A stretch of 64,000 nucleotides of DNA, from NCBI RefSeq assembly GCF_013385985.1, contig NZ_JACAOY010000009.1, positions 1-64,000 on the forward strand, in the 5' to 3' direction. The notes beneath the pieces were generated by a model, which made no database searches, was not told where the DNA came from, and saw nothing but the letters and a program-made list of their open reading frames with translations. This stretch comes from Pseudomonas sp. B6002. GTDB lineage: Bacteria > Pseudomonadota > Gammaproteobacteria > Pseudomonadales > Pseudomonadaceae. Positions 1 through 64,000 of this stretch are shown here, piece after piece; position 1 is the stretch's first letter, and every line of letters begins with the position of its first letter. Made by a program: the position numbers and the translations under genes.

Positions 1-9598
<9,598 letters not shown>

Positions 9599-9653
9599 TT
9601 CTTGGAGTCCGGAGCAATAGGCGGGAAGCACAAAGGCACGTCGTCCCTATAAA

Positions 9654-9678
9654 ACGAACCGGACAGCGAAAAATTAGC
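9654..9678 (-). promoter_or_regulatory. Candidate iron-starvation (PvdS) promoter box of the NRPS gene
   Basis: On the minus strand GCTAATT is followed after 15 bases by CGT, 56-80 bp upstream of the NRPS ATG. This resembles the TAAAT-N16-CGT box used by the sigma factor PvdS at pyoverdine genes, with one mismatch in the -35 half and slightly short spacing. Judged by eye only. Confidence 0.45.
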
Positions 9679-9806
9679 GGGGGATGGGAAGCGCGCAGCG
9701 GCGTGTCATCAAGGGTTACACCAAATTCGGCACGACGAATGAACCCGGGCTAGCATTGACGTAAACCACTTTTTGCAACTACATTTAGTTACACGCAGGG
9801 AACGCT

Positions 9807-10058
9807 GTGTCCAAAAATGAAAAATTGCTCGCCAAACTGCTCAATCCGCAGATGGGATTTACCTGGCAGGAGCTCGCCACGCTGCTGTGCCGGCTGGGCT
9901 ACACACAGATTCAAGGGGCTGGAAGCCGGGTCAAATTCTACAACGGCGACCCCAGTGCAATGATTACGCTGCACAGGCCTCACCCCGGCAACGAAGTGAA
10001 ACACTACATTCGGCGCCAGATCATCGAACAATTGAAATCAGGAGAACTGATTCAGTGA
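9807..10058 (+). CDS. hicA: HicA-family mRNA interferase toxin
   Basis: 83-residue protein. HicA toxins have a double-stranded-RNA-binding-like fold and cleave mRNA using a conserved His; the likely His lies in the segment ITLHRPHPGNEVKHYIRRQI (residues about 52-71). N-terminal QELATLLCRLGYTQIQGAGS is the usual HicA segment that corresponds to GFxxxRQxGSH. The start is GTG at 9807 with a CAGGGAA ribosome-binding site. The stop overlaps the start of the next gene (GTGA), which matches a co-translated toxin-antitoxin pair. It lies between the NRPS start and the MEP gene set, transcribed away from the NRPS. Confidence 0.82.
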   Translation: MSKNEKLLAKLLNPQMGFTWQELATLLCRLGYTQIQGAGSRVKFYNGDPSAMITLHRPHPGNEVKHYIRRQIIEQLKSGELIQ

Positions 10059-10420
10059 ACAACCAACTGAAACACCAAGGCTACATCGGCTCCATCGAAG
10101 CCAGCCTCGAAGACAACTGCCTGTTCGGCAAAGTGCTGTTCATCAAGGCGCTGGTCAGCTACGAGGGCAAGACCGTCGCCGAGCTGGACGCGGCCTTTCG
10201 CGAAGCGGTGGACGACTATCTCGCCACCTGCCAGACCCTCAGGCAAGCACCGGAGAAACCCTGCAAAGGCTCATTCAACGTGCGCGTCGGCCACGACCTG
10301 CATCTGGCAGCAGCCCTGGAGGCAAGCCGCAAGAAAGTGACGCTGAACGATTTGACGCGCCAGGCGCTGAGCGAATTCCTGCTGCACCATCGCAGTGAGT
10401 CAACGCCTGCCGTCGGCTGA
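10055..10420 (+). CDS. hicB: HicB-family antitoxin with C-terminal DNA-binding segment
   Basis: 121 residues from a GTG at 10055 that overlaps the hicA stop; AGGAGA sits just upstream. The N-terminal part (GYIGSIEASLEDNCLFGKVLFIKALVSYEG) is the partial RNase H-like HicB fold that neutralises HicA. The C-terminal part (FNVRVGHDLHLAAALEASRK...LNDLTRQALSEFL) looks like a ribbon-helix-helix motif, used for autorepression in this family. The gene converges on dxr, with 8 bp between the stop codons. Confidence 0.82.
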   Translation: MNNQLKHQGYIGSIEASLEDNCLFGKVLFIKALVSYEGKTVAELDAAFREAVDDYLATCQTLRQAPEKPCKGSFNVRVGHDLHLAAALEASRKKVTLNDLTRQALSEFLLHHRSESTPAVG

Positions 10421-10428
10421 GCGCGGTA

Positions 10429-11610
10429 TCAACCGTTTAAACTGCACACCCTGACCGCCTCGCGTGCCAACCTCCTTGCCTGGTGATCCTGCTCGAAAAT
10501 ATCGCTCAGGCTGGAGAGCGTCTGCAGGTTGATGCACTGTAAGGCGTGATCCACCACACGCGGGATCTGGGTGAACCGAACCCGTCGCCCCAGGAACGCC
10601 TCGACGGCCACTTCATTCGCGGCATTCAACGCCGCACTGGCGCGATTACCTTCGGCGAGCACTTGCAGGGCCAGGCCGAAACAGGGGAAGCGATGGAGGT
10701 CGGGATGCTCGAAGGTCAAGCCGCCAGAACGTGTGAGGTCCAGCGGCGACACTCCGGACTCGATACGTTGCGGATACGCCAGTGCGTGAGCCACTGGCAT
10801 CCGCATATCCGGGTTGCCCAGTTGGGCCAACACGGATTGATCGCGAAACACCACCATGGAGTGCACCACGCTTTGCGGGTGAATCAACGCTTGGATGCGT
10901 TCGGCGGGCAAGTCGAACAGCCAGTGGGCTTCGATGATTTCCAGGCCCTTGTTCATCAGGGTGGCGCAATCCACGGAAATTTTGCGACCCATTGACCAAT
11001 TGGGATGGGCACAGGCCTGGTCGGGGCTCACATCGTCCAGGCTGTCGAGGGGACGCTTCCTGAAAGGTCCACCCGAGGCCGTCAAGATCAGACGATCAAC
11101 GTCCTCCAGCGAACCGTGACAGCCTTGCAGGCACTGAAAAATCGCGTTGTGCTCACTGTCGAGTGGTATCACCGTCGCTCCGCCGCTGGCCACGGTTTCG
11201 ACGAACAAGGCGCCGGCCATGACCAAGGCTTCCTTGTTCGCCAAAAGGATTTTCTTGCCCGACTGCGCAGCACTCAAGGTCGGTAACAACCCCGCCGCCC
11301 CGACGATACCGGCCACCACCGTGTCGACATCCGACGAAGCGGCCACCGCACACAAGGCATCCACACCACACAACACTTCGGTCGGCAGGCCGGCTGCCAG
11401 CAAGTGGGCCTGTAGCTCGATGGCATGCTGCGGCTCACTAACCACAGCGACGGGGGGACGAAATTGCAGGCACTGTCGGTACAACTTGTCGATGTTCCGA
11501 TGAGCAGTAAGCCCTTGCACCATCAATGTCTCGGGGTGACGCGCGACTACATCCAGAACACTGTCGCCGACCGACCCGGTAGAACCGAGAACGAGCAGGC
11601 GTTGCAACAT
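10429..11610 (-). CDS. dxr: 1-deoxy-D-xylulose 5-phosphate reductoisomerase, paralogue with altered phosphate pocket
   Basis: 393 residues. It converts DXP to 2-C-methyl-D-erythritol 4-phosphate with NADPH, the first committed step of the MEP isoprenoid route. NADPH motif GSTGSVG (residues 9-15), ANKEALVM (124-131), metal ligands D151, E153 and E224, substrate residues S179, N220, K221, plus IHPQSVVHS and GNPDMRMP. The motif VDCATLMNKG has Cys215 where E. coli Dxr has Ser222, a phosphate- and fosmidomycin-contacting residue. Start chosen at 11610 (MLQRLLVLGSTG, AAGGA upstream); a longer in-frame start at 11685 has no family support. The N-terminal region resembles beta-proteobacterial Dxr. 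Divergent from dxs-ispH-ispG. Confidence 0.93.
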   Translation of the reverse strand: MLQRLLVLGSTGSVGDSVLDVVARHPETLMVQGLTAHRNIDKLYRQCLQFRPPVAVVSEPQHAIELQAHLLAAGLPTEVLCGVDALCAVAASSDVDTVVAGIVGAAGLLPTLSAAQSGKKILLANKEALVMAGALFVETVASGGATVIPLDSEHNAIFQCLQGCHGSLEDVDRLILTASGGPFRKRPLDSLDDVSPDQACAHPNWSMGRKISVDCATLMNKGLEIIEAHWLFDLPAERIQALIHPQSVVHSMVVFRDQSVLAQLGNPDMRMPVAHALAYPQRIESGVSPLDLTRSGGLTFEHPDLHRFPCFGLALQVLAEGNRASAALNAANEVAVEAFLGRRVRFTQIPRVVDHALQCINLQTLSSLSDIFEQDHQARRLAREAVRVCSLNG

Positions 11611-12181
11611 GATCAAACGTCCTTTGGAGGCGGCAGGTAATTGAAGTAAACGTAGCATCCGCCCACTGTCTGACAAGTTAGCCACTCGACTAACTTGCGA
11701 TAGGCAAGCACACTTTTATTTATATAACAGGCGACCTATAACGCGTTCAAAACTCGCTCATTCCAAATAAAACTATGCACGGACTTGCGCTGACGCCTGT
11801 TCCTTTCTAAAAATAACCTTCACCTCTTGCCTTTTCAGCCCATCTGTTTGGTCTGCAGTATCGTCCAATGGCTAGTCCCAATGAGACTGTACTGTGAACG
11901 CCTATAAAACATCACACGCAAGGTTTACCGAATCGCCGCCAGCAGACGAAAGCACGTGCTTCCACGGCAGCGGGCGTCACTCTTCTGCGCCTCGAAAACC
12001 AAACATAAATCCTGAAAAACGTTCAGCAAAACTAACTGCTGGCGAAGTAGCAGTCATGCGCCCACCCAATAAACTTGCTCTTCACAACATGAAAAACGGC
12101 AACTTTAATGTTTACACGGTCGTTCCTTAGAACTTCGTTTTTTCTAGCGGTGAGCGTCAACACGGCTCGCAGGAGGCAACC
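11611..12181. other. 571-bp divergent intergenic region between dxr and dxs
   Basis: No convincing gene. The stretch is visibly richer in A/T than its flanks and should hold both divergent promoters. It contains a perfect inverted repeat at 11674-11697 and, just before dxs, the strong ribosome-binding site AGGAGG at 12171-12176. An open frame at 11894-12130 has no recognisable family and atypical composition. Confidence 0.6.
11674..11697. promoter_or_regulatory. Perfect 8-bp inverted repeat upstream of dxr (candidate operator)
   Basis: CAAGTTAG, eight spacer bases, CTAACTTG. It lies 64-87 bp upstream of the dxr start in the promoter region shared with dxs. The dyad form suits a dimeric repressor or activator, but the regulator is not identified and no regulator gene adjoins dxr or dxs. 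Confidence 0.45.
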
Positions 12182-14002
12182 ATGTTCGAACTCCTCAATA
12201 CGATTGATAACCCTGCCCGCCTGCGCACTTTGCACCCCGCCGCACTTCGGCCGCTGGCCGACGAACTGAGGGCCTTTATTCTGCACAGTGTCAGTACCAC
12301 GGGCGGCCACCTGTCGGCGAACCTGGGCACGGTCGAACTGGCGATTGCGCTTCACTACACCTTCAATACACCGGATGACCGCATCGTGTGGGATGTCGGG
12401 CATCAGGCCTACGCCCACAAGATTCTCACCGGCCGCCGTGAAGACATGGCCGACATTCGCCAACTCGGTGGTATTTCGGGTTTTCCGCGGCGCAGTGAAT
12501 CCGTTTATGACTGCTTCGGCACCGCGCACTCCAGCACTTCGATATCCGCCGCGTTGGGCATGGCACTCGCCGCACGCAACAAGGGTGAACACCGGCACTG
12601 CATCGCCGTCATCGGCGATGGTGCGCTAAGCGGCGGGATGTCGTTCGAGGCGCTGAACAATGCCGGCGTGTACCGCGACCTGCCATTCCTTGTGGTGCTC
12701 AATGACAATGACATGTCGATCTCCCCTTCCGTGGGCAGGTTGCGTGAACACCTGGGAGCATTGACGGCCAGCAGCGAAGCCCGCCACGAAGCCAACCTCT
12801 TCAAGACCATGGGGTTTGCCTATAGCGGGCCGATCGACGGGCATGACGTGGATGAACTGCAACGGGTACTGCGCCGCCTGAAATTACGTCGAGGGCCGCA
12901 GTTGCTGCACATCATCACGGAAAAAGGTCACGGTTATTCTCCGGCGGCAGCCGACCCGGTGCGCTATCACGGGCCGACAAAGTTCGACCCCACCGAGGGC
13001 CTGCCCCCTGAGCCGCCAGGCAAACCCTCATACACCCAGGTGTTTGCCCGATGGCTGGCCGACGAAGCAGAACACGACCCACGGGTGATCGCCATCACCC
13101 CGGCCATGCGCGAAGGCTCGGGCCTGGGGGCGTTCGAACAACGCTTCGCGCAGCGCTATTTTGATGTCGGCATTGCCGAACAACACGCCCTGACGTTTGC
13201 CGCCGGGCTTGCAACGGAGGGCATGCGACCTGTGGTCGCGATCTACTCCACGTTCCTGCAACGGGGCTACGACCAGTTGATCCATGACATCGCGATCCAG
13301 AACCTGCCCGTCGTATTGGCCATCGACCGTGCCGGGATCGTGGGTGCCGATGGCGCCACGCATATGGGAGCCTTCGATGTGGCCTTTCTGCGCTGTATCC
13401 CCAACCTGACGATCATGGCACCCGCCGATGCCCAGGAATGCCGGCAGATGTTGCACACGGCCCTGCAACAACCCGGGCCGTGCGCCGTGCGCTTCCCGCG
13501 CGGCTGCGCACTGGGGGCGGCACCTTCGCAGGTGTTCAGTGAGCTAGCCATAGGCAAAGGCGAAATCCGCCGCCTCAGCCCCCGTGTGCCAGGGCAACGT
13601 GTGGCCATCCTGGCGTTTGGCTCGATGACGCAACACGCGCTGGAGGCCGCGGACCGCTTCGATGCCACCGTCGCCAATATGCGTTTCATCAAACCGCTGG
13701 ACACCGAGCTGCTTCAAAACCTGGCGCGCAGCCATGACTTGCTGGTGACCGTTGAAGAAGGTTGCATCCTCGGTGGCGCAGGCTCGGCCTGCCTGGAATA
13801 CCTGGCCCGCAGCAACCTGCACCTGCCGGTGCTGCAACTGGGCTTACCTGACCAGTTCATCGAGCACGGTGCGCCTGATCAGTTGTTGCGCCATTACGGT
13901 CTCGACACCAACGGCATCAGCGCGGCCATCAGCCGATTTATCCATGAACACGCGCCGGGCGCGGCCATGCCCGTCATCACACCGCGTCAGGTGAGCGCCT
14001 GA
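12182..14002 (+). CDS. dxs: 1-deoxy-D-xylulose 5-phosphate synthase, paralogue
   Basis: 606 residues, slightly short for Dxs (usually 620-640). A thiamine-diphosphate enzyme that condenses pyruvate and glyceraldehyde 3-phosphate to DXP. Seen: [10 protein letters not shown] (catalytic-site His), [18 protein letters not shown] (ThDP/Mg motif), [17 protein letters not shown] (ThDP-activating Glu) and [18 protein letters not shown]. The N-terminal block ([14 protein letters not shown]...[15 protein letters not shown]) fits beta-proteobacterial Dxs better than the Pseudomonas housekeeping form, which I recall as TGGHFGAGLGVIELTIALHY. First gene of a tight operon: 2 bp to ispH and 12 bp from ispH to ispG. 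Strong AGGAGG ribosome-binding site. Confidence 0.95.
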
Positions 14003-14004
14003 CC

Positions 14005-14934
14005 ATGAACGTAATCATTGCCCAGCCACGGGGGTTCTGCGCCGGTGTCGTGCGTGCCATCGATGCCGTGGAACAAGCCCTGGACCAATTCGGCGCGCCG
14101 GTGTATGTGCGCCATGAAATCGTGCATAACCGCCATGTCGTGCAGACGTTGACGGACAAGGGTGCCACGTTCGTGGAAGAGCTGGACCAGGTGCCCGCCG
14201 GTGCCGTGACCCTTTTCAGCGCCCACGGCGTAACCCGTGACGTGGAACGCGAGGCTCAGCAACGCCAGCTTCAGGTATTCGACGCCACCTGCCCGCTGGT
14301 GTCCAAAGTACACAACCATGGACGCCAGTACGCGGCCAAGGGTTATTCATTGATCTTGATCGGCGAGCCCGGCCACCCTGAAGTCATTGGTATTCTCGGT
14401 CAGGTTGATGCACCGATCACCTTGATCCAGACCGTCAAGCAGGTCAGCGAGCTGCCGTTCGCCGTGGGTGCGCCGTTGGCTTACCTGACTCAGACCACCC
14501 TGAGCGTTGACGACACACGGGCCGTGGTACAGGCGTTGACCCAGCGCTACCCCGGGATTGTCGGGCCCGCCAGCCGCGATATTTGCTACGCGGTGCAGAA
14601 TCGCCAGCAAGCAGTGCGCGACCTGTGTACACAGGTGGAACGGCTGTTGGTGGTCGGCAATGCCAACAGCGCCAACTCGGTGACCCTGTGCGCACTGGCC
14701 AATGACCTCGGCGTACAGAGCTACCTGGTAGCCGACGGCAGTGAAATCGACAGCCAGTGGTTCACGCCCGACATGACCGTGGGCATTACCGCAGGTGCTT
14801 CAACCCCGGAAAGCTCGGTCGAGGACGTCATCGCCGCGCTGGCACGCATAGCCCCGCTGCAGGTCAGGGCCTTGCCCGGGCGCGAGGAACAGGTGCGGTT
14901 TCACCTCCCCGCCGGGTTGATTGCCCGGCAATAG
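14005..14934 (+). CDS. ispH: 4-hydroxy-3-methylbut-2-enyl diphosphate reductase, paralogue
   Basis: 309 residues, typical for IspH. A [4Fe-4S] enzyme that makes IPP and DMAPP in the last MEP step. Cluster ligands C12 (RGFCAGV), C96 (DATCPLV) and C194 ([10 protein letters not shown]) are present, as are substrate-binding H41, H74, H124 and the catalytic Glu126 (GHPEV). Starts 2 bp after the dxs stop, so translation is probably coupled. All key residues are intact, so I expect an active enzyme. Confidence 0.95.
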
Positions 14935-14946
14935 CGCAGAGGCGTC

Positions 14947-16230
14947 ATGAGCATGAACACTTTCCCTGTCCGTCGCACCACCCGCCAGGTCAACGTCGGG
15001 CCGGTTCACCTGGGCAGCGACGCGCCGATCGTGGTGCAGGCCATGACCAATACCGACACCGCCGATGCCCAGGCCACCGCAAGCCAGGTGGAAAGCCTGG
15101 CGCGTGCGGGGGCCGAGCTGGTGCGCATCACGGTCAACAGCCATGAAGCCGCGGCCCAGGTCGCACGCATCCGCGAGCTATTGGACCGGCACAACGTGAA
15201 CGTGCCCCTCGTGGGGGATTTTCACTTCAATGGCCATCGCCTGTTGGCCGCTTACCCCGACTGCGCTCAGGCCCTGGCCAAGTACCGGATCAACCCCGGC
15301 AATGTCGGCAAAGGCGAACGGCGCGATGAACAGTTCTGCCAGATGATCGAGGTTGCCTGTCGCTACGACAAACCGGTGCGCATCGGCGTCAACTGGGGCA
15401 GCCTGGACCCGGACCTGCTGGCCCGCCTGATGGATACGAATGCTGCCCTGCCCGCACCGCTGCCGGCCGACGCGGTGATGCGCGAAGCGCTGGTGGTCTC
15501 GGCCCTGGAAAATGCCGGGCGCGCCATGGAGGTCGGGCTACCGGCAGACCGTATCGTGCTGTCGGCCAAGGTCAGCCATGTGCAGGACTTGATCACCATC
15601 TACCGCCACCTGGCCGCTCGGTGCGACTTCCCTTTGCACCTGGGCTTGACCGAAGCAGGCATGGGCACCAAGGGCATCGTCGCCTCCACCGCAGCCCTGG
15701 CCGTGCTGTTGCAGGAAGGCATCGGCGACACCCTGCGCATGTCCCTGACCCCGGAGCCGGGCGGCACGCGCGCTCGTGAAGTCCAGGTGGCCCAACAACT
15801 GCTGCAAACCATGGGCCTGCGCGCCTTCAGCCCACAAGTGGTGGCCTGCCCCGGCTGCGGGCGTACCACCAGTGTGTTCTTCCAGGAACTGGCGCAGCGG
15901 ATCGAGGCGTTCCTGAGCGCGCAAACGCCGGTATGGCGCAGCCGCTACCCAGGCGTCGAGCGGTTGCATGTGGCGGTCATGGGCTGCGTGGTGAACGGCC
16001 CGGGGGAAAGCCGGTTGGCGGACATCGGTATCTCACTGCCCGGCGCCGGTGAACACCCTTCGGCACCGGTCTACATGGATGGCGAACGGGTGATGACACT
16101 CAAGGGCGCCACCATCGCCGAAGACTTTATCCGCTTGCTTGAGGCCTATGTCGCAGCGCGTTATGGCCATGATGAACAGGCCCTGCACGTCCTGCTTTCA
16201 GCCCAGGCGCCGATAGCCCAGCAACGCTGA
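14947..16230 (+). CDS. ispG: 4-hydroxy-3-methylbut-2-en-1-yl diphosphate synthase, long beta-proteobacterial type, paralogue
   Basis: 427 residues. Converts MEcPP to HMBPP with a [4Fe-4S] cluster. Ligands C301 and C304 (CPGCGRTT) and C347 ([10 protein letters not shown]) are visible. The length and the blocks [35 protein letters not shown] and GVNWGSLD are those of the long alpha/beta-proteobacterial form; the Pseudomonas and E. coli housekeeping IspG is about 370 residues. Last gene of the dxs-ispH-ispG operon. Its 3' end overlaps the 3' end of the convergent MFS gene by 33 bp. Confidence 0.95.
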
Positions 16231-17370
16231 ACCAAAAACCACTGCACCAGCCCCAAGTGCCACCCAGAACCCACTGGGGGCGCCAAAATGGTCGATCATC
16301 CACCCGGAGCTGGCAGCGCCGATGGCCACGCCGATGCTCAGGCCGGTGATCAGCCAGGTCATGCCTTCGGTGAGGCGGCTCGGGGGCACCACCCGCTCCA
16401 CCAACGCCATGGACACGATCAGGGTCGGGGCAAAGAACAACCCGGAGATAAACACCGCCACCGCCAGCCCCGGGATGTTGGTTACCAGCAGCAAGGGCAA
16501 GGTAGTCAACGCCGTGGCCACGCCGCACAGCAGGAACTGGCGCGGCAGCGGTGCCTTGAGCTTGAGGGTGCCGAACGCCAGGCCAGCCAGGCAGGAACCG
16601 ATGGCGTACACCGACAACACGATGCTGGCAGCCGCAGGCTGGCCCTGGTGCTGGGCGAACGCCACGCTGACCACATCCACCACGCCGACGATCACGCCCA
16701 TGGCCAGCAGCAGGATCATCAGGATGAGCACCGAGGGCGAAGCAATCAGCGAGCCGCCGTGGTGCGCGTGGTGTTCGTGCACCGCAGGCTCGGTGTCACG
16801 TTGCAGCACAAAGGTAGTCACCCCGGCCGCCAGCAGCAGCGCCGCCACCAGCGGCCCGGCTTCGGGGAACAGCACCACACTCAGGCCCACCGAGATCGGC
16901 GGGCCGATGATGAAACACACCTCATCGAGCACCGATTCCAGGGCAAAGGCAGTCTGCAACTTGGGTTGGCCCCGGTACAACTCGGTCCAGCGCGCCCGCA
17001 CCATGGCCGACATATTCGGCATGCAACCGGCCAGCGCGGCAAACACGAAGAGGGTCCAACTGGGCGCCTGCAATCGCGTGCACAGCAACAGCATCAGCAA
17101 CGCCCCGCCGCCGATCAATGCTGCAATCGGTAGCACCCGGCCCTGGCTGTAGCGATCCACCAGCCGCGACACCTGCGGCGCACAAAACGCCGTGGCCAGG
17201 GCAAATACGGCCGCCACCGAGCCCGCCAGGCCATAGCCACCATGCACCTGCGACAGCATGGTGATCAGGCCGATACCGGTCATGGACACCGGCATGCGCG
17301 CCAGCATGCCGGCCAACACAAATGCACGCGCGCCAGGCACCTGGAACAATTCGGTGTAGGGGTTTGCCAT
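16198..17370 (-). CDS. Major facilitator superfamily transporter, probable drug exporter
   Basis: 390 residues, inner-membrane protein with about twelve hydrophobic segments and the charged loops of MFS exporters. A His-rich cytoplasmic stretch (HEHHAHHGG) lies in the central loop. Start chosen at 17370 (MANPYTELF) with GAGG upstream; an ATG at 17385 is also in frame. Divergent from a TetR-family gene with two perfect inverted repeats between them, the usual arrangement for a repressor-controlled exporter. The substrate is unknown. The 3' end overlaps ispG by 33 bp. Confidence 0.85.
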
Positions 17371-17430
17371 GTTGCTGAACCTCATTCTCTATGCCTTGAA
17401 CCTTGCTATCTGAAGCGCCCGAGGCAAAAT

Positions 17431-17447
17431 ACATACGGTGCGTATGT
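17431..17447. promoter_or_regulatory. TetR-type operator, copy 1
   Basis: Perfect inverted repeat ACATACG-N3-CGTATGT, 61-77 bp upstream of the MFS start. Identical arms recur at 17463-17479, 32 bp further (about three helical turns), placing both copies on one DNA face. Confidence 0.8.
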
Positions 17448-17462
17448 GACAAATCATGATTA

Positions 17463-17479
17463 ACATACGTAACGTATGT
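17463..17479. promoter_or_regulatory. TetR-type operator, copy 2
   Basis: Perfect inverted repeat ACATACG-N3-CGTATGT, ending 34 bp before the TetR start at 17513. Same arms and spacing as copy 1; probably the autoregulatory site. Confidence 0.8.
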
Positions 17480-17512
17480 CAATCTTTTACTGACCCACAG
17501 CGAGCCTTAACC

Positions 17513-18094
17513 ATGAGCCGAGCCCGAGCCGAAATGATCGAGGACACCCGCGCCCGGCTGATCGCCAGCGCCCGCCAAGCCTTTGCCAGCCAGGGCTATG
17601 CCAATACATCGATGGACGACTTTACCGCGCGCGCCGGGCTGACACGGGGTGCGTTGTACCATCACTTTGGTGACAAGAAGGGCTTGCTGGCGGCCGTGGT
17701 GGCCCAACTCGACGGTGAGATGGATGCGCACTTGCAAGGCATCACCGATCAGGCAAGCGACCCATGGGACGGGTTCCGCGAACGTTGCCGTACTTACCTG
17801 CGTATGGCACAAGATCCCGAAATACAACGGATTGTTTTCCAGGATGCGCCTGCGGTTCTGGGCGTCACCGAATCAAGCCACTCGCAACACTGCGTGGAGT
17901 CCCTGGCCGCCTTACTGGAGAGCCTGATGAGCGCGCACATCATCGTACCGGCCGCCAGCCAGGCGTTAGCGCGCCTGATCAATGGCAGCCTGGTGAGCAC
18001 CGCCCTGTGGATTGCCGCAGACGAACACCCCAACCTGCGACTGGAAGAAGGCCTGCAAGGGCTGGAGCTGCTCTTGCGAGGGCTGAAGCAATAA
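17513..18094 (+). CDS. TetR-family transcriptional repressor
   Basis: 193 residues from the ATG at 17513 (MSRARAEMIEDTRARLI). The N-terminal helix-turn-helix is clear: ARQAFASQGYANTSMDDFTA...LTRGALYHHFGDKKGLLAAVV. The C-terminal ligand domain is divergent. An upstream in-frame start at 17456 would put the second operator inside the coding region, so I reject it. Divergent from the MFS exporter; expected to repress it and itself through the two inverted repeats and to be released by an exporter substrate. Confidence 0.9.
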   Translation: MSRARAEMIEDTRARLIASARQAFASQGYANTSMDDFTARAGLTRGALYHHFGDKKGLLAAVVAQLDGEMDAHLQGITDQASDPWDGFRERCRTYLRMAQDPEIQRIVFQDAPAVLGVTESSHSQHCVESLAALLESLMSAHIIVPAASQALARLINGSLVSTALWIAADEHPNLRLEEGLQGLELLLRGLKQ

Positions 18095-18161
18095 CCGCAA
18101 GCGCATCCATGCAAAGCGTGCACACTTAGACTGCCCGCCTGCCCTTTTCCCGGAGCCCATC

Positions 18162-19127
18162 ATGCAGCGCATCGGTTTCATTACCTTTCCCGGTTTCGGT
18201 GTCATGAGCTTCGCCGCGCTGTCTGTCTTTGAGAGTGCCAACAGCGCCGTGGGCAAGGCTCATTACGATGTCAGGCTGCTCTCCGAAAATGGCGGGCCGG
18301 TACGCAGCTCCCTGGGTGTGGTGGTGCACACCGAAGGCTTCGATGACACCGCGTTCGACACGGTGATCATCGGCGGCGGCAGTGATCGCGAATTTACCGC
18401 GCCGCTGCTGGCTTATCTGCGACACGCCGCCGTGCACAGTCGCCGCCTTGCGGCCACCTGCTCCGGTACTTTCTTTCTGGCGCAGGCGGGGTTGCTCGAC
18501 GGTAGGCGGGCGACCACCCACTGGTTTTTTGCCGACGAATTTCGCGCACGCTATCCAGAGGTCCAGCTGGAAGAAGAGCGATTGTTTGTGATCGACGGAT
18601 CCATCTGGACCAGTGCGGGCATGACCGCAGGCATTGATCAGGCATTGACCATGGTTGAAACCGACCTGGGGCCGGAAGTCGCCCGCGCTGTGTCGAAAAC
18701 CTTCATTCTTCAGAGCCGCCGCGTCGCAGGCCAGCCGCAACGCTCGGTGCTGCTGGACATGGAGCAGAAGACCGATCGCATTCAGGCCGCCATGACGTAT
18801 ATGCGCAATAACCTGCATCGCGCGCTGCCGTTGAGCGAGCTGGCAGATGCCGCGCACTTGAGCCTGCGCCAGTTCAGCCGGGCGTTTCATGCACAAACCG
18901 GGCTTACACCGGCCAAGGCTGTGGAAAAGCTGCGGATCGAAGCGGCCGTGGTGTTGATCCAGGATGGGCGCCACCCCCTAGACAACATCGCCCGCCAAAC
19001 CGGGTTTGGTGACAGCGAACGCATGCGCCGGGCGTTCGTTCGCCAATTCGGCGAGCCGCCACGGGTGATTCGGCGCACGGCTAGGAACCCCGCCGAGGCA
19101 AGCGCAACGTCCCGAAACGAGGGTTAA
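18162..19127 (+). CDS. GlxA-family regulator: DJ-1/PfpI-like domain plus AraC helix-turn-helix
   Basis: 321 residues. The N-terminal DJ-1/PfpI-like domain (about 1-190) contains the nucleophile-elbow segment AATCSGTFFLAQAGLL with a Cys. The C-terminal AraC DNA-binding domain (about 210-305) shows LSELADAAHLSLRQFSRAFHAQTG and the second motif IARQTGFGDSERMRRAFVRQFG. This family senses small metabolites or thiol modification, but the target is not apparent. It lies 67 bp after tetR on the same strand with its own upstream region. Confidence 0.9.
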   Translation: MQRIGFITFPGFGVMSFAALSVFESANSAVGKAHYDVRLLSENGGPVRSSLGVVVHTEGFDDTAFDTVIIGGGSDREFTAPLLAYLRHAAVHSRRLAATCSGTFFLAQAGLLDGRRATTHWFFADEFRARYPEVQLEEERLFVIDGSIWTSAGMTAGIDQALTMVETDLGPEVARAVSKTFILQSRRVAGQPQRSVLLDMEQKTDRIQAAMTYMRNNLHRALPLSELADAAHLSLRQFSRAFHAQTGLTPAKAVEKLRIEAAVVLIQDGRHPLDNIARQTGFGDSERMRRAFVRQFGEPPRVIRRTARNPAEASATSRNEG

Positions 19128-19190
19128 ATGGCCTTTGTCGCCCTGTGAGTTGGCCTAAGCTTTACCTCAGACCATCCCTGAGGAATCCTT

Positions 19191-19652
19191 ATGAAACGCT
19201 GTGCACTGGCCTTCGGCGCCCTGTTTTCACTCTTCACCCTCACCTGCGCATTCGCGACCCCGCAAGAGGACGAAACCCGAGCGTTCTTTACTCGATTTGT
19301 CGAGGCTCAGAATGCCCATGACCTCAAGCAGATCAAGGCCATGCTGTGGGATTCACCGAAAATGCTCTGGTTTGCCCGTGGTGAAGCCAGCTGGGGGCCG
19401 GATGCCGTCGTCAGCAAACTCAAGGAATACTACAAGGGCACCTGGCAACTACAGCCGGACATGAGCCACTTCAGTGTAGTGATGGTGAACGACGAAGTTG
19501 CCCAACTGATGGTGCCGGTCGCCTTTACCCGAGGCCATCCAGGCGAGCCCGCGCAGGTGGACACTTTCCTGATCAGCCAGACGTTATTGAAAGGCAAGGA
19601 CGGCTGGCATGTCGCAAGCATCCTGCCGGTCGCCGATACCCATTTCAAATAA
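19191..19652 (+). CDS. Small secreted NTF2/SnoaL-like protein
   Basis: 153 residues. A signal peptide is evident (MKRCALAFGALFSLFTLTCAFA, probable cleavage near residue 22), so it should be periplasmic. The mature part (EDETRAFFTRFVEAQNAHDLKQIKAMLWDSPKMLWF...) has the cone-shaped NTF2/SnoaL/DUF4440 pattern, and such folds often bind small molecules or are orphan enzymes. Preceded by TGAGGAA. Its stop codon directly abuts that of the convergent MATE gene, leaving no intergenic space. Confidence 0.72.
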   Translation: MKRCALAFGALFSLFTLTCAFATPQEDETRAFFTRFVEAQNAHDLKQIKAMLWDSPKMLWFARGEASWGPDAVVSKLKEYYKGTWQLQPDMSHFSVVMVNDEVAQLMVPVAFTRGHPGEPAQVDTFLISQTLLKGKDGWHVASILPVADTHFK

Positions 19653-21008
19653 TCACACCAACCGCTTGATCTGCTTGTGCCGCCACACCAGCCGGTAATA
19701 CGCGGTCTGCAACACCAGCATCGCCAGGTAGGTCACCGGAAACGCCATCCACACCCCTTCCAGGCCAAAGTGCGCGTTGAACAGGTACGCCATCGGCAAC
19801 TCGACGCACAGCACGCAAAAGATCGAGATGGCCACCGGCATCAGCACTACGCCACTGGCGCGCATGATCCCTCCGACCACCGCCTGGAAGCCGAATACCA
19901 GGATGCTCCACAGCATGATGTGCAACAGGTGCTCAGCGTTGCTGCGCGCCGTGTCGTCGGTGATGAACAGGCCCAGCAACCAGTGCGACAGCAGGTAACC
20001 GAGCACGATCAGGCCGCCGGTCAGGCAGGTGTTGATCATCAGCCCCGTGCGCAGGATCGGCCCGATACGCTCCAGGCGCCCGGCACCGATGGCCTGGGCG
20101 CCGAGGATCGATGCGGTGATGGCAATCGACAGCGCCGGGAACTGCACGTAGTTGACGATCTGCGTCACCGCGCCATAGGCCGCCGTGGCCTGGGAACCGT
20201 GCCCGTTGACCAGGGCGAGGATGACCAATTCCGACAGTGACAGCACCACCATCTGCAAGCCGGTGGGCAAACCGATGCGCAGGACCTTGCCAAGGATCAC
20301 CCGGTCCAGGCGCAAGGCAGCGAGCAGCTCGCGGTCCGGCGCCATCACGTGGTTTTTATGGCGCAGGCGCAGGATCAAAAACAGCATCGCCAAGGCGTTC
20401 CCCACCAGCCCCGCGTACACCGCACTCTGGATGCCCATGGGTGGCAGGCCGATCCAGCCGCGAATCAGCGCCGGGGTCAGCAACAGGCCGGCCAGCGTGG
20501 ACACCATCAACGCCAGCAACGGCGAAATCGTGTCGCTGACGCCACGCAACAACTGGGTGTAGAGGATGAAGACCAGCAACAGCGGCATGATCAACATCAT
20601 CATCTGCGCATAGCCGACCGCATCGTCCAACACATCAATCGGCGTACCCAAAACCTGTAACGCCGGACGCGCAAACAGGCTACCGAGCACCGCCGCAATC
20701 AACCCCACCAGCGCACCGAGGGTCAGGGTGGCGCCGGTGATGACCTTGACCATCGCGGTTTCCTGGGCGCCCCACGCCTGGCCAATCAGCACCGACGCGC
20801 CCGCCCCCAGGCCGATCACCAGGGCGATAAAGAAAAACACGATGGGAAACATTCCCGACACCGCCGCCAGTGCCTGGGTACCGAGCATTTGCCCGACGTA
20901 AATGCCGTTGAGTGTGCCGGAAAAACTTTGCAGGAAGTTGGACAGCACCATCGGTGCCAGAAAGATCAGGTAGATCTGCCACAACGGCCGTTTCTGGATG
21001 ACTTCCAT
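19653..21008 (-). CDS. MATE-family multidrug/cation antiporter
   Basis: 451 residues with about twelve hydrophobic segments in two repeats, each starting with the MATE pattern (LAPMVLSNFLQSFSGTLNGIYVGQMLG; IGLPTGLQMVVLSLSELVILALVNGHGSQATAAYG). Such proteins export drugs or cationic metabolites in exchange for H+ or Na+. It lies 25 bp after the DUF2239 gene on the same strand and probably shares its transcript. Confidence 0.9.
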   Translation of the reverse strand: MEVIQKRPLWQIYLIFLAPMVLSNFLQSFSGTLNGIYVGQMLGTQALAAVSGMFPIVFFFIALVIGLGAGASVLIGQAWGAQETAMVKVITGATLTLGALVGLIAAVLGSLFARPALQVLGTPIDVLDDAVGYAQMMMLIMPLLLVFILYTQLLRGVSDTISPLLALMVSTLAGLLLTPALIRGWIGLPPMGIQSAVYAGLVGNALAMLFLILRLRHKNHVMAPDRELLAALRLDRVILGKVLRIGLPTGLQMVVLSLSELVILALVNGHGSQATAAYGAVTQIVNYVQFPALSIAITASILGAQAIGAGRLERIGPILRTGLMINTCLTGGLIVLGYLLSHWLLGLFITDDTARSNAEHLLHIMLWSILVFGFQAVVGGIMRASGVVLMPVAISIFCVLCVELPMAYLFNAHFGLEGVWMAFPVTYLAMLVLQTAYYRLVWRHKQIKRLV

Positions 21009-21033
21009 GAAGATTCAGGTCCGTGAATTATTG

Positions 21034-21606
21034 TTAGACGGGAAAAGCATTGCGCGACAGCCACGCCAGGTACGTCTGCACGTCCACCGGCCACTGCGCG
21101 ATCTTGTGGGAAAAGTCTGCGGCGTCGTGGGCAAACAATGCGCGGGAAGCCTCCTCGAAGCCTGGCAGGTCACCGCCGATGGCGCTCATGAAACGATAGC
21201 TGGCTTCCTTGGCCTGGCGTATCTGATCACGGGAAGCACTGGCGGTGCGAGCGTCATCTACCAAGCGACGCAACGCCGCCGACGCGCCACCACGTTGCTG
21301 GCCCAGCCATTCCCAATGGCGCGGCAGCAGGGTGACTTCCCGCGCCACCACCCCGAGTTTCGGGCGACCCACCGATGGCGCTGCCGGAGGCTCGTCATCC
21401 GCCTCGGCCGATGCCGGTTGCGCAGGTGCATACCCCGCTGGCCAGGGGTAATCCACCTGGCTGCCGGTGGCGTCATCAAACACCAGGAAGCTGCCAGGCG
21501 CCAAGGCGGATTGGGCAAGGCTGTGGGCAACATCGGCATAGGTGCCCGCCGCCACGCGCTGGTGATGGACAAAGGCGGTGCAGAGCGAAAGGTTTTGCGT
21601 AGGCAT
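21034..21606 (-). CDS. DUF2239-family protein
   Basis: 190 residues, cytoplasmic, no signal or membrane segment. The block VGRPKLGVVAREVTLLPRHWEWLGQQRGGASAALRRLVD (split across residues about 79-118) is the hallmark of DUF2239, whose function is unknown. First gene of a probable operon with the MATE exporter. Two TTACCCGGG repeats sit immediately upstream of its start, where they could act as operators. No Shine-Dalgarno motif is obvious between them and the ATG. Confidence 0.8.
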   Translation of the reverse strand: MPTQNLSLCTAFVHHQRVAAGTYADVAHSLAQSALAPGSFLVFDDATGSQVDYPWPAGYAPAQPASAEADDEPPAAPSVGRPKLGVVAREVTLLPRHWEWLGQQRGGASAALRRLVDDARTASASRDQIRQAKEASYRFMSAIGGDLPGFEEASRALFAHDAADFSHKIAQWPVDVQTYLAWLSRNAFPV

Positions 21607-21612
21607 GGATTA

Positions 21613-21641
21613 TTACCCGGGTGTTATTTGTTTTACCCGGG
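21613..21641. promoter_or_regulatory. Tandem TTACCCGGG repeat at the DUF2239/MATE promoter
   Basis: TTACCCGGG occurs at 21613-21621 and 21633-21641, exactly 20 bp apart (two helical turns). The copy nearer the gene continues as an imperfect palindrome (TTACCCGGGTGTTA). It lies 7-35 bp before the DUF2239 start, so bound protein would block transcription or translation initiation. No regulator is identified. Confidence 0.55.
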
Positions 21642-21673
21642 CTATATTAGCCAAAATTTTACAACGCGCAAGC

Positions 21674-22630
21674 CTATTGACGCGAAACGTGCAACTGCTC
21701 ATCCCGCACGGTCGCCCGCATGCCTTGCACACCAGGATCGTGCAGCACGCATTCGGCGATGGCGGGCTGCAACTCCACCCGCAGTCGCCGGCCCAAGGCC
21801 CTGGCGCCAAAACGTGCATCGTGCTGGCGGCACAACCATGCCCGCGCGGGCTCATCCACTTCCAGCCAACGCTGGTGTGCCGCCAGGCGCCCGTTGAGCT
21901 TGCCCAACTCGACATCCAGCAACGCCTCCAGCCACTGGCCGTCGATGGGTTCGAACATCAGGATGCGGTCGATGCGGTTGAGAAACTCCGGCTCGAAGTG
22001 ACCGTGCAACGCGTCTTCCAGCACCGCCGCCTCGTCCCGGGCAAATACCCGCAGCAAGCGGCGCCAGCCGTGGGCGAACCGTTGGCGATGGCGGCGCGCC
22101 TGTTGTGCGCCGATGTTGCTGGTCATGAAGATCAGGCAATTGCGAAAGTCCAGGGTGCGCGTGCCACCGGCCAGGGTCAGCTGGCCGTTTTCCAGGATGC
22201 CCAGCAGGCTGCGCACCACTTCGTGGCTGGCCTTTTCCAGCTCGTCGAACAACACGATGCCCGGGCAACTGTAGGTGCCCTGGATCAGCTCGCTGTTGAA
22301 CAGGCTGATGCCTTCCTTGCTCCCCACATACCCCGGCGGTGCGCCGGTGAGTGCGGCGGCGTAATGCTCCTGGGCAAGGGTGTGCATGTCGATGCGGCAA
22401 AAACCATCGGCGCGACCGTGCAGCGCCTGGGCCAACAGGCGCACGATCTCGGTCTTGCCCACGCCGGTCGGCCCCATGAACAGGTTGACGCTCAAGGGCC
22501 GGTCACGCTCACCGATATCGGCCTTGACCACGTTGAGCAGGCCCTCCACCTGCGCCAAGGCCGCGTCCTGGCCGACAATGCGGCTGCGCAACAGCGTCAT
22601 CACCCGGGCCGGCTCAAACGTAAAGCGCAT
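21674..22630 (-). CDS. AmiB-like AAA+ ATPase of the amide operon
   Basis: 318 residues, equivalent to the second AAA+ module of ClpA/ClpB. Walker A GPTGVGKTE (about 53-61), pore-loop region GAPPGYVGSKEG, Walker B IVLFDELEKA, sensor 1 IFMTSNIG, arginine-finger segment EFLNRIDRI and sensor 2 GARALGRRL are all present. In P. aeruginosa the amidase operon encodes a similar ClpA/B-like protein, AmiB, of unclear role. It lies 3 bp after amiE. I see no ClpP-docking tripeptide loop, so a chaperone or disaggregase role is more likely than proteolysis. Confidence 0.85.
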   Translation of the reverse strand: MRFTFEPARVMTLLRSRIVGQDAALAQVEGLLNVVKADIGERDRPLSVNLFMGPTGVGKTEIVRLLAQALHGRADGFCRIDMHTLAQEHYAAALTGAPPGYVGSKEGISLFNSELIQGTYSCPGIVLFDELEKASHEVVRSLLGILENGQLTLAGGTRTLDFRNCLIFMTSNIGAQQARRHRQRFAHGWRRLLRVFARDEAAVLEDALHGHFEPEFLNRIDRILMFEPIDGQWLEALLDVELGKLNGRLAAHQRWLEVDEPARAWLCRQHDARFGARALGRRLRVELQPAIAECVLHDPGVQGMRATVRDEQLHVSRQ

Positions 22631-22633
22631 GCC

Positions 22634-23677
22634 CTACTCCGCCGTCCGCTCTTTACCGCCATGGGGCAGTTGGCCCACCGGGCATTCGGCGACACCGACG
22701 GTGCTGCGGGTGATTTTCTCGACATTCTCCTGGGCCTTTTGCGCGTCCAACACCCAAGTGCGGTAGAACTCGAACGGGCAGTCCGCCACGCCCTTGTCGC
22801 CATCGCCCGAGGCGTGCATGCCGGTATAACCCCGGTGCAGCAACTTGAACAGGTGGTTCTGCGACTGGTCATTGGCCCGCGCATCGCGGATCTGAGACAC
22901 CGACAGTTGCGCGTACTGGATGCCCATCTCCTCCTCGCCGCATTCGCCCAGGGTGCGCCCGTCAAAACCGATGATCGCCGAGTGTCCGAAGTACGAATAC
23001 ACCCCATCGAACCCCGCCGCGTTCGCCACCGCCACATAGCAGTTATTGGCCCAGGCCATGCTCTTGGACATCTGCACCTGCTGCTCCTTGGCCGGGTACA
23101 TATAGCCCTGGCAACGCACGATCAACTCAGCGCCCTTCATCGCGCAATCGCGCCAGATCTCCGGGTAGTTGCCGTCGTCGCAAATGATCAGGCTGATCTT
23201 CATGCCTTTGGGCCCGTCGCACACATAGGTGCGATCGCCCGGATACCAGCCTTCGATGGGGCACCAGGGAATGCATTTGCGATAGCGCTGCACGATTTCG
23301 CCGAGATGGTTGATCAGCACCAGCGTGTTGTACGGCGCCTTGTGCGGGTGCTCTTCGTGGCGCTCACCGGTCAGGGAAAACACGCCCCAGGTGTTGGCCT
23401 GGCGACAGGCCGCCGAGAAAATCGCGGTCTCTTCGCCGGGAATGCTTGCGGCGGTGGCCATCATTTCATCGTGGTCGTACATGATCCCCATGGTGCTGTA
23501 CTCGGGGAACACCACCAGGTCCATGCCGGGCAGGCCCTGCTTCATGCCGACAATGATCTCGGCAATCTTCTTCGCGTTGTCGATGACATCGGCCTTGCTG
23601 TGCAGGCGCGGCATCTTGTAGTTCACCACCGCGACACCCACGGTGTCCGGGCTGCTGGAAATGTCGCCATGACGCAT
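22634..23677 (-). CDS. amiE: Aliphatic amidase
   Basis: 347 residues, the length of P. aeruginosa AmiE (346) and highly similar to it throughout. Nitrilase-superfamily enzyme that hydrolyses short aliphatic amides (acetamide, propionamide) to the acid and ammonia in the cytoplasm. The catalytic triad is E59 (VVFPEYS), K134 (YRKCIPWCP) and C166 ([10 protein letters not shown]). AGGAG lies 7 bp before the start. Third gene of fmdA-fmdB-amiE-amiB; the P. aeruginosa regulators AmiC and AmiR are not here. Confidence 0.95.
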
Positions 23678-23692
23678 AACAACGCTCCTGTT

Positions 23693-24040
23693 CTAGTGGC
23701 TGATCATCCACGGCCGTGGGCCGGTTTTGGTCTTGAGCCCCAAGGGGTTGGCCTTGCTCGGCAGCACCTTTTTGCTGGTGCCGCAGCAACTGCAACCGGC
23801 CGGGTGCTTGCGGCTTTCCTGGTACTCGCCGACGGTTTGCGGCGCATGGCGGCTGCGTTCGTTGCCCTCGATGGCCTTGCGCTGGTTGCCCGACAGCGTT
23901 TGCAACGCGGGCGCGCAAATCAGCAGTTGCCCGCCCGGCCCGTCGCAATAGGGGCACTGGCTCGGTTCGTTGCGCTGGGCGATGGGCCGCAACATCGTGA
24001 AGGTGCCGCACGCCGCACAGGCGTATTCGTAGGTCGGCAT
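23693..24040 (-). CDS. fmdB: FmdB-family zinc-ribbon protein
   Basis: 115 residues starting MPTYEYACAACG. The N-terminal zinc ribbon has two CxxC pairs (CAAC near residue 8; CPYC near 29) and a further CSCC pair sits near the C-terminus. FmdB proteins accompany formamidases and are proposed to be regulatory or assembly factors, unproven. It lies between fmdA (2 bp) and amiE (15 bp). Start chosen at 24040 because the ribbon begins there. Confidence 0.88.
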   Translation of the reverse strand: MPTYEYACAACGTFTMLRPIAQRNEPSQCPYCDGPGGQLLICAPALQTLSGNQRKAIEGNERSRHAPQTVGEYQESRKHPAGCSCCGTSKKVLPSKANPLGLKTKTGPRPWMISH

Positions 24041-24042
24041 GG

Positions 24043-25272
24043 CTACAGGTCCGGGGCGATGGGCAGGTCGATGCTGCCATCGAGAAACTTGGTCGGCCCG
24101 TTGGCGTTGGGGTTGATGTCGAACTCGAAGATTTCCGTGGGCAACCACAAGGTCGCGCAGGCATTCGGGATGTCCACCACGCCGCTGATATGCCCTTGTA
24201 CCGGCGCCGAGCCGAGCAGCGCATAGCCCTGGGCCGGCGAGTAGCCGAACTTGGTCAGGTAGTTGATCGCGTTCAGGCACGCCTGGCGGTAGGCAACGTT
24301 GACGTCCAGGTAATGCTGCTGGCCCTGCTCGTCCACCGAGATGCCTTCGAAGATCAGGTAGTTCTTGTAGTTCGGGGTGATCGGGCTCGGCTTGAACACC
24401 GGGTTCTTGATCCCGTACTTGGCCATGCCACCCTTGATCAGCTCGACTTTCATATGCACCCAGCCGGCCATCTCGATGGCGCCGCAAAAGGTGATTTCGC
24501 CGTCGCCCTGGCTGAAGTGCAAGTCACCCACCGACAGCCCGGCACCCTTGACGTAGACCGGGAAAAAGATCTTCGAACCCCGGGACAAATCCTTGATGTC
24601 GCAGTTACCACCGTGCTCACGGGGCGGCACGGTACGCGCGCCGGTGGCAGCCGCATCGTCGCGTGCCTGGCCCTGCATCTTGCCCATGTGCGCCGTGGCC
24701 GCCAGGGGCGCGTTGGCCAGCGGCGGAACGCGGGTGGGGTTGGTGTCGATCAGCTCCTGTTCGCGACGGTTCCAGTCGGCGAGCATGACCGGGTCGGGCA
24801 GGCAGCCGATCAAGCCGGGGTGGATGAGGCCAGCAAAGTTCACGCCCGGAATGTGCCGGGAGCTGGTGAACATGCCCTTGAAATCCCAGATGGCTTTTTG
24901 GGCGCTGGGGAAGTGATCGGTCAGAAAGCCGCCACCGTTCTGGCGTGAGAAGAAACCGTTGAACCCCCACTGGGAATCGGCCTTGGCGCCGATGTCGAGC
25001 AGGTCCACCACGAGCAAATCACCCGGCTCGGCGCCGTGCACGCCTACGGGGCCCGACAGGTAGTGCACGGTGGACAAATCCACGTCGCGCACGTCGCTGG
25101 CGTCGTCGTTGTTCTTGATGGCGCCGGCGGTCCAGTCGTAGGTTTCAAGGATGAAGTCATCGCCCGGCTTGACCCAGCAGGCCATCGGAATATCCGGGTG
25201 CCAGCGGTTGTGGATCTGCTCGTTTTCGGTGACAGGCTGGTTGAGGTCGACTTTGATCAGCGTTTCGGTCAT
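24043..25272 (-). CDS. fmdA: Formamidase (FmdA/AmdA family)
   Basis: 409 residues, full length. Hydrolyses formamide (some members acetamide) to formate and ammonia. The FmdA_AmdA family pattern is clear: NRWHPDIPMACWVKPGDDF near the start, DLSTVHYLSGPVGVHGAEPGDLLVVDLLDIG, PPREHGGNCDIKDLSRGS, and GDLHFSQGDGEITFCGAIEM. First gene of the amide operon, with AGGAG before the ATG. A motif shared with the urtA promoter lies 67-84 bp upstream, which suggests common control with urea uptake. Confidence 0.95.
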   Translation of the reverse strand: MTETLIKVDLNQPVTENEQIHNRWHPDIPMACWVKPGDDFILETYDWTAGAIKNNDDASDVRDVDLSTVHYLSGPVGVHGAEPGDLLVVDLLDIGAKADSQWGFNGFFSRQNGGGFLTDHFPSAQKAIWDFKGMFTSSRHIPGVNFAGLIHPGLIGCLPDPVMLADWNRREQELIDTNPTRVPPLANAPLAATAHMGKMQGQARDDAAATGARTVPPREHGGNCDIKDLSRGSKIFFPVYVKGAGLSVGDLHFSQGDGEITFCGAIEMAGWVHMKVELIKGGMAKYGIKNPVFKPSPITPNYKNYLIFEGISVDEQGQQHYLDVNVAYRQACLNAINYLTKFGYSPAQGYALLGSAPVQGHISGVVDIPNACATLWLPTEIFEFDINPNANGPTKFLDGSIDLPIAPDL

Positions 25273-25338
25273 GGACAGGCTCCTGGACGGATGGCGGGTG
25301 CGTGCAATCCAGTCTCAAGGGGCCAGGGAAAACGGGGA

Positions 25339-25356
25339 ATACGTTGGATGACGTAT
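25339..25356 (-). promoter_or_regulatory. Shared amide/urea regulon motif, fmdA copy
   Basis: On the minus strand TACGTCA-N5-CGTAT followed by TCCC, 67-84 bp upstream of fmdA; the arms ATACGT/ACGTAT form a perfect inverted repeat with a 6-bp spacer. The two copies before urtA keep TACGTCA-N5-CGTA, and CTGGCCCC follows downstream in both promoters. Confidence 0.65.
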
Positions 25357-25505
25357 AAAACCCAAGCGTGCGGTTTTATTCCATCAATTCGCTCAATGTC
25401 AGGGTCAGCAATTAGTGATTGGACGCGACGCCGAGGGGTGATTAGATTTCGCGAGACAGATAGCTTTTAGCCATCACCTCTAACTCCTTGAATATCGAGC
25501 CTTTC

Positions 25506-27146
25506 ATGAAAAAACCTGTCTCGTTGGCAATGCGTATCGGACTGGGCTTTGCGTCCACCCTGTCGTTGCTGGTGCTGATCACTGCGGTCGGTATCCAGCG
25601 AGTGGGGTTTATCGACGGCACCCTCAAGGAGGTCGGTGAAAAAGCCGCCGTGGTGCAGCGCTACGCGATCAACTTCCGGGGCAGCGTGCACAACCGCGCC
25701 ATCGCCATTCGCGACGCGGTGCTGGTCAAGGATGAGCCGGCACTCAACCGGCACCTGGCTGAGATCGACCAGCTCAAGCGCGACTATCAGGATTCCGCCG
25801 TGATGCTCGACCGCCTGTTCGCCAGCGCCGCCCCCAGCGCCGAAGAGGCGCGCCTGCTGGCCGATATCAAGGCCATCGAAACCCAGGCCCTGGCCTCCAG
25901 CGAACGGGTGATTGCCCTGCGTCGCGGCAATGACATCGCCGGCGCCCAGGACCTGCTGCTGGCCCAGGCATCGGCCCACTACACCGAGTGGCTCAAGCGC
26001 GTGAATGCGCTGATCGACTTCGAAGAAGCCCAGATCAAGCAACGCCTGGACACGGTGCAATCGGCCGCCAGCAACTTTGCGGTGCTGATGGTGCTGGCCA
26101 GCGCGGTCGCAATCATCCTGAGCGTGCTGGTGTCGCTGCTGATCATCCGCAACATCAAGGCCACCCTCGGTGCCGAGCCGGAGGAAGTGGCCGAAGCGAT
26201 CCGCCGCCTGGCCCAGGGCGAGCTGAACCAGCCCATCGAAACCCGTTACCCCGACAGCGTGATGGGCATCCTGAAAAACGCCCTGGCGCGCCTGGGCGAC
26301 ACCATCACCGAAGTGCGCGCCGCCGCCCAGGCCCTGCGCCATTCCTCGGTGACCCTGTTGTCGGTGGCCAGCGACAACCGCCAGCAGATCACCCTGCAGA
26401 CCAGCGAAGCCCAGCATGTGGCCGCCGCCATCACGCAGATGGCTGCCTCGGTCAGCGAGGTCTCGGGCTACGCCTCGGCGGCGTCGAAGGCCACCATCCT
26501 GGCCGACGCAGAAGTGGACAGCGGCCACCGCCTGGTGGGCGAAGTGACCGTGGCCATCGAAGAGTTGGCGACGATCCTTGAGCAAGCAACCACGCGGGTC
26601 AACCAGGTGTCCAGCGACAGCGAAAACATCGAAACCGTGATCGAGGTGATCAACGCCATCGCCGCCCAGACCAACCTGCTGGCCCTCAACGCGGCCATCG
26701 AAGCGGCGCGGGCCGGTGAGCATGGGCGTGGCTTTGCGGTGGTTGCCGATGAAGTGCGCTCCCTGGCCACGCGCACCCAGGAGTCCACCCAGGAAATCCG
26801 CGACATGATCGGCAAGCTGCAAAGCGGCACCCAGGACGCCGCCGACATCATGCAGCGCAGCCGCAACCTGGCCCAGGTCACCGTGGCGCAAACCCGCGAC
26901 TCTCAGGTGGCATTGGGCAAGATCAGCCAGGAAGTCGGCGCGATCAACGCGATGAACGCGCAAATCGCCAGCGCTTCGGTGCAGCAAAGCGCCGCCGCCG
27001 AAGAGGTGGCGCAGAACGTCACGCGTATCCACAGCTCCACCGTGCAATCGGCGGCCGGTTCCGAAGTGGTGGAAAGCTCCAATCAGGAACTTGCCGAGCT
27101 GGCGGACCGCTTGAGCACCAAGGTGGCGTTCTTCAACGTGGCCTAG
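25506..27146 (+). CDS. Methyl-accepting chemotaxis protein
   Basis: 546 residues from the ATG at 25506; a TTG at 25488 is also in frame. TM1 (about 12-32), a four-helix-bundle-type periplasmic sensor (about 35-185), TM2 (about 190-210), HAMP and a cytoplasmic signalling domain with the hairpin tip near [20 protein letters not shown]. No C-terminal CheR-docking pentapeptide. It is divergent from the amide operon; the two flank 233 bp, so amides or related nitrogen compounds are possible ligands (inference). Its stop overlaps the GntR stop in a shared CTAG. Confidence 0.93.
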
Positions 27147-27883
27147 AGCTTGTCGCGCCGCATCTGCATGGTCAGGGTGAAACGGTCTGCCGGGTAGACC
27201 GTTTCCGACACGGCAATCACCTCACCGGCCTCATCCCGGTACTGGCGGATGATGTTCAGCCCCAGTGCACCGCCCTGGGCCTTCAGGCTGGCGGCCAGTT
27301 CGGTACTCAATTGCACCGGCCGCACCTGCTGGTCGACCACATCGATATGCCGCGCAAACGCCTTGCCGATCAACGCCGCGATCAACTCATCGGGGTGTTT
27401 GCGCGCTTCGGGGATCACCTCGGCGAAGGTCTGTTCGGCGTACACGTCGGTCCAGCACAGCGGCGCATTGCCGTCGCCGGCATCCACCTTGATGCTCGAC
27501 ACGCAGAAGTAGTGCCCACCCGGCTCAAGCCCCAGGCGCCGGGCCAGGGCGATATCGGCGACGAATTCACGCACGCCCTGGATATCACGAATGTGTGTTT
27601 CGGCCACTTGCACCAGGTCGGCCACCGACGCCATCGCCTGGGAATAACCGCCCTTGGGTGACGACGCCTCGACCCGCGTACCCACGCGCTTGCGCCGCGA
27701 GACCATGCCCTGCCCCTGCAACTGGTCGATGGCCGCGCGCACCGTGTGCCGGCTCACCGCGTACAGCGAACACAGTTCGAACTCCGTCGGCAACAACGAC
27801 CCCACCGGGTAATGGCCGCTGCCAATCCTGTCGATCAAGTCCTTGGCCACCGCCGCATAACGCCTCTGGCTCACGCTTTCCAT
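27143..27883 (-). CDS. GntR-family regulator, HutC subfamily (UTRA ligand domain)
   Basis: 246 residues. N-terminal winged helix (about 5-75): [32 protein letters not shown], then a C-terminal UTRA effector domain of about 160 residues. GAGGG precedes the start. Divergent from the lyase operon with a palindrome between the two genes, so it probably represses that operon and itself and responds to the operon's substrate or product. Confidence 0.92.
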
Positions 27884-27942
27884 TTTTACCCTCGTTGTCG
27901 TGTTGACAGTGTATCAGCACAGGCGTAATCATAATGTACGGA

Positions 27943-27957
27943 CATATTAAATATGTA
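27943..27957. promoter_or_regulatory. GntR-type operator between the GntR gene and the lyase operon
   Basis: Perfect palindrome ACATATT-A-AATATGT, 31 bp before the lyase start and 60 bp before gntR. It is A/T-rich in a GC-rich background, and size and symmetry suit a HutC-type dimer. Confidence 0.65.
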
Positions 27958-27987
27958 TGGTTTCAAAATAACAAATAGGACTTCGCC

Positions 27988-29343
27988 ATGTCGAGTACCG
28001 TTTTTGATTCCGCCCTGTTCCGCGACATGTTCGGCACCGCCGAAATGCGCGGTGTGTTCTCCGACAAAGCGCTGATCGAGCGCTACATCGAAGTGGAAGT
28101 GGCCCTGGCCCGCGCCGAAGCCCGTTGTGGCGTGATCCCGAGCGAGGCCGCCGAGCAGATCGCCGCGCTGTCACGCTACGAAGCCCTGGACCTGGCGCTG
28201 ATGCAGCACGAGACCGAGATCGTCGGTTACCCGATCCTGCCGCTGGTAGAGCAACTGTCGAAGATCTGCGGCGAAGCCGGCCGCTATGTGCATTGGGGCG
28301 CCACCACCCAGGACATCATGGACACCGCCGTGGTCCTGCAGGTACGTGCGGCCCTGGCGATTGTCGAGCGTGATATCCAGGCGGTACGCGGCCTGCTCGC
28401 TGGCCTGGCCGAGCGTTATCGCGACACGCCCATGGCGGGCCGTACCCACTTGCAGCACGCGCTGCCGATCACCTTCGGCTACAAGTGCGCGGTGTGGCTG
28501 AGCATGTTCGACCGCCACGCCGAACGCCTGGTGGAACTGCGCCCACGGGTGGAAATCGGCCAGTTCGCCGGCGCCGCTGGCACCCTCGCCTCCCTGGGCG
28601 ACAAGGGCCTGGAAGTACAGGAAGCCTTGATGGCCGAACTCGGCCTGGGCGTCCCGCAAGCCACCTGGCACGTGGCCCGCGACGGCCTGGCCGAAACCCT
28701 GAACTTCCTCGGCCTGGTCACCGGTTCTCTGGGCAAGATCGCCCTGGACATCATGATGATGATGACCAGCGAGCTGGGCGAGGTGTACGAGCCCTTCGTC
28801 AAGGGCCGTGGCGCCAGCAGCACCATGCCGCAGAAGCGCAACCCGATTTCCTGCGAGCTGATGTACGCCGCCGCCAAGGGCGTGCGCCAACACGCCGGGC
28901 TGATGCTCGACGCGATGATCCAGGACTTCGAACGCTCCACCGGCCCGTGGCAGGCGGAGTGGATCGCCATCCCCGAAGCCTTCGCCCTCAGCGCCGCGTC
29001 CCTGGGCCAGGCGACCTTCATGCTCGCAGGCCTGGAAGTGCGCCCCGAGCGCATGCGCAAGAACCTCGACATGACCCAGGGCCTGATCGTCGCCGAAGCC
29101 GTGATGATGGGCCTCGCCCCGGCCCTCGGCCGTCAGGTGGCCCACGACGTGGTGTACGCCGCCTGCCGCATGGCCAACGACCAGGGCACCAGCCTGCTCG
29201 ACGCCCTGCTCGCCCAGGGCGAAGCCACCGCGCAACTGGACGTGGCCGAACTGCAACGCCTGACCGACCCGGCCAACTACCTGGGGCTGGCGCCGCAGAT
29301 GGTGGATATCGCGTTGGCGCGCGAAGGCGCAGTCCCGCGCTGA
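27988..29343 (+). CDS. Fumarase/aspartase-superfamily lyase (adenylosuccinate lyase / carboxymuconate cycloisomerase-like)
   Basis: 451 residues. Superfamily motifs: WGATTQDIMDTA (about 107-118), GRTHLQHALP, and the signature loop ASSTMPQKRNPISCE with the catalytic Ser. Closest by eye to the PcaB/PurB-like group, but the neighbours are not protocatechuate or purine genes. Relatives usually eliminate fumarate from an N- or O-succinyl compound, or lactonise carboxymuconate. The operon continues with a dicarboxylate-type symporter and a fumarase, which fits a fumarate-releasing lyase (inference). Substrate unknown. Regulated by the divergent GntR through the 27943-27957 palindrome. Confidence 0.85.
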   Translation: MSSTVFDSALFRDMFGTAEMRGVFSDKALIERYIEVEVALARAEARCGVIPSEAAEQIAALSRYEALDLALMQHETEIVGYPILPLVEQLSKICGEAGRYVHWGATTQDIMDTAVVLQVRAALAIVERDIQAVRGLLAGLAERYRDTPMAGRTHLQHALPITFGYKCAVWLSMFDRHAERLVELRPRVEIGQFAGAAGTLASLGDKGLEVQEALMAELGLGVPQATWHVARDGLAETLNFLGLVTGSLGKIALDIMMMMTSELGEVYEPFVKGRGASSTMPQKRNPISCELMYAAAKGVRQHAGLMLDAMIQDFERSTGPWQAEWIAIPEAFALSAASLGQATFMLAGLEVRPERMRKNLDMTQGLIVAEAVMMGLAPALGRQVAHDVVYAACRMANDQGTSLLDALLAQGEATAQLDVAELQRLTDPANYLGLAPQMVDIALAREGAVPR

Positions 29344-29365
29344 TCCAACACTCAATGCAAATCCA

Positions 29366-29459
29366 AATGTGGGAGCGGGCTTGCCCGCGATTGCGGTGTG
29401 TCAGTCACCGGATGCATTAGCTGACAGACCGCTATCGCGGGCAAGCCCGCTCCCACATT
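29366..29459. repeat. REPIN (inverted pair of REP sequences)
   Basis: AATGTGGGAGCGGGCTTGCC at the left end is matched in inverted orientation at the right end, about 94 bp in all. It lies between the lyase and the symporter gene and may weaken read-through or stabilise the upstream mRNA. Confidence 0.9.
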
Positions 29460-29506
29460 AGATCTACGGCGCTACACCGAACCATAACAACAATGAGATC
29501 ACAGAC

Positions 29507-30811
29507 ATGTCATCCACCCCCGCCAAAAAACCGCTCTACAAGGACCTGACCTTCCAGGTCGTCGCCGCCATGTTCCTCGGTATTGCTTTCGGCTTTCTTG
29601 CCCCCGAGCTGGCCGCCAGTTTCAAGATCCTCGGCGATATCTTCCTCAAGCTGATCAAGACCGCCGTCGCGCCGCTGGTGTTTTTCACCGTGGTCCACGG
29701 CATCGCCTCGGCCGGTGATATCAAGCGCGTCGGCAAAGTCGGCCTGCGCGCACTGATCTATTTTGAAGTGGTGTCGACCATCGCCCTGGCCATCGGCCTG
29801 CTGTGGGGCAACCTGCTGCAGATCGGTTCCGGCATGCACGACGCCCACCCGAGCAGCGCTGCCGCTGCCGCAGCGAGTGCCGCCGTTGCCAAGGGCCACG
29901 CGCCGGCGTCGACCATGGACTTCATCTACGGCATCTTCCCCGACAACTTCGTCGGCGCGTTTGCCGGTGGCCAACTCCTGCAGGTGCTGGTGATCTCGGT
30001 GCTGTTCGGCTTTGCCCTGCTGGCCCTGAAACCCGAGCGCCGTGAAGTCATCGAAGACGGCTTGAACCGCATCTCCGAATGTTTTTTCGAATTCATCAAC
30101 CTGATCATGAAGTTCGCGCCCCTGGGCGCCTTCGGCTCGGTGGCTTACGCGGTGGGCAGCAACGGCACTGCCGTACTGATGTCCCTGGCCAACCTGGTGC
30201 TGATGTTCTACGTGGGCATTGCCTTCTTCATCTTTGTGGTGCTGGGTGCGGTGTGTCGCTTGAGCGGTTTCAGCCTGTGGCGCTTCCTCACCTACATCAA
30301 GGATGAAATCTTCATCGTGCTCGGCACCGCCTCGTCGGAAAGCGCCCTGCCCCGCCTGCTGCAAAAACTCGAGAAGTTCGGCTGTTCCAAGCAGAGCGTC
30401 GGCCTGGTGCTGCCCACCGGCTACGCCTTCAACCTCGACGGCACCTCGATCTACATGTCGCTGTGCGTGCTGTTCATCGCCAACGCTTATGGCGTACCCC
30501 TGAGCTGGGAGCAACAGCTGGGCATCATCGCGATCATGCTGGTGACGTCCAAAGGCGCAGCGGCGGTGTCAGGCGGCAGTTTTGTGGTGTTTGCCGCCAC
30601 CGTCACGGCCATCGGCGTGCTGCCGGCCGAAGGCCTGGCCCTGCTGTTTGGCGTGTACCGCTTCATGTCGATGGCGATTGCCACCTGCAACACCATCGGC
30701 AACAGTGTGGCCACCGTAGTGGTGTCCAAGTGGTCCGGCGAGTTCTCCCAGCAGACCGCCCAGGATGAATATCAACGCGTGCTCGGCCGAGCGGCCGGCG
30801 CGGCACTTTGA
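29507..30811 (+). CDS. DctA-like dicarboxylate/amino acid:cation symporter with altered substrate site
   Basis: 434 residues, DAACS (SLC1-type) inner-membrane symporter. Family motifs: SSESALPR (about 277-283), YAFNLDGTSIYMSL (306-319) and GNSVATVVVSKW. In the TM8 binding segment YRFMSMAIATCN, DctA has DRFMSEARALTN; the Arg that pairs with the substrate carboxylate (Arg397 in GltPh numbering) is Ile391 here, and the preceding Asp is Tyr384. Asn395 is kept. The cargo may therefore not be a simple C4-dicarboxylate. An Ala-rich loop lies at about 116-135. Between lyase and fumarase; 12 bp to the latter. Confidence 0.9.
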   Translation: MSSTPAKKPLYKDLTFQVVAAMFLGIAFGFLAPELAASFKILGDIFLKLIKTAVAPLVFFTVVHGIASAGDIKRVGKVGLRALIYFEVVSTIALAIGLLWGNLLQIGSGMHDAHPSSAAAAAASAAVAKGHAPASTMDFIYGIFPDNFVGAFAGGQLLQVLVISVLFGFALLALKPERREVIEDGLNRISECFFEFINLIMKFAPLGAFGSVAYAVGSNGTAVLMSLANLVLMFYVGIAFFIFVVLGAVCRLSGFSLWRFLTYIKDEIFIVLGTASSESALPRLLQKLEKFGCSKQSVGLVLPTGYAFNLDGTSIYMSLCVLFIANAYGVPLSWEQQLGIIAIMLVTSKGAAAVSGGSFVVFAATVTAIGVLPAEGLALLFGVYRFMSMAIATCNTIGNSVATVVVSKWSGEFSQQTAQDEYQRVLGRAAGAAL

Positions 30812-30823
30812 CGGAGCAGCACG

Positions 30824-32215
30824 ATGCCCACTCTGCGAATCGAACACGATGCGTTTGGCCCGGTGTCCATCCCGGCCGAACGCTACTGGGGTGCACAGAC
30901 CCAGCGCGCACTGGAGGTGTTCGGCGCCAAGCAGCCGTTCCCGGCCAGCCTGATCCGCGCCTTCGGCCAGCAAAAACGCGCCTGCGCCCGCGCCAATGCA
31001 CGGCTTGGCGCACTCGCGCCCGCCTTGGCCGAGGCCATTGAGCTGGCCGCCCAGGACTTGGCCAACGGACACTTTGACGCGCACTTTCCGCTGTCGATCT
31101 GGCAGACCGGCTCCGGCACCCAGACCAACATGAATGCCAACGAGGTGATCGCCAACGGCGCCAACCTGCGGCTCGGCGGCGAGTTGGGGAGCAAGTCGCC
31201 GGTGCACCCCAACGACCACGTGAACCGTTCGCAGTCGTCCAACGACAGCTTCCCCACGGTGATGCACCTGACCACCGTGCTGGAGTTGCGCGGTCGGCTG
31301 CTGCCTGCGCTCGGTCACCTGCGCAACGAGCTGAACGCCAAGGCCGACGCCTGGCAGGACGTGCTGAAAATCGGCCGCACCCACCTGATGGACGCGGTGC
31401 CGATGAGCCAGGGCCAGGCGTTCGGCAGTTTTGCCCAGCAGATCCACCACGGCATCGCGCGCATCGAGGCCTGCATGCCACGCCTGCGCCTGCTGCCCCA
31501 GGGCGGCACGGCGGTGGGCACGGGGCTCAACACCCCCGAAGGCTTTGATGTGGCGTTTTGCGAGGAAATCAGCCAGCTGACCGGCGAGGCATTCCAGACC
31601 AACCCGTGCAAATTCGAAGGCATGGGCACCCACGATGCGTTGGTGGAGGTCTCCGGCGCGTTGAATGTGCTGGCGGTGTCGCTGACCAAGATCGCCAATG
31701 ACATCCGCCTGCTGGGCTCAGGCCCGCGTTGCGGCCTGGGCGAGTTGATCGTGCCGGATGACGGCCTCACCTCCTCGATCATGCCCGGCAAGCGCAACCC
31801 GACCATCGCCGAAGTACTGGTGCAGGCAGCCATGCAGGTGATGGGCAATCACACCACCATCACCCTGGCGGGGGCGTCCAGCACCTTCGAATTGAACGTG
31901 GCCAAGCCAGTGCTGATCCACAACCTGCTGCACTCGATCGAGGTGCTCACCGACTGCGTCAGCCTGTTCACCCACAAGCTGCTCAACGGCCTGGAGGTCA
32001 ACCGCCCGCAACTGGCGCGCAACGTGGAGCACTCGCTGTTAATGGCCACCGTGCTCAACCCGGTGCTGGGTTATGACCGGGTGGCGCAGATCACCCGCAA
32101 GGCCGCAGACGAAGGCTTGTCGCCCAAGGAAGCGGCGGTGCAACTGGGCTTCATGACCGCCGAGGAATACGCGCAACGCGTGCAGCCGGCGGCCATGATC
32201 CGCCCTACCCCATAG
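30824..32215 (+). CDS. fumC: Class II fumarase, catabolic paralogue
   Basis: 463 residues, the usual FumC length. Hydrates fumarate to malate. GSGTQTNMNANEVI, SSNDSFPT, GRTHLMDAVPMSQGQ (catalytic His) and SSIMPGKRNPTIAE (catalytic Ser loop) are present; common FumC has KVNP where this has KRNP, so it is a divergent member. Third gene of the lyase-symporter-fumarase operon, where it would feed released fumarate into the TCA cycle. Ends overlap by 11 bp with the convergent amidase gene. Confidence 0.9.
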   Translation: MPTLRIEHDAFGPVSIPAERYWGAQTQRALEVFGAKQPFPASLIRAFGQQKRACARANARLGALAPALAEAIELAAQDLANGHFDAHFPLSIWQTGSGTQTNMNANEVIANGANLRLGGELGSKSPVHPNDHVNRSQSSNDSFPTVMHLTTVLELRGRLLPALGHLRNELNAKADAWQDVLKIGRTHLMDAVPMSQGQAFGSFAQQIHHGIARIEACMPRLRLLPQGGTAVGTGLNTPEGFDVAFCEEISQLTGEAFQTNPCKFEGMGTHDALVEVSGALNVLAVSLTKIANDIRLLGSGPRCGLGELIVPDDGLTSSIMPGKRNPTIAEVLVQAAMQVMGNHTTITLAGASSTFELNVAKPVLIHNLLHSIEVLTDCVSLFTHKLLNGLEVNRPQLARNVEHSLLMATVLNPVLGYDRVAQITRKAADEGLSPKEAAVQLGFMTAEEYAQRVQPAAMIRPTP

Positions 32216-33683
32216 CCCCCGGCACCTGGAACCCACCGACCACCTCCGCAAGGTATTCGGCAAACTTGATCGTGGTGCGATCGGCAAACGGCGCACCGAT
32301 GATCTGCACGCCTACCGGCAACCCCTGGCGTGTCAGGCCAATGGGCGCGCTGGTGGCCGGCAGGCCCATCAGGGTGGCCGGCGCAATCCACTTGTACAGG
32401 TCGGCGTAGTGACGCTTCTGGCCGTCAACCTGCAGGGTGCGCAGGCTGATGACCCTGGAGTGGTCATGGGCAAACGCCGTGGTGAAGGTGGGCGGCGCCA
32501 GGATCACGTCGACGTCATCGAAGGTCTTGAGGAAAGCTTCACGCAGGCGCAAGCCCGCCTCATGGGCCTTCAACCAATCGGCATGGCCCATGGCGCTGCC
32601 CTGGTAGAACTTGTCGGCATGCTGCGGCGTGTCCATCACCCGGCCCAGCGCCCGCAACAGCGGAGCCATCAGCCCCATGAAACACCGCTTGGACGCTGGC
32701 AACGACACACCCAGCTCAGCGCCCAGTTGCAACAGGTAGGCGGCAAACAAGCGCTCCAGCGACGCCCCTTTGGGCGCGCCCTGCACCACCTCCACACCCG
32801 CCGCTTCCAGGCTCAGGCGCAATTGGCGATAGGCCTCGGTCATGCCCTGGTCGAGGGGGCAATCGACATCGTCGGTCCACAGCAACACACGAAAGGTCTT
32901 CAGAGACGTAGGGCGCGGCGCTGGCAGCTGTAATTGCCAACCGGGTTGCCCGGCCGGTGGTGCGGCGGCGATCACGTCCAGCATCAACTGCAGGTCGGCG
33001 GCACTGCGCGCCAAGGGCCCGACCACGTTCAACGCCCCCTCTGCCAGGTCACCCGGTGCTCCGGGGATATGCCCGCGCTGGGACACGATGCCGTGGGTGG
33101 GTTTGTGCCCATACACGCCGGTAAAGTGCGACGGGATGCGTATCGAGCCGCCAATGTCGCTGCCCAGCTCCAACGCGGTGAAGCCCGCCGCCAACGCAAC
33201 CGCAGCGCCCCCTGAAGAACCGCCGGGTGTCAGCGCCAGGTTCCAGGGGTTGTGGGTGGTGCCGAACAGGCTGTTGTAAGTCTGGATATCCCCGGCCATG
33301 GTCGGCACGTTGGTCTTGCCGAACACAATGGCACCGGCATCTTCCAGGCGCTTGACCGCCACCGCCGACTGCGCCGGCCGATGCTCGCGCAACGCGGCGG
33401 CACCTGCGGTGCACGGCATACCGAGCACTTCAAAGGTGTCCTTGATAGTAATCGGCAAACCGTGCAGAGGCCCCAGCGGCAGGCCATTGCGCACCGCCGT
33501 GTCGGCCAGGTCGGCCTTGAGGCGCGCCTGCGCGAGGTCCAGGGTGACCACACTGTTGAGCGCCGGGTTGAGCATCTCCAGGCGCGCCAGGTAGCTGTCG
33601 AGCAAGGCGCGACTGCTTTGGCGGCCGGCCGCGATGTCGGCGAGCAGCTCGGTGGCGCTGCGGTAAGGGGTGTCGGTGCTCAT
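32205..33683 (-). CDS. Amidase-signature-family hydrolase
   Basis: 492 residues. The Ser-cisSer-Lys triad of the amidase signature family is visible: Lys in PITIKDTFEV (about residue 79), the Gly/Ser-rich loop TPGGSSGGAAVALAAG and GSDIGGSIRIPS. Substrate not predictable. Start taken at 33683 (MSTDTPYRSATELL); an upstream start at 33785 would add a non-family tail. Last gene in the direction PLP lyase, binding protein, amidase, 117 bp after the binding protein, so the set may act on an imported amino-acid amide (inference). Confidence 0.88.
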   Translation of the reverse strand: MSTDTPYRSATELLADIAAGRQSSRALLDSYLARLEMLNPALNSVVTLDLAQARLKADLADTAVRNGLPLGPLHGLPITIKDTFEVLGMPCTAGAAALREHRPAQSAVAVKRLEDAGAIVFGKTNVPTMAGDIQTYNSLFGTTHNPWNLALTPGGSSGGAAVALAAGFTALELGSDIGGSIRIPSHFTGVYGHKPTHGIVSQRGHIPGAPGDLAEGALNVVGPLARSAADLQLMLDVIAAAPPAGQPGWQLQLPAPRPTSLKTFRVLLWTDDVDCPLDQGMTEAYRQLRLSLEAAGVEVVQGAPKGASLERLFAAYLLQLGAELGVSLPASKRCFMGLMAPLLRALGRVMDTPQHADKFYQGSAMGHADWLKAHEAGLRLREAFLKTFDDVDVILAPPTFTTAFAHDHSRVISLRTLQVDGQKRHYADLYKWIAPATLMGLPATSAPIGLTRQGLPVGVQIIGAPFADRTTIKFAEYLAEVVGGFQVPGAMG

Positions 33684-33800
33684 GGGCGGCGGGCTCGGCG
33701 GTTGTTCAGGTCTACCGGTAAACACCTGAGCCCGCCCGGATATTCCATAGACGCCGATACGGTATGCGCCTGCCCGTTCAGGCAAGCGTTCGCGGCCCTC

Positions 33801-34820
33801 TCACCGCACCGGTGGCGCGTACTGGATACCGCCGTTGTTCCACAGGTTGTTCAAACCCCGGTCGATGGCCAGCGGCGTCTCCGGCCCGAACGCGCGGTTG
33901 AACACCTCGCCATAGCTGCCCACCTGCTTGACCACCTGCACCACCCAATCCCGGGGCAGTTTCAGGTCCTTGCCGTACTCGCCATCGGCGCCGAGCAAGC
34001 GCGCCACGTCCGGGTTCCGGGTGGTCTTGGCTTGGGCCTCGACATTGGCCGATGTCACCCCGGCCTCTTCCGCGTTGAGCATCGCAAACAGCGTCCAGCG
34101 CACAATACTGAACCACTCATCATCACCGCGACGCACCGACGGCCCCATGGGTTCCTTGGAAATCGTCTCCGGCAGGATCACAAAGTCGGACGGCGTGGTC
34201 ATCTGGCTGCGCTGGGCATTGAGCTGCGACTTGTCGGCGGTGATCACATCACAGCGCCCGGCCTGCAAGGCCTTGGCGGTTTCTTCGGAGGTGTCGAAGG
34301 TGATTGGCGTGAACTTGAGCCCACGACTGCGGAAGAAGTCCGAAGTGTTCAGTTCGGTGGTGGTACCGGCCTGGATGCAGATCGACGCGCCATCCAGTTC
34401 AGTGGCACTGCTCACCCCCAGCTTCTTGTTGACCATGAAACCGGCACCGTCGTAGTAGGTGACTCCGGTGAAAACCAGGCCCATGCCGGCGTCGCGGGAG
34501 CTGGTCCAGGTGGTGCTGCGCGACAGGATATCGATCTCGCCGGACTGCAACGCGGCCAGGCGCTCCTTGCCGTTGGTGGGGGTGAACCGCACTTTTCCCG
34601 CATCGCCGAACACCGCAGCGGCCACCGCGTGGCAGACGTCCACGTCGATGCCCTGTTGCTTGCCATTCTTGTCCGGCACCGAGAACCCCGGGATGCCGTC
34701 GGACACCCCGCATTGGATAAAGCCTTTCTTGTGAATCGCATCCAGGGTGGCGCCGGCGTGTACCAGGCCACTGGCGCCCAGGACGGCGCCCGCGATCATC
34801 AAACGCGTGAAGGTTTTCAT
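33801..34820 (-). CDS. ABC-type polar amino acid-binding protein (AapJ-like)
   Basis: 339 residues with a signal peptide (MKTFTRLMIAGAVLGASGLVHA). Family-3 solute-binding protein of the general amino-acid type: GFIQCGVSDGIPGFSVPDKNG, GIDVDVCHAVAAAVFGDAGKV and SRSTTWTSSRD are as in AapJ/BztA. No permease or ATPase gene is adjacent, so it must borrow another importer or the rest is elsewhere. Overlaps the upstream PLP lyase gene by 4 bp. Confidence 0.9.
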   Translation of the reverse strand: MKTFTRLMIAGAVLGASGLVHAGATLDAIHKKGFIQCGVSDGIPGFSVPDKNGKQQGIDVDVCHAVAAAVFGDAGKVRFTPTNGKERLAALQSGEIDILSRSTTWTSSRDAGMGLVFTGVTYYDGAGFMVNKKLGVSSATELDGASICIQAGTTTELNTSDFFRSRGLKFTPITFDTSEETAKALQAGRCDVITADKSQLNAQRSQMTTPSDFVILPETISKEPMGPSVRRGDDEWFSIVRWTLFAMLNAEEAGVTSANVEAQAKTTRNPDVARLLGADGEYGKDLKLPRDWVVQVVKQVGSYGEVFNRAFGPETPLAIDRGLNNLWNNGGIQYAPPVR

Positions 34821-35995
34821 TGCCCATCTCCGTGGTTATCTGCTTGGGAAAACGCGTGTTCAAGGTCGGCGATCAGGTCGTCGACGTGCTCCAGGCCGAT
34901 GTTGAAACGCACCAGCCGATCGCTGTACTGGCGCACATCGCGGTTGAGGTTGAAATGCGGCGCCACCAGGCTGGTCACGCCGCCCCAGCTGTAGCCGAGG
35001 TGAAACAGGTTGAGGCGGTCGATGAAGTCCAGCAGCGCCTCGCCCGCCAGCGTCGGGCGGAACACCACCGAAAACACGCTGGTGGAACCGGTGAAGTCGC
35101 GCAGCCACAACGCGTGACCCGGGCAATCGGGAAATGCCGGGTGCAATACCCTTTCCACTTCGGGGCGGGTCTTGAGCCATTGCGCCACTTGCAAGGTGCT
35201 GGTCTGCAAATGAGCCAAGCGCACCCAAAGGGTCTGCAGGCCGCGCAAGGCCAGGCTGCAATCGTCGGGCGAGACCGCCATGCCCAGCAGCGAACGCGCC
35301 TGGCCAAGGGCCTGGTAATGCACTTCGCTGCGGGTCGACACCGAGCCCAACAGCAGGTCGCTGTGGCCACCGATGTACTTGGTGAGGGCTTGGATCGACA
35401 CGTCCACACCGTGGGCATAGGCGTCGAAAAACACCCCGCTGGCGTAGGTGTTGTCCAGCGCCAGCACCACGCCCGCCGCCCGCGCCACTTCAGCAATAGC
35501 GGGCACGTCCTGGATTTCCATGGTGGCCGAGCCCGGGCTCTCACACCAGATCAGGGTGGTGTTGGGGCGGATCAACGTAGCGATCTCGGCGCCGATCATC
35601 GGGTCGTAGGTCTGCACCGCGATGCCCAGCCTGGCCAGCAGGTCACGGGCCAGGTCGTTGTTGGGGCCGTAGGCGCTCTGCGGCACCAGCACATGGTCAC
35701 CCGCACCGCAGAAAGCGAAGTACACCAGGGCAATCGCCGCCTGGCCGCCCGGGGTGATAAAGCAATGCTCGGCGCCCTCCAGTTGGGCAACGCGCGCGGC
35801 CAGCTCCAGGCTGGTGGGCGTACCGTGCAGGCCGTAGGCATAGGGCACGCGCTCGGGGCACCAGTCGTCGCGCACTTCGCGGGCACTGCCAAACAGGGTG
35901 GTGGAGCCGCGATGGGTGGCCGTGGCCAACGATCGAAAACCGCCGGGTGCGCGGGGCGTGGGGTCGAGCAAGGTGGTTTGGATATGGCGAGGCAT
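34817..35995 (-). CDS. Cystathionine beta-lyase-like PLP enzyme (Cys/Met metabolism family)
   Basis: 392 residues. Fold-type I PLP enzyme with the lysine in SIQALTKYIGGHSDLLLGS (about residue 208) and the substrate-loop motif YAYGLHGTPTSLELA near 52. The family cleaves C-S bonds of cystathionine, methionine or related thioethers; the exact substrate is uncertain. Co-transcribed with an amino-acid-binding protein and an amidase, so uptake and degradation of a sulfur amino-acid derivative is plausible. Confidence 0.85.
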   Translation of the reverse strand: MPRHIQTTLLDPTPRAPGGFRSLATATHRGSTTLFGSAREVRDDWCPERVPYAYGLHGTPTSLELAARVAQLEGAEHCFITPGGQAAIALVYFAFCGAGDHVLVPQSAYGPNNDLARDLLARLGIAVQTYDPMIGAEIATLIRPNTTLIWCESPGSATMEIQDVPAIAEVARAAGVVLALDNTYASGVFFDAYAHGVDVSIQALTKYIGGHSDLLLGSVSTRSEVHYQALGQARSLLGMAVSPDDCSLALRGLQTLWVRLAHLQTSTLQVAQWLKTRPEVERVLHPAFPDCPGHALWLRDFTGSTSVFSVVFRPTLAGEALLDFIDRLNLFHLGYSWGGVTSLVAPHFNLNRDVRQYSDRLVRFNIGLEHVDDLIADLEHAFSQADNHGDGQ

Positions 35996-36086
35996 GACAG
36001 AGGTTCCACTTCCAGATGATGGAAAAAATCATAGGGAGTGGCACCACTGCGGCGATTGAACGTTCTTGCGCTTTACGAAAATAAAC

Positions 36087-36899
36087 TCAGCGCCAGCGAC
36101 CCGGCGTCACGCCAAAGCTTTTCTTGAAATGCCGGGTGAAATGGCTGAGGTCGGCAAAGCCGCTGGCACTGGCCACATCGGTGGCGGGCACGCCGTCGCG
36201 CAATAGGTGCAGGGCCAGGTTCAGGCGGTATTGATTGCGCCAGGCATGGGGTGCCAGACCGGTTTCGCGGCTGAACAGGCGCGCCGCGTGAAACGTCGAT
36301 AAGCCCACCTCCCCGGCCAGTTCGCTCAAGGTCAGGGGCTCGGCCAGGTCGCTCATCAAGCGCGCCTTGAGGGTCTCGACACGCACCGCATCGCGCAGCA
36401 AATGCGCCACCGGCGGGCGCTGCCCGGCATGGCGGATCAACAGGGTGGACACCGCATCGAGCAACGCGTGCTCGGCACCAAGGGCGTCGTCCGGCTGCTG
36501 CAGGGCGTGGTGGGCCCGCAGCATTTTGCGGGTCAGGTCGGGGTCGCGCAGGATGTCGTCACGAAACCACGGCAGGTCGCACGGGCGGTCGCACAGGTCA
36601 TTCATCACCTGTTGCACGAAGTTGATCGGCAGGTAGAACACCCGGTATTGCCAGCCACCGTCCATGGCCGGCGAACCGGTGTGCACCTCACCCGGATTGA
36701 GCACCGGCACGCAGCCCGCATCGGCCACGTGACGGCTGCCACGGTAGTCGTAACGCTGGGCACCGGCTTCGATCACCGACACGGTGTAGGTGTCGTGCCA
36801 GTGCGCCGCGAAACGCTGTCGATGGTAGGTGGCACTCAGCAGGTCGGCGTCCGGCAGGATCGGCGAACGCCAGTACCTCACGGAATCGGCGGTGGTCAT
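36087..36899 (-). CDS. AraC-family transcriptional regulator
   Basis: 270 residues from the ATG at 36899 (GAGGAGG upstream). N-terminal cupin-like sensor (HWHDTYTVSVIEAGAQRYDYRGSRH...LNPGEVHTG) and C-terminal double helix-turn-helix (LTLSELAGEVGLSTFHAARLFSRETG; ATDVASASGFADLSHFTRHFKKSFGVTPG). It follows the ureohydrolase by 45 bp and precedes the PLP lyase operon by 91 bp on the same strand, so either may be its target. Confidence 0.9.
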   Translation of the reverse strand: MTTADSVRYWRSPILPDADLLSATYHRQRFAAHWHDTYTVSVIEAGAQRYDYRGSRHVADAGCVPVLNPGEVHTGSPAMDGGWQYRVFYLPINFVQQVMNDLCDRPCDLPWFRDDILRDPDLTRKMLRAHHALQQPDDALGAEHALLDAVSTLLIRHAGQRPPVAHLLRDAVRVETLKARLMSDLAEPLTLSELAGEVGLSTFHAARLFSRETGLAPHAWRNQYRLNLALHLLRDGVPATDVASASGFADLSHFTRHFKKSFGVTPGRWR

Positions 36900-36944
36900 C
36901 GGGCAGCCCTCCTCTGAGCGAATACCGAGCACCGCCGCCACCGA

Positions 36945-37847
36945 TCAGGCTTTGCCGAACGGTGCGAGCGCCCTGGCGATGGTGCCGGCCAGGCCGCGAC
37001 CACTGAGGTGGCCCGGGTCCATGTCGGGGTTGTAGATGGTGAATTGAATGCCAATGGCCTGTGGCGACTGCATGGCCGTGCGCAGCGTCGTAGCCAGGTC
37101 GTCCCAGGAGAAACCGTCCGGCTGCGGGTGGTCACAGGCCCACATGATGCCCTGGTCCAGCACGTCGACGTCCACGTGAATCCAGAAACCTTCCGGGCCG
37201 TCGACACGGGTCAGGTGGGCCACCGCTTCTTCAGCAGCAGTTTGCGTGCCGAGTATGCGCACTTCGTTGCGGTTGAACGCCAGCAGGTCTTCGGGGATCG
37301 GCTGGCAACGGTTGCGCGCCTGGATCGCACCGTCGCGGTAGCCGAACAGCACCACATCGTCGTCACGCAACAGCGGACGGCGGCCTTCGATGTCGGCCAC
37401 CACCGCCGGGCCACGGCCGGTGGCATAGCCCAGGTCGCTGGCCGACGCGGCGCCGGAGATCGGGTTCTTTTCGGCCTCATAGAAGTCTGCATGGCCGTCC
37501 AGGTAAAACAGCCCGAAGCGCCCACGGCGGCGCAGCGACAACAAGGTGCCCAGCAGGATCGAGCAATCGCCGCCGATCACCACCGGGAACTCGCCCTTGT
37601 CCAGCACCTCCCCTACTTTATTCGCCAGGGTGATGGAGTATTCGTTGATGGCGTGGGGGTTCATGATCTGGGTTTCCGGATCGCGCTCCTCGCGCCACGG
37701 CGGCGACTCCACGCGGCCGGCGTGGCGCGCCCCCAGCCGCTCGGCCAGGCCGGCCTTGAGCAGCACATCCGGCATGCGGGCCACGCCCAAGTGAGTGGGG
37801 ATATGCCCGAGCACGGACGGGGCTTCAATGATTGCGAAGTTACGCAT
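36945..37847 (-). CDS. Arginase/agmatinase-family ureohydrolase
   Basis: 300 residues, the normal size. Ureohydrolases use two Mn ions to release urea from guanidino compounds. Metal motifs: GGDCSILLG (about 92-100), DGHADF (about 117-122) and HVDVDVLD (about 224-231). The first motif is usually GGDHS; here the His ligand is Cys, confirmed at codon level. An N-terminal helical extension (LGVARMPDVLLKAGL) is arginase-like. Substrate not predictable. Urea released here could be linked to nitrogen recycling (inference). Confidence 0.85.
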   Translation of the reverse strand: MRNFAIIEAPSVLGHIPTHLGVARMPDVLLKAGLAERLGARHAGRVESPPWREERDPETQIMNPHAINEYSITLANKVGEVLDKGEFPVVIGGDCSILLGTLLSLRRRGRFGLFYLDGHADFYEAEKNPISGAASASDLGYATGRGPAVVADIEGRRPLLRDDDVVLFGYRDGAIQARNRCQPIPEDLLAFNRNEVRILGTQTAAEEAVAHLTRVDGPEGFWIHVDVDVLDQGIMWACDHPQPDGFSWDDLATTLRTAMQSPQAIGIQFTIYNPDMDPGHLSGRGLAGTIARALAPFGKA

Positions 37848-37977
37848 GGAACATCCTCTCTGGTGTGTTCAACGGCATGGCGGCTGGTTTTTATCGATGT
37901 GCCGCTACACCGGGACCTTCGCAGGGAGTGCGCCAGTGTTGGTTTTAAACGTGGATATTGATTTTTTAAACCGCCCT

Positions 37978-38009
37978 TTCGGTCATTTATCAACGGTTAT
38001 ATGACCGAA
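37978..38009. promoter_or_regulatory. Inverted repeat TTCGGTCAT-N14-ATGACCGAA
   Basis: Perfect 9-bp arms separated by 14 bp. The same core recurs at 38223 and at 45021, all in the two promoter regions of the 38-45 kb cluster. Candidate binding site for the DeoR-family regulator at 44197-44976. Confidence 0.5.
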
Positions 38010-38222
38010 TCACTTTTGCTCTAAAACAACGTTACGGGCGTTAGTGACGCCGCAACTTAGTCATAGTGGGTGCACAACTAAGCGGACGCCTCACTTGAGT
38101 GCACTTGTAACGTTACTTCGCCCCACTGTGTCGCAAAGTAGCAATGTGAAAACTTCCCATACCCCACACAGAAAACCAATAAAACCAATGCTCTATAGGT
38201 TTAAGGCACGCTTTATCCTTTT

Positions 38223-38232
38223 ATGACCGAAT
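38223..38232 (+). promoter_or_regulatory. ATGACCGAAT half-site upstream of the GlpA-like operon
   Basis: Same ten bases as the right arm at 38001-38010, 109 bp before the start at 38341. Probably a single half-site of the same operator family. Confidence 0.4.
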
Positions 38233-38340
38233 TGAATGCCTTAAAAACAACAACTCCACAGTCAATACCTCGACTGGCACAGTCACTGCTCCGTTACCGG
38301 CATTCAAGTCACGTTATCGACACAAGGACTACGCCGCACA

Positions 38341-39747
38341 ATGAGCCCATCATTTGCCCCCCCCACCGACACGTATGATGTCGCGATCATCGGCGCCGGC
38401 GTCGTGGGTTGCGCCATGGCGCGGCGCTTCACCCTTGAAGGGGCACGGGTGCTGTTGCTGGAAAAAGGTACCGACATCCTCTCGGGTGCGAGCAAGGGCA
38501 ACAGTGCCATTTTGCACACCGGTTTCGATGCGCCACCGGGTAGCCTCGAGCTGGCGTGCATGAGAGCGGGTTATCAGGAATACCTGGAGATCCACGGGCA
38601 CATGAACCTGCCGCTGCTCAAGACCGGCGCCATGGTGGTGGCCTGGAGTGACGACGACCTGGCCAAGCTCGACGGCATCCTGCAACAGGCCCATGCCAAC
38701 GGCGTGACCGATGCGCACCTGATCGGCCCGCAGCAGCTCCAGCACGCCGAACCCCACCTGGCCCACGGCGCCCTGGGGGCCGTGGCGGTGCCCGGGGAAT
38801 ATCTGATCGACCCATGGTCGGCGCCCCTGGGTTACCTGCAACACGCCATGGCCCACGGCGCCCGCGTGCACACCGGGACCGACGTCGAGGCCGGGCATTT
38901 TGACGGCCAGGCGTGGCAGCTGCGTACCTCGCGCGGCAGTTATATCGCCAACACCGTGATCAACTGCGCCGGGCTGTTCGGCGACCACCTGGAACACCGC
39001 CTGCTGGGCGACAGCACCTTTAGCATCCACCCGCGCAAAGGCCAGTTCGTGGTGTTCGACAAGGCCGCGTCCGCCCTGCTCGGCAACATCATCCTGCCGG
39101 TGCCCAATGAGCGCACCAAAGGCATCGTCATCACCCGCACCGTCTTTGGCAACTTGCTGGTGGGGCCCACCGCCGAAGAACAGGACGACCGCGTTCACGC
39201 CGGCCTGACCCCGGCCATCCTCAACCAATTGATCGACGCCGCCGTGGCCCGCATTCCGGCGCTGGAGGGCATGCCCGTCACCGCCACCTACGCCGCCCTG
39301 CGCCCCGCCAGCGAGAAGAAGGAATACCGCATCCACGAAGTGACCGGGCAGCACTGGATCACCGTCGGTGGTATCCGCTCCACCGGGCTGACAGCCGCGC
39401 TGGGCATTGCCCGGCATGTGTTCGAGCTGTACAGGCAGCGCGTCCAGCACGCGCCCGTCACACACCTGAGCTGGCCGCACTTGCCCAACCTCGCCGAGCA
39501 CTTGCCACGGGACTATCAACAGCCGGGCTTTGGCGAAATCGTCTGCCACTGCGAGTGGGTCACCTCGCGGGAAATCCAGGCCACCTTTGCCAGCCCCCTG
39601 CCCCCCGGCGACCTCGGTGGCCTCAAGCGTCGCACCCGTGCGTGCATGGGCCGCTGCCAGGGTTTTTACTGCGGCGCCCGCGTGGCCGAACTGAGCGCCG
39701 GGCACCTCGCACTGCCACTGGCCACGGGAGCCGCCCATGAAGACTGA
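38341..39747 (+). CDS. GlpA-like FAD-dependent dehydrogenase with C-terminal BFD-type [2Fe-2S] domain
   Basis: 468 residues. N-terminal FAD motif (DVAIIGAGVVGCAMARRF, about 13-30) and a DAO-type body similar to anaerobic glycerol-3-phosphate dehydrogenase subunit A. The C-terminus has Cys residues of a BFD-like [2Fe-2S] domain (EIVCHCEWVTSREI ... RTRACMGRCQGFYCG). It should oxidise a hydroxyl of a phosphorylated polyol or related compound. First gene of an operon with a second flavoprotein (11-bp overlap) and an FGGY kinase (4-bp overlap after that). Confidence 0.88.
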   Translation: MSPSFAPPTDTYDVAIIGAGVVGCAMARRFTLEGARVLLLEKGTDILSGASKGNSAILHTGFDAPPGSLELACMRAGYQEYLEIHGHMNLPLLKTGAMVVAWSDDDLAKLDGILQQAHANGVTDAHLIGPQQLQHAEPHLAHGALGAVAVPGEYLIDPWSAPLGYLQHAMAHGARVHTGTDVEAGHFDGQAWQLRTSRGSYIANTVINCAGLFGDHLEHRLLGDSTFSIHPRKGQFVVFDKAASALLGNIILPVPNERTKGIVITRTVFGNLLVGPTAEEQDDRVHAGLTPAILNQLIDAAVARIPALEGMPVTATYAALRPASEKKEYRIHEVTGQHWITVGGIRSTGLTAALGIARHVFELYRQRVQHAPVTHLSWPHLPNLAEHLPRDYQQPGFGEIVCHCEWVTSREIQATFASPLPPGDLGGLKRRTRACMGRCQGFYCGARVAELSAGHLALPLATGAAHED

Positions 39748-40999
39748 GTACGTGGACGTGGCAATCATCGGCAGCGGCCCGGCCGGGTTGTCGGCCGCCG
39801 TTGAGCTGCGCCGCCAGGGCGTGGACAACGTGGTGGTGATCGAACGCGACAGCGTGGCCGGTGGCGTGCCGCGCCATTGCGGCCACCCGCCGTTCGGCTT
39901 TCGCGAATACGGCCGTCTCTATACCGGGCCCGACTATGCGCGCCGCAACGTCGCCGAAGCCCTGGCCGCCGGCGTGCAACTGCGCCTGGGCCACACCGTG
40001 ACCCAACTGGGCCATGGCGGTTGCCTGCAGCTGGTGAGCAACGCCGGCGCCGTCACCCTGCAAGCCAAGCGCGTACTGCTGGCCACCGGCGTGCGCGAGA
40101 ACCCGCGCTCGGCGCGCCTGATCGGCGGTGACCGGCCCCTGGGGGTGATCAACACCGGTGCCCTGCAAGCCTACCTGTACCTGCAACACCTCAAGCCGTT
40201 CGAACGGCCGCTGATTATCGGCAGCGAACTGGTGAGTTTGTCCTCGGTGTTCAGTTGCCGCCGTGCCGGGATCAAGCCGGTGGCGATGATCGAGTCGAAC
40301 TTCCGTGCCACCGCGCGTTGGCCGTTGTCGCTGTTCCCATGGCTGTGCGGCGTACCGGTGCATTACGGCGCGCAGCTATTGGAGATCCACGGCACCGGTC
40401 GCGTGGAGGCCGCCAGCGTGCGCCTGGCCAACGGGCAGGTGCAGCGCCTGGACTGCGATGGCGTGCTGCTCACCGGGCAGTTCCTGCCGGAAGCCAGCCT
40501 GGTGCGCCAAAGCCACTTGATGCTGGACCCGGGCAGCCGTGGCCCGGTGATCGACCAATACGGCCGTTGCTCCGACCCGGCCTACTTCGCCGCCGGCAAC
40601 CTGCTGCGCCCGGTGGAAACCGCCGGCTGGTCGTGGCGCGAAGGGGCCCGCGTGGCACACCTGCTGGCCAAGGACTTGCGCGGTGAAATCCCCGCGGCCC
40701 AGCGCACCCTGGCCATCCGCTGCCGCCCGCCGTTGAAGCTCTGCGTGCCGCAACGTTTTGCCCCAACCGGCGTGGCCGGCCTTGAGCACCTGCAATTGCG
40801 CGTCAGCACAGCCTGCGAAGGCAAATTGACGGTGTATGCCGACGGCGTGCCGATCTGGAGCAAGGCCCTGGCCTGCCTGCCGGAGCGACGCATTTTGATC
40901 CCCATTGCCGCACTCAAACTCAACGCCCGTATCACGCAACTGGATGTCGACTTTGTCGGCCATGAACACCCCGCGCCGAACAAAGGAGAGACGCCATGA
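39737..40999 (+). CDS. NAD(P)/FAD-dependent oxidoreductase, partner of the GlpA-like protein
   Basis: 420 residues. FAD motif VAIIGSGPAGLSAAVELRRQG (split over about 6-26), VLLATGVRENPRSARLIGG, and a second dinucleotide region near 155. After residue about 325 there is an extra C-terminal segment of roughly 90 residues (RPPLKLCVPQRFAP...), rich in beta-strand pattern, that I do not recognise; it contains few Cys and is not a BFD domain. Similar paired flavoproteins occur beside glycerol kinase-like genes, where the second passes electrons from the first. Start overlaps the upstream gene by 11 bp. Confidence 0.85.
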   Translation: MKTEYVDVAIIGSGPAGLSAAVELRRQGVDNVVVIERDSVAGGVPRHCGHPPFGFREYGRLYTGPDYARRNVAEALAAGVQLRLGHTVTQLGHGGCLQLVSNAGAVTLQAKRVLLATGVRENPRSARLIGGDRPLGVINTGALQAYLYLQHLKPFERPLIIGSELVSLSSVFSCRRAGIKPVAMIESNFRATARWPLSLFPWLCGVPVHYGAQLLEIHGTGRVEAASVRLANGQVQRLDCDGVLLTGQFLPEASLVRQSHLMLDPGSRGPVIDQYGRCSDPAYFAAGNLLRPVETAGWSWREGARVAHLLAKDLRGEIPAAQRTLAIRCRPPLKLCVPQRFAPTGVAGLEHLQLRVSTACEGKLTVYADGVPIWSKALACLPERRILIPIAALKLNARITQLDVDFVGHEHPAPNKGETP

Positions 41000-42411
41000 G
41001 AATTGCCGCCCTGGACCAAGGCACCACCAGCACCCGCGTGCTGGTGGTCAGCGATGACGGCTCGGCCGATATCCAGCTCGCCTTGCGCCACCAGCAACAC
41101 CACCCGCAGCCGGGCTGGGTCGAGCATGACCCGCTGGAGCTGCTGGCCAACCTGCAACGCTGCCTCGAATCCACCGGGCGCGTGGATGCCATCGGCCTGG
41201 CCAACCAGGGTGAAAGCTGCCTGGCGTGGGACGCGATCACCGGCAAGCCGCTGTCGCCGGTGATCGTCTGGCAAGACAACCGCACCGGCCCGGCCATCGA
41301 GCGGCTGCGCGCCGAAGGCGGCGAAGGCCTGACCCTGGCCCGTGCCGGGCTGCCCCTGGACCCGTACTTTTCCGCAAGCAAGCTGAGCTGGATCATCAAC
41401 CACCTGCCCGCCGCCCAGCAGGCGCTCAAGGCCGGGCGCCTGCGCCTGGGCACCAGTGACGCGTGGTTTCTCGACCGCCTTACCGGGGTGTTCGCCACCG
41501 ATGTCACCACCGCATCGCGCACCTCGCTGATGAACCTGGCCACCGGGCAATGGGACGCCGAACTCTGTGAACTGTTCGGGGTACCCATCGAGACCCTGCC
41601 GCCGATTCTCGACACCGTCGGCCATTTCGGTGAGATCGGCGCCACGCCGGTCACCGCCGCAGTGGTCGACCAGCAAGCCTCGTTGTATGGCCACGGCTGC
41701 CGCAAGGCCGGCGATGCCAAGATCACCTTTGGCACCGGCGCGTTTGCCCTGACCCTGACCGGCGACGAGATCATCCGCGCCCCGGACAAAGGCCTGCTCG
41801 CCACCATCGCCTGGCAGATCGACGGCAAGCCGGTGTACGCCATGGACGGCGGTGTGTACGACGCCAGCGCCGCCGTGGAATGGGCTGGCCGGTTGGGCTT
41901 GTTCAGTGATTTTTCCGAACTGGCCGGCTTCGACCAGCCCCCGGCGATTGCCCGCCAGCTGGCGTTCGTGCCGGCATTGTCGGGCCTGGCCTGCCCACAC
42001 TGGGATCGCAGCGCGGCCGCCTTGTGGGTGGGCATGCACGGCGGCACCACGCGTCAGGACATGTGCCAGGCCGTGCTGGAAGGCGTGGCCCTGCGCAGTG
42101 TCGAGGTGATCAGCGCCATGGACCAGTTCCTCAGCGTCACCGACCGCCTGTCCATCGACGGCGGCCTGGCGCGCAGCCCCTATTTCGCGCAGTTCCTCGC
42201 CGACGCCTTGCAACGGTGCATCGTGACCCAGCGTTTCGACGAACTTACCGCCTTTGGTTGTGCAGCACTGGCCGCCCGTGGACTGGGCAAAACCCTGGTG
42301 GCACCGCGCAACACCTGCACCGAGTTCCACCCCAGGGTCAGCGCGGCCACCGCCCGCGCGTGGAGGGACACCTTCAGCGACGCGGTCAGCCGCTGTCGCA
42401 CCTGGCGCTAG
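40996..42411 (+). CDS. FGGY-family carbohydrate kinase, glycerol kinase-like but lacking the glycerol-binding Arg
   Basis: 471 residues. ATPase signature LDQGTTSTRVLVV at the N-terminus; VVDQQASLYGHG (D225 catalytic base, Q226) and GTGAFALTLTG. In GlpK the motif NQRET supplies Arg83 and Glu84 to glycerol; here it is NQGES (Gly72, Glu73). Trp92 and Tyr124 of the pocket are kept. So the substrate is probably not glycerol but a larger or amino-substituted polyol (inference). Overlaps the upstream flavoprotein by 4 bp; a permease follows after 208 bp. Confidence 0.88.
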   Translation: MRIAALDQGTTSTRVLVVSDDGSADIQLALRHQQHHPQPGWVEHDPLELLANLQRCLESTGRVDAIGLANQGESCLAWDAITGKPLSPVIVWQDNRTGPAIERLRAEGGEGLTLARAGLPLDPYFSASKLSWIINHLPAAQQALKAGRLRLGTSDAWFLDRLTGVFATDVTTASRTSLMNLATGQWDAELCELFGVPIETLPPILDTVGHFGEIGATPVTAAVVDQQASLYGHGCRKAGDAKITFGTGAFALTLTGDEIIRAPDKGLLATIAWQIDGKPVYAMDGGVYDASAAVEWAGRLGLFSDFSELAGFDQPPAIARQLAFVPALSGLACPHWDRSAAALWVGMHGGTTRQDMCQAVLEGVALRSVEVISAMDQFLSVTDRLSIDGGLARSPYFAQFLADALQRCIVTQRFDELTAFGCAALAARGLGKTLVAPRNTCTEFHPRVSAATARAWRDTFSDAVSRCRTWR

Positions 42412-42619
42412 CCACAGGCAACCGGTGACAACAGGCAGTTGCCACCCGCTTCACCGCCAGGGAATTGACCGGCTCACAACGCCGAAAAAGGCAAAACCAC
42501 AACAAAAAACACGCTGGCATATGAAGTGCGTCACCCCGTCGGGCCCCGGGCGTCGCAGGTTGCCCTGTCAACCCGTGCGCCGAGCCTTGTCCTGTGCATT
42601 TTTTGAAGGAGACATCCCC

Positions 42620-44095
42620 ATGTCTGACACTCTTTCGAGTCCGCAAACCGTTTTACCCGATAAAGGTGCCGACAGCGGCACCGGCTACAAAGAACAGTTC
42701 GAACGCTCTCTGGGCAAGTTCGAATCCTTTGCCGTGGCGTTTTCGTTTATCTCGATCACCACCGGGCTGTTTTCCACCTACGGTTCGGTGCTGGTCTCCA
42801 GCGGCCCCATCGGCATGTGGACCTGGCCCATCGCAACCCTCGGCACGCTGCTGGTGGCACTGGTGTTCGGGCTGCTGGCGAGCAAGATCCCGCTGTCCGG
42901 TTTCAGCTACCAGTGGGCCAGTCGCCTGGTCAACCCGGTGTTGGGCTGGTGGTTTGGCTGGATGAGTTTCGCGTTCATCGCGGTGGTGCTGCTGGCGGTG
43001 GATTACGGGCTGGCCCAGGTGGCGCTGTTCCCCTTGCTCGGGCTTGAGTACTCCCCGGCGGCGGGCGCCATCACCACTGTGGTGGTGCTGTTTATCCAGA
43101 TGCTGCTGATCATCTGGTCGACGCCGATCCTGACCAAGATCAACAACATGGCCGTGGGGGCGGAAGTGATCGCGATGATCGGCCTGATCGTCGGCATCGG
43201 CATCGCCGTGACCTTCTTCGGCAAGGGCCAGGCGTCCAACCTGCTGTCCACCGGCATTGCCCCCACCGAGCACTACTACGGCTGGCTCGGCCCGTTCATG
43301 CTCTCGGGCCTGCTCGGCGCCTTCACCCTGGTGGGTTGGGAAGCGGCGGCCAACCTGGCCGAAGAGACCCTCAACCCCAAGCAGGTGGTGCCTCGGGCGA
43401 TGGTCCACGCGGTGCTGGCCAGTGGCGTGATGGGCACGTTGTTCCTGATGGTGATCGGCATGGGCCTGGGCGATCAAGTGGCTGAGTTGAGCAAGAGTTC
43501 GGCACCGGTGGCCGACGTGATCCGCATCACCCTGGGCGAAACCCTGAGCAAGCTCATCCTGTTGGTGGTGTGCGTGGCGATCTTTGCCTGTGGCCTGGTG
43601 ATCATGACCAGCAACAGCCGCCTGGTGCACGCCATGGCCCGCGACGGGCGCCTGCCGTTCGCCGAAGCCTTGAGCTACGTGCCACGCCCCACCGGCGGCC
43701 CGCTGTGGGCGACGATCCTGGCGGCGCTGATCCCGATGATCATCGTGCTGAGCTTCTACAGCGACCCCGACGCCCTCACGCAAATTCTCGGTGCGGCCAC
43801 CCTGCTGCCGGCCCTGCTCTACAGTGCCACCGTGCTGCTGTACATCGGCACTCGCCACAAACAGCTGCACCACGCCGACGACTTTACCCTGGGCAAATGG
43901 GAATGGCCGGTGGTGGCTGGCGCGTGTCTGTGGCTGTTCGTGGAGCTGTGCGTGTTCATGATCCCGGCGGACTTTCGCGTGGCGCAGATGTACGTGCTGG
44001 GCCTGATCGCGGTCGGCGCCGTGGTGTTTGCCTGCGTGTGGGTCACCCGTCGCAAGCAACTGGAACAGATGCCGCCGATCCAGCATTACCTGTAA
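42620..44095 (+). CDS. APC-superfamily amino acid/amine permease
   Basis: 491 residues with about twelve membrane segments. N-terminal segment GKFESFAVAFSFISITTGLFSTYG and PLSGFSYQWASRLVNPVLGWWFGW resemble amine/ethanolamine or GABA permeases of the APC superfamily. GAAGGAGA before the ATG at 42620. Its place after the kinase suggests it imports the cluster's substrate, implying an amino-bearing compound (inference). Ends 101 bp before the convergent deoR gene, with a hairpin between. Confidence 0.88.
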   Translation: MSDTLSSPQTVLPDKGADSGTGYKEQFERSLGKFESFAVAFSFISITTGLFSTYGSVLVSSGPIGMWTWPIATLGTLLVALVFGLLASKIPLSGFSYQWASRLVNPVLGWWFGWMSFAFIAVVLLAVDYGLAQVALFPLLGLEYSPAAGAITTVVVLFIQMLLIIWSTPILTKINNMAVGAEVIAMIGLIVGIGIAVTFFGKGQASNLLSTGIAPTEHYYGWLGPFMLSGLLGAFTLVGWEAAANLAEETLNPKQVVPRAMVHAVLASGVMGTLFLMVIGMGLGDQVAELSKSSAPVADVIRITLGETLSKLILLVVCVAIFACGLVIMTSNSRLVHAMARDGRLPFAEALSYVPRPTGGPLWATILAALIPMIIVLSFYSDPDALTQILGAATLLPALLYSATVLLYIGTRHKQLHHADDFTLGKWEWPVVAGACLWLFVELCVFMIPADFRVAQMYVLGLIAVGAVVFACVWVTRRKQLEQMPPIQHYL

Positions 44096-44171
44096 GCCAC
44101 ACCCCCTTCGCCCACCTGATACGGCAGAGGCTGCACCCCAGCCTTGCGGCATCCGGCTGCGCGCGATTCCT

Positions 44172-44191
44172 CGGCTGCCCCTGGGCAGCCG
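44172..44191. terminator. Hairpin between the permease and deoR genes
   Basis: CGGCTGCCC-CT-GGGCAGCCG, perfect 9-bp arms, followed by GGGGTTT on the plus strand. Both convergent transcripts would form it. No real T-tract, so terminator strength is uncertain. Confidence 0.4.
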
Positions 44192-44196
44192 GGGGT

Positions 44197-44976
44197 TTAC
44201 CAATCGGTTTTCGGAGTGACCTGCGCCTCATGCACGTCCACATTGGCCCGCGCCAACGCACTGCCCAGCTCGCCCACCGGCTTGCGATCGATGATCAAGC
44301 GGTCGATGCGCTCCAGGGGAAACACCTGGAACAACGCACTGCGGCCGAGCTTGGACGAGTCGGCGATCACCGTGAGGTAGCGCGCCCGGGCAATCATCGC
44401 ACGGGCGATCTCGGCCTCTTCGATGGAGAAGTCGAACGCACCGTCCACGCTCAGGGCGCCGATGGTGACCACGGCGTGCTCGGCGTTGAAACGGGCGATC
44501 TGCTCCAGCGCCAGCGGCCCGCTGTTCTGGTTGGATTCGGGGCGGTACTCGCCACCGATCATGAACACCCGGTTGCCACTGGCGCCGATGCTGTCGGCGA
44601 TCTGCAGGGAGTTGGTGATCACCGTGATGCGGTTGAGCCGCGCCAGTTCGCGGGCGAAAAACAAGGTGGTGGTGCCGGTATCGATCAGCAGGCTGTCGCC
44701 CGGCGAATACAAGCCGGCGGCATAGCGCGCCACTGCGCGTTTTTCCTGGGAGAACTCGTTCATGCGGGTCTGGAACGCGTTCTCGTGTTCACCACGGGGT
44801 GGCAACGAGGCCCCGCCATGGAACTTGGTGACCTGGCCGCTATCGGCGAGGTCCGCCAGGTCGCGGCGAATGGTTTCCTGGGAGGCGCTGAGGGTACGGG
44901 CCAGTTCGTCGACGGAGATGCGCTCGCGCTGGCGAAGCAGTTCGAGGATGTGCTGGCGGCGCTCGTTGGGACGCAT
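44197..44976 (-). CDS. DeoR/GlpR-family transcriptional regulator
   Basis: 259 residues. N-terminal DeoR helix-turn-helix (ERRQHILELLRQRERISVDELARTLSASQETIRRDL) and the DeoR C-terminal sensor domain (GTTTLFFARELARLNRITVITNS, IGGEYRPES, ADSSKLGRSALFQV). This family usually responds to sugar phosphates, so the product of the FGGY kinase is the obvious effector. Divergent from the DUF1937 gene, with a TTCGGTCA site between them. Confidence 0.92.
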   Translation of the reverse strand: MRPNERRQHILELLRQRERISVDELARTLSASQETIRRDLADLADSGQVTKFHGGASLPPRGEHENAFQTRMNEFSQEKRAVARYAAGLYSPGDSLLIDTGTTTLFFARELARLNRITVITNSLQIADSIGASGNRVFMIGGEYRPESNQNSGPLALEQIARFNAEHAVVTIGALSVDGAFDFSIEEAEIARAMIARARYLTVIADSSKLGRSALFQVFPLERIDRLIIDRKPVGELGSALARANVDVHEAQVTPKTDW

Positions 44977-45020
44977 GGCGGTCTCCGTGTCGGTGTTGAG
45001 GTGAAGGCAAAACTAAGTGG

Positions 45021-45029
45021 ATTCGGTCA
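45021..45029. promoter_or_regulatory. ATTCGGTCA site between deoR and the DUF1937 gene
   Basis: Same core as the three arms upstream of the GlpA-like operon, here 45 bp before deoR and 58 bp before the DUF1937 gene. Fits autoregulation by the DeoR-family protein. Confidence 0.42.
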
Positions 45030-45087
45030 CCAATTCAACAGATAAGCCACAGAATTTTATTCATTCATCAAAAAAACAGAGGTATTT

Positions 45088-45444
45088 ATGCGCAAGATTT
45101 TTCTCGCCTGCCCTTACAGCCATGCCGATGCGGCCGTGGTCGAGGAACGGTTTATCGCTTGCAACAAGGTTGCTGCCGGGATTATCGAGGCGGGTCATGC
45201 CGTGTTCAGCCAAGTGTCGATGTCTCACCCGATCAACCAGACGTTCGTGGGCAAGGACAACGCAGCCATCGGCAAGCTATGGGCGCCGGTGGATGAGGTG
45301 TTCATGGCGTTGCTCGACGAGCTGATCGTGCTGGACCTGCCGGGGTGGGAATTGAGTGGGGGGATCAAGCGCGAGATCGCGTTTTTTGAAGCCAGGGGAC
45401 GCCGGGTAAGCCTGTGGTCGAACGTTGCAGCACAATTCACCTGA
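45088..45444 (+). CDS. DUF1937-family protein (nucleoside deoxyribosyltransferase-like fold)
   Basis: 118 residues. IFLACPYSHADAAVVEERF at the N-terminus, FSQVSMSHPIN and the C-terminal LDLPGWELSGGIKREIAFFEARG are typical of DUF1937 and the related nucleoside 2-deoxyribosyltransferase fold, which suggests binding or cleavage of an N-glycosidic or similar bond. Activity unknown. Divergent from deoR, sharing the intergenic TTCGGTCA site, so likely part of that regulon. Confidence 0.8.
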   Translation: MRKIFLACPYSHADAAVVEERFIACNKVAAGIIEAGHAVFSQVSMSHPINQTFVGKDNAAIGKLWAPVDEVFMALLDELIVLDLPGWELSGGIKREIAFFEARGRRVSLWSNVAAQFT

Positions 45445-45469
45445 CCCTGACGGCTAATTCCTATCCCCC

Positions 45470-45560
45470 CTGTAGGAGCTGGCTTGCCAGCGATGGCGGC
45501 AGGTCAGGCAACTTCGCGTCCACTGACAGATCGCCATCGCCGGCAAGCCGGCTCCTACAG
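45470..45560. repeat. REPIN between the DUF1937 gene and urtE
   Basis: CTGTAGGAGCTGGCTTGCC at the left, inverted counterpart GGCAAGCCGGCTCCTACAG at the right, 91 bp. Lies after both convergent genes. Confidence 0.9.
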
Positions 45561-45578
45561 GTCCAACACACCGGCAGG

Positions 45579-46268
45579 TCAGACGGACAGGTAGCGGCTG
45601 ATCGTGGCCTCGTCCACGCGGTCACGGGTCTCTTCGATCACGAAGCGGCCCTTCTCGATGACGAGGAAGCGGTCGGCGATTTCCAGGGTGAAGGACAGCA
45701 CCTGCTCGGACACGACGATGGTCAGGTCCCGCAGGTTGCGGATCTCCTTCAAGGTGCGGGCGATGTCCTTGATGATCGACGGCTGGATCCCCTCCGTCGG
45801 TTCATCGAGCAACAACACCTTGGGGTTGGTCGCCAGCGCGCGGGCAATTGCCAGCTGCTGTTGCTGCCCACCGGACAGGTTGCCGCCCTTGCGCGATTGC
45901 ATGTCGTGCAGCACCGGAAACAACGCGTACAGATCCTCCGGCACCTTGCCCCGCGCCGAGGCCGGCAGGCCGGTCTGGATGTTTTCCAGCACGGTCATGC
46001 TCGGGAAAATCATGCGGCCCTGGGGCACATAGGCGATGCCCCGCTCTACCCGCTCGTGGGTTTCCAGTGCCGACACATCGTGCCCGTCCACACTCACCTG
46101 GCCTTTCCATTGCGGCAGGATGCCCATCAGGCTCTTGAACAAGGTGGTCTTGCCCATGCCGTTGCGGCCCATCACCGCGACAATCTCGCGCTTGGCCACG
46201 TTCAGGTCCAGGTCGTGGAGGATCTGGCTCTGCCCGTAGCCGCAGGACAATTGGTCGATCTTGAACAT
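45579..46268 (-). CDS. urtE: Urea ABC transporter ATP-binding protein UrtE
   Basis: 229 residues, LivF-type ATPase. Walker A GRNGMGKTT (about 35-43), signature LSGGQQQQLAIARAL, Walker B VLLLDEPTEGIQPS and the switch His region. Powers urea import with UrtD. Last gene of urtABCDE, 10 bp after urtD. Confidence 0.94.
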   Translation of the reverse strand: MFKIDQLSCGYGQSQILHDLDLNVAKREIVAVMGRNGMGKTTLFKSLMGILPQWKGQVSVDGHDVSALETHERVERGIAYVPQGRMIFPSMTVLENIQTGLPASARGKVPEDLYALFPVLHDMQSRKGGNLSGGQQQQLAIARALATNPKVLLLDEPTEGIQPSIIKDIARTLKEIRNLRDLTIVVSEQVLSFTLEIADRFLVIEKGRFVIEETRDRVDEATISRYLSV

Positions 46269-46278
46269 GCCTGCTTCC

Positions 46279-47037
46279 TCAGTGGCCCAAATACACTTCG
46301 ATGACTTTAGGGTTGCTCTGCACCGACTCCATGCTGCCCTCGGCCAGCACCTTGCCCTGGTGCAGCACCGTGACCTTGTGGGCGATGCTTTTGACGAACT
46401 CCATGTCGTGCTCGATCACCAGCACCGAACGGCCCTGGCTGATGCGGTTGAGCAGCTCGGCGGTCTGTGCGCGTTCGTTGACGCTCATGCCCGCCACGGG
46501 CTCGTCGAGCATCAGCAGCTCGGGGTCTTGCATCAGCAGCATGCCAATTTCCAGCCACTGCTTTTGCCCGTGGGACAAGAGGTCGGCCTGCTGTTGCAGC
46601 AAATCGCCGAGGAAGATCTCCCGCGCCACCTCCTCCACCCGTGCGATCACCTGGGCGTTGCGCTTGAAGAACAGCGCGCCCCACACCTTGCGCCCGGCCG
46701 GGTAGGACATCTCCAGGTTCTCGAACACCGTGAGGTTTTCGTAGATCGATGGGTTCTGGAACTTGCGCCCCACACCTGCGCGCACGATGTTGTATTCGCG
46801 CATTTTTGTCAGTTCCTGCCCGTCGAACTGGATGCTGCCGCTGGTGGCGCGGGTCTTGCCGCAGATCAGGTCGAGCACGGTGGTCTTGCCGGCGCCGTTG
46901 GGGCCGATCACCACGCGCACTTCATTGCGGTCGATATACAGGTTGAGGTTGTCGACCGCCTTGAAGCCATCAAACGACACGGTGAGGCCTTCGATGGCCA
47001 GCACCGGTTTCTTCATCTCAAAGCCGACGGCGCTCAT
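46279..47037 (-). CDS. urtD: Urea ABC transporter ATP-binding protein UrtD
   Basis: 252 residues, LivG-type. Walker A GPNGAGKTT, QNPSIYENLTVFENLEMS, signature variant LSHGQKQWLEIGM (the usual UrtD form), Walker B LLMLDEPVAGMS. Start at 47037 overlaps the urtC stop by 4 bp, which supports this start over the Met eight codons later. Confidence 0.94.
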   Translation of the reverse strand: MSAVGFEMKKPVLAIEGLTVSFDGFKAVDNLNLYIDRNEVRVVIGPNGAGKTTVLDLICGKTRATSGSIQFDGQELTKMREYNIVRAGVGRKFQNPSIYENLTVFENLEMSYPAGRKVWGALFFKRNAQVIARVEEVAREIFLGDLLQQQADLLSHGQKQWLEIGMLLMQDPELLMLDEPVAGMSVNERAQTAELLNRISQGRSVLVIEHDMEFVKSIAHKVTVLHQGKVLAEGSMESVQSNPKVIEVYLGH

Positions 47038-48185
47038 GGCTGGGTCTCCAGGATTTTGGTTTTAGCCTTGGCTTTGACCGGGGCTTTCACCACCGGTGTG
47101 CGCCGCAGCAGTTTGGCCAACGCCTGGCGGCCATGGCTCTCCCACAATCCGGCCAGGCCGTTGGGGAAGTACATCACCACGGCAATGAACAACCCGCCCA
47201 TCAGGTACAGCCACAGTTCGGGAAACGACTCGGAAAAGTAGGTCTTGCCGTAGTTCACCAGCAACGCGCCATACACCGCGCCCAGCAGCGACATGCGCCC
47301 GCCCACGGCGGCAAAGATCACCATCTCGATCGACGGCACGACGCCCACGAACGACGGCGACATGAAGCCCACCTGCAAGGCAAACATCGCCCCGCCCATC
47401 GCCGAGAACGCAGCGGCCACACAGAACACGAAGATCTTGAAGCTGGCCACGTCATAGCCGGAAAAACGCACGCGCTCTTCCTTGTCGCGCATCGCCATCA
47501 GCAACCGACCGAGCTTGGACGCGAGGATGAAGCGGCCAATGAAGATGCAGCCAAACAGCAAGCCCGCGTTGATGAAGTACAGGATCAGCTTGGCGCTGTC
47601 GGTGCGCAGGTCCCAGCCGAGCAGGGTCTTGAGGTCGGTGATGCCATTGACGCCACCGGTCAGGCCTTGCTGGCCGACGATCAGCACGGTGAGGATCAGT
47701 GCAATCGCCTGGGTGACGATGGAGAAATACACATCCCCCACACGGCGTTTGAACAACGCCATGCCGATGATAAATGCCAGGAGTACCGGCACCGCGATCA
47801 CCGCAAAAACGGTAAAGCTGAAACTGTGGAACGGCTGCCACAACAGCGGCAGTTCGGTGATCTGGTTCCAGTCCATGAAGTCCGGGATGCCAGGGGTGGA
47901 TTGGATTTTGGTGCTCTCCGGGTCCGATGCCTCCAGCTTGAGGAACATCGCCATGCAATAGCCGCCAACGCCGAAGAACACGCCCTGCCCCAGGCTGAGA
48001 ATGCCGCCATAGCCCCAGCACAGCACCAGGCCCACCGCGACGAACGCGTAGGTCAGGTACTTGCCGACCATGTTCAGGCGGAACGCGTCCAGGGTCAGGG
48101 GGAATACCACCAGGATCAACAGCCCCAGCAGCACGATGCCGATCAGGTTTTGCTGGCCGCCCAGCAGCTTGTCTAAAGCCTTCAT
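47034..48185 (-). CDS. urtC: Urea ABC transporter permease UrtC
   Basis: 383 residues, LivM-type inner-membrane permease with about ten hydrophobic segments. The permease loop is the segment YFSIVTQAIALILTVLIVGQQGLTGG (split over about 172-197), followed by NGITDLKTLLG. Ten bp after urtB and overlapping urtD by 4 bp. Its C-terminal Lys/Ala tail (VKAPVKAKAKTK) is low-complexity. Confidence 0.93.
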   Translation of the reverse strand: MKALDKLLGGQQNLIGIVLLGLLILVVFPLTLDAFRLNMVGKYLTYAFVAVGLVLCWGYGGILSLGQGVFFGVGGYCMAMFLKLEASDPESTKIQSTPGIPDFMDWNQITELPLLWQPFHSFSFTVFAVIAVPVLLAFIIGMALFKRRVGDVYFSIVTQAIALILTVLIVGQQGLTGGVNGITDLKTLLGWDLRTDSAKLILYFINAGLLFGCIFIGRFILASKLGRLLMAMRDKEERVRFSGYDVASFKIFVFCVAAAFSAMGGAMFALQVGFMSPSFVGVVPSIEMVIFAAVGGRMSLLGAVYGALLVNYGKTYFSESFPELWLYLMGGLFIAVVMYFPNGLAGLWESHGRQALAKLLRRTPVVKAPVKAKAKTKILETQP

Positions 48186-48195
48186 CTGCTCGCCT

Positions 48196-49113
48196 CTACT
48201 TGCGCACTTTGATGGAGAACAACCCTTGCGGGCGCAGCATCAGGATCAGGATCACCGAGGACAAGGTGAGTACCTTGGCCATCGAGCCACTGAGGAAAAA
48301 CTCCGACAGCGATTGGGTCTGGGCAATCACGAACGCCGAGGCGATGGTGCCGAACAGGCTCTGCGCACCGCCAAACACCACCACCAGGAAGGTATCGACG
48401 ATGTACTGCGAACCCGCCGTGGGCCCGGTGGAGCCAATGGTGGTGAACGCCGCACCCGCCACCCCGGCCACGCCGCAACCCAGGGCGAAGGTCATGCGGT
48501 CGACCTTGCGCGTATTGATGCCTACCGCCCGGCTCATCAGGCGGTTCTGCACCGTGGCGCGCACCTGCAAGCCCCAGCGCGAGCGGTAGAGCATGATGAA
48601 GATCGCACCGGTCAGCAGCAGGGTCAGGCCCATCATGAACAGGCCGTTGCGCGGGATCTCGATGGCGTCGGTGAAGTTTACCGAGCCCATTAGCCAGGCC
48701 GGCGGTTCGGCGCTGACCTCACGGGCGCCGAACACCGAGCGGAAGGTTTGCTGCATCACCAGGGACAAGCCCCAGGTCGCCAGCAAGGTGTCCAGCGGGC
48801 GCTTGTACAAACGGCTGATCATCGCCCACTCCACCAGCCAGCCGATGGCGCCGGCAACGAGGAACGACAGGGCGATGGCAAAGAAGAAGTAATAGGGTTG
48901 GAAGCTCGGCGCAAAGTGCGCGGTCAGGCTGGAACACACGTAGGTGGTGTAGGCGCCGATGGTCAGGAACTCGCCGTGGGCCATGTTGATCACGCCCATC
49001 TGACCAAAGATGATCGCCAGCCCCAATGCCATCAGCAACAGCACGCAGAACACGGACAAGCCGTTGAACCCCTGCATTGCCGCGATGGCTCCAAATTCCG
49101 ATAGCCATTCCAT
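48196..49113 (-). CDS. urtB: Urea ABC transporter permease UrtB (short form)
   Basis: 305 residues from the ATG at 49113 (AGGAGA upstream). LivH-type permease; MGVINMAHGEFLTIGAYTTY is the family's characteristic segment. Some UrtB proteins carry a periplasmic N-terminal extension of about 200 residues; this one does not. Separated from urtA by 146 bp that hold a REPIN. Confidence 0.93.
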   Translation of the reverse strand: MEWLSEFGAIAAMQGFNGLSVFCVLLLMALGLAIIFGQMGVINMAHGEFLTIGAYTTYVCSSLTAHFAPSFQPYYFFFAIALSFLVAGAIGWLVEWAMISRLYKRPLDTLLATWGLSLVMQQTFRSVFGAREVSAEPPAWLMGSVNFTDAIEIPRNGLFMMGLTLLLTGAIFIMLYRSRWGLQVRATVQNRLMSRAVGINTRKVDRMTFALGCGVAGVAGAAFTTIGSTGPTAGSQYIVDTFLVVVFGGAQSLFGTIASAFVIAQTQSLSEFFLSGSMAKVLTLSSVILILMLRPQGLFSIKVRK

Positions 49114-49149
49114 GATGATGGTCTCCTGAGAACCAGGTTGAGAACAGAC

Positions 49150-49238
49150 CTGTAGGAGCCGGCTTGCCGGCGATCCAGGCACCCCGGTGTTTCAGTTGCA
49201 CCGAGGGGATGCCATCGCCGGCAAGCCGGCTCCTACAG
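49150..49238. repeat. REPIN inside the urt operon (urtA-urtB gap)
   Basis: CTGTAGGAGCCGGCTTGCC with inverted partner ending CTACAG, 89 bp. Sits directly after urtA. Placing such a hairpin here would favour higher expression of the binding protein than of the membrane and ATPase subunits. Confidence 0.9.
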
Positions 49239-49259
49239 GGGTTGTGCCAGCCTTAGGGG

Positions 49260-50468
49260 TTATTGGTAGCCTTTGGGGAACGGGTTCGGCTCGATCAGAT
49301 CCGACTCGTAGATCACCTTGAACTGGCCGTTGGGCTGCACTTCACCGATGCGCGACTTGCTCCACAGGTGATGGTTCTCGTGGATCTTCACGTAGCCTTC
49401 CGGCGCGGTTTTCAGCTCGATGCCTGGCGATGCGGCCACCACTTTATCCACGTCGAAACTGCCGGCCTTCTCCACCGCGGCTTTCCACAGCCATGGGCCG
49501 AGGTAGGCGGCCTGGGTCACGTCGCCGATCACCGCGTCCTTGCCGTACTTGGCCTTGAAGGCTTCGACGAAGGCTTTGTTGTTCGGGTTGTCCAGGCTCT
49601 GGAAGTACTTCATCGAGGCATAGAAACCGGCCATGTTTTCACCGCCGATGCCGAGCAGTTCGTCTTCGGTGACCGACAGCGTCAGCAAGGTCTGCTTGGA
49701 CGCGTTCACGCCGGCCGCGTTGAGCTGTTTGTAGAAGGCCACGTTGGAGCCGCCGACCACCGCTGCAAACACCACATCCGGCTTCTTCAGCTTGACCTTG
49801 TTGATCAGCGAACCGAACTGGGTGTTGCCCAGCGGGTAGTAATCTTCGCCGACCACGGTGCCGTGCAGCACGTTTTCAATGTGCTTGCGTGCGATCTTCA
49901 TCGAGGTGCGCGGCCAGATGTAGTCCGAGCCCACCAGGTAGAAGGTCTTGGCGCCTTTGGTCTTGGCGATCCAGTCGAGGCTGGCGAGGATCTGCTGGGT
50001 GGCTTCCTGCCCGGTGTAGATCACGTTTTTCGACTGCTCCAGGCCTTCGTAGAAGGTCGGGTAGTAGAGCAAACCGTTTTCTTTTTCGAAGATCGGCAAC
50101 ACCGCTTTGCGCGACGCCGAGGTCCAGCAGCCGAACACGGCGGCGACCTTGTCGTTGACCAGCAGCTTCTTGGCTTTCTCGGCGAAGGTCGGCCAGTCGG
50201 ATGCGCCGTCTTCCTGGATCACCTTGATCTGCCGACCGAGAATACCGCCCGACGCGTTGATCTGCTCGATGGCCAGGCGCTCGGCCTGGATCGAGCCGGT
50301 CTCGGAAATAGCCATGGTGCCGGTGGCCGAGTGCAACTGGCCGACGGTGACTTCGGTGGGGGTCACGGCCAAGCCTTCGTTGTCGGCCAGCACGCCCTGG
50401 CTGAACAGAGCGGCCGCCAGTAATGACAAGGCCAACAGCGGTGTGGAGCGGATCAATCTGGGTGCCAT
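49260..50468 (-). CDS. urtA: Urea ABC transporter substrate-binding protein UrtA
   Basis: 402 residues. Start at 50468 gives a normal signal peptide (MAPRLIRSTPLLALSLLAAALFSQGVLA) and has GAGGAG upstream; a longer frame to 50579 would run through the operator sites. Mature protein is the family-5 FmdD/UrtA type: VTVGQLHSATGTMAISE, GCWTSASRKAVLPIFEKENGLLYYPTFYEGLEQS (split over the middle) and PRTSMKIARKHIE. Binds urea, possibly short amides, in the periplasm. Two copies of TACGTCA-N5-CGTA lie 57-95 bp upstream. Confidence 0.95.
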   Translation of the reverse strand: MAPRLIRSTPLLALSLLAAALFSQGVLADNEGLAVTPTEVTVGQLHSATGTMAISETGSIQAERLAIEQINASGGILGRQIKVIQEDGASDWPTFAEKAKKLLVNDKVAAVFGCWTSASRKAVLPIFEKENGLLYYPTFYEGLEQSKNVIYTGQEATQQILASLDWIAKTKGAKTFYLVGSDYIWPRTSMKIARKHIENVLHGTVVGEDYYPLGNTQFGSLINKVKLKKPDVVFAAVVGGSNVAFYKQLNAAGVNASKQTLLTLSVTEDELLGIGGENMAGFYASMKYFQSLDNPNNKAFVEAFKAKYGKDAVIGDVTQAAYLGPWLWKAAVEKAGSFDVDKVVAASPGIELKTAPEGYVKIHENHHLWSKSRIGEVQPNGQFKVIYESDLIEPNPFPKGYQ

Positions 50469-50524
50469 GGGGCGACTCCTCTGCAATGAGGAGTCCAGCA
50501 TGGCGGCAGGGGGCCAGCGCGGGT

Positions 50525-50563
50525 ATACGCAGCCTGACGTAAGCGGGTACGTCATTTGACGTA
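50525..50563 (-). promoter_or_regulatory. Two tandem copies of the shared amide/urea motif upstream of urtA
   Basis: Minus strand: distal TACGTCA-AATGA-CGTAC (50563-50547) and proximal TACGTCA-GGCTG-CGTAT (50541-50525), 22 bp apart, two helical turns. The proximal copy continues ACCC and is followed by CTGGCCCC, as at fmdA. Distal copy forms a perfect TACGTCA-TT-TGACGTA palindrome. Likely sites for the adjacent LuxR-type regulator. Confidence 0.65.
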
Positions 50564-50618
50564 TGCCGCTGCGCACCATTTTCGCGCAGGATCGCGCCCG
50601 CCCACCGCCCCAAAACCC

Positions 50619-50708
50619 TGTGGGAGCTGGCTTGCCTGCGATAGCGGTGTGTCAGCCGACCTCTCCAGTGCCCGATCCACCGCTATCGCAGGCAAGCCAG
50701 CTCCCACA
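50619..50708. repeat. REPIN between urtA and the histidine kinase gene
   Basis: TGTGGGAGCTGGCTTGCCTG and its inverted counterpart, 90 bp, in the divergent intergenic region. It separates the urtA operator sites from the kinase start by about 200 bp. Confidence 0.9.
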
Positions 50709-50769
50709 TTTTGAATCGGGGCATGGAACTTGCTCATCCGATTTAGCCTTCTTTGCGGAGTCTCCCACC

Positions 50770-53700
50770 GTGCATCCCCCTCCCGGCACCCAGCGCATCG
50801 TCAAGATCCGCCGCGACTACAACACCTGGGTCGCCGACGAGACCATGGAAGACTACGCCCTGCGCTACACCCCCAAGTCCTTTCGCAAATGGTCGGAGCT
50901 GCGCATCGCCAACACGGCCCTGGGCGCGGTGTCGTTCCTGGCGCTGGAGGCCATCGGCGGCGTCTTGGCCTTGAGCTACGGGTTCACCAACACCTTCTGG
51001 GCGATCCTGGCGATCAGCCTGGTGATTTTCCTCACCGGCCTGCCCATCAGTTATTACGCCGCGCGCTACGGCGTGGACATGGACCTGCTCACCCGTGGCG
51101 CCGGTTTCGGCTATATCGGTTCCACCATCACCTCGCTGATCTACGCCAGCTTCACCTTCCTGTTCTTCGCCCTCGAAGCGGCAATCATGGCCCTGGCTTT
51201 GGAGCTGTATTTCCACATTCCGCTGGCGATTGCCTATGTGATCTGTTCATTGCTGGTGATCCCCTTGGTGGCCTACGGCGTGACCCTGATCAGCCGCCTG
51301 CAGCTGTGGACGCAGCCGATCTGGCTGCTGTTGCTGGTGCTGCCCTACGGCTTTGTGGCGTGGAAAAACCCCGACGCCTTCAGCGACTGGACCAGCTTTG
51401 TCGGGCGCAGCGGCGAAGGGGGCGGGTTCAACCTGCTGGCGTTCTGCGCCGCATGCACCGTGGCGCTGTCCCTGGTGACGCAGATCGGCGAACAGGTCGA
51501 CTACCTGCGCTTCCTGCCGGAAAAAACCGCCGCCAACCGTAAGCGCTGGTGGGCCGCCCTGCTCTGCGCCGGCCCCGGCTGGATCATCCCCGGCGCGTTG
51601 AAGATGTTTGCCGGGGCGTTCCTGGCGTTTCTCGCCCTGCAACACGAAATTCCCATGGAGCGCGCCGCCGAGCCGACCCAGATGTACCTGGTCGCCTTCC
51701 GCTATGTGTTCAGCTCGCCGGAATGGGCCCTCGGCGCCATGGTGCTGTTCGTGTTCATCTCGCAGATGAAGATCAACCTGACCAACGCCTACGCCGGCTC
51801 CCTGGCCTGGTCCAACTTCTTTGCCCGCATCACCCACAGCCACCCCGGCCGCGTGGTGTGGCTGGTGTTCAACGTGGCCATCGCGCTGATGCTGATGGAG
51901 CTGGGCGTGTTCGATGTGATCGACCAGGTGCTGGGGCTCTACGCCAATGTGGCGATTGCCTGGATCGGCACGCTGGTGGCGGACCTGGTGATCAACAAGC
52001 CGTTGGGCCTGTCGCCCAAGCACATCGAGTTCAAGCGCGCGCACCTCTACGACATCAACCCGGTGGGGGTCGGTTCGATGCTGATCGCGTCGTTGCTGTC
52101 GATCCTCGCCCACTTCGGCCTGTTCGGTGCCCTGGCCCAGGCTGCGCCCCCCTTTGTCGCGCTGGGCACAGCGCTGGTGATGGCGCCGTTGTTGGCCTGG
52201 CTGACCGGGGGCAAGTACTACATCGCCCGCACCAGCGATGTGCAGTTGATTCACCCGGTGGCGCCGGCCACCCACGCGGTGTGCGGGCTGTGCAGCAACC
52301 CGTTCGAAACCGCCGACATGGCGTTCTGCCCGGCCTACAGCACGCCAATCTGCTCGTTGTGCTGCTCGCTGGATGCGCGTTGTGGCGACCGCTGCAAACC
52401 CCACGCGCGCCTGGTCACCCAGTTCGAAGGCGTGTTGCGCTGGCTGCTGCCGAATACGATGATGCCGCGCCTGCACACGCGCCTGGCGCATTACCTGGGG
52501 TTGCTGCTGGCGCTGGTGTTGATGCTCGCTGGCGCCCTGGCGTTGATCTACGTGCAGGCTGCCCAGGGGCTGCCTCATTCGGAAACCTTGTACCAGGCGT
52601 TCTTCAAAGCCTTCCTGACCCTGTCGGTGTTGGCCGCCGTGCTCGCCTGGTGGGTGGTACTCACCCGTGAAAGCCGTGGCGTGGCCCAGCAGGAATCCGA
52701 CCGCCAGACCCTGCTGCTGATGCAGGAAATCGACGCCCACAGCCTCACCGACCAGGCCCTGCAACAGGCCAAGGAAGCCTCGGAAGCGGCGAATGCCGCC
52801 AAGAGCCGCTACGTCACCGGGCTGTCCCACGAGCTGCGCACACCGCTGAACAGCATCCTCGGTTTCACCCAGATCCTGCAGCGCGACAGCGCCATGCCCG
52901 AGCAGCATCAGGACGCCCTGGCGACCATCCTGCGCAGCGGCTCGCACCTGGTGTCGCTGATCGACGGGCTGCTGGATGTGGCCAAGATCGAGGCGGGCAA
53001 GTTGCGCCTGGAACTCACCGAAATTCCCTTCCCGGAACTGCTTCACGACCTGGAGCAGATGTTCACGCCCCAGGCCCAGGACAAGGGCCTGCGCTTTCGC
53101 CTGGACTGCGCGGGCAATATCCCGGCGGTGGTGCGCGGTGATGAGAAGCGCGTGCGGCAGATCCTGATCAACCTGCTAGGCAATGCGGTGAACTTCACCG
53201 ACAGCGGCGAGGTGTGCCTGCGAGTGAGCTACAGGCGCGAGACGGCCAATTTTGAAATCATCGACACCGGCATCGGCATAGACCCTGGGCAACTGGAGCG
53301 GATTTTCCAGCCGTTCGAGCGTGGCGACCTGATGCGCCAGGACAAGGGCGTGGGCCTGGGGCTGACCATTACGCGCATGCTCACCGCGCTGATGGGCGGC
53401 GAATTGCGCGTCACCAGCGAACTGGACAAGGGCACGTGCTTCCAGGTGCGGCTGTTCCTGTCCCAGGTACGTGCGCCGCAGGCGGTGGTGCATGTGGAGC
53501 ACGACATCATCGGCTATCTCGGTTCACGCCGGCGCATTCTGGTGGTGGATGACCACGTGGACCATCGCAAGGTACTCAGCGGCATGCTCACGCCCCTGGG
53601 GTTTGAAGTGATCCAGGCCAGCAACGGCCAGGACGCGATCCGCCAGGTGGCGCTGCTGGCCCCTGACCTGATCCTGATGGACCTGTCGATGCCGACGCTG

Positions 53701-54153
53701 GACGGCTATGAAACCAGCCGCCTGATCCGGCGCAACGCGCTGTCGACCGCACCGATCATCGTGATCTCGGCCAATGCCTTTACCGACGACCGCGAACGCG
53801 GTATCGCGGCTGCCTGCAACGACTACCTGGCCAAGCCGGTGCGCACGCCGGAACTGCTCGGGCGCCTGCAAACACATCTGGGCCTGGAGTGGCTGCGGCG
53901 CACTCAAAGCCGTGTGCCGCCTGCGCCACCCAGCGTGCTGCCCAGCCCCGAAGACCTCGCCGCCCTCGCCGAACTCAGCGCCATCGGCTATGTGCGCGGC
54001 CTGCACGAACGACTCGACACGATCCTTGTACAAACTCCCGACGCCGCGCCTTTCATCAGCAAAGTGCGCGGTTTGCTCAAGGGCTTTCGCCTGGATGAAC
54101 TCAACCGAACCCTCAAGGAGGCCGTAGATGAATGCACTCACCCGCAGCACTGA
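50770..54153 (+). CDS. NCS1-type transporter / hybrid histidine kinase fusion
   Basis: 1,127 residues from GTG at 50770 (GGAG upstream). Residues about 40-480 form a twelve-helix NCS1 (purine/cytosine/hydantoin permease-like) domain: DLLTRGAGFGYIGSTI, AWSNFFARITH. Residues about 505-550 are Cys-rich (CGLC, FCP, ICSLCC, RCGDRC), a probable zinc-binding segment. One or two further helices, then HisKA with His687 (SHELRTPL), HATPase (INLLGNAVNFTD, DTGIGI, GVGLGL), and a receiver with Asp971 (ILMDLSMP). C-terminal about 110 residues are unassigned. Overlaps the response regulator by 26 bp. Divergent from urtA, so it probably senses urea, an amide or a ureide. Confidence 0.92.
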   Translation: MHPPPGTQRIVKIRRDYNTWVADETMEDYALRYTPKSFRKWSELRIANTALGAVSFLALEAIGGVLALSYGFTNTFWAILAISLVIFLTGLPISYYAARYGVDMDLLTRGAGFGYIGSTITSLIYASFTFLFFALEAAIMALALELYFHIPLAIAYVICSLLVIPLVAYGVTLISRLQLWTQPIWLLLLVLPYGFVAWKNPDAFSDWTSFVGRSGEGGGFNLLAFCAACTVALSLVTQIGEQVDYLRFLPEKTAANRKRWWAALLCAGPGWIIPGALKMFAGAFLAFLALQHEIPMERAAEPTQMYLVAFRYVFSSPEWALGAMVLFVFISQMKINLTNAYAGSLAWSNFFARITHSHPGRVVWLVFNVAIALMLMELGVFDVIDQVLGLYANVAIAWIGTLVADLVINKPLGLSPKHIEFKRAHLYDINPVGVGSMLIASLLSILAHFGLFGALAQAAPPFVALGTALVMAPLLAWLTGGKYYIARTSDVQLIHPVAPATHAVCGLCSNPFETADMAFCPAYSTPICSLCCSLDARCGDRCKPHARLVTQFEGVLRWLLPNTMMPRLHTRLAHYLGLLLALVLMLAGALALIYVQAAQGLPHSETLYQAFFKAFLTLSVLAAVLAWWVVLTRESRGVAQQESDRQTLLLMQEIDAHSLTDQALQQAKEASEAANAAKSRYVTGLSHELRTPLNSILGFTQILQRDSAMPEQHQDALATILRSGSHLVSLIDGLLDVAKIEAGKLRLELTEIPFPELLHDLEQMFTPQAQDKGLRFRLDCAGNIPAVVRGDEKRVRQILINLLGNAVNFTDSGEVCLRVSYRRETANFEIIDTGIGIDPGQLERIFQPFERGDLMRQDKGVGLGLTITRMLTALMGGELRVTSELDKGTCFQVRLFLSQVRAPQAVVHVEHDIIGYLGSRRRILVVDDHVDHRKVLSGMLTPLGFEVIQASNGQDAIRQVALLAPDLILMDLSMPTLDGYETSRLIRRNALSTAPIIVISANAFTDDRERGIAAACNDYLAKPVRTPELLGRLQTHLGLEWLRRTQSRVPPAPPSVLPSPEDLAALAELSAIGYVRGLHERLDTILVQTPDAAPFISKVRGLLKGFRLDELNRTLKEAVDECTHPQH

Positions 54154-54793
54154 ACCTGGCGTGGTGCTGATCGTCGATGACACGCCGGACAACCTGGCGA
54201 TGTTGTCCGATGCCCTCGACGACGCCGGCTACATGGTGCTGGTGGCCCTCGATGGCCTCAGCGCATTGAACCGCGTACAGCGCCGCCGCCCGGACCTGAT
54301 CCTGCTCGACGCGATGATGCCGGGCCTGGACGGTTTCGAGACCTGTCGCCGGCTCAAGGCCCAACCGGCCAGCGCGGACATCCCGGTGGTGTTCATGACC
54401 GGGCTGACTGACAGCAAGCATGTGGTGCAGGGGTTTGAAGTGGGTGGCAGCGACTACGTGACCAAGCCGATCCAGACCGACGAGGTGCTGGCACGGGTGG
54501 CAGCGCATTTGCGCACCTCGCGCATTTTGCTGTCGGCGCGGGAGGCCAGGCAGCCGAGTGTGCTGACGCTGGAGGATGAGCCGGCGCACCGCTTGTTATC
54601 GGCGCGGTTTGCGTTGACGGAACGGGAGGTGGAGGTGCTGCGCTGGGTGGCGTGCGGCAAGACCAATCGGGACATCGGCGATATTTTGGGGTTGAGCCCG
54701 AGGACGGTAAACAAGCACCTGGAGCATGTGTATGTGAAGCTCGGCGTGGAGACCCGCACCGCTGCCACCTCCGTAGCGTTGGCTGCGATCTGA
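54128..54793 (+). CDS. LuxR/NarL-type response regulator
   Basis: 221 residues. Receiver domain with Asp61 (LILLDAMMPGLDG), Thr near 92 (FMTGLTD) and Lys in TKPIQTDEV; C-terminal LuxR helix-turn-helix (LTEREVEVLRWVACGKTNRDIGDILGLSPRTVNKHLEHVYVKLGV in two parts, residues about 160-205). Starts inside the kinase gene (26-bp overlap), the usual sign of a cognate pair. Likely activator of urt and fmd through TACGTCA-N5-CGTA (inference). Confidence 0.93.
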   Translation: MNALTRSTEPGVVLIVDDTPDNLAMLSDALDDAGYMVLVALDGLSALNRVQRRRPDLILLDAMMPGLDGFETCRRLKAQPASADIPVVFMTGLTDSKHVVQGFEVGGSDYVTKPIQTDEVLARVAAHLRTSRILLSAREARQPSVLTLEDEPAHRLLSARFALTEREVEVLRWVACGKTNRDIGDILGLSPRTVNKHLEHVYVKLGVETRTAATSVALAAI

Positions 54794-54796
54794 CCC

Positions 54797-54851
54797 CTGT
54801 AGGAGCCGGCTTGCCGGCGGTGGCGATCTCACGGGCGCCATCGCCGGCAAT
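54797..54851. repeat. Truncated REPIN
   Basis: CTGTAGGAGCCGGCTTGCC at the left end and CGCCATCGCCGGCAA at the right, where the match to the inverted arm stops and the expected terminal bases are missing. Confidence 0.75.
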
Positions 54852-54875
54852 GTTGCGTCGGCTGCGATTTAGAAA

Positions 54876-54965
54876 TGTGGGAGCTGGCTTGCCTGCGATA
54901 GCGGTTGTTCAGCTTGCATCTTTGTTGGCTGATACTCCGCCATCGCAGGCAAGCCAGCTCCCACA
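54876..54965. repeat. REPIN after the response regulator
   Basis: TGTGGGAGCTGGCTTGCCTG and inverted counterpart ending in CTCCCACA, 90 bp. With the truncated copy it fills the gap between two convergent genes. Confidence 0.9.
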
Positions 54966-54992
54966 TTGGATGTTTATTGTTTGGGGGATTGA

Positions 54993-55823
54993 TTATCCGC
55001 CAAAGGTTTGTGAGGGGCGGCGCAGTGTGGGATCGAAGGGGTTGATCCGCGGCCCGATCGCCGCCGCTTCGCGCTTGAGCAACTCCACCACCATTGGCAA
55101 CCGGCTCGGCCCCAGCCGGTCGCTGATGGTCGCCACACTCAAGGCCGCCACCGCGTGACCATCGCGGTTGAGGATCGGCACTGCCAACCCCGCCATGCCT
55201 TCCAGCACACCGGTATTGCGCGCCGCGTAACCCAGGGTGCGTACGTTCTCTACCTCCGAACGCAACAACACTTCGTCATACAGGTGGAAATCCTTGAGCC
55301 GTGGCAGGTTGTAGCGAATCACCGTTTCACGCTCTTCCTCCGGCAAAAACGCCAGGATCGCCAGGCTGCCCTGCCCCACGCCCAATGCCACGCGCCCGCC
55401 AATATCGCCGGTGAAGGTGCGGATCGGGTACGGGCCTTCGCTGCGGTCCAGGCAGATCGCGTCAAACCCCGAGCGCGCCAGCAGGAACAGCGAGTCCCCC
55501 AGCGATGCACTGAGGCGCAACATGCTCGGCCGCACCAGGTCGCGCAGGTTGCCGGTCTTGCCCGCATTGGCCGCCAGGGCGAAGAACTCCAGGCTCAGGC
55601 GATAGCGCTTGCTGCGTGCGTCCTGCTCGACCATGCCTTCGTCCATCAGGCTGCGCAGCAAGCGGTGAGTGGTCGGTTGCGACAAACCGACCTGCTGCGC
55701 CAATTGGGTCACACGCTCGCCGCCCTCCGGCACCTCACCCAGGGTGCGCAGCAGTGCAAACAGCCGGGACACCCCACCGACACCGACTTCCCTGGCGTTT
55801 TCGTTTCGTTCATTGGAATCCAT
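54993..55823 (-). CDS. IclR-family transcriptional regulator
   Basis: 276 residues. Winged helix at about 17-75 (RLFALLRTLGEVPEGGERVTQLAQQVGLSQPTTHRLLRSL, in parts) and an IclR effector domain (LGDSLFLLARSGFDAICLDRSEGPYPIRTF; GMAGLAVPILNRDGHAVAALSVA). Divergent from the ABC/oxidase operon, so the likely regulator of it. A TTCAGTGAA palindrome lies in the shared upstream region. Confidence 0.92.
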   Translation of the reverse strand: MDSNERNENAREVGVGGVSRLFALLRTLGEVPEGGERVTQLAQQVGLSQPTTHRLLRSLMDEGMVEQDARSKRYRLSLEFFALAANAGKTGNLRDLVRPSMLRLSASLGDSLFLLARSGFDAICLDRSEGPYPIRTFTGDIGGRVALGVGQGSLAILAFLPEEERETVIRYNLPRLKDFHLYDEVLLRSEVENVRTLGYAARNTGVLEGMAGLAVPILNRDGHAVAALSVATISDRLGPSRLPMVVELLKREAAAIGPRINPFDPTLRRPSQTFGG

Positions 55824-56067
55824 AACAACAGATCTCCTGGTAAATTCCGGTGAGTGAATAAAACTGAAAATAGTAGTCCGTTCAGTGAAATTCTATCTTT
55901 CGCCCATCCTAGTCTTCGTCCTAATCTGCGTCCACCAGGGGCGAAATGAACAACAACCGGCAGCCGACTAAAAGATCGAGCGCCACCGCACCCGCAACAC
56001 TCTTTTCGCATCTGCCCAAAACAACAAAGCGCGTGTCGACGCGACTTAAAAAAGGTGGAACGCAACC
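55824..56067. promoter_or_regulatory. Divergent promoter region of iclR and the ABC/oxidase operon
   Basis: 244 bp. The palindrome TTCAGTGAA near 55890-55900 is a possible IclR-type site, but it is short and unsupported by a second copy. No gene seen. Confidence 0.35.
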
Positions 56068-57096
56068 ATGGCATTTCTCCAACTCAACGCCTTGAGCAAA
56101 CGCTACGGCGCCGTCGATGCGGTGGTCGCCACCGACCTTGCGGTGGAAAAAGGCGAGTTCGTGTCCCTGCTCGGCCCGTCGGGCTGCGGCAAGACCACCA
56201 CCCTGCAAATGATTGCCGGCTTCGTTGACGTGAGCGGCGGGCAGATCCTGCTCGACGGCCGTGACATCACCCACGCCAAGCCCGCCAGCCGTGGCCTGGG
56301 GGTGGTGTTCCAGAGCTACGCGCTGTTCCCCCACATGAGCGTGCGTGACAACGTCGCCTTCGGCCTGAAGATGCGCAAAGTGCCCGCCGCCGAGATCGCC
56401 GCCAAGGTCAAGACCGTGCTGGAACTGGTGCGCCTGGCGCCCCACGCCGAACGCTACCCGCGCGAGTTGTCCGGTGGTCAGCGCCAGCGCGTGGCCCTCG
56501 CCCGTGCCCTGGTAATCGAGCCGCCGGTGCTGCTGCTCGATGAACCGCTGTCCAACCTCGACGCCAACCTGCGCGAAGAGATGCAGTTTGAAATCCGTCG
56601 CATCCAGTGCGCGGTGGGCATCACCACCCTGATGGTCACCCATGACCAGGCCGAAGCGCTGTCCATCAGCGACCGCGTGGTGGTCATGCAGGCCGGCCGC
56701 GTGACCCAGGTGGATGCGCCCTACAAGCTGTATGAACACCCACGCACGCGGTTCATCTCGGACTTCGTCGGCAAGGCCAACCTGCTGTCCGGCGACTACG
56801 ACCAGCTGGGCGTGCCGCAAGTGCGTCACGAAAGCGGCCACGGCGAGCTGACCCTCAGCCTGCGCCCGGAAAAAATCCAGCTGGTGGATACAGGTCACGG
56901 TCGCCTGCAAGGCAAGGTCCTCGACCGCTACTTCTTCGGCAGCCAGTGGCTGTACCGCATTCACACCCTGCTGGGCGAAATCACCGTGGTGCGCAGCAAC
57001 GACGGCAGCGCGCCGCTGGGCTGCGGCGCCCTCGTGGGCCTGGACTGGCAGGCTGACCTGCTGCGCGTGCTGGCCACCGATGAGGTGCGCGCATGA
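56068..57096 (+). CDS. Polyamine/opine-type ABC transporter ATP-binding protein (PotA-like)
   Basis: 342 residues. Walker A GPSGCGKTT (about 38-46), Q-loop FQSYALFPHMSV, signature LSGGQRQRVALARAL, Walker B VLLLDEPLSNLD, His switch VTHDQAEA, and a C-terminal TOBE region (SLRPEKIQLV). Opens a seven-gene operon with successive ATGA-type overlaps. Confidence 0.93.
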   Translation: MAFLQLNALSKRYGAVDAVVATDLAVEKGEFVSLLGPSGCGKTTTLQMIAGFVDVSGGQILLDGRDITHAKPASRGLGVVFQSYALFPHMSVRDNVAFGLKMRKVPAAEIAAKVKTVLELVRLAPHAERYPRELSGGQRQRVALARALVIEPPVLLLDEPLSNLDANLREEMQFEIRRIQCAVGITTLMVTHDQAEALSISDRVVVMQAGRVTQVDAPYKLYEHPRTRFISDFVGKANLLSGDYDQLGVPQVRHESGHGELTLSLRPEKIQLVDTGHGRLQGKVLDRYFFGSQWLYRIHTLLGEITVVRSNDGSAPLGCGALVGLDWQADLLRVLATDEVRA

Positions 57097-57938
57097 GCCG
57101 GGGCTACCTGTTGTCGCTGCCGGCCCTGGCGCTGTTCACCGGGCTGCTGGTATTGCCGCTGCTCATGACCCTGGTGCTGTCGTTCAACGTGTTCGACTAC
57201 CAGGTGGGGGTGAAGGCGGATGAATGGACCCTGGCCCACTACCTGTCGCTGTTCAGCGATGCGTACTTCTACGAAATCTTCTGGCGCACGTTCTGGATCA
57301 GCGCGCTGGTGACCCTGCTGTGCGTGGTGATCGGCGTGCCCGAGGCCTACATCCTCAGCCGCATGGGCACCCCGTGGCGCTCGATTTTCCTGATCCTGAT
57401 CCTCACGCCGCTACTGATCTCAGTGGTGGTGCGCGCCTTCGGCTGGAGCCTGTTGCTCGGCGCCGACGGGTTGGTCAACCAGGTGATCCAGGCCTTGGGC
57501 GGGCGCCCGATGAAACTGCTGTACACGCCCTTTGCGGTGGTGATCGCGCTGGTGCACGTGATGCTGCCGTTCATGATCATCCCGGTGTGGACGTCCTTGC
57601 AGAAGCTCGACCCGTCGGCCGAACAGGCGGCGTTGTCCCTCGGCGCGAGCCAGGCCACGGTGATGCGCAAGATCGTGCTGCCGCAGGTGATGCCCGGTGT
57701 GCTGTCCGGCACCTTGATCGTGTTCGGCCTGGCCGCCAGTTCGTTCGCGATCCCCGGCCTGCTCGGCGGGCGTCGCCTGAAGATGGTCGCCACGGTGGTG
57801 TACGACCAGTACCTCTCGGAACTCAACTGGCCCATGGGCGCGACCATCGCGGTGGTGCTGCTGTTGGTCAACCTGCTGATCATGCTGAGCTGGAACCGCA
57901 TGGTCGAACGCCGCTACAAAAAGTCCCTGGGGGTTTAA
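57093..57938 (+). CDS. ABC transporter permease (PotB-like)
   Basis: 281 residues with about six hydrophobic segments and the permease EAA-like loop EQAALSLGASQATVMRKIVLP. First of two permeases; overlaps the ATPase gene by 4 bp. Confidence 0.92.
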   Translation: MSRGYLLSLPALALFTGLLVLPLLMTLVLSFNVFDYQVGVKADEWTLAHYLSLFSDAYFYEIFWRTFWISALVTLLCVVIGVPEAYILSRMGTPWRSIFLILILTPLLISVVVRAFGWSLLLGADGLVNQVIQALGGRPMKLLYTPFAVVIALVHVMLPFMIIPVWTSLQKLDPSAEQAALSLGASQATVMRKIVLPQVMPGVLSGTLIVFGLAASSFAIPGLLGGRRLKMVATVVYDQYLSELNWPMGATIAVVLLLVNLLIMLSWNRMVERRYKKSLGV

Positions 57939-57942
57939 GCGC

Positions 57943-58737
57943 ATGTCCAGAAACGGTCCTTTGGCCCTCGGCTTCCACGGCCTGGTGGTGCTGTTCATGA
58001 TGGCGCCACTGGTGGTGGTGTGCCTGGTGGCCTTCACCCCGGAAAACACCTTGAGCATTCCAACGTCGGGCTTCTCCCTGCGCTGGTTCCGTGCGGTGTT
58101 CGAGCGCGCTGACTTTATCCAGGCGTTCTATAACAGTCTGATCCTGGCCTTTACCGCCGCCAGCCTGGCGACGTTGATTGCCGTGCCGGCGGCCCTGGCG
58201 ATCAGCCGCTACCAGTTCCCGGGGCGCAACTTTTTCAGCGCCCTGTTCCTGTCGCCGATCATCATCCCGCACCTGGTGCTGGGCGTGGCGATGCTGCGCC
58301 TGTTCGCCCTGATGGGCGTCAATGGCAGCTTCACCTGGTTGATGCTGGCTCACGTGGTGATCATCACCCCCTACGTGCTGCGCCTGGTATTGGCGGCCGC
58401 CATCGGCATTGATCGCAGTGCCGAGCAGGCCGCCGAATCCCTCGGTGCCAGCCGCTTTACGCTGTTTCGCCAGATCACCTTGCCGATGATCCTGCCCGGT
58501 GTGGCAGGCGGCTGGTTGCTGGCGTTCATCAACAGTTTCGATGAGGTGACGCTGTCGATCTTTGTCAGCTCGCCGGCCACGCAAACTCTGCCGGTGCGCA
58601 TGTACGTGTACGCCACCGAGTCCATCGACCCGATGATGGCCGCCGTTTCCGCGCTGGTGATTGCGCTGACCGCCGCGACCATGATCCTGCTGGACCGGGT
58701 CTACGGCCTGGACCGTGTGTTGGTGGGGAAACACTGA
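57943..58737 (+). CDS. ABC transporter permease (PotC-like)
   Basis: 264 residues, about six hydrophobic segments, EAA-like loop EQAAESLGASRFTLFRQITLP. Second permease of the importer. Its stop overlaps the next start by one base (TGATG). Confidence 0.92.
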   Translation: MSRNGPLALGFHGLVVLFMMAPLVVVCLVAFTPENTLSIPTSGFSLRWFRAVFERADFIQAFYNSLILAFTAASLATLIAVPAALAISRYQFPGRNFFSALFLSPIIIPHLVLGVAMLRLFALMGVNGSFTWLMLAHVVIITPYVLRLVLAAAIGIDRSAEQAAESLGASRFTLFRQITLPMILPGVAGGWLLAFINSFDEVTLSIFVSSPATQTLPVRMYVYATESIDPMMAAVSALVIALTAATMILLDRVYGLDRVLVGKH

Positions 58738-59027
58738 TGGCTTTGTTCAAACGCTTGGCCGAGACCGGGCGCCCTGCCCTGGCCTTCACCCTCGATGGGC
58801 AACCGGCGACCGGCTTGCTCGGCGACACCGTACTCACCGCCGTACTGACCTGCGCCGAGCACCTGCGGGGCAGCGATTTCAGTGCCGAACGGCGCGCCGG
58901 TTTCTGCCTGATGGGCGCCTGCCAGGATTGCTGGGTACGGCTTGCCGATGGCCGGCGCGTGCGTGCGTGCTCGACCCTGCTGGAAGCCGGCCAGGCGATC
59001 AGCCGCGCCCCGGGGCGTCAGCCATGA
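58737..59027 (+). CDS. (2Fe-2S)-binding small subunit of an amine/opine-type dehydrogenase (HcnA-like)
   Basis: 96 residues. Plant-ferredoxin-like Cys pattern GFCLMGACQDCWV ... RACST: C-x4-C-x2-C then a distal Cys. Same architecture as HcnA and the gamma subunits of opine oxidase, D-hydroxyproline and related dehydrogenases. Overlaps the large flavoprotein gene by 4 bp. Confidence 0.88.
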   Translation: MALFKRLAETGRPALAFTLDGQPATGLLGDTVLTAVLTCAEHLRGSDFSAERRAGFCLMGACQDCWVRLADGRRVRACSTLLEAGQAISRAPGRQP

Positions 59028-60367
59028 AGCCGGTGGTGATTGTGGGCGCAGGCCCGGCCGGCATCAGCGCGGCGCGCACCTTGCTCGACCATGGCATCAC
59101 ACCGTGCCTGGTGGATGAAAGCGCGCGCGGCGGCGGTCAGATCTATCGTCGTCAACCGCCGAATTTCCAGCGCTCGGCCAAGCAACTCTACGGTTTTGAA
59201 GCGGGCAAGGCCGAGGCCGTGCACCGCACCATGGACGAATTGGCGCCCTTGATCGACTACCGCGCGGAAACCCTGGTGTGGAATGCCGAGGATGGCCGTC
59301 TCGACCTGCTCAAAAACGGCCGCGCCGAAAGCATCGAGTATTCGCAGCTCGTCGTCGCCACCGGCGCCACCGACCGTATCCTGCCGGTGCCGGGCTGGAC
59401 CCTGCCCGGCGTGTACAGCCTGGGCGCGGCGCAGATCGCCCTGAAGTATCAAGGTTGCGCCATCGGCGAGCGCGTGGCGTTTTGTGGCAGCGGGCCGTTG
59501 CTGTATCTGGTGGCTTACCAATACGCCAAGGCCGGCGCCCAGGTGGTGGCGGTACTCGACAGCGCGCCGTTCAGCGCGCAGTGCCGTGCATTGCCTGCGT
59601 TGCTCGGTCAACCGGCAACCTTGGCCAAAGGTTTGTATTACCGCGCATGGCTTACTGCCCACGGCATTCCGGTGCACCAGGGCGCCACGCTTGCGCAGAT
59701 TGACGGTGAGCAACGGGTCACCGGGATTCGCTGGGGTTCGCGCACCCTGGAATGCGATGCGGTGGCCTTCGCCCATGCCCTGCGCAGCGAGACGCAACTG
59801 GCGGACTTGCTCGGCTGTGAGTTCGCCTGGAACGCGTTAAATCGCGCTTGGCTGCCACAACGGGACAGCGCCGGACGCAGCAGCGTGAACGGCGTGTACC
59901 TGGCGGGCGATGGGGCCGGGATCATGGGCGCCGACGCCGCACAGATGGCCGGCGAGCGGGCAGCATTGGCGGTGCTGGAAGATTCGGGCATCGCAATTGA
60001 CCAGCGCCGCACCGCCGTGCTCGAACAACAACTGGCCGGTATCCAGCGCTTTCGCCATGGCCTGGAAACCGCGTTCCCCTTCCCCGAACAGTGGGCCGCG
60101 CAGGCACCGGATAATTTGATCTTGTGCCGCTGCGAAGAGGTCAGCGTGGGCGATGTGCGCGCCGTGGTGGATGAAGGCCACTGGGAAATCAACCGGGTCA
60201 AGGCTCACTGCCGCGTCGGCATGGGCCGCTGCCAGGGGCGCATGTGCGGCATGGCGGCTGCCGAGATTGTGGCCGAGCGCAGTGGCCGGGGCATTGACGA
60301 GGTCGGCCGGTTGCGTGGCCAGGCCCCCATCAAGCCCCTGCCGTTTGGCGTGGAGGTGCAGCCATGA
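59024..60367 (+). CDS. NAD(P)/FAD-binding large subunit with BFD-type [2Fe-2S] domain (HcnB/OoxA-like)
   Basis: 447 residues from ATG 59024. FAD motif VVIVGAGPAGISAARTLL, DESARGGGQIYRR, LVVATGATDRILPVPGWTLP, a central dinucleotide region (VAFCGSGPLLYLVAYQYAKAG, about 153-173) and a C-terminal BFD-like cluster region (LILCRCEEVSVGDV ... HCRVGMGRCQGRMCG). Expected to accept electrons from the DAO-type subunit and pass them to the respiratory chain. Confidence 0.9.
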   Translation: MKPVVIVGAGPAGISAARTLLDHGITPCLVDESARGGGQIYRRQPPNFQRSAKQLYGFEAGKAEAVHRTMDELAPLIDYRAETLVWNAEDGRLDLLKNGRAESIEYSQLVVATGATDRILPVPGWTLPGVYSLGAAQIALKYQGCAIGERVAFCGSGPLLYLVAYQYAKAGAQVVAVLDSAPFSAQCRALPALLGQPATLAKGLYYRAWLTAHGIPVHQGATLAQIDGEQRVTGIRWGSRTLECDAVAFAHALRSETQLADLLGCEFAWNALNRAWLPQRDSAGRSSVNGVYLAGDGAGIMGADAAQMAGERAALAVLEDSGIAIDQRRTAVLEQQLAGIQRFRHGLETAFPFPEQWAAQAPDNLILCRCEEVSVGDVRAVVDEGHWEINRVKAHCRVGMGRCQGRMCGMAAAEIVAERSGRGIDEVGRLRGQAPIKPLPFGVEVQP

Positions 60368-61461
60368 TCGACGTGATCGTACTGGGCGGCGGGATCGTCG
60401 GCGCCTCGGCGGCCTTGAGCCTGGCGCAGAAAGGTAAGCGTGTCGCACTGGTGGAGCGAGACTTCTGCGGCTCCCATTCCAGCGGCGTCAACTATGGCGG
60501 CGTGCGACGCCAGGGGCGGCCGTTACATCAGTTGCCGTTGTCGCAACGCGCCCATGAACTGTGGGCAGACTTGCCGGGGCTGATCGGCATCGACGGCGAA
60601 TACGTGCGCTCCGGGCATCTGAAACTGGCGCGCAGCCATGCCGATTTCGCCGCCTTGCAAGCCTATGCCGAACAGACCCGTGGCTTTGGCCTGGGCTTGC
60701 AGCTGCTCGATTACACCGAGCTGCGCGCACGTTTCCCGTGGGTGGGCGATATCGCCGTGGGCGCGTCGTTGTGCCCGGAAGACGGCCACGCCAACCCGCG
60801 CCTGGTGTCGCCGGCCTTCGCCCGTGAGGCGCAACGCTGCGGCGCCACGGTGTACGAGCAGGCCGAAGTGGTCCGCATCGAACACGACGGCCGCCAATTC
60901 CAGGTGAGGTGCGCCAATGGCCTGCAGTTGCAAGCGCCGTGGCTGTTGAATTGCGCCGGCGCCTGGGCCGGGACCGTCGCCGCGCAGTTTGGCGAGCCGG
61001 TGCCGATCACCTCGGCGCACCCGGCCATGCTGGTGACCGAGCCGTTGCCGGTGGTGATGGACGTGAGCACCGGCGTGGAAGGCGGCGGCATTTATGCGCG
61101 GCAGGTCGCCCGGGGCAATTGCATCCTCGGCGGCGGTCGTGGCTTTGCCCTCGGCCCGCAGCAGGCCCGCCCTGGGCAAGCGGCGGTGCTGGAGATTTTG
61201 CGCAATGCCGGCGAGCTGTACCCGTTTCTCAAGGGGGCCCAGGCGATCCGCACCTGGAGCGGCACCGAAGGTTACCTCCCCGATCATGAACCGGTGATCG
61301 GCCCCAGCAGCACCCAACCCGGCCTGCTCCACGGTTTCGGCTTTGCCGGCGCCGGGTTCCAGCTCGGCCCCGCCGTCGGTGAAGCCCTGGCAGAGATCGT
61401 CTGCAGCGGGGCCAGCCGGCAACCCATCGAAGCGTTTTCCATCCGTCGTTTCCAAGCCTGA
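60364..61461 (+). CDS. DAO-family FAD-dependent catalytic subunit (HcnC/OoxB-like)
   Basis: 365 residues. N-terminal FAD motif VIVLGGGIVGASAALSLAQKG and the C-terminal DAO segment RTWSGTEGYLPDHEPVIGPS ... GFGFAGAGFQLGPAVGEALAE. It would oxidise an amine or secondary amine such as an opine, D-amino acid or N-alkyl amino acid. HcnC makes cyanide from glycine; the ABC importer here argues instead for a catabolic substrate. Confidence 0.9.
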   Translation: MIDVIVLGGGIVGASAALSLAQKGKRVALVERDFCGSHSSGVNYGGVRRQGRPLHQLPLSQRAHELWADLPGLIGIDGEYVRSGHLKLARSHADFAALQAYAEQTRGFGLGLQLLDYTELRARFPWVGDIAVGASLCPEDGHANPRLVSPAFAREAQRCGATVYEQAEVVRIEHDGRQFQVRCANGLQLQAPWLLNCAGAWAGTVAAQFGEPVPITSAHPAMLVTEPLPVVMDVSTGVEGGGIYARQVARGNCILGGGRGFALGPQQARPGQAAVLEILRNAGELYPFLKGAQAIRTWSGTEGYLPDHEPVIGPSSTQPGLLHGFGFAGAGFQLGPAVGEALAEIVCSGASRQPIEAFSIRRFQA

Positions 61462-61475
61462 GAGGAAAAACATCC

Positions 61476-62507
61476 ATGAACCCACGTATTGCGCTGTCCT
61501 GCTTGTCCCTCGCCCTGCTCGCCTCTACCGCCCATGCCGCGCCCACGCTGTACCTGGGCATGAACGGCGGCACCATGGAACGGGTGTACGCCGACAAGGT
61601 GTTGCCCGCGTTCGAAAAGGCCAACAACGTCAAGGTGGTGATCGTGCCCGGCACCTCGTCGGACATCCTCGCCAAGGTCCAGGCCAACAAAGACAACCCG
61701 CAGATGCACGTGATGTTCCTTGACGACGGCATCATGTACCGCGCCATCTCCATGGGCCTGTGCGACAAGCTCACGCCGAACCCGACCCTCGACCAGATCC
61801 CCGCCAAAGCGAAGATCAAGGAAGAGGCCGTGGCCGTGACCCTCGGCGTGACGGGCCTTGGCTACAACGCCAAGATGTTCAAGGAAAAAGGCTGGGCAGC
61901 GCCGACCTCGTGGATGGACCTGGCCGACCCGCGCTTCAAGGACAAAGTGGTGTTCCAGTCCCTGGCATCGTCGACGTTCGGCCTGCACGGTTTCCTGATG
62001 TTCAACCGTATCCAGGGCGGCGACGAGACGAACGTGGAGCCGGGCTTCAAGGCCTGGCCAAAAACCATCGGGCCGAATGTGCTGGAGTACATCGCCAGCT
62101 CGGCGAAGATCTCCGAGATGGTGCAAACCGACGAAGCGGCGATCTTCCCGCTGACGCCGACCCAGGTCACCACTCAGAAGCTGCTGGGTGTGCCGATGGA
62201 ATATGCGCAACCCAAGGAAGGCGCGGTGGTGCTGAACGTTGCCGAATGCGTGATTGCGCGCAATGACCAGCCGGAACTGGCGCAGAAACTCGCGGCCTTC
62301 CTGCTGACCGCCGAAGCCCAGGCGCCGGCGCTGGAGGAAGGTGACCAGATCCCGTCGAACCCGACCACACCGACCACCGACAAGACCCGCGCGCGGGTGG
62401 AAGCGATGCAGGGTTACTTGCAGACGGCGATCTCGATTGATTGGGACAAAGTGAACCTGGCGCGGCCGGAGTGGAATGCGCGGTGGAGTCGCTCGATCGA
62501 GCGCTAA
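61476..62507 (+). CDS. ABC transporter substrate-binding protein (PotD/PotF-like)
   Basis: 343 residues with a signal peptide (MNPRIALSCLSLALLASTAHA). Family-1 solute-binding protein (FEKANNVKVVIVPGTSSDILAKVQANK...). Last gene of the operon, 14 bp after the oxidase subunit. It defines what reaches the oxidase, but the ligand cannot be read from the sequence. Confidence 0.92.
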   Translation: MNPRIALSCLSLALLASTAHAAPTLYLGMNGGTMERVYADKVLPAFEKANNVKVVIVPGTSSDILAKVQANKDNPQMHVMFLDDGIMYRAISMGLCDKLTPNPTLDQIPAKAKIKEEAVAVTLGVTGLGYNAKMFKEKGWAAPTSWMDLADPRFKDKVVFQSLASSTFGLHGFLMFNRIQGGDETNVEPGFKAWPKTIGPNVLEYIASSAKISEMVQTDEAAIFPLTPTQVTTQKLLGVPMEYAQPKEGAVVLNVAECVIARNDQPELAQKLAAFLLTAEAQAPALEEGDQIPSNPTTPTTDKTRARVEAMQGYLQTAISIDWDKVNLARPEWNARWSRSIER

Positions 62508-62518
62508 TCAGCATCTCC

Positions 62519-62619
62519 TGTGGGAGCTGGCTTGCCTGCGATGCTCGTTAACGATAACGCGGGCATTCTGGAGAAACGCGGTGCCGTTGCGATCATCGCC
62601 GGCAAGCCGGCGCCTACAG
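62519..62619. repeat. Hybrid REPIN overlapping the nadE stop codon
   Basis: Left end TGTGGGAGCTGGCTTGCC, right end an inverted TGTAGGCGCCGGCTTGCC, so the two arms belong to different REP types. Its right end supplies the CTG-TAG that forms the last codon and stop of nadE. Confidence 0.85.
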
Positions 62620-63423
62620 GGGGGTGATGGGTAACGCGCGTTTGTGGGCGGTCTTCAGGTAGGCTTGCTCCACGATGTGGCGTACCCGCTCGCTCACCGG
62701 TTCGCCCATCAGGTAGGCATCGATCTCGGCATACGAGCAGCCATAAGCGTGCTCATCCAGCTTGCCGGGTGCCAGTTCTTCCAGGTCAGCGGTGGGGTGT
62801 TTGTGCACCAGGTTGTCCGGCGCACCCAGGGCCGTGGCCAGCAGGCGTACCTGGGTCTTGGTCAGCCCCGACAGTGGCGCCAGGTCACAAGCACCGTCGC
62901 CGAACTTGGTGAAGAACCCCATCAAGGCTTCGGCACCGTGGTCGGTGCCGACCACCAGGCCGTTGTGCAGGTTGGCCACGGCGTACTGAGCAATCATCCG
63001 TGCACGGGCCTTGACGTTGCCTTTGATGAAGTCGACATGGGCCGCGCTGGCTTCGCTGGCGGTGAGGCTGGCCATCAGGCCGTCGACACTGGCGGCGATG
63101 TTCAGGGTATCGATCTGGTCCGGGGTGATGAAACCCAGGGAAGCCTGGGCGTCACGCTCGTCGGCCTGGGTCTTGTAGGGCAGGCGCATGGCGATGAAGT
63201 GCGCGGCATACCCTTCGCTGCGCAATTGCTCGGCGGCCAGCTGGCACAGACGGCCAGCGGTGAGGGAATCGACGCCGCCGCTGATGCCCAGTACCAGGGC
63301 CTTGCCGCCAGAACTGCGCAAGGTGGCCTTGATGAAGTCGATGCGCCGCTGGATTTCCTTGGCCTCACCGCCCTTGACCAGTTGCCGATTGATGTTCAGT
63401 TCCTGTGCGATACGGTCTTGCAT
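62614..63423 (-). CDS. nadE: Ammonia-dependent NAD synthetase
   Basis: 269 residues from ATG 63423. PP-loop SGGVDSLT (about 45-52), GTDHGAEALMGFFTKFGDG and PTADLEELAPGK typical of single-domain NadE. Amidates nicotinate adenine dinucleotide to NAD. Lies one base after the pncB stop, a PncB-NadE salvage operon. The final Leu codon and stop lie inside a REP. Confidence 0.95.
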   Translation of the reverse strand: MQDRIAQELNINRQLVKGGEAKEIQRRIDFIKATLRSSGGKALVLGISGGVDSLTAGRLCQLAAEQLRSEGYAAHFIAMRLPYKTQADERDAQASLGFITPDQIDTLNIAASVDGLMASLTASEASAAHVDFIKGNVKARARMIAQYAVANLHNGLVVGTDHGAEALMGFFTKFGDGACDLAPLSGLTKTQVRLLATALGAPDNLVHKHPTADLEELAPGKLDEHAYGCSYAEIDAYLMGEPVSERVRHIVEQAYLKTAHKRALPITPL

Positions 63424-63424
63424 G

Positions 63425-64000
63425 TCACACCTCCACATTGCCCACATTGAACACCTGTGCTGCGTACTGCAAAAACGAGGCGTCTTCGCAGACGTTCTTG
63501 ATCGGGTCATCCGAGAACTTCACCACCGGCTCGCCGTGCACCCGCACCAGTTTCATCACGATGCTCAACGGCTCCACACCTTCCACATCGCAGGCCAGGC
63601 TGGTGCCCATGCCGAAACCGAACCTGGCCTTGCCGCGCACGTGACGCAGGATCGGCAGGCATTTTTCGAAGTTCAGGCCGTCGGAAAACATCAGGTCCTT
63701 GGTCATCGGGTCGATGCCCAATTGCTTGTAGCGGGCCAGTACCTTGTCGGCCCAGGCGATGGGGTCGCCGGAGTCCTGGCGCAGGCCGTCATACAGCTTG
63801 GCAAAGTACAGGTCGAAGTCCTTGAGGAAAAAGTCGGTGCTGATGCAGTCGGTCAGGGCAATGCCCAGGCGGCCACGGTATTCACGCACCCAGTTTTCCA
63901 GCGCGGCGTTCTGGCTTTCGCGCAAGCGCCCCAGTTGCTGGTGCACCATCAGCCATTGGTGGGCCATGGTGCCGATCAGCGGCAGGTCAAATTCGTAGGC
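63425..64000 (-). CDS. pncB: Nicotinate phosphoribosyltransferase, C-terminal part (5' end outside window)
   Basis: About 190 residues in frame to the right edge, ending at the stop at 63425. SDGLNFEKCLPILRHVRGKARFGFGMGTSL is split across residues that include the phosphoribosyl-binding region, and LGIALTDCISTDFFLKDFD matches PncB. Makes NaMN from nicotinate and PRPP. Forms an operon with nadE. Confidence 0.93.
   Translation of the reverse strand, partial: AYEFDLPLIGTMAHQWLMVHQQLGRLRESQNAALENWVREYRGRLGIALTDCISTDFFLKDFDLYFAKLYDGLRQDSGDPIAWADKVLARYKQLGIDPMTKDLMFSDGLNFEKCLPILRHVRGKARFGFGMGTSLACDVEGVEPLSIVMKLVRVHGEPVVKFSDDPIKNVCEDASFLQYAAQVFNVGNVEV

Follow-up and report, generated by a model that had tools for sequence, protein, structure and literature searches.

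Terpene clusters bearing MEP pathway precursor genes are already published. In the sodorifen cluster of Serratia plymuthica (sodABCD), an isomerase and Dxs are clustered with the terpene genes; to our knowledge, it contains no dxr, ispG or ispH. In Pseudomonas, non-canonical terpene clusters of the sodorifen, chlororaphen and grimophan type resemble the locus described here: the figure 2 legend of PMC13022886 keys IDI, DXR, DXS, IspH and IspG among 12 compared terpene clusters.

We analysed a window of 64,000 nucleotides from Pseudomonas sp. B6002 (assembly GCF_013385985.1, contig NZ_JACAOY010000009.1, positions 1 to 64,000). It carries dxr, dxs, ispH and ispG, all four of which are among the genes keyed in that legend. 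Precursor genes are thus clustered as in the Serratia plymuthica system, but the terpene genes are missing. Compared with the Pseudomonas clusters, the window lacks idi, methyltransferase and terpene synthase, leaving the four precursor genes alone. The sole PF19086 synthase of the genome lies on another contig, unlike the linked synthases of the Pseudomonas clusters. With the linked synthase missing, the set is classed as a derived remnant or module rather than a complete cluster member. Clusters with precursor genes being known, it is the set without a linked synthase that differs here.

A second set of four MEP pathway genes

The dxr2 gene (10429–11610, minus strand) is divergent from dxs2 (12182–14002), ispH2 (14005–14934) and ispG2 (14947–16230) on the plus strand, and none of the four contains an internal stop. 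Gaps of 2 bp separate dxs2 from ispH2 and 12 bp ispH2 from ispG2, and dxs2 has an AGGAGG-like ribosome-binding site. All four proteins scored above the curated cut-offs of NCBIfam equivalog models: Dxr2 with 493 bits against TIGR00243 (cut-off 315.7), Dxs2 with 757 bits against TIGR00204 (466), IspH2 with 308 bits against TIGR00216 (188) and IspG2 with 392 bits against TIGR00612 (280). For dxr2, the ATG at 11610 (393 aa) is preferred as start over the GTG at 11685. IspH2 (HMBPP reductase, 309 aa) has its three cysteine motifs, and IspG2 (HMBPP synthase, 427 aa) is assigned by model and tree to the betaproteobacterial long type. Expected active-site motifs were kept in all four proteins.

An earlier note, made from the sequence alone, had described a dxr gene divergent from a tight dxs-ispH-ispG operon and no adjoining prenyltransferase or terpene synthase, and both descriptions hold for the window. 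Neither of these enzymes, nor ispD, ispE or ispF, was found among the ORFs identified beside the set. No idi occurs among the set ORFs, and tblastn with the idi of a related locus (L115) gave no match above 45 bits in window 1–32000; the five syntenic relatives (L106–L110) also gave none. A tblastn search of the same range with the L111 methyltransferase likewise gave no match above 45 bits for a SodC-type (sodorifen-type) methyltransferase.

To the left, a large NRPS gene (2–9631, minus strand) runs off the window edge. Between it and dxr2 lie a HicA-like gene without a model match (about 9809–10058, plus) and a HicB gene (10055–10420, plus; PF05534). NRPS-like ORFs of the same group stand left of the set in L106–L110, L115 and L116, and ORFs related to the HicA-like and HicB genes occupy the same place in L106–L109. 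Genes for an aliphatic amidase and the formamidase FmdA lie close together further along the window (22634–25272, minus).

The genome of this strain (G000; 6.68 Mb, 51 contigs) contains one further copy of each gene, on four contigs other than that of the window: dxs on C30 (two pieces, 54% and 64% identity), dxr on C23 (58%), ispH on C34 (50%) and ispG on C3 (40%). Weaker Dxs matches (28–33%) look like other transketolase-kind enzymes. Because these copies exist on other contigs, the window set is accessory and not the sole copy in the genome. This agrees with the proposal in the earlier note of a second set beside housekeeping paralogues (40–64% identity). That note would have given the idea up had the genome held no other dxr, dxs, ispG or ispH; on checking, all four were present. 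Its expectation that the middle MEP steps come from outside the set was likewise supported.

Pairwise dN/dS of the set genes against the five syntenic relatives was 0.09–0.17, with dS often near 1, and that of flanking genes was 0.03–0.08 (L110 MFS excluded). The set genes have been under past constraint, somewhat weaker than that on the flanks, and much of the low dN/dS signal may predate synthase loss.

Terpene-cluster relatives, the synthase slot and the leader

When genome contigs were searched with IspG2, at least 578 relatives were found. Among the best 80 of these, only two have the other set genes adjoining (Pseudomonas kairouanensis, L014, and P. viridiflava isolate p4.G3, L015), and the others are mostly beta- and alphaproteobacterial IspG (62–73%). 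In a tree of those loci with the strain's own housekeeping ispG, 15 IspG2 sequences formed one clade (support 1.0) adjoining a Paludibacterium MAG (L020, 0.989), amid mostly betaproteobacterial sequences. This placement indicates that ispG2 is foreign to Pseudomonas by descent. A plasmid origin was also considered and rejected: of the 76 PLSDB records that match IspG2, not one reaches 80%. Counted in sampled whole genomes at E up to 1e-120, ispG2 occurs in 13/399 genomes of the genus sample and in 9/398 of the family sample, where every carrier is a Pseudomonas; four carriers are common to both, giving 18 distinct ones.

Relatives were inspected as 20-kb stretches around ispG2, with crude gene calls and some wrong ORF bounds (for example L113 11590–13971). 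Within these stretches dxs2, ispH2, ispG2 and mostly dxr2 recur together. In many of the loci L106–L116 the set stands with idi (NUDIX), a PF00348 prenyl synthase, PF19086 synthases, methyltransferases and Rieske oxygenases, and L210–L213 show similar terpene-gene company. The idi, dxs, methyltransferase and terpene synthase of L111, L210, L211 and L213 are in line with the clusters as keyed in PMC13022886. As far as ORF labels go, ispD, ispE and ispF are not present in the relatives' stretches. The shared company implies that the pattern of first two plus last two steps, with or without idi, is general for such clusters rather than peculiar to the window. The remark in the earlier note that no prenyltransferase or terpene synthase adjoins is correct for the window, but the note missed the terpene clusters that surround the set in relatives.

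The layout of the window recurs in a group of six genomes, namely dxr2, a slot, dxs2, ispH2 and ispG2, followed by MFS and MATE genes: G000 itself, G306, G352, G234, G067 and G140. Across them the flanking MFS/MATE proteins are 94–96% alike (one short MATE piece 85%) and the set proteins 76–89%. The slot is filled by a full-length PF19086 synthase in G306 and G352, neither of which has another such synthase. The G140 synthase lacks 48 residues ahead of the Asp-rich motif, that of G234 has shrunk to a remnant of 145 aa, and in G067 and the window there is no synthase; all four of these genomes have another PF19086 synthase elsewhere. A defective slot thus goes with a synthase elsewhere in 4/4 genomes against 0/2 with an intact slot (Fisher 0.067, small numbers, kinship uncorrected). 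The truncated G234 locus falls inside the synthase-bearing group in the set-gene tree, so its loss, at least, was an event distinct from whatever emptied or left empty the slots of G067 and the window.

In the window the empty slot is delimited by an ORF with a GTG AAC GCC start plus 79 codons (11894–12133, plus strand) and by negative alignments. GTG AAC GCC at 11894 stands where L107 and L110 start their synthase (ATG AAC GCA/GCC, reading MNA), and dxs2 starts 288 nt 3' of this GTG. No synthase remnant was detected in 11873–12160 by tblastn with linked synthases, and local alignment scores over this interval lay within the range of 200 shuffles for all four synthases tried. Loss of the synthase from the window slot is the simpler reading; a slot that never held one stays the alternative because the synthase sits elsewhere in other cluster layouts.

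Upstream of the slot lies a leader shared with the terpene clusters (11845–11872, plus strand; core GGTCTGCAGTATCGTCCA at 11850–11867), recognised by regular expression, position and conservation. Its form is TGGTCNGCAGTANCGTCCA, found at 13 sites 46–53 nt 5' of the first cluster gene (synthase, idi or dxs2). The regular expression returned 11 sites in 10/18 loci scanned, each before and on the same strand as a cluster gene. The L211 leader has one change, L115 and L116 carry a diverged form, the leader is unclear in L212 and L213, and a cluster is lacking in L117 and L209. A weight matrix built from six syntenic leaders placed its best match 51–53 nt before idi in 6/10 other cluster loci. The window leader is intact, with GTG AAC GCC beginning 49 nt from its start. 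Allowing three mismatches, a search of the window returned one match, which was exact; 0.64 are expected by chance at such laxity, so the case for the leader rests on position and conservation.

The leader carries an imperfect inverted repeat, CTGG...CCAG or TTGG...CCAA. Folding of the corresponding RNA gave a weak hairpin (RNAalifold −2.7 against a shuffled mean of −0.4, with 7/200 column shuffles reaching −2.7), and no hairpin was common to 14 single folds. Rfam had no match over threshold in window 9600–16600, and a simple scan of 11500–12300 found no sigma-70-like site. L113 has the leader twice (12882–12909 and 16300–16327, minus), where it also precedes a second ORF, of 265 aa. The first residues of this ORF resemble those of idi; judged by a motif, it is presumably a cis-prenyltransferase.

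The window set shares both its precursor-gene lineage and its leader with the synthase-bearing clusters, and its origin in a terpene cluster is well supported.

Terpene synthases in carriers and the unlinked cyclase pair

Among the 399 genomes of the genus, a PF19086 synthase is present in 12/13 with ispG2 and in 41/386 without it (Fisher 1e-10, kinship uncorrected), where all candidates were scored in the 13 carriers and 41/386 may be a lower bound since at most seven candidates per genome were scored in the genus search. A class I terpene synthase occurs in 16/18 distinct carriers, within 20 kb of ispG2 in 13 of the 16. The two carriers without any synthase have a fragment of ispG2 (G186, query residues 126–416) and an ispG2 with two stops (G643), and neither shows another set or cluster gene within its 20-kb stretch. 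Damage to the set also occurs despite a linked synthase: ispG2 is frameshifted in G645, ispH2 is broken and dxr2 partial in G654, and dxr2 is partial in G697. The most often partial member is dxr2, recovered as residues 1–63 in L210, 1–162 in L211 and 1–142 in L213, with dxs2 whole in these loci. A linked terpene synthase of G037 (L114, G037:C35:159160–159741) has an internal TGA.

The sole PF19086 gene of the window's genome is on contig C45, where it encodes a class I synthase of 356 aa (81.7 bits, cut-off 23.7) in a divergent pair with a class II squalene-hopene-cyclase-like (SHC-like) cyclase (L121:7515–10299, equal to G000:C45 about 77514–80298). The class I protein is 24–28% identical to the linked synthases and has the motifs DDEICDE (Asp-rich) and NDLFSFPKD (NSE, the last residue being D and not E). 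Its class II partner, of 511 aa, is over the cut-offs of PF13243 and PF13249. The best solved match of the latter is 7xq4 (E 9e-60), which we take to be SsDMS. At the DxDD motif the C45 protein reads DIDS, keeping the middle Asp, two relatives read DVDC and 7xq4 reads DVDD. SsDMS and CavC are bacterial class II drimenyl diphosphate synthases, and the cav cluster, as given in PMC11035983, also contains a class I cyclase, like the C45 pair. In contrast to the drimenyl diphosphate synthases, no Nudix hydrolase or P450 is among the labelled neighbours of the pair. No report of a divergent pair of class I and DIDS class II enzymes was found in the literature searched. The genome contains two PF00348 genes, one beside the housekeeping dxs, which makes farnesyl diphosphate the likelier substrate of the pair than a C20 one.

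G067, G234, G037 and G395 have the same pair at the corresponding location, with rlmM, MATE and further neighbours in common. The class I gene of the pair (at least 58%) occurs in 5/399 genomes, four of which have ispG2 (Fisher 3e-6), and G101 has a 36% relative. The pair is present without ispG2 in G395, so it does not need the set, and G037 has it in addition to linked synthases. Three carriers (G000, G067 and G234) lack a linked synthase but have an unlinked one, and all three contain the pair. In the 399-genome sample this amounts to 3/3 against 1/9 of the other synthase-bearing carriers (Fisher 0.018, small numbers, kinship uncorrected). No leader was found at the C45 pair, leaving common control with the set unsupported; the top matrix score (15.3) lay inside the rlmM gene and matched that of the weakest site accepted elsewhere (L111, 14.4), which means that the matrix alone is not decisive.

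Possible roles of the set

We consider it probable that the set is the precursor arm of a terpene cluster whose own synthase is gone, and that it now feeds the unlinked C45 cyclase pair via farnesyl diphosphate. Dxs2 and Dxr2 would increase the flow into the MEP pathway and IspG2 and IspH2 the flow through its last two, iron-sulfur steps, with the steps in between left to the housekeeping IspD, IspE and IspF. The cluster's synthase, which stands between dxr2 and dxs2 in syntenic relatives, would have gone while the leader before it remained, and the arm would probably be kept as a feeder of the class I/class II pair. We infer this flux role; service in trans to the C45 cyclases is a good but unproved hypothesis, drawn from the distribution of the genes among genomes. 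Entry by way of Dxs and the IspG step are known points of control. In E. coli, stronger expression of upstream genes makes MEcPP leak out, and overexpressing ispG cuts the leak and lifts product (PMC3487848). A set covering the two entry steps and the two final ones would fit such control. According to PMC13022886, the grimophan cluster gave a similar titre in E. coli without its idi and dxs, which counts against a large effect of the set.

Alternatively, the set could be the leftover of a terpene cluster that recently lost its synthase, with no present client and heading to decay. The empty slot is compatible with this, as are the absence of the leader at the C45 pair and of a sigma-70-like site by simple scan of 11500–12300; both synthase-free carriers have a broken ispG2, so decay follows loss. 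The window set nevertheless retains four open genes with motifs kept and low dN/dS (0.09–0.17), G067 and G234 also keep four open genes without a working linked synthase, and all three genomes hold the unlinked pair. A leftover without a client appears unlikely.

Two of the four set enzymes are iron-sulfur enzymes, and the second ispG is of foreign lineage and the left neighbour an NRPS gene. These features would suit a back-up set that takes over four MEP steps when an inhibitor, iron limitation or oxidative stress strikes, a role the earlier note had raised. Terpene synthases are, however, far commoner in carriers than in other genomes, relatives have the set inside terpene clusters with a common leader, and no stress gene lies within the set. 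Nothing found points to the replacement of vulnerable steps, and we give this explanation very little credence. The presence of precursor steps only in the window could also suggest that the set raises isoprenoids or DXP-derived cofactors in general (quinones, undecaprenyl lipid, thiamine, pyridoxal) and has no client of its own. For DXP cofactors, though, IspG2 and IspH2 would have nothing to do, and the set is rare (13/399) and goes with terpene synthases; a boost of this kind is highly improbable.

Terpene clusters are usually recognised by their synthase, and a precursor module lacking one would be missed or, as happened here, taken for a stress back-up. Should service in trans prove true, the module points to its client enzymes, here the unlinked cyclase pair, and is a natural example of a boost confined to the two entry and two final MEP steps. 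We tentatively raise a rule that the MEP booster of Pseudomonas is a separable module, marked by the leader across clusters that otherwise differ, which may lose its linked synthase and serve in trans and would survive only where a client synthase exists anywhere in the genome, decaying otherwise.
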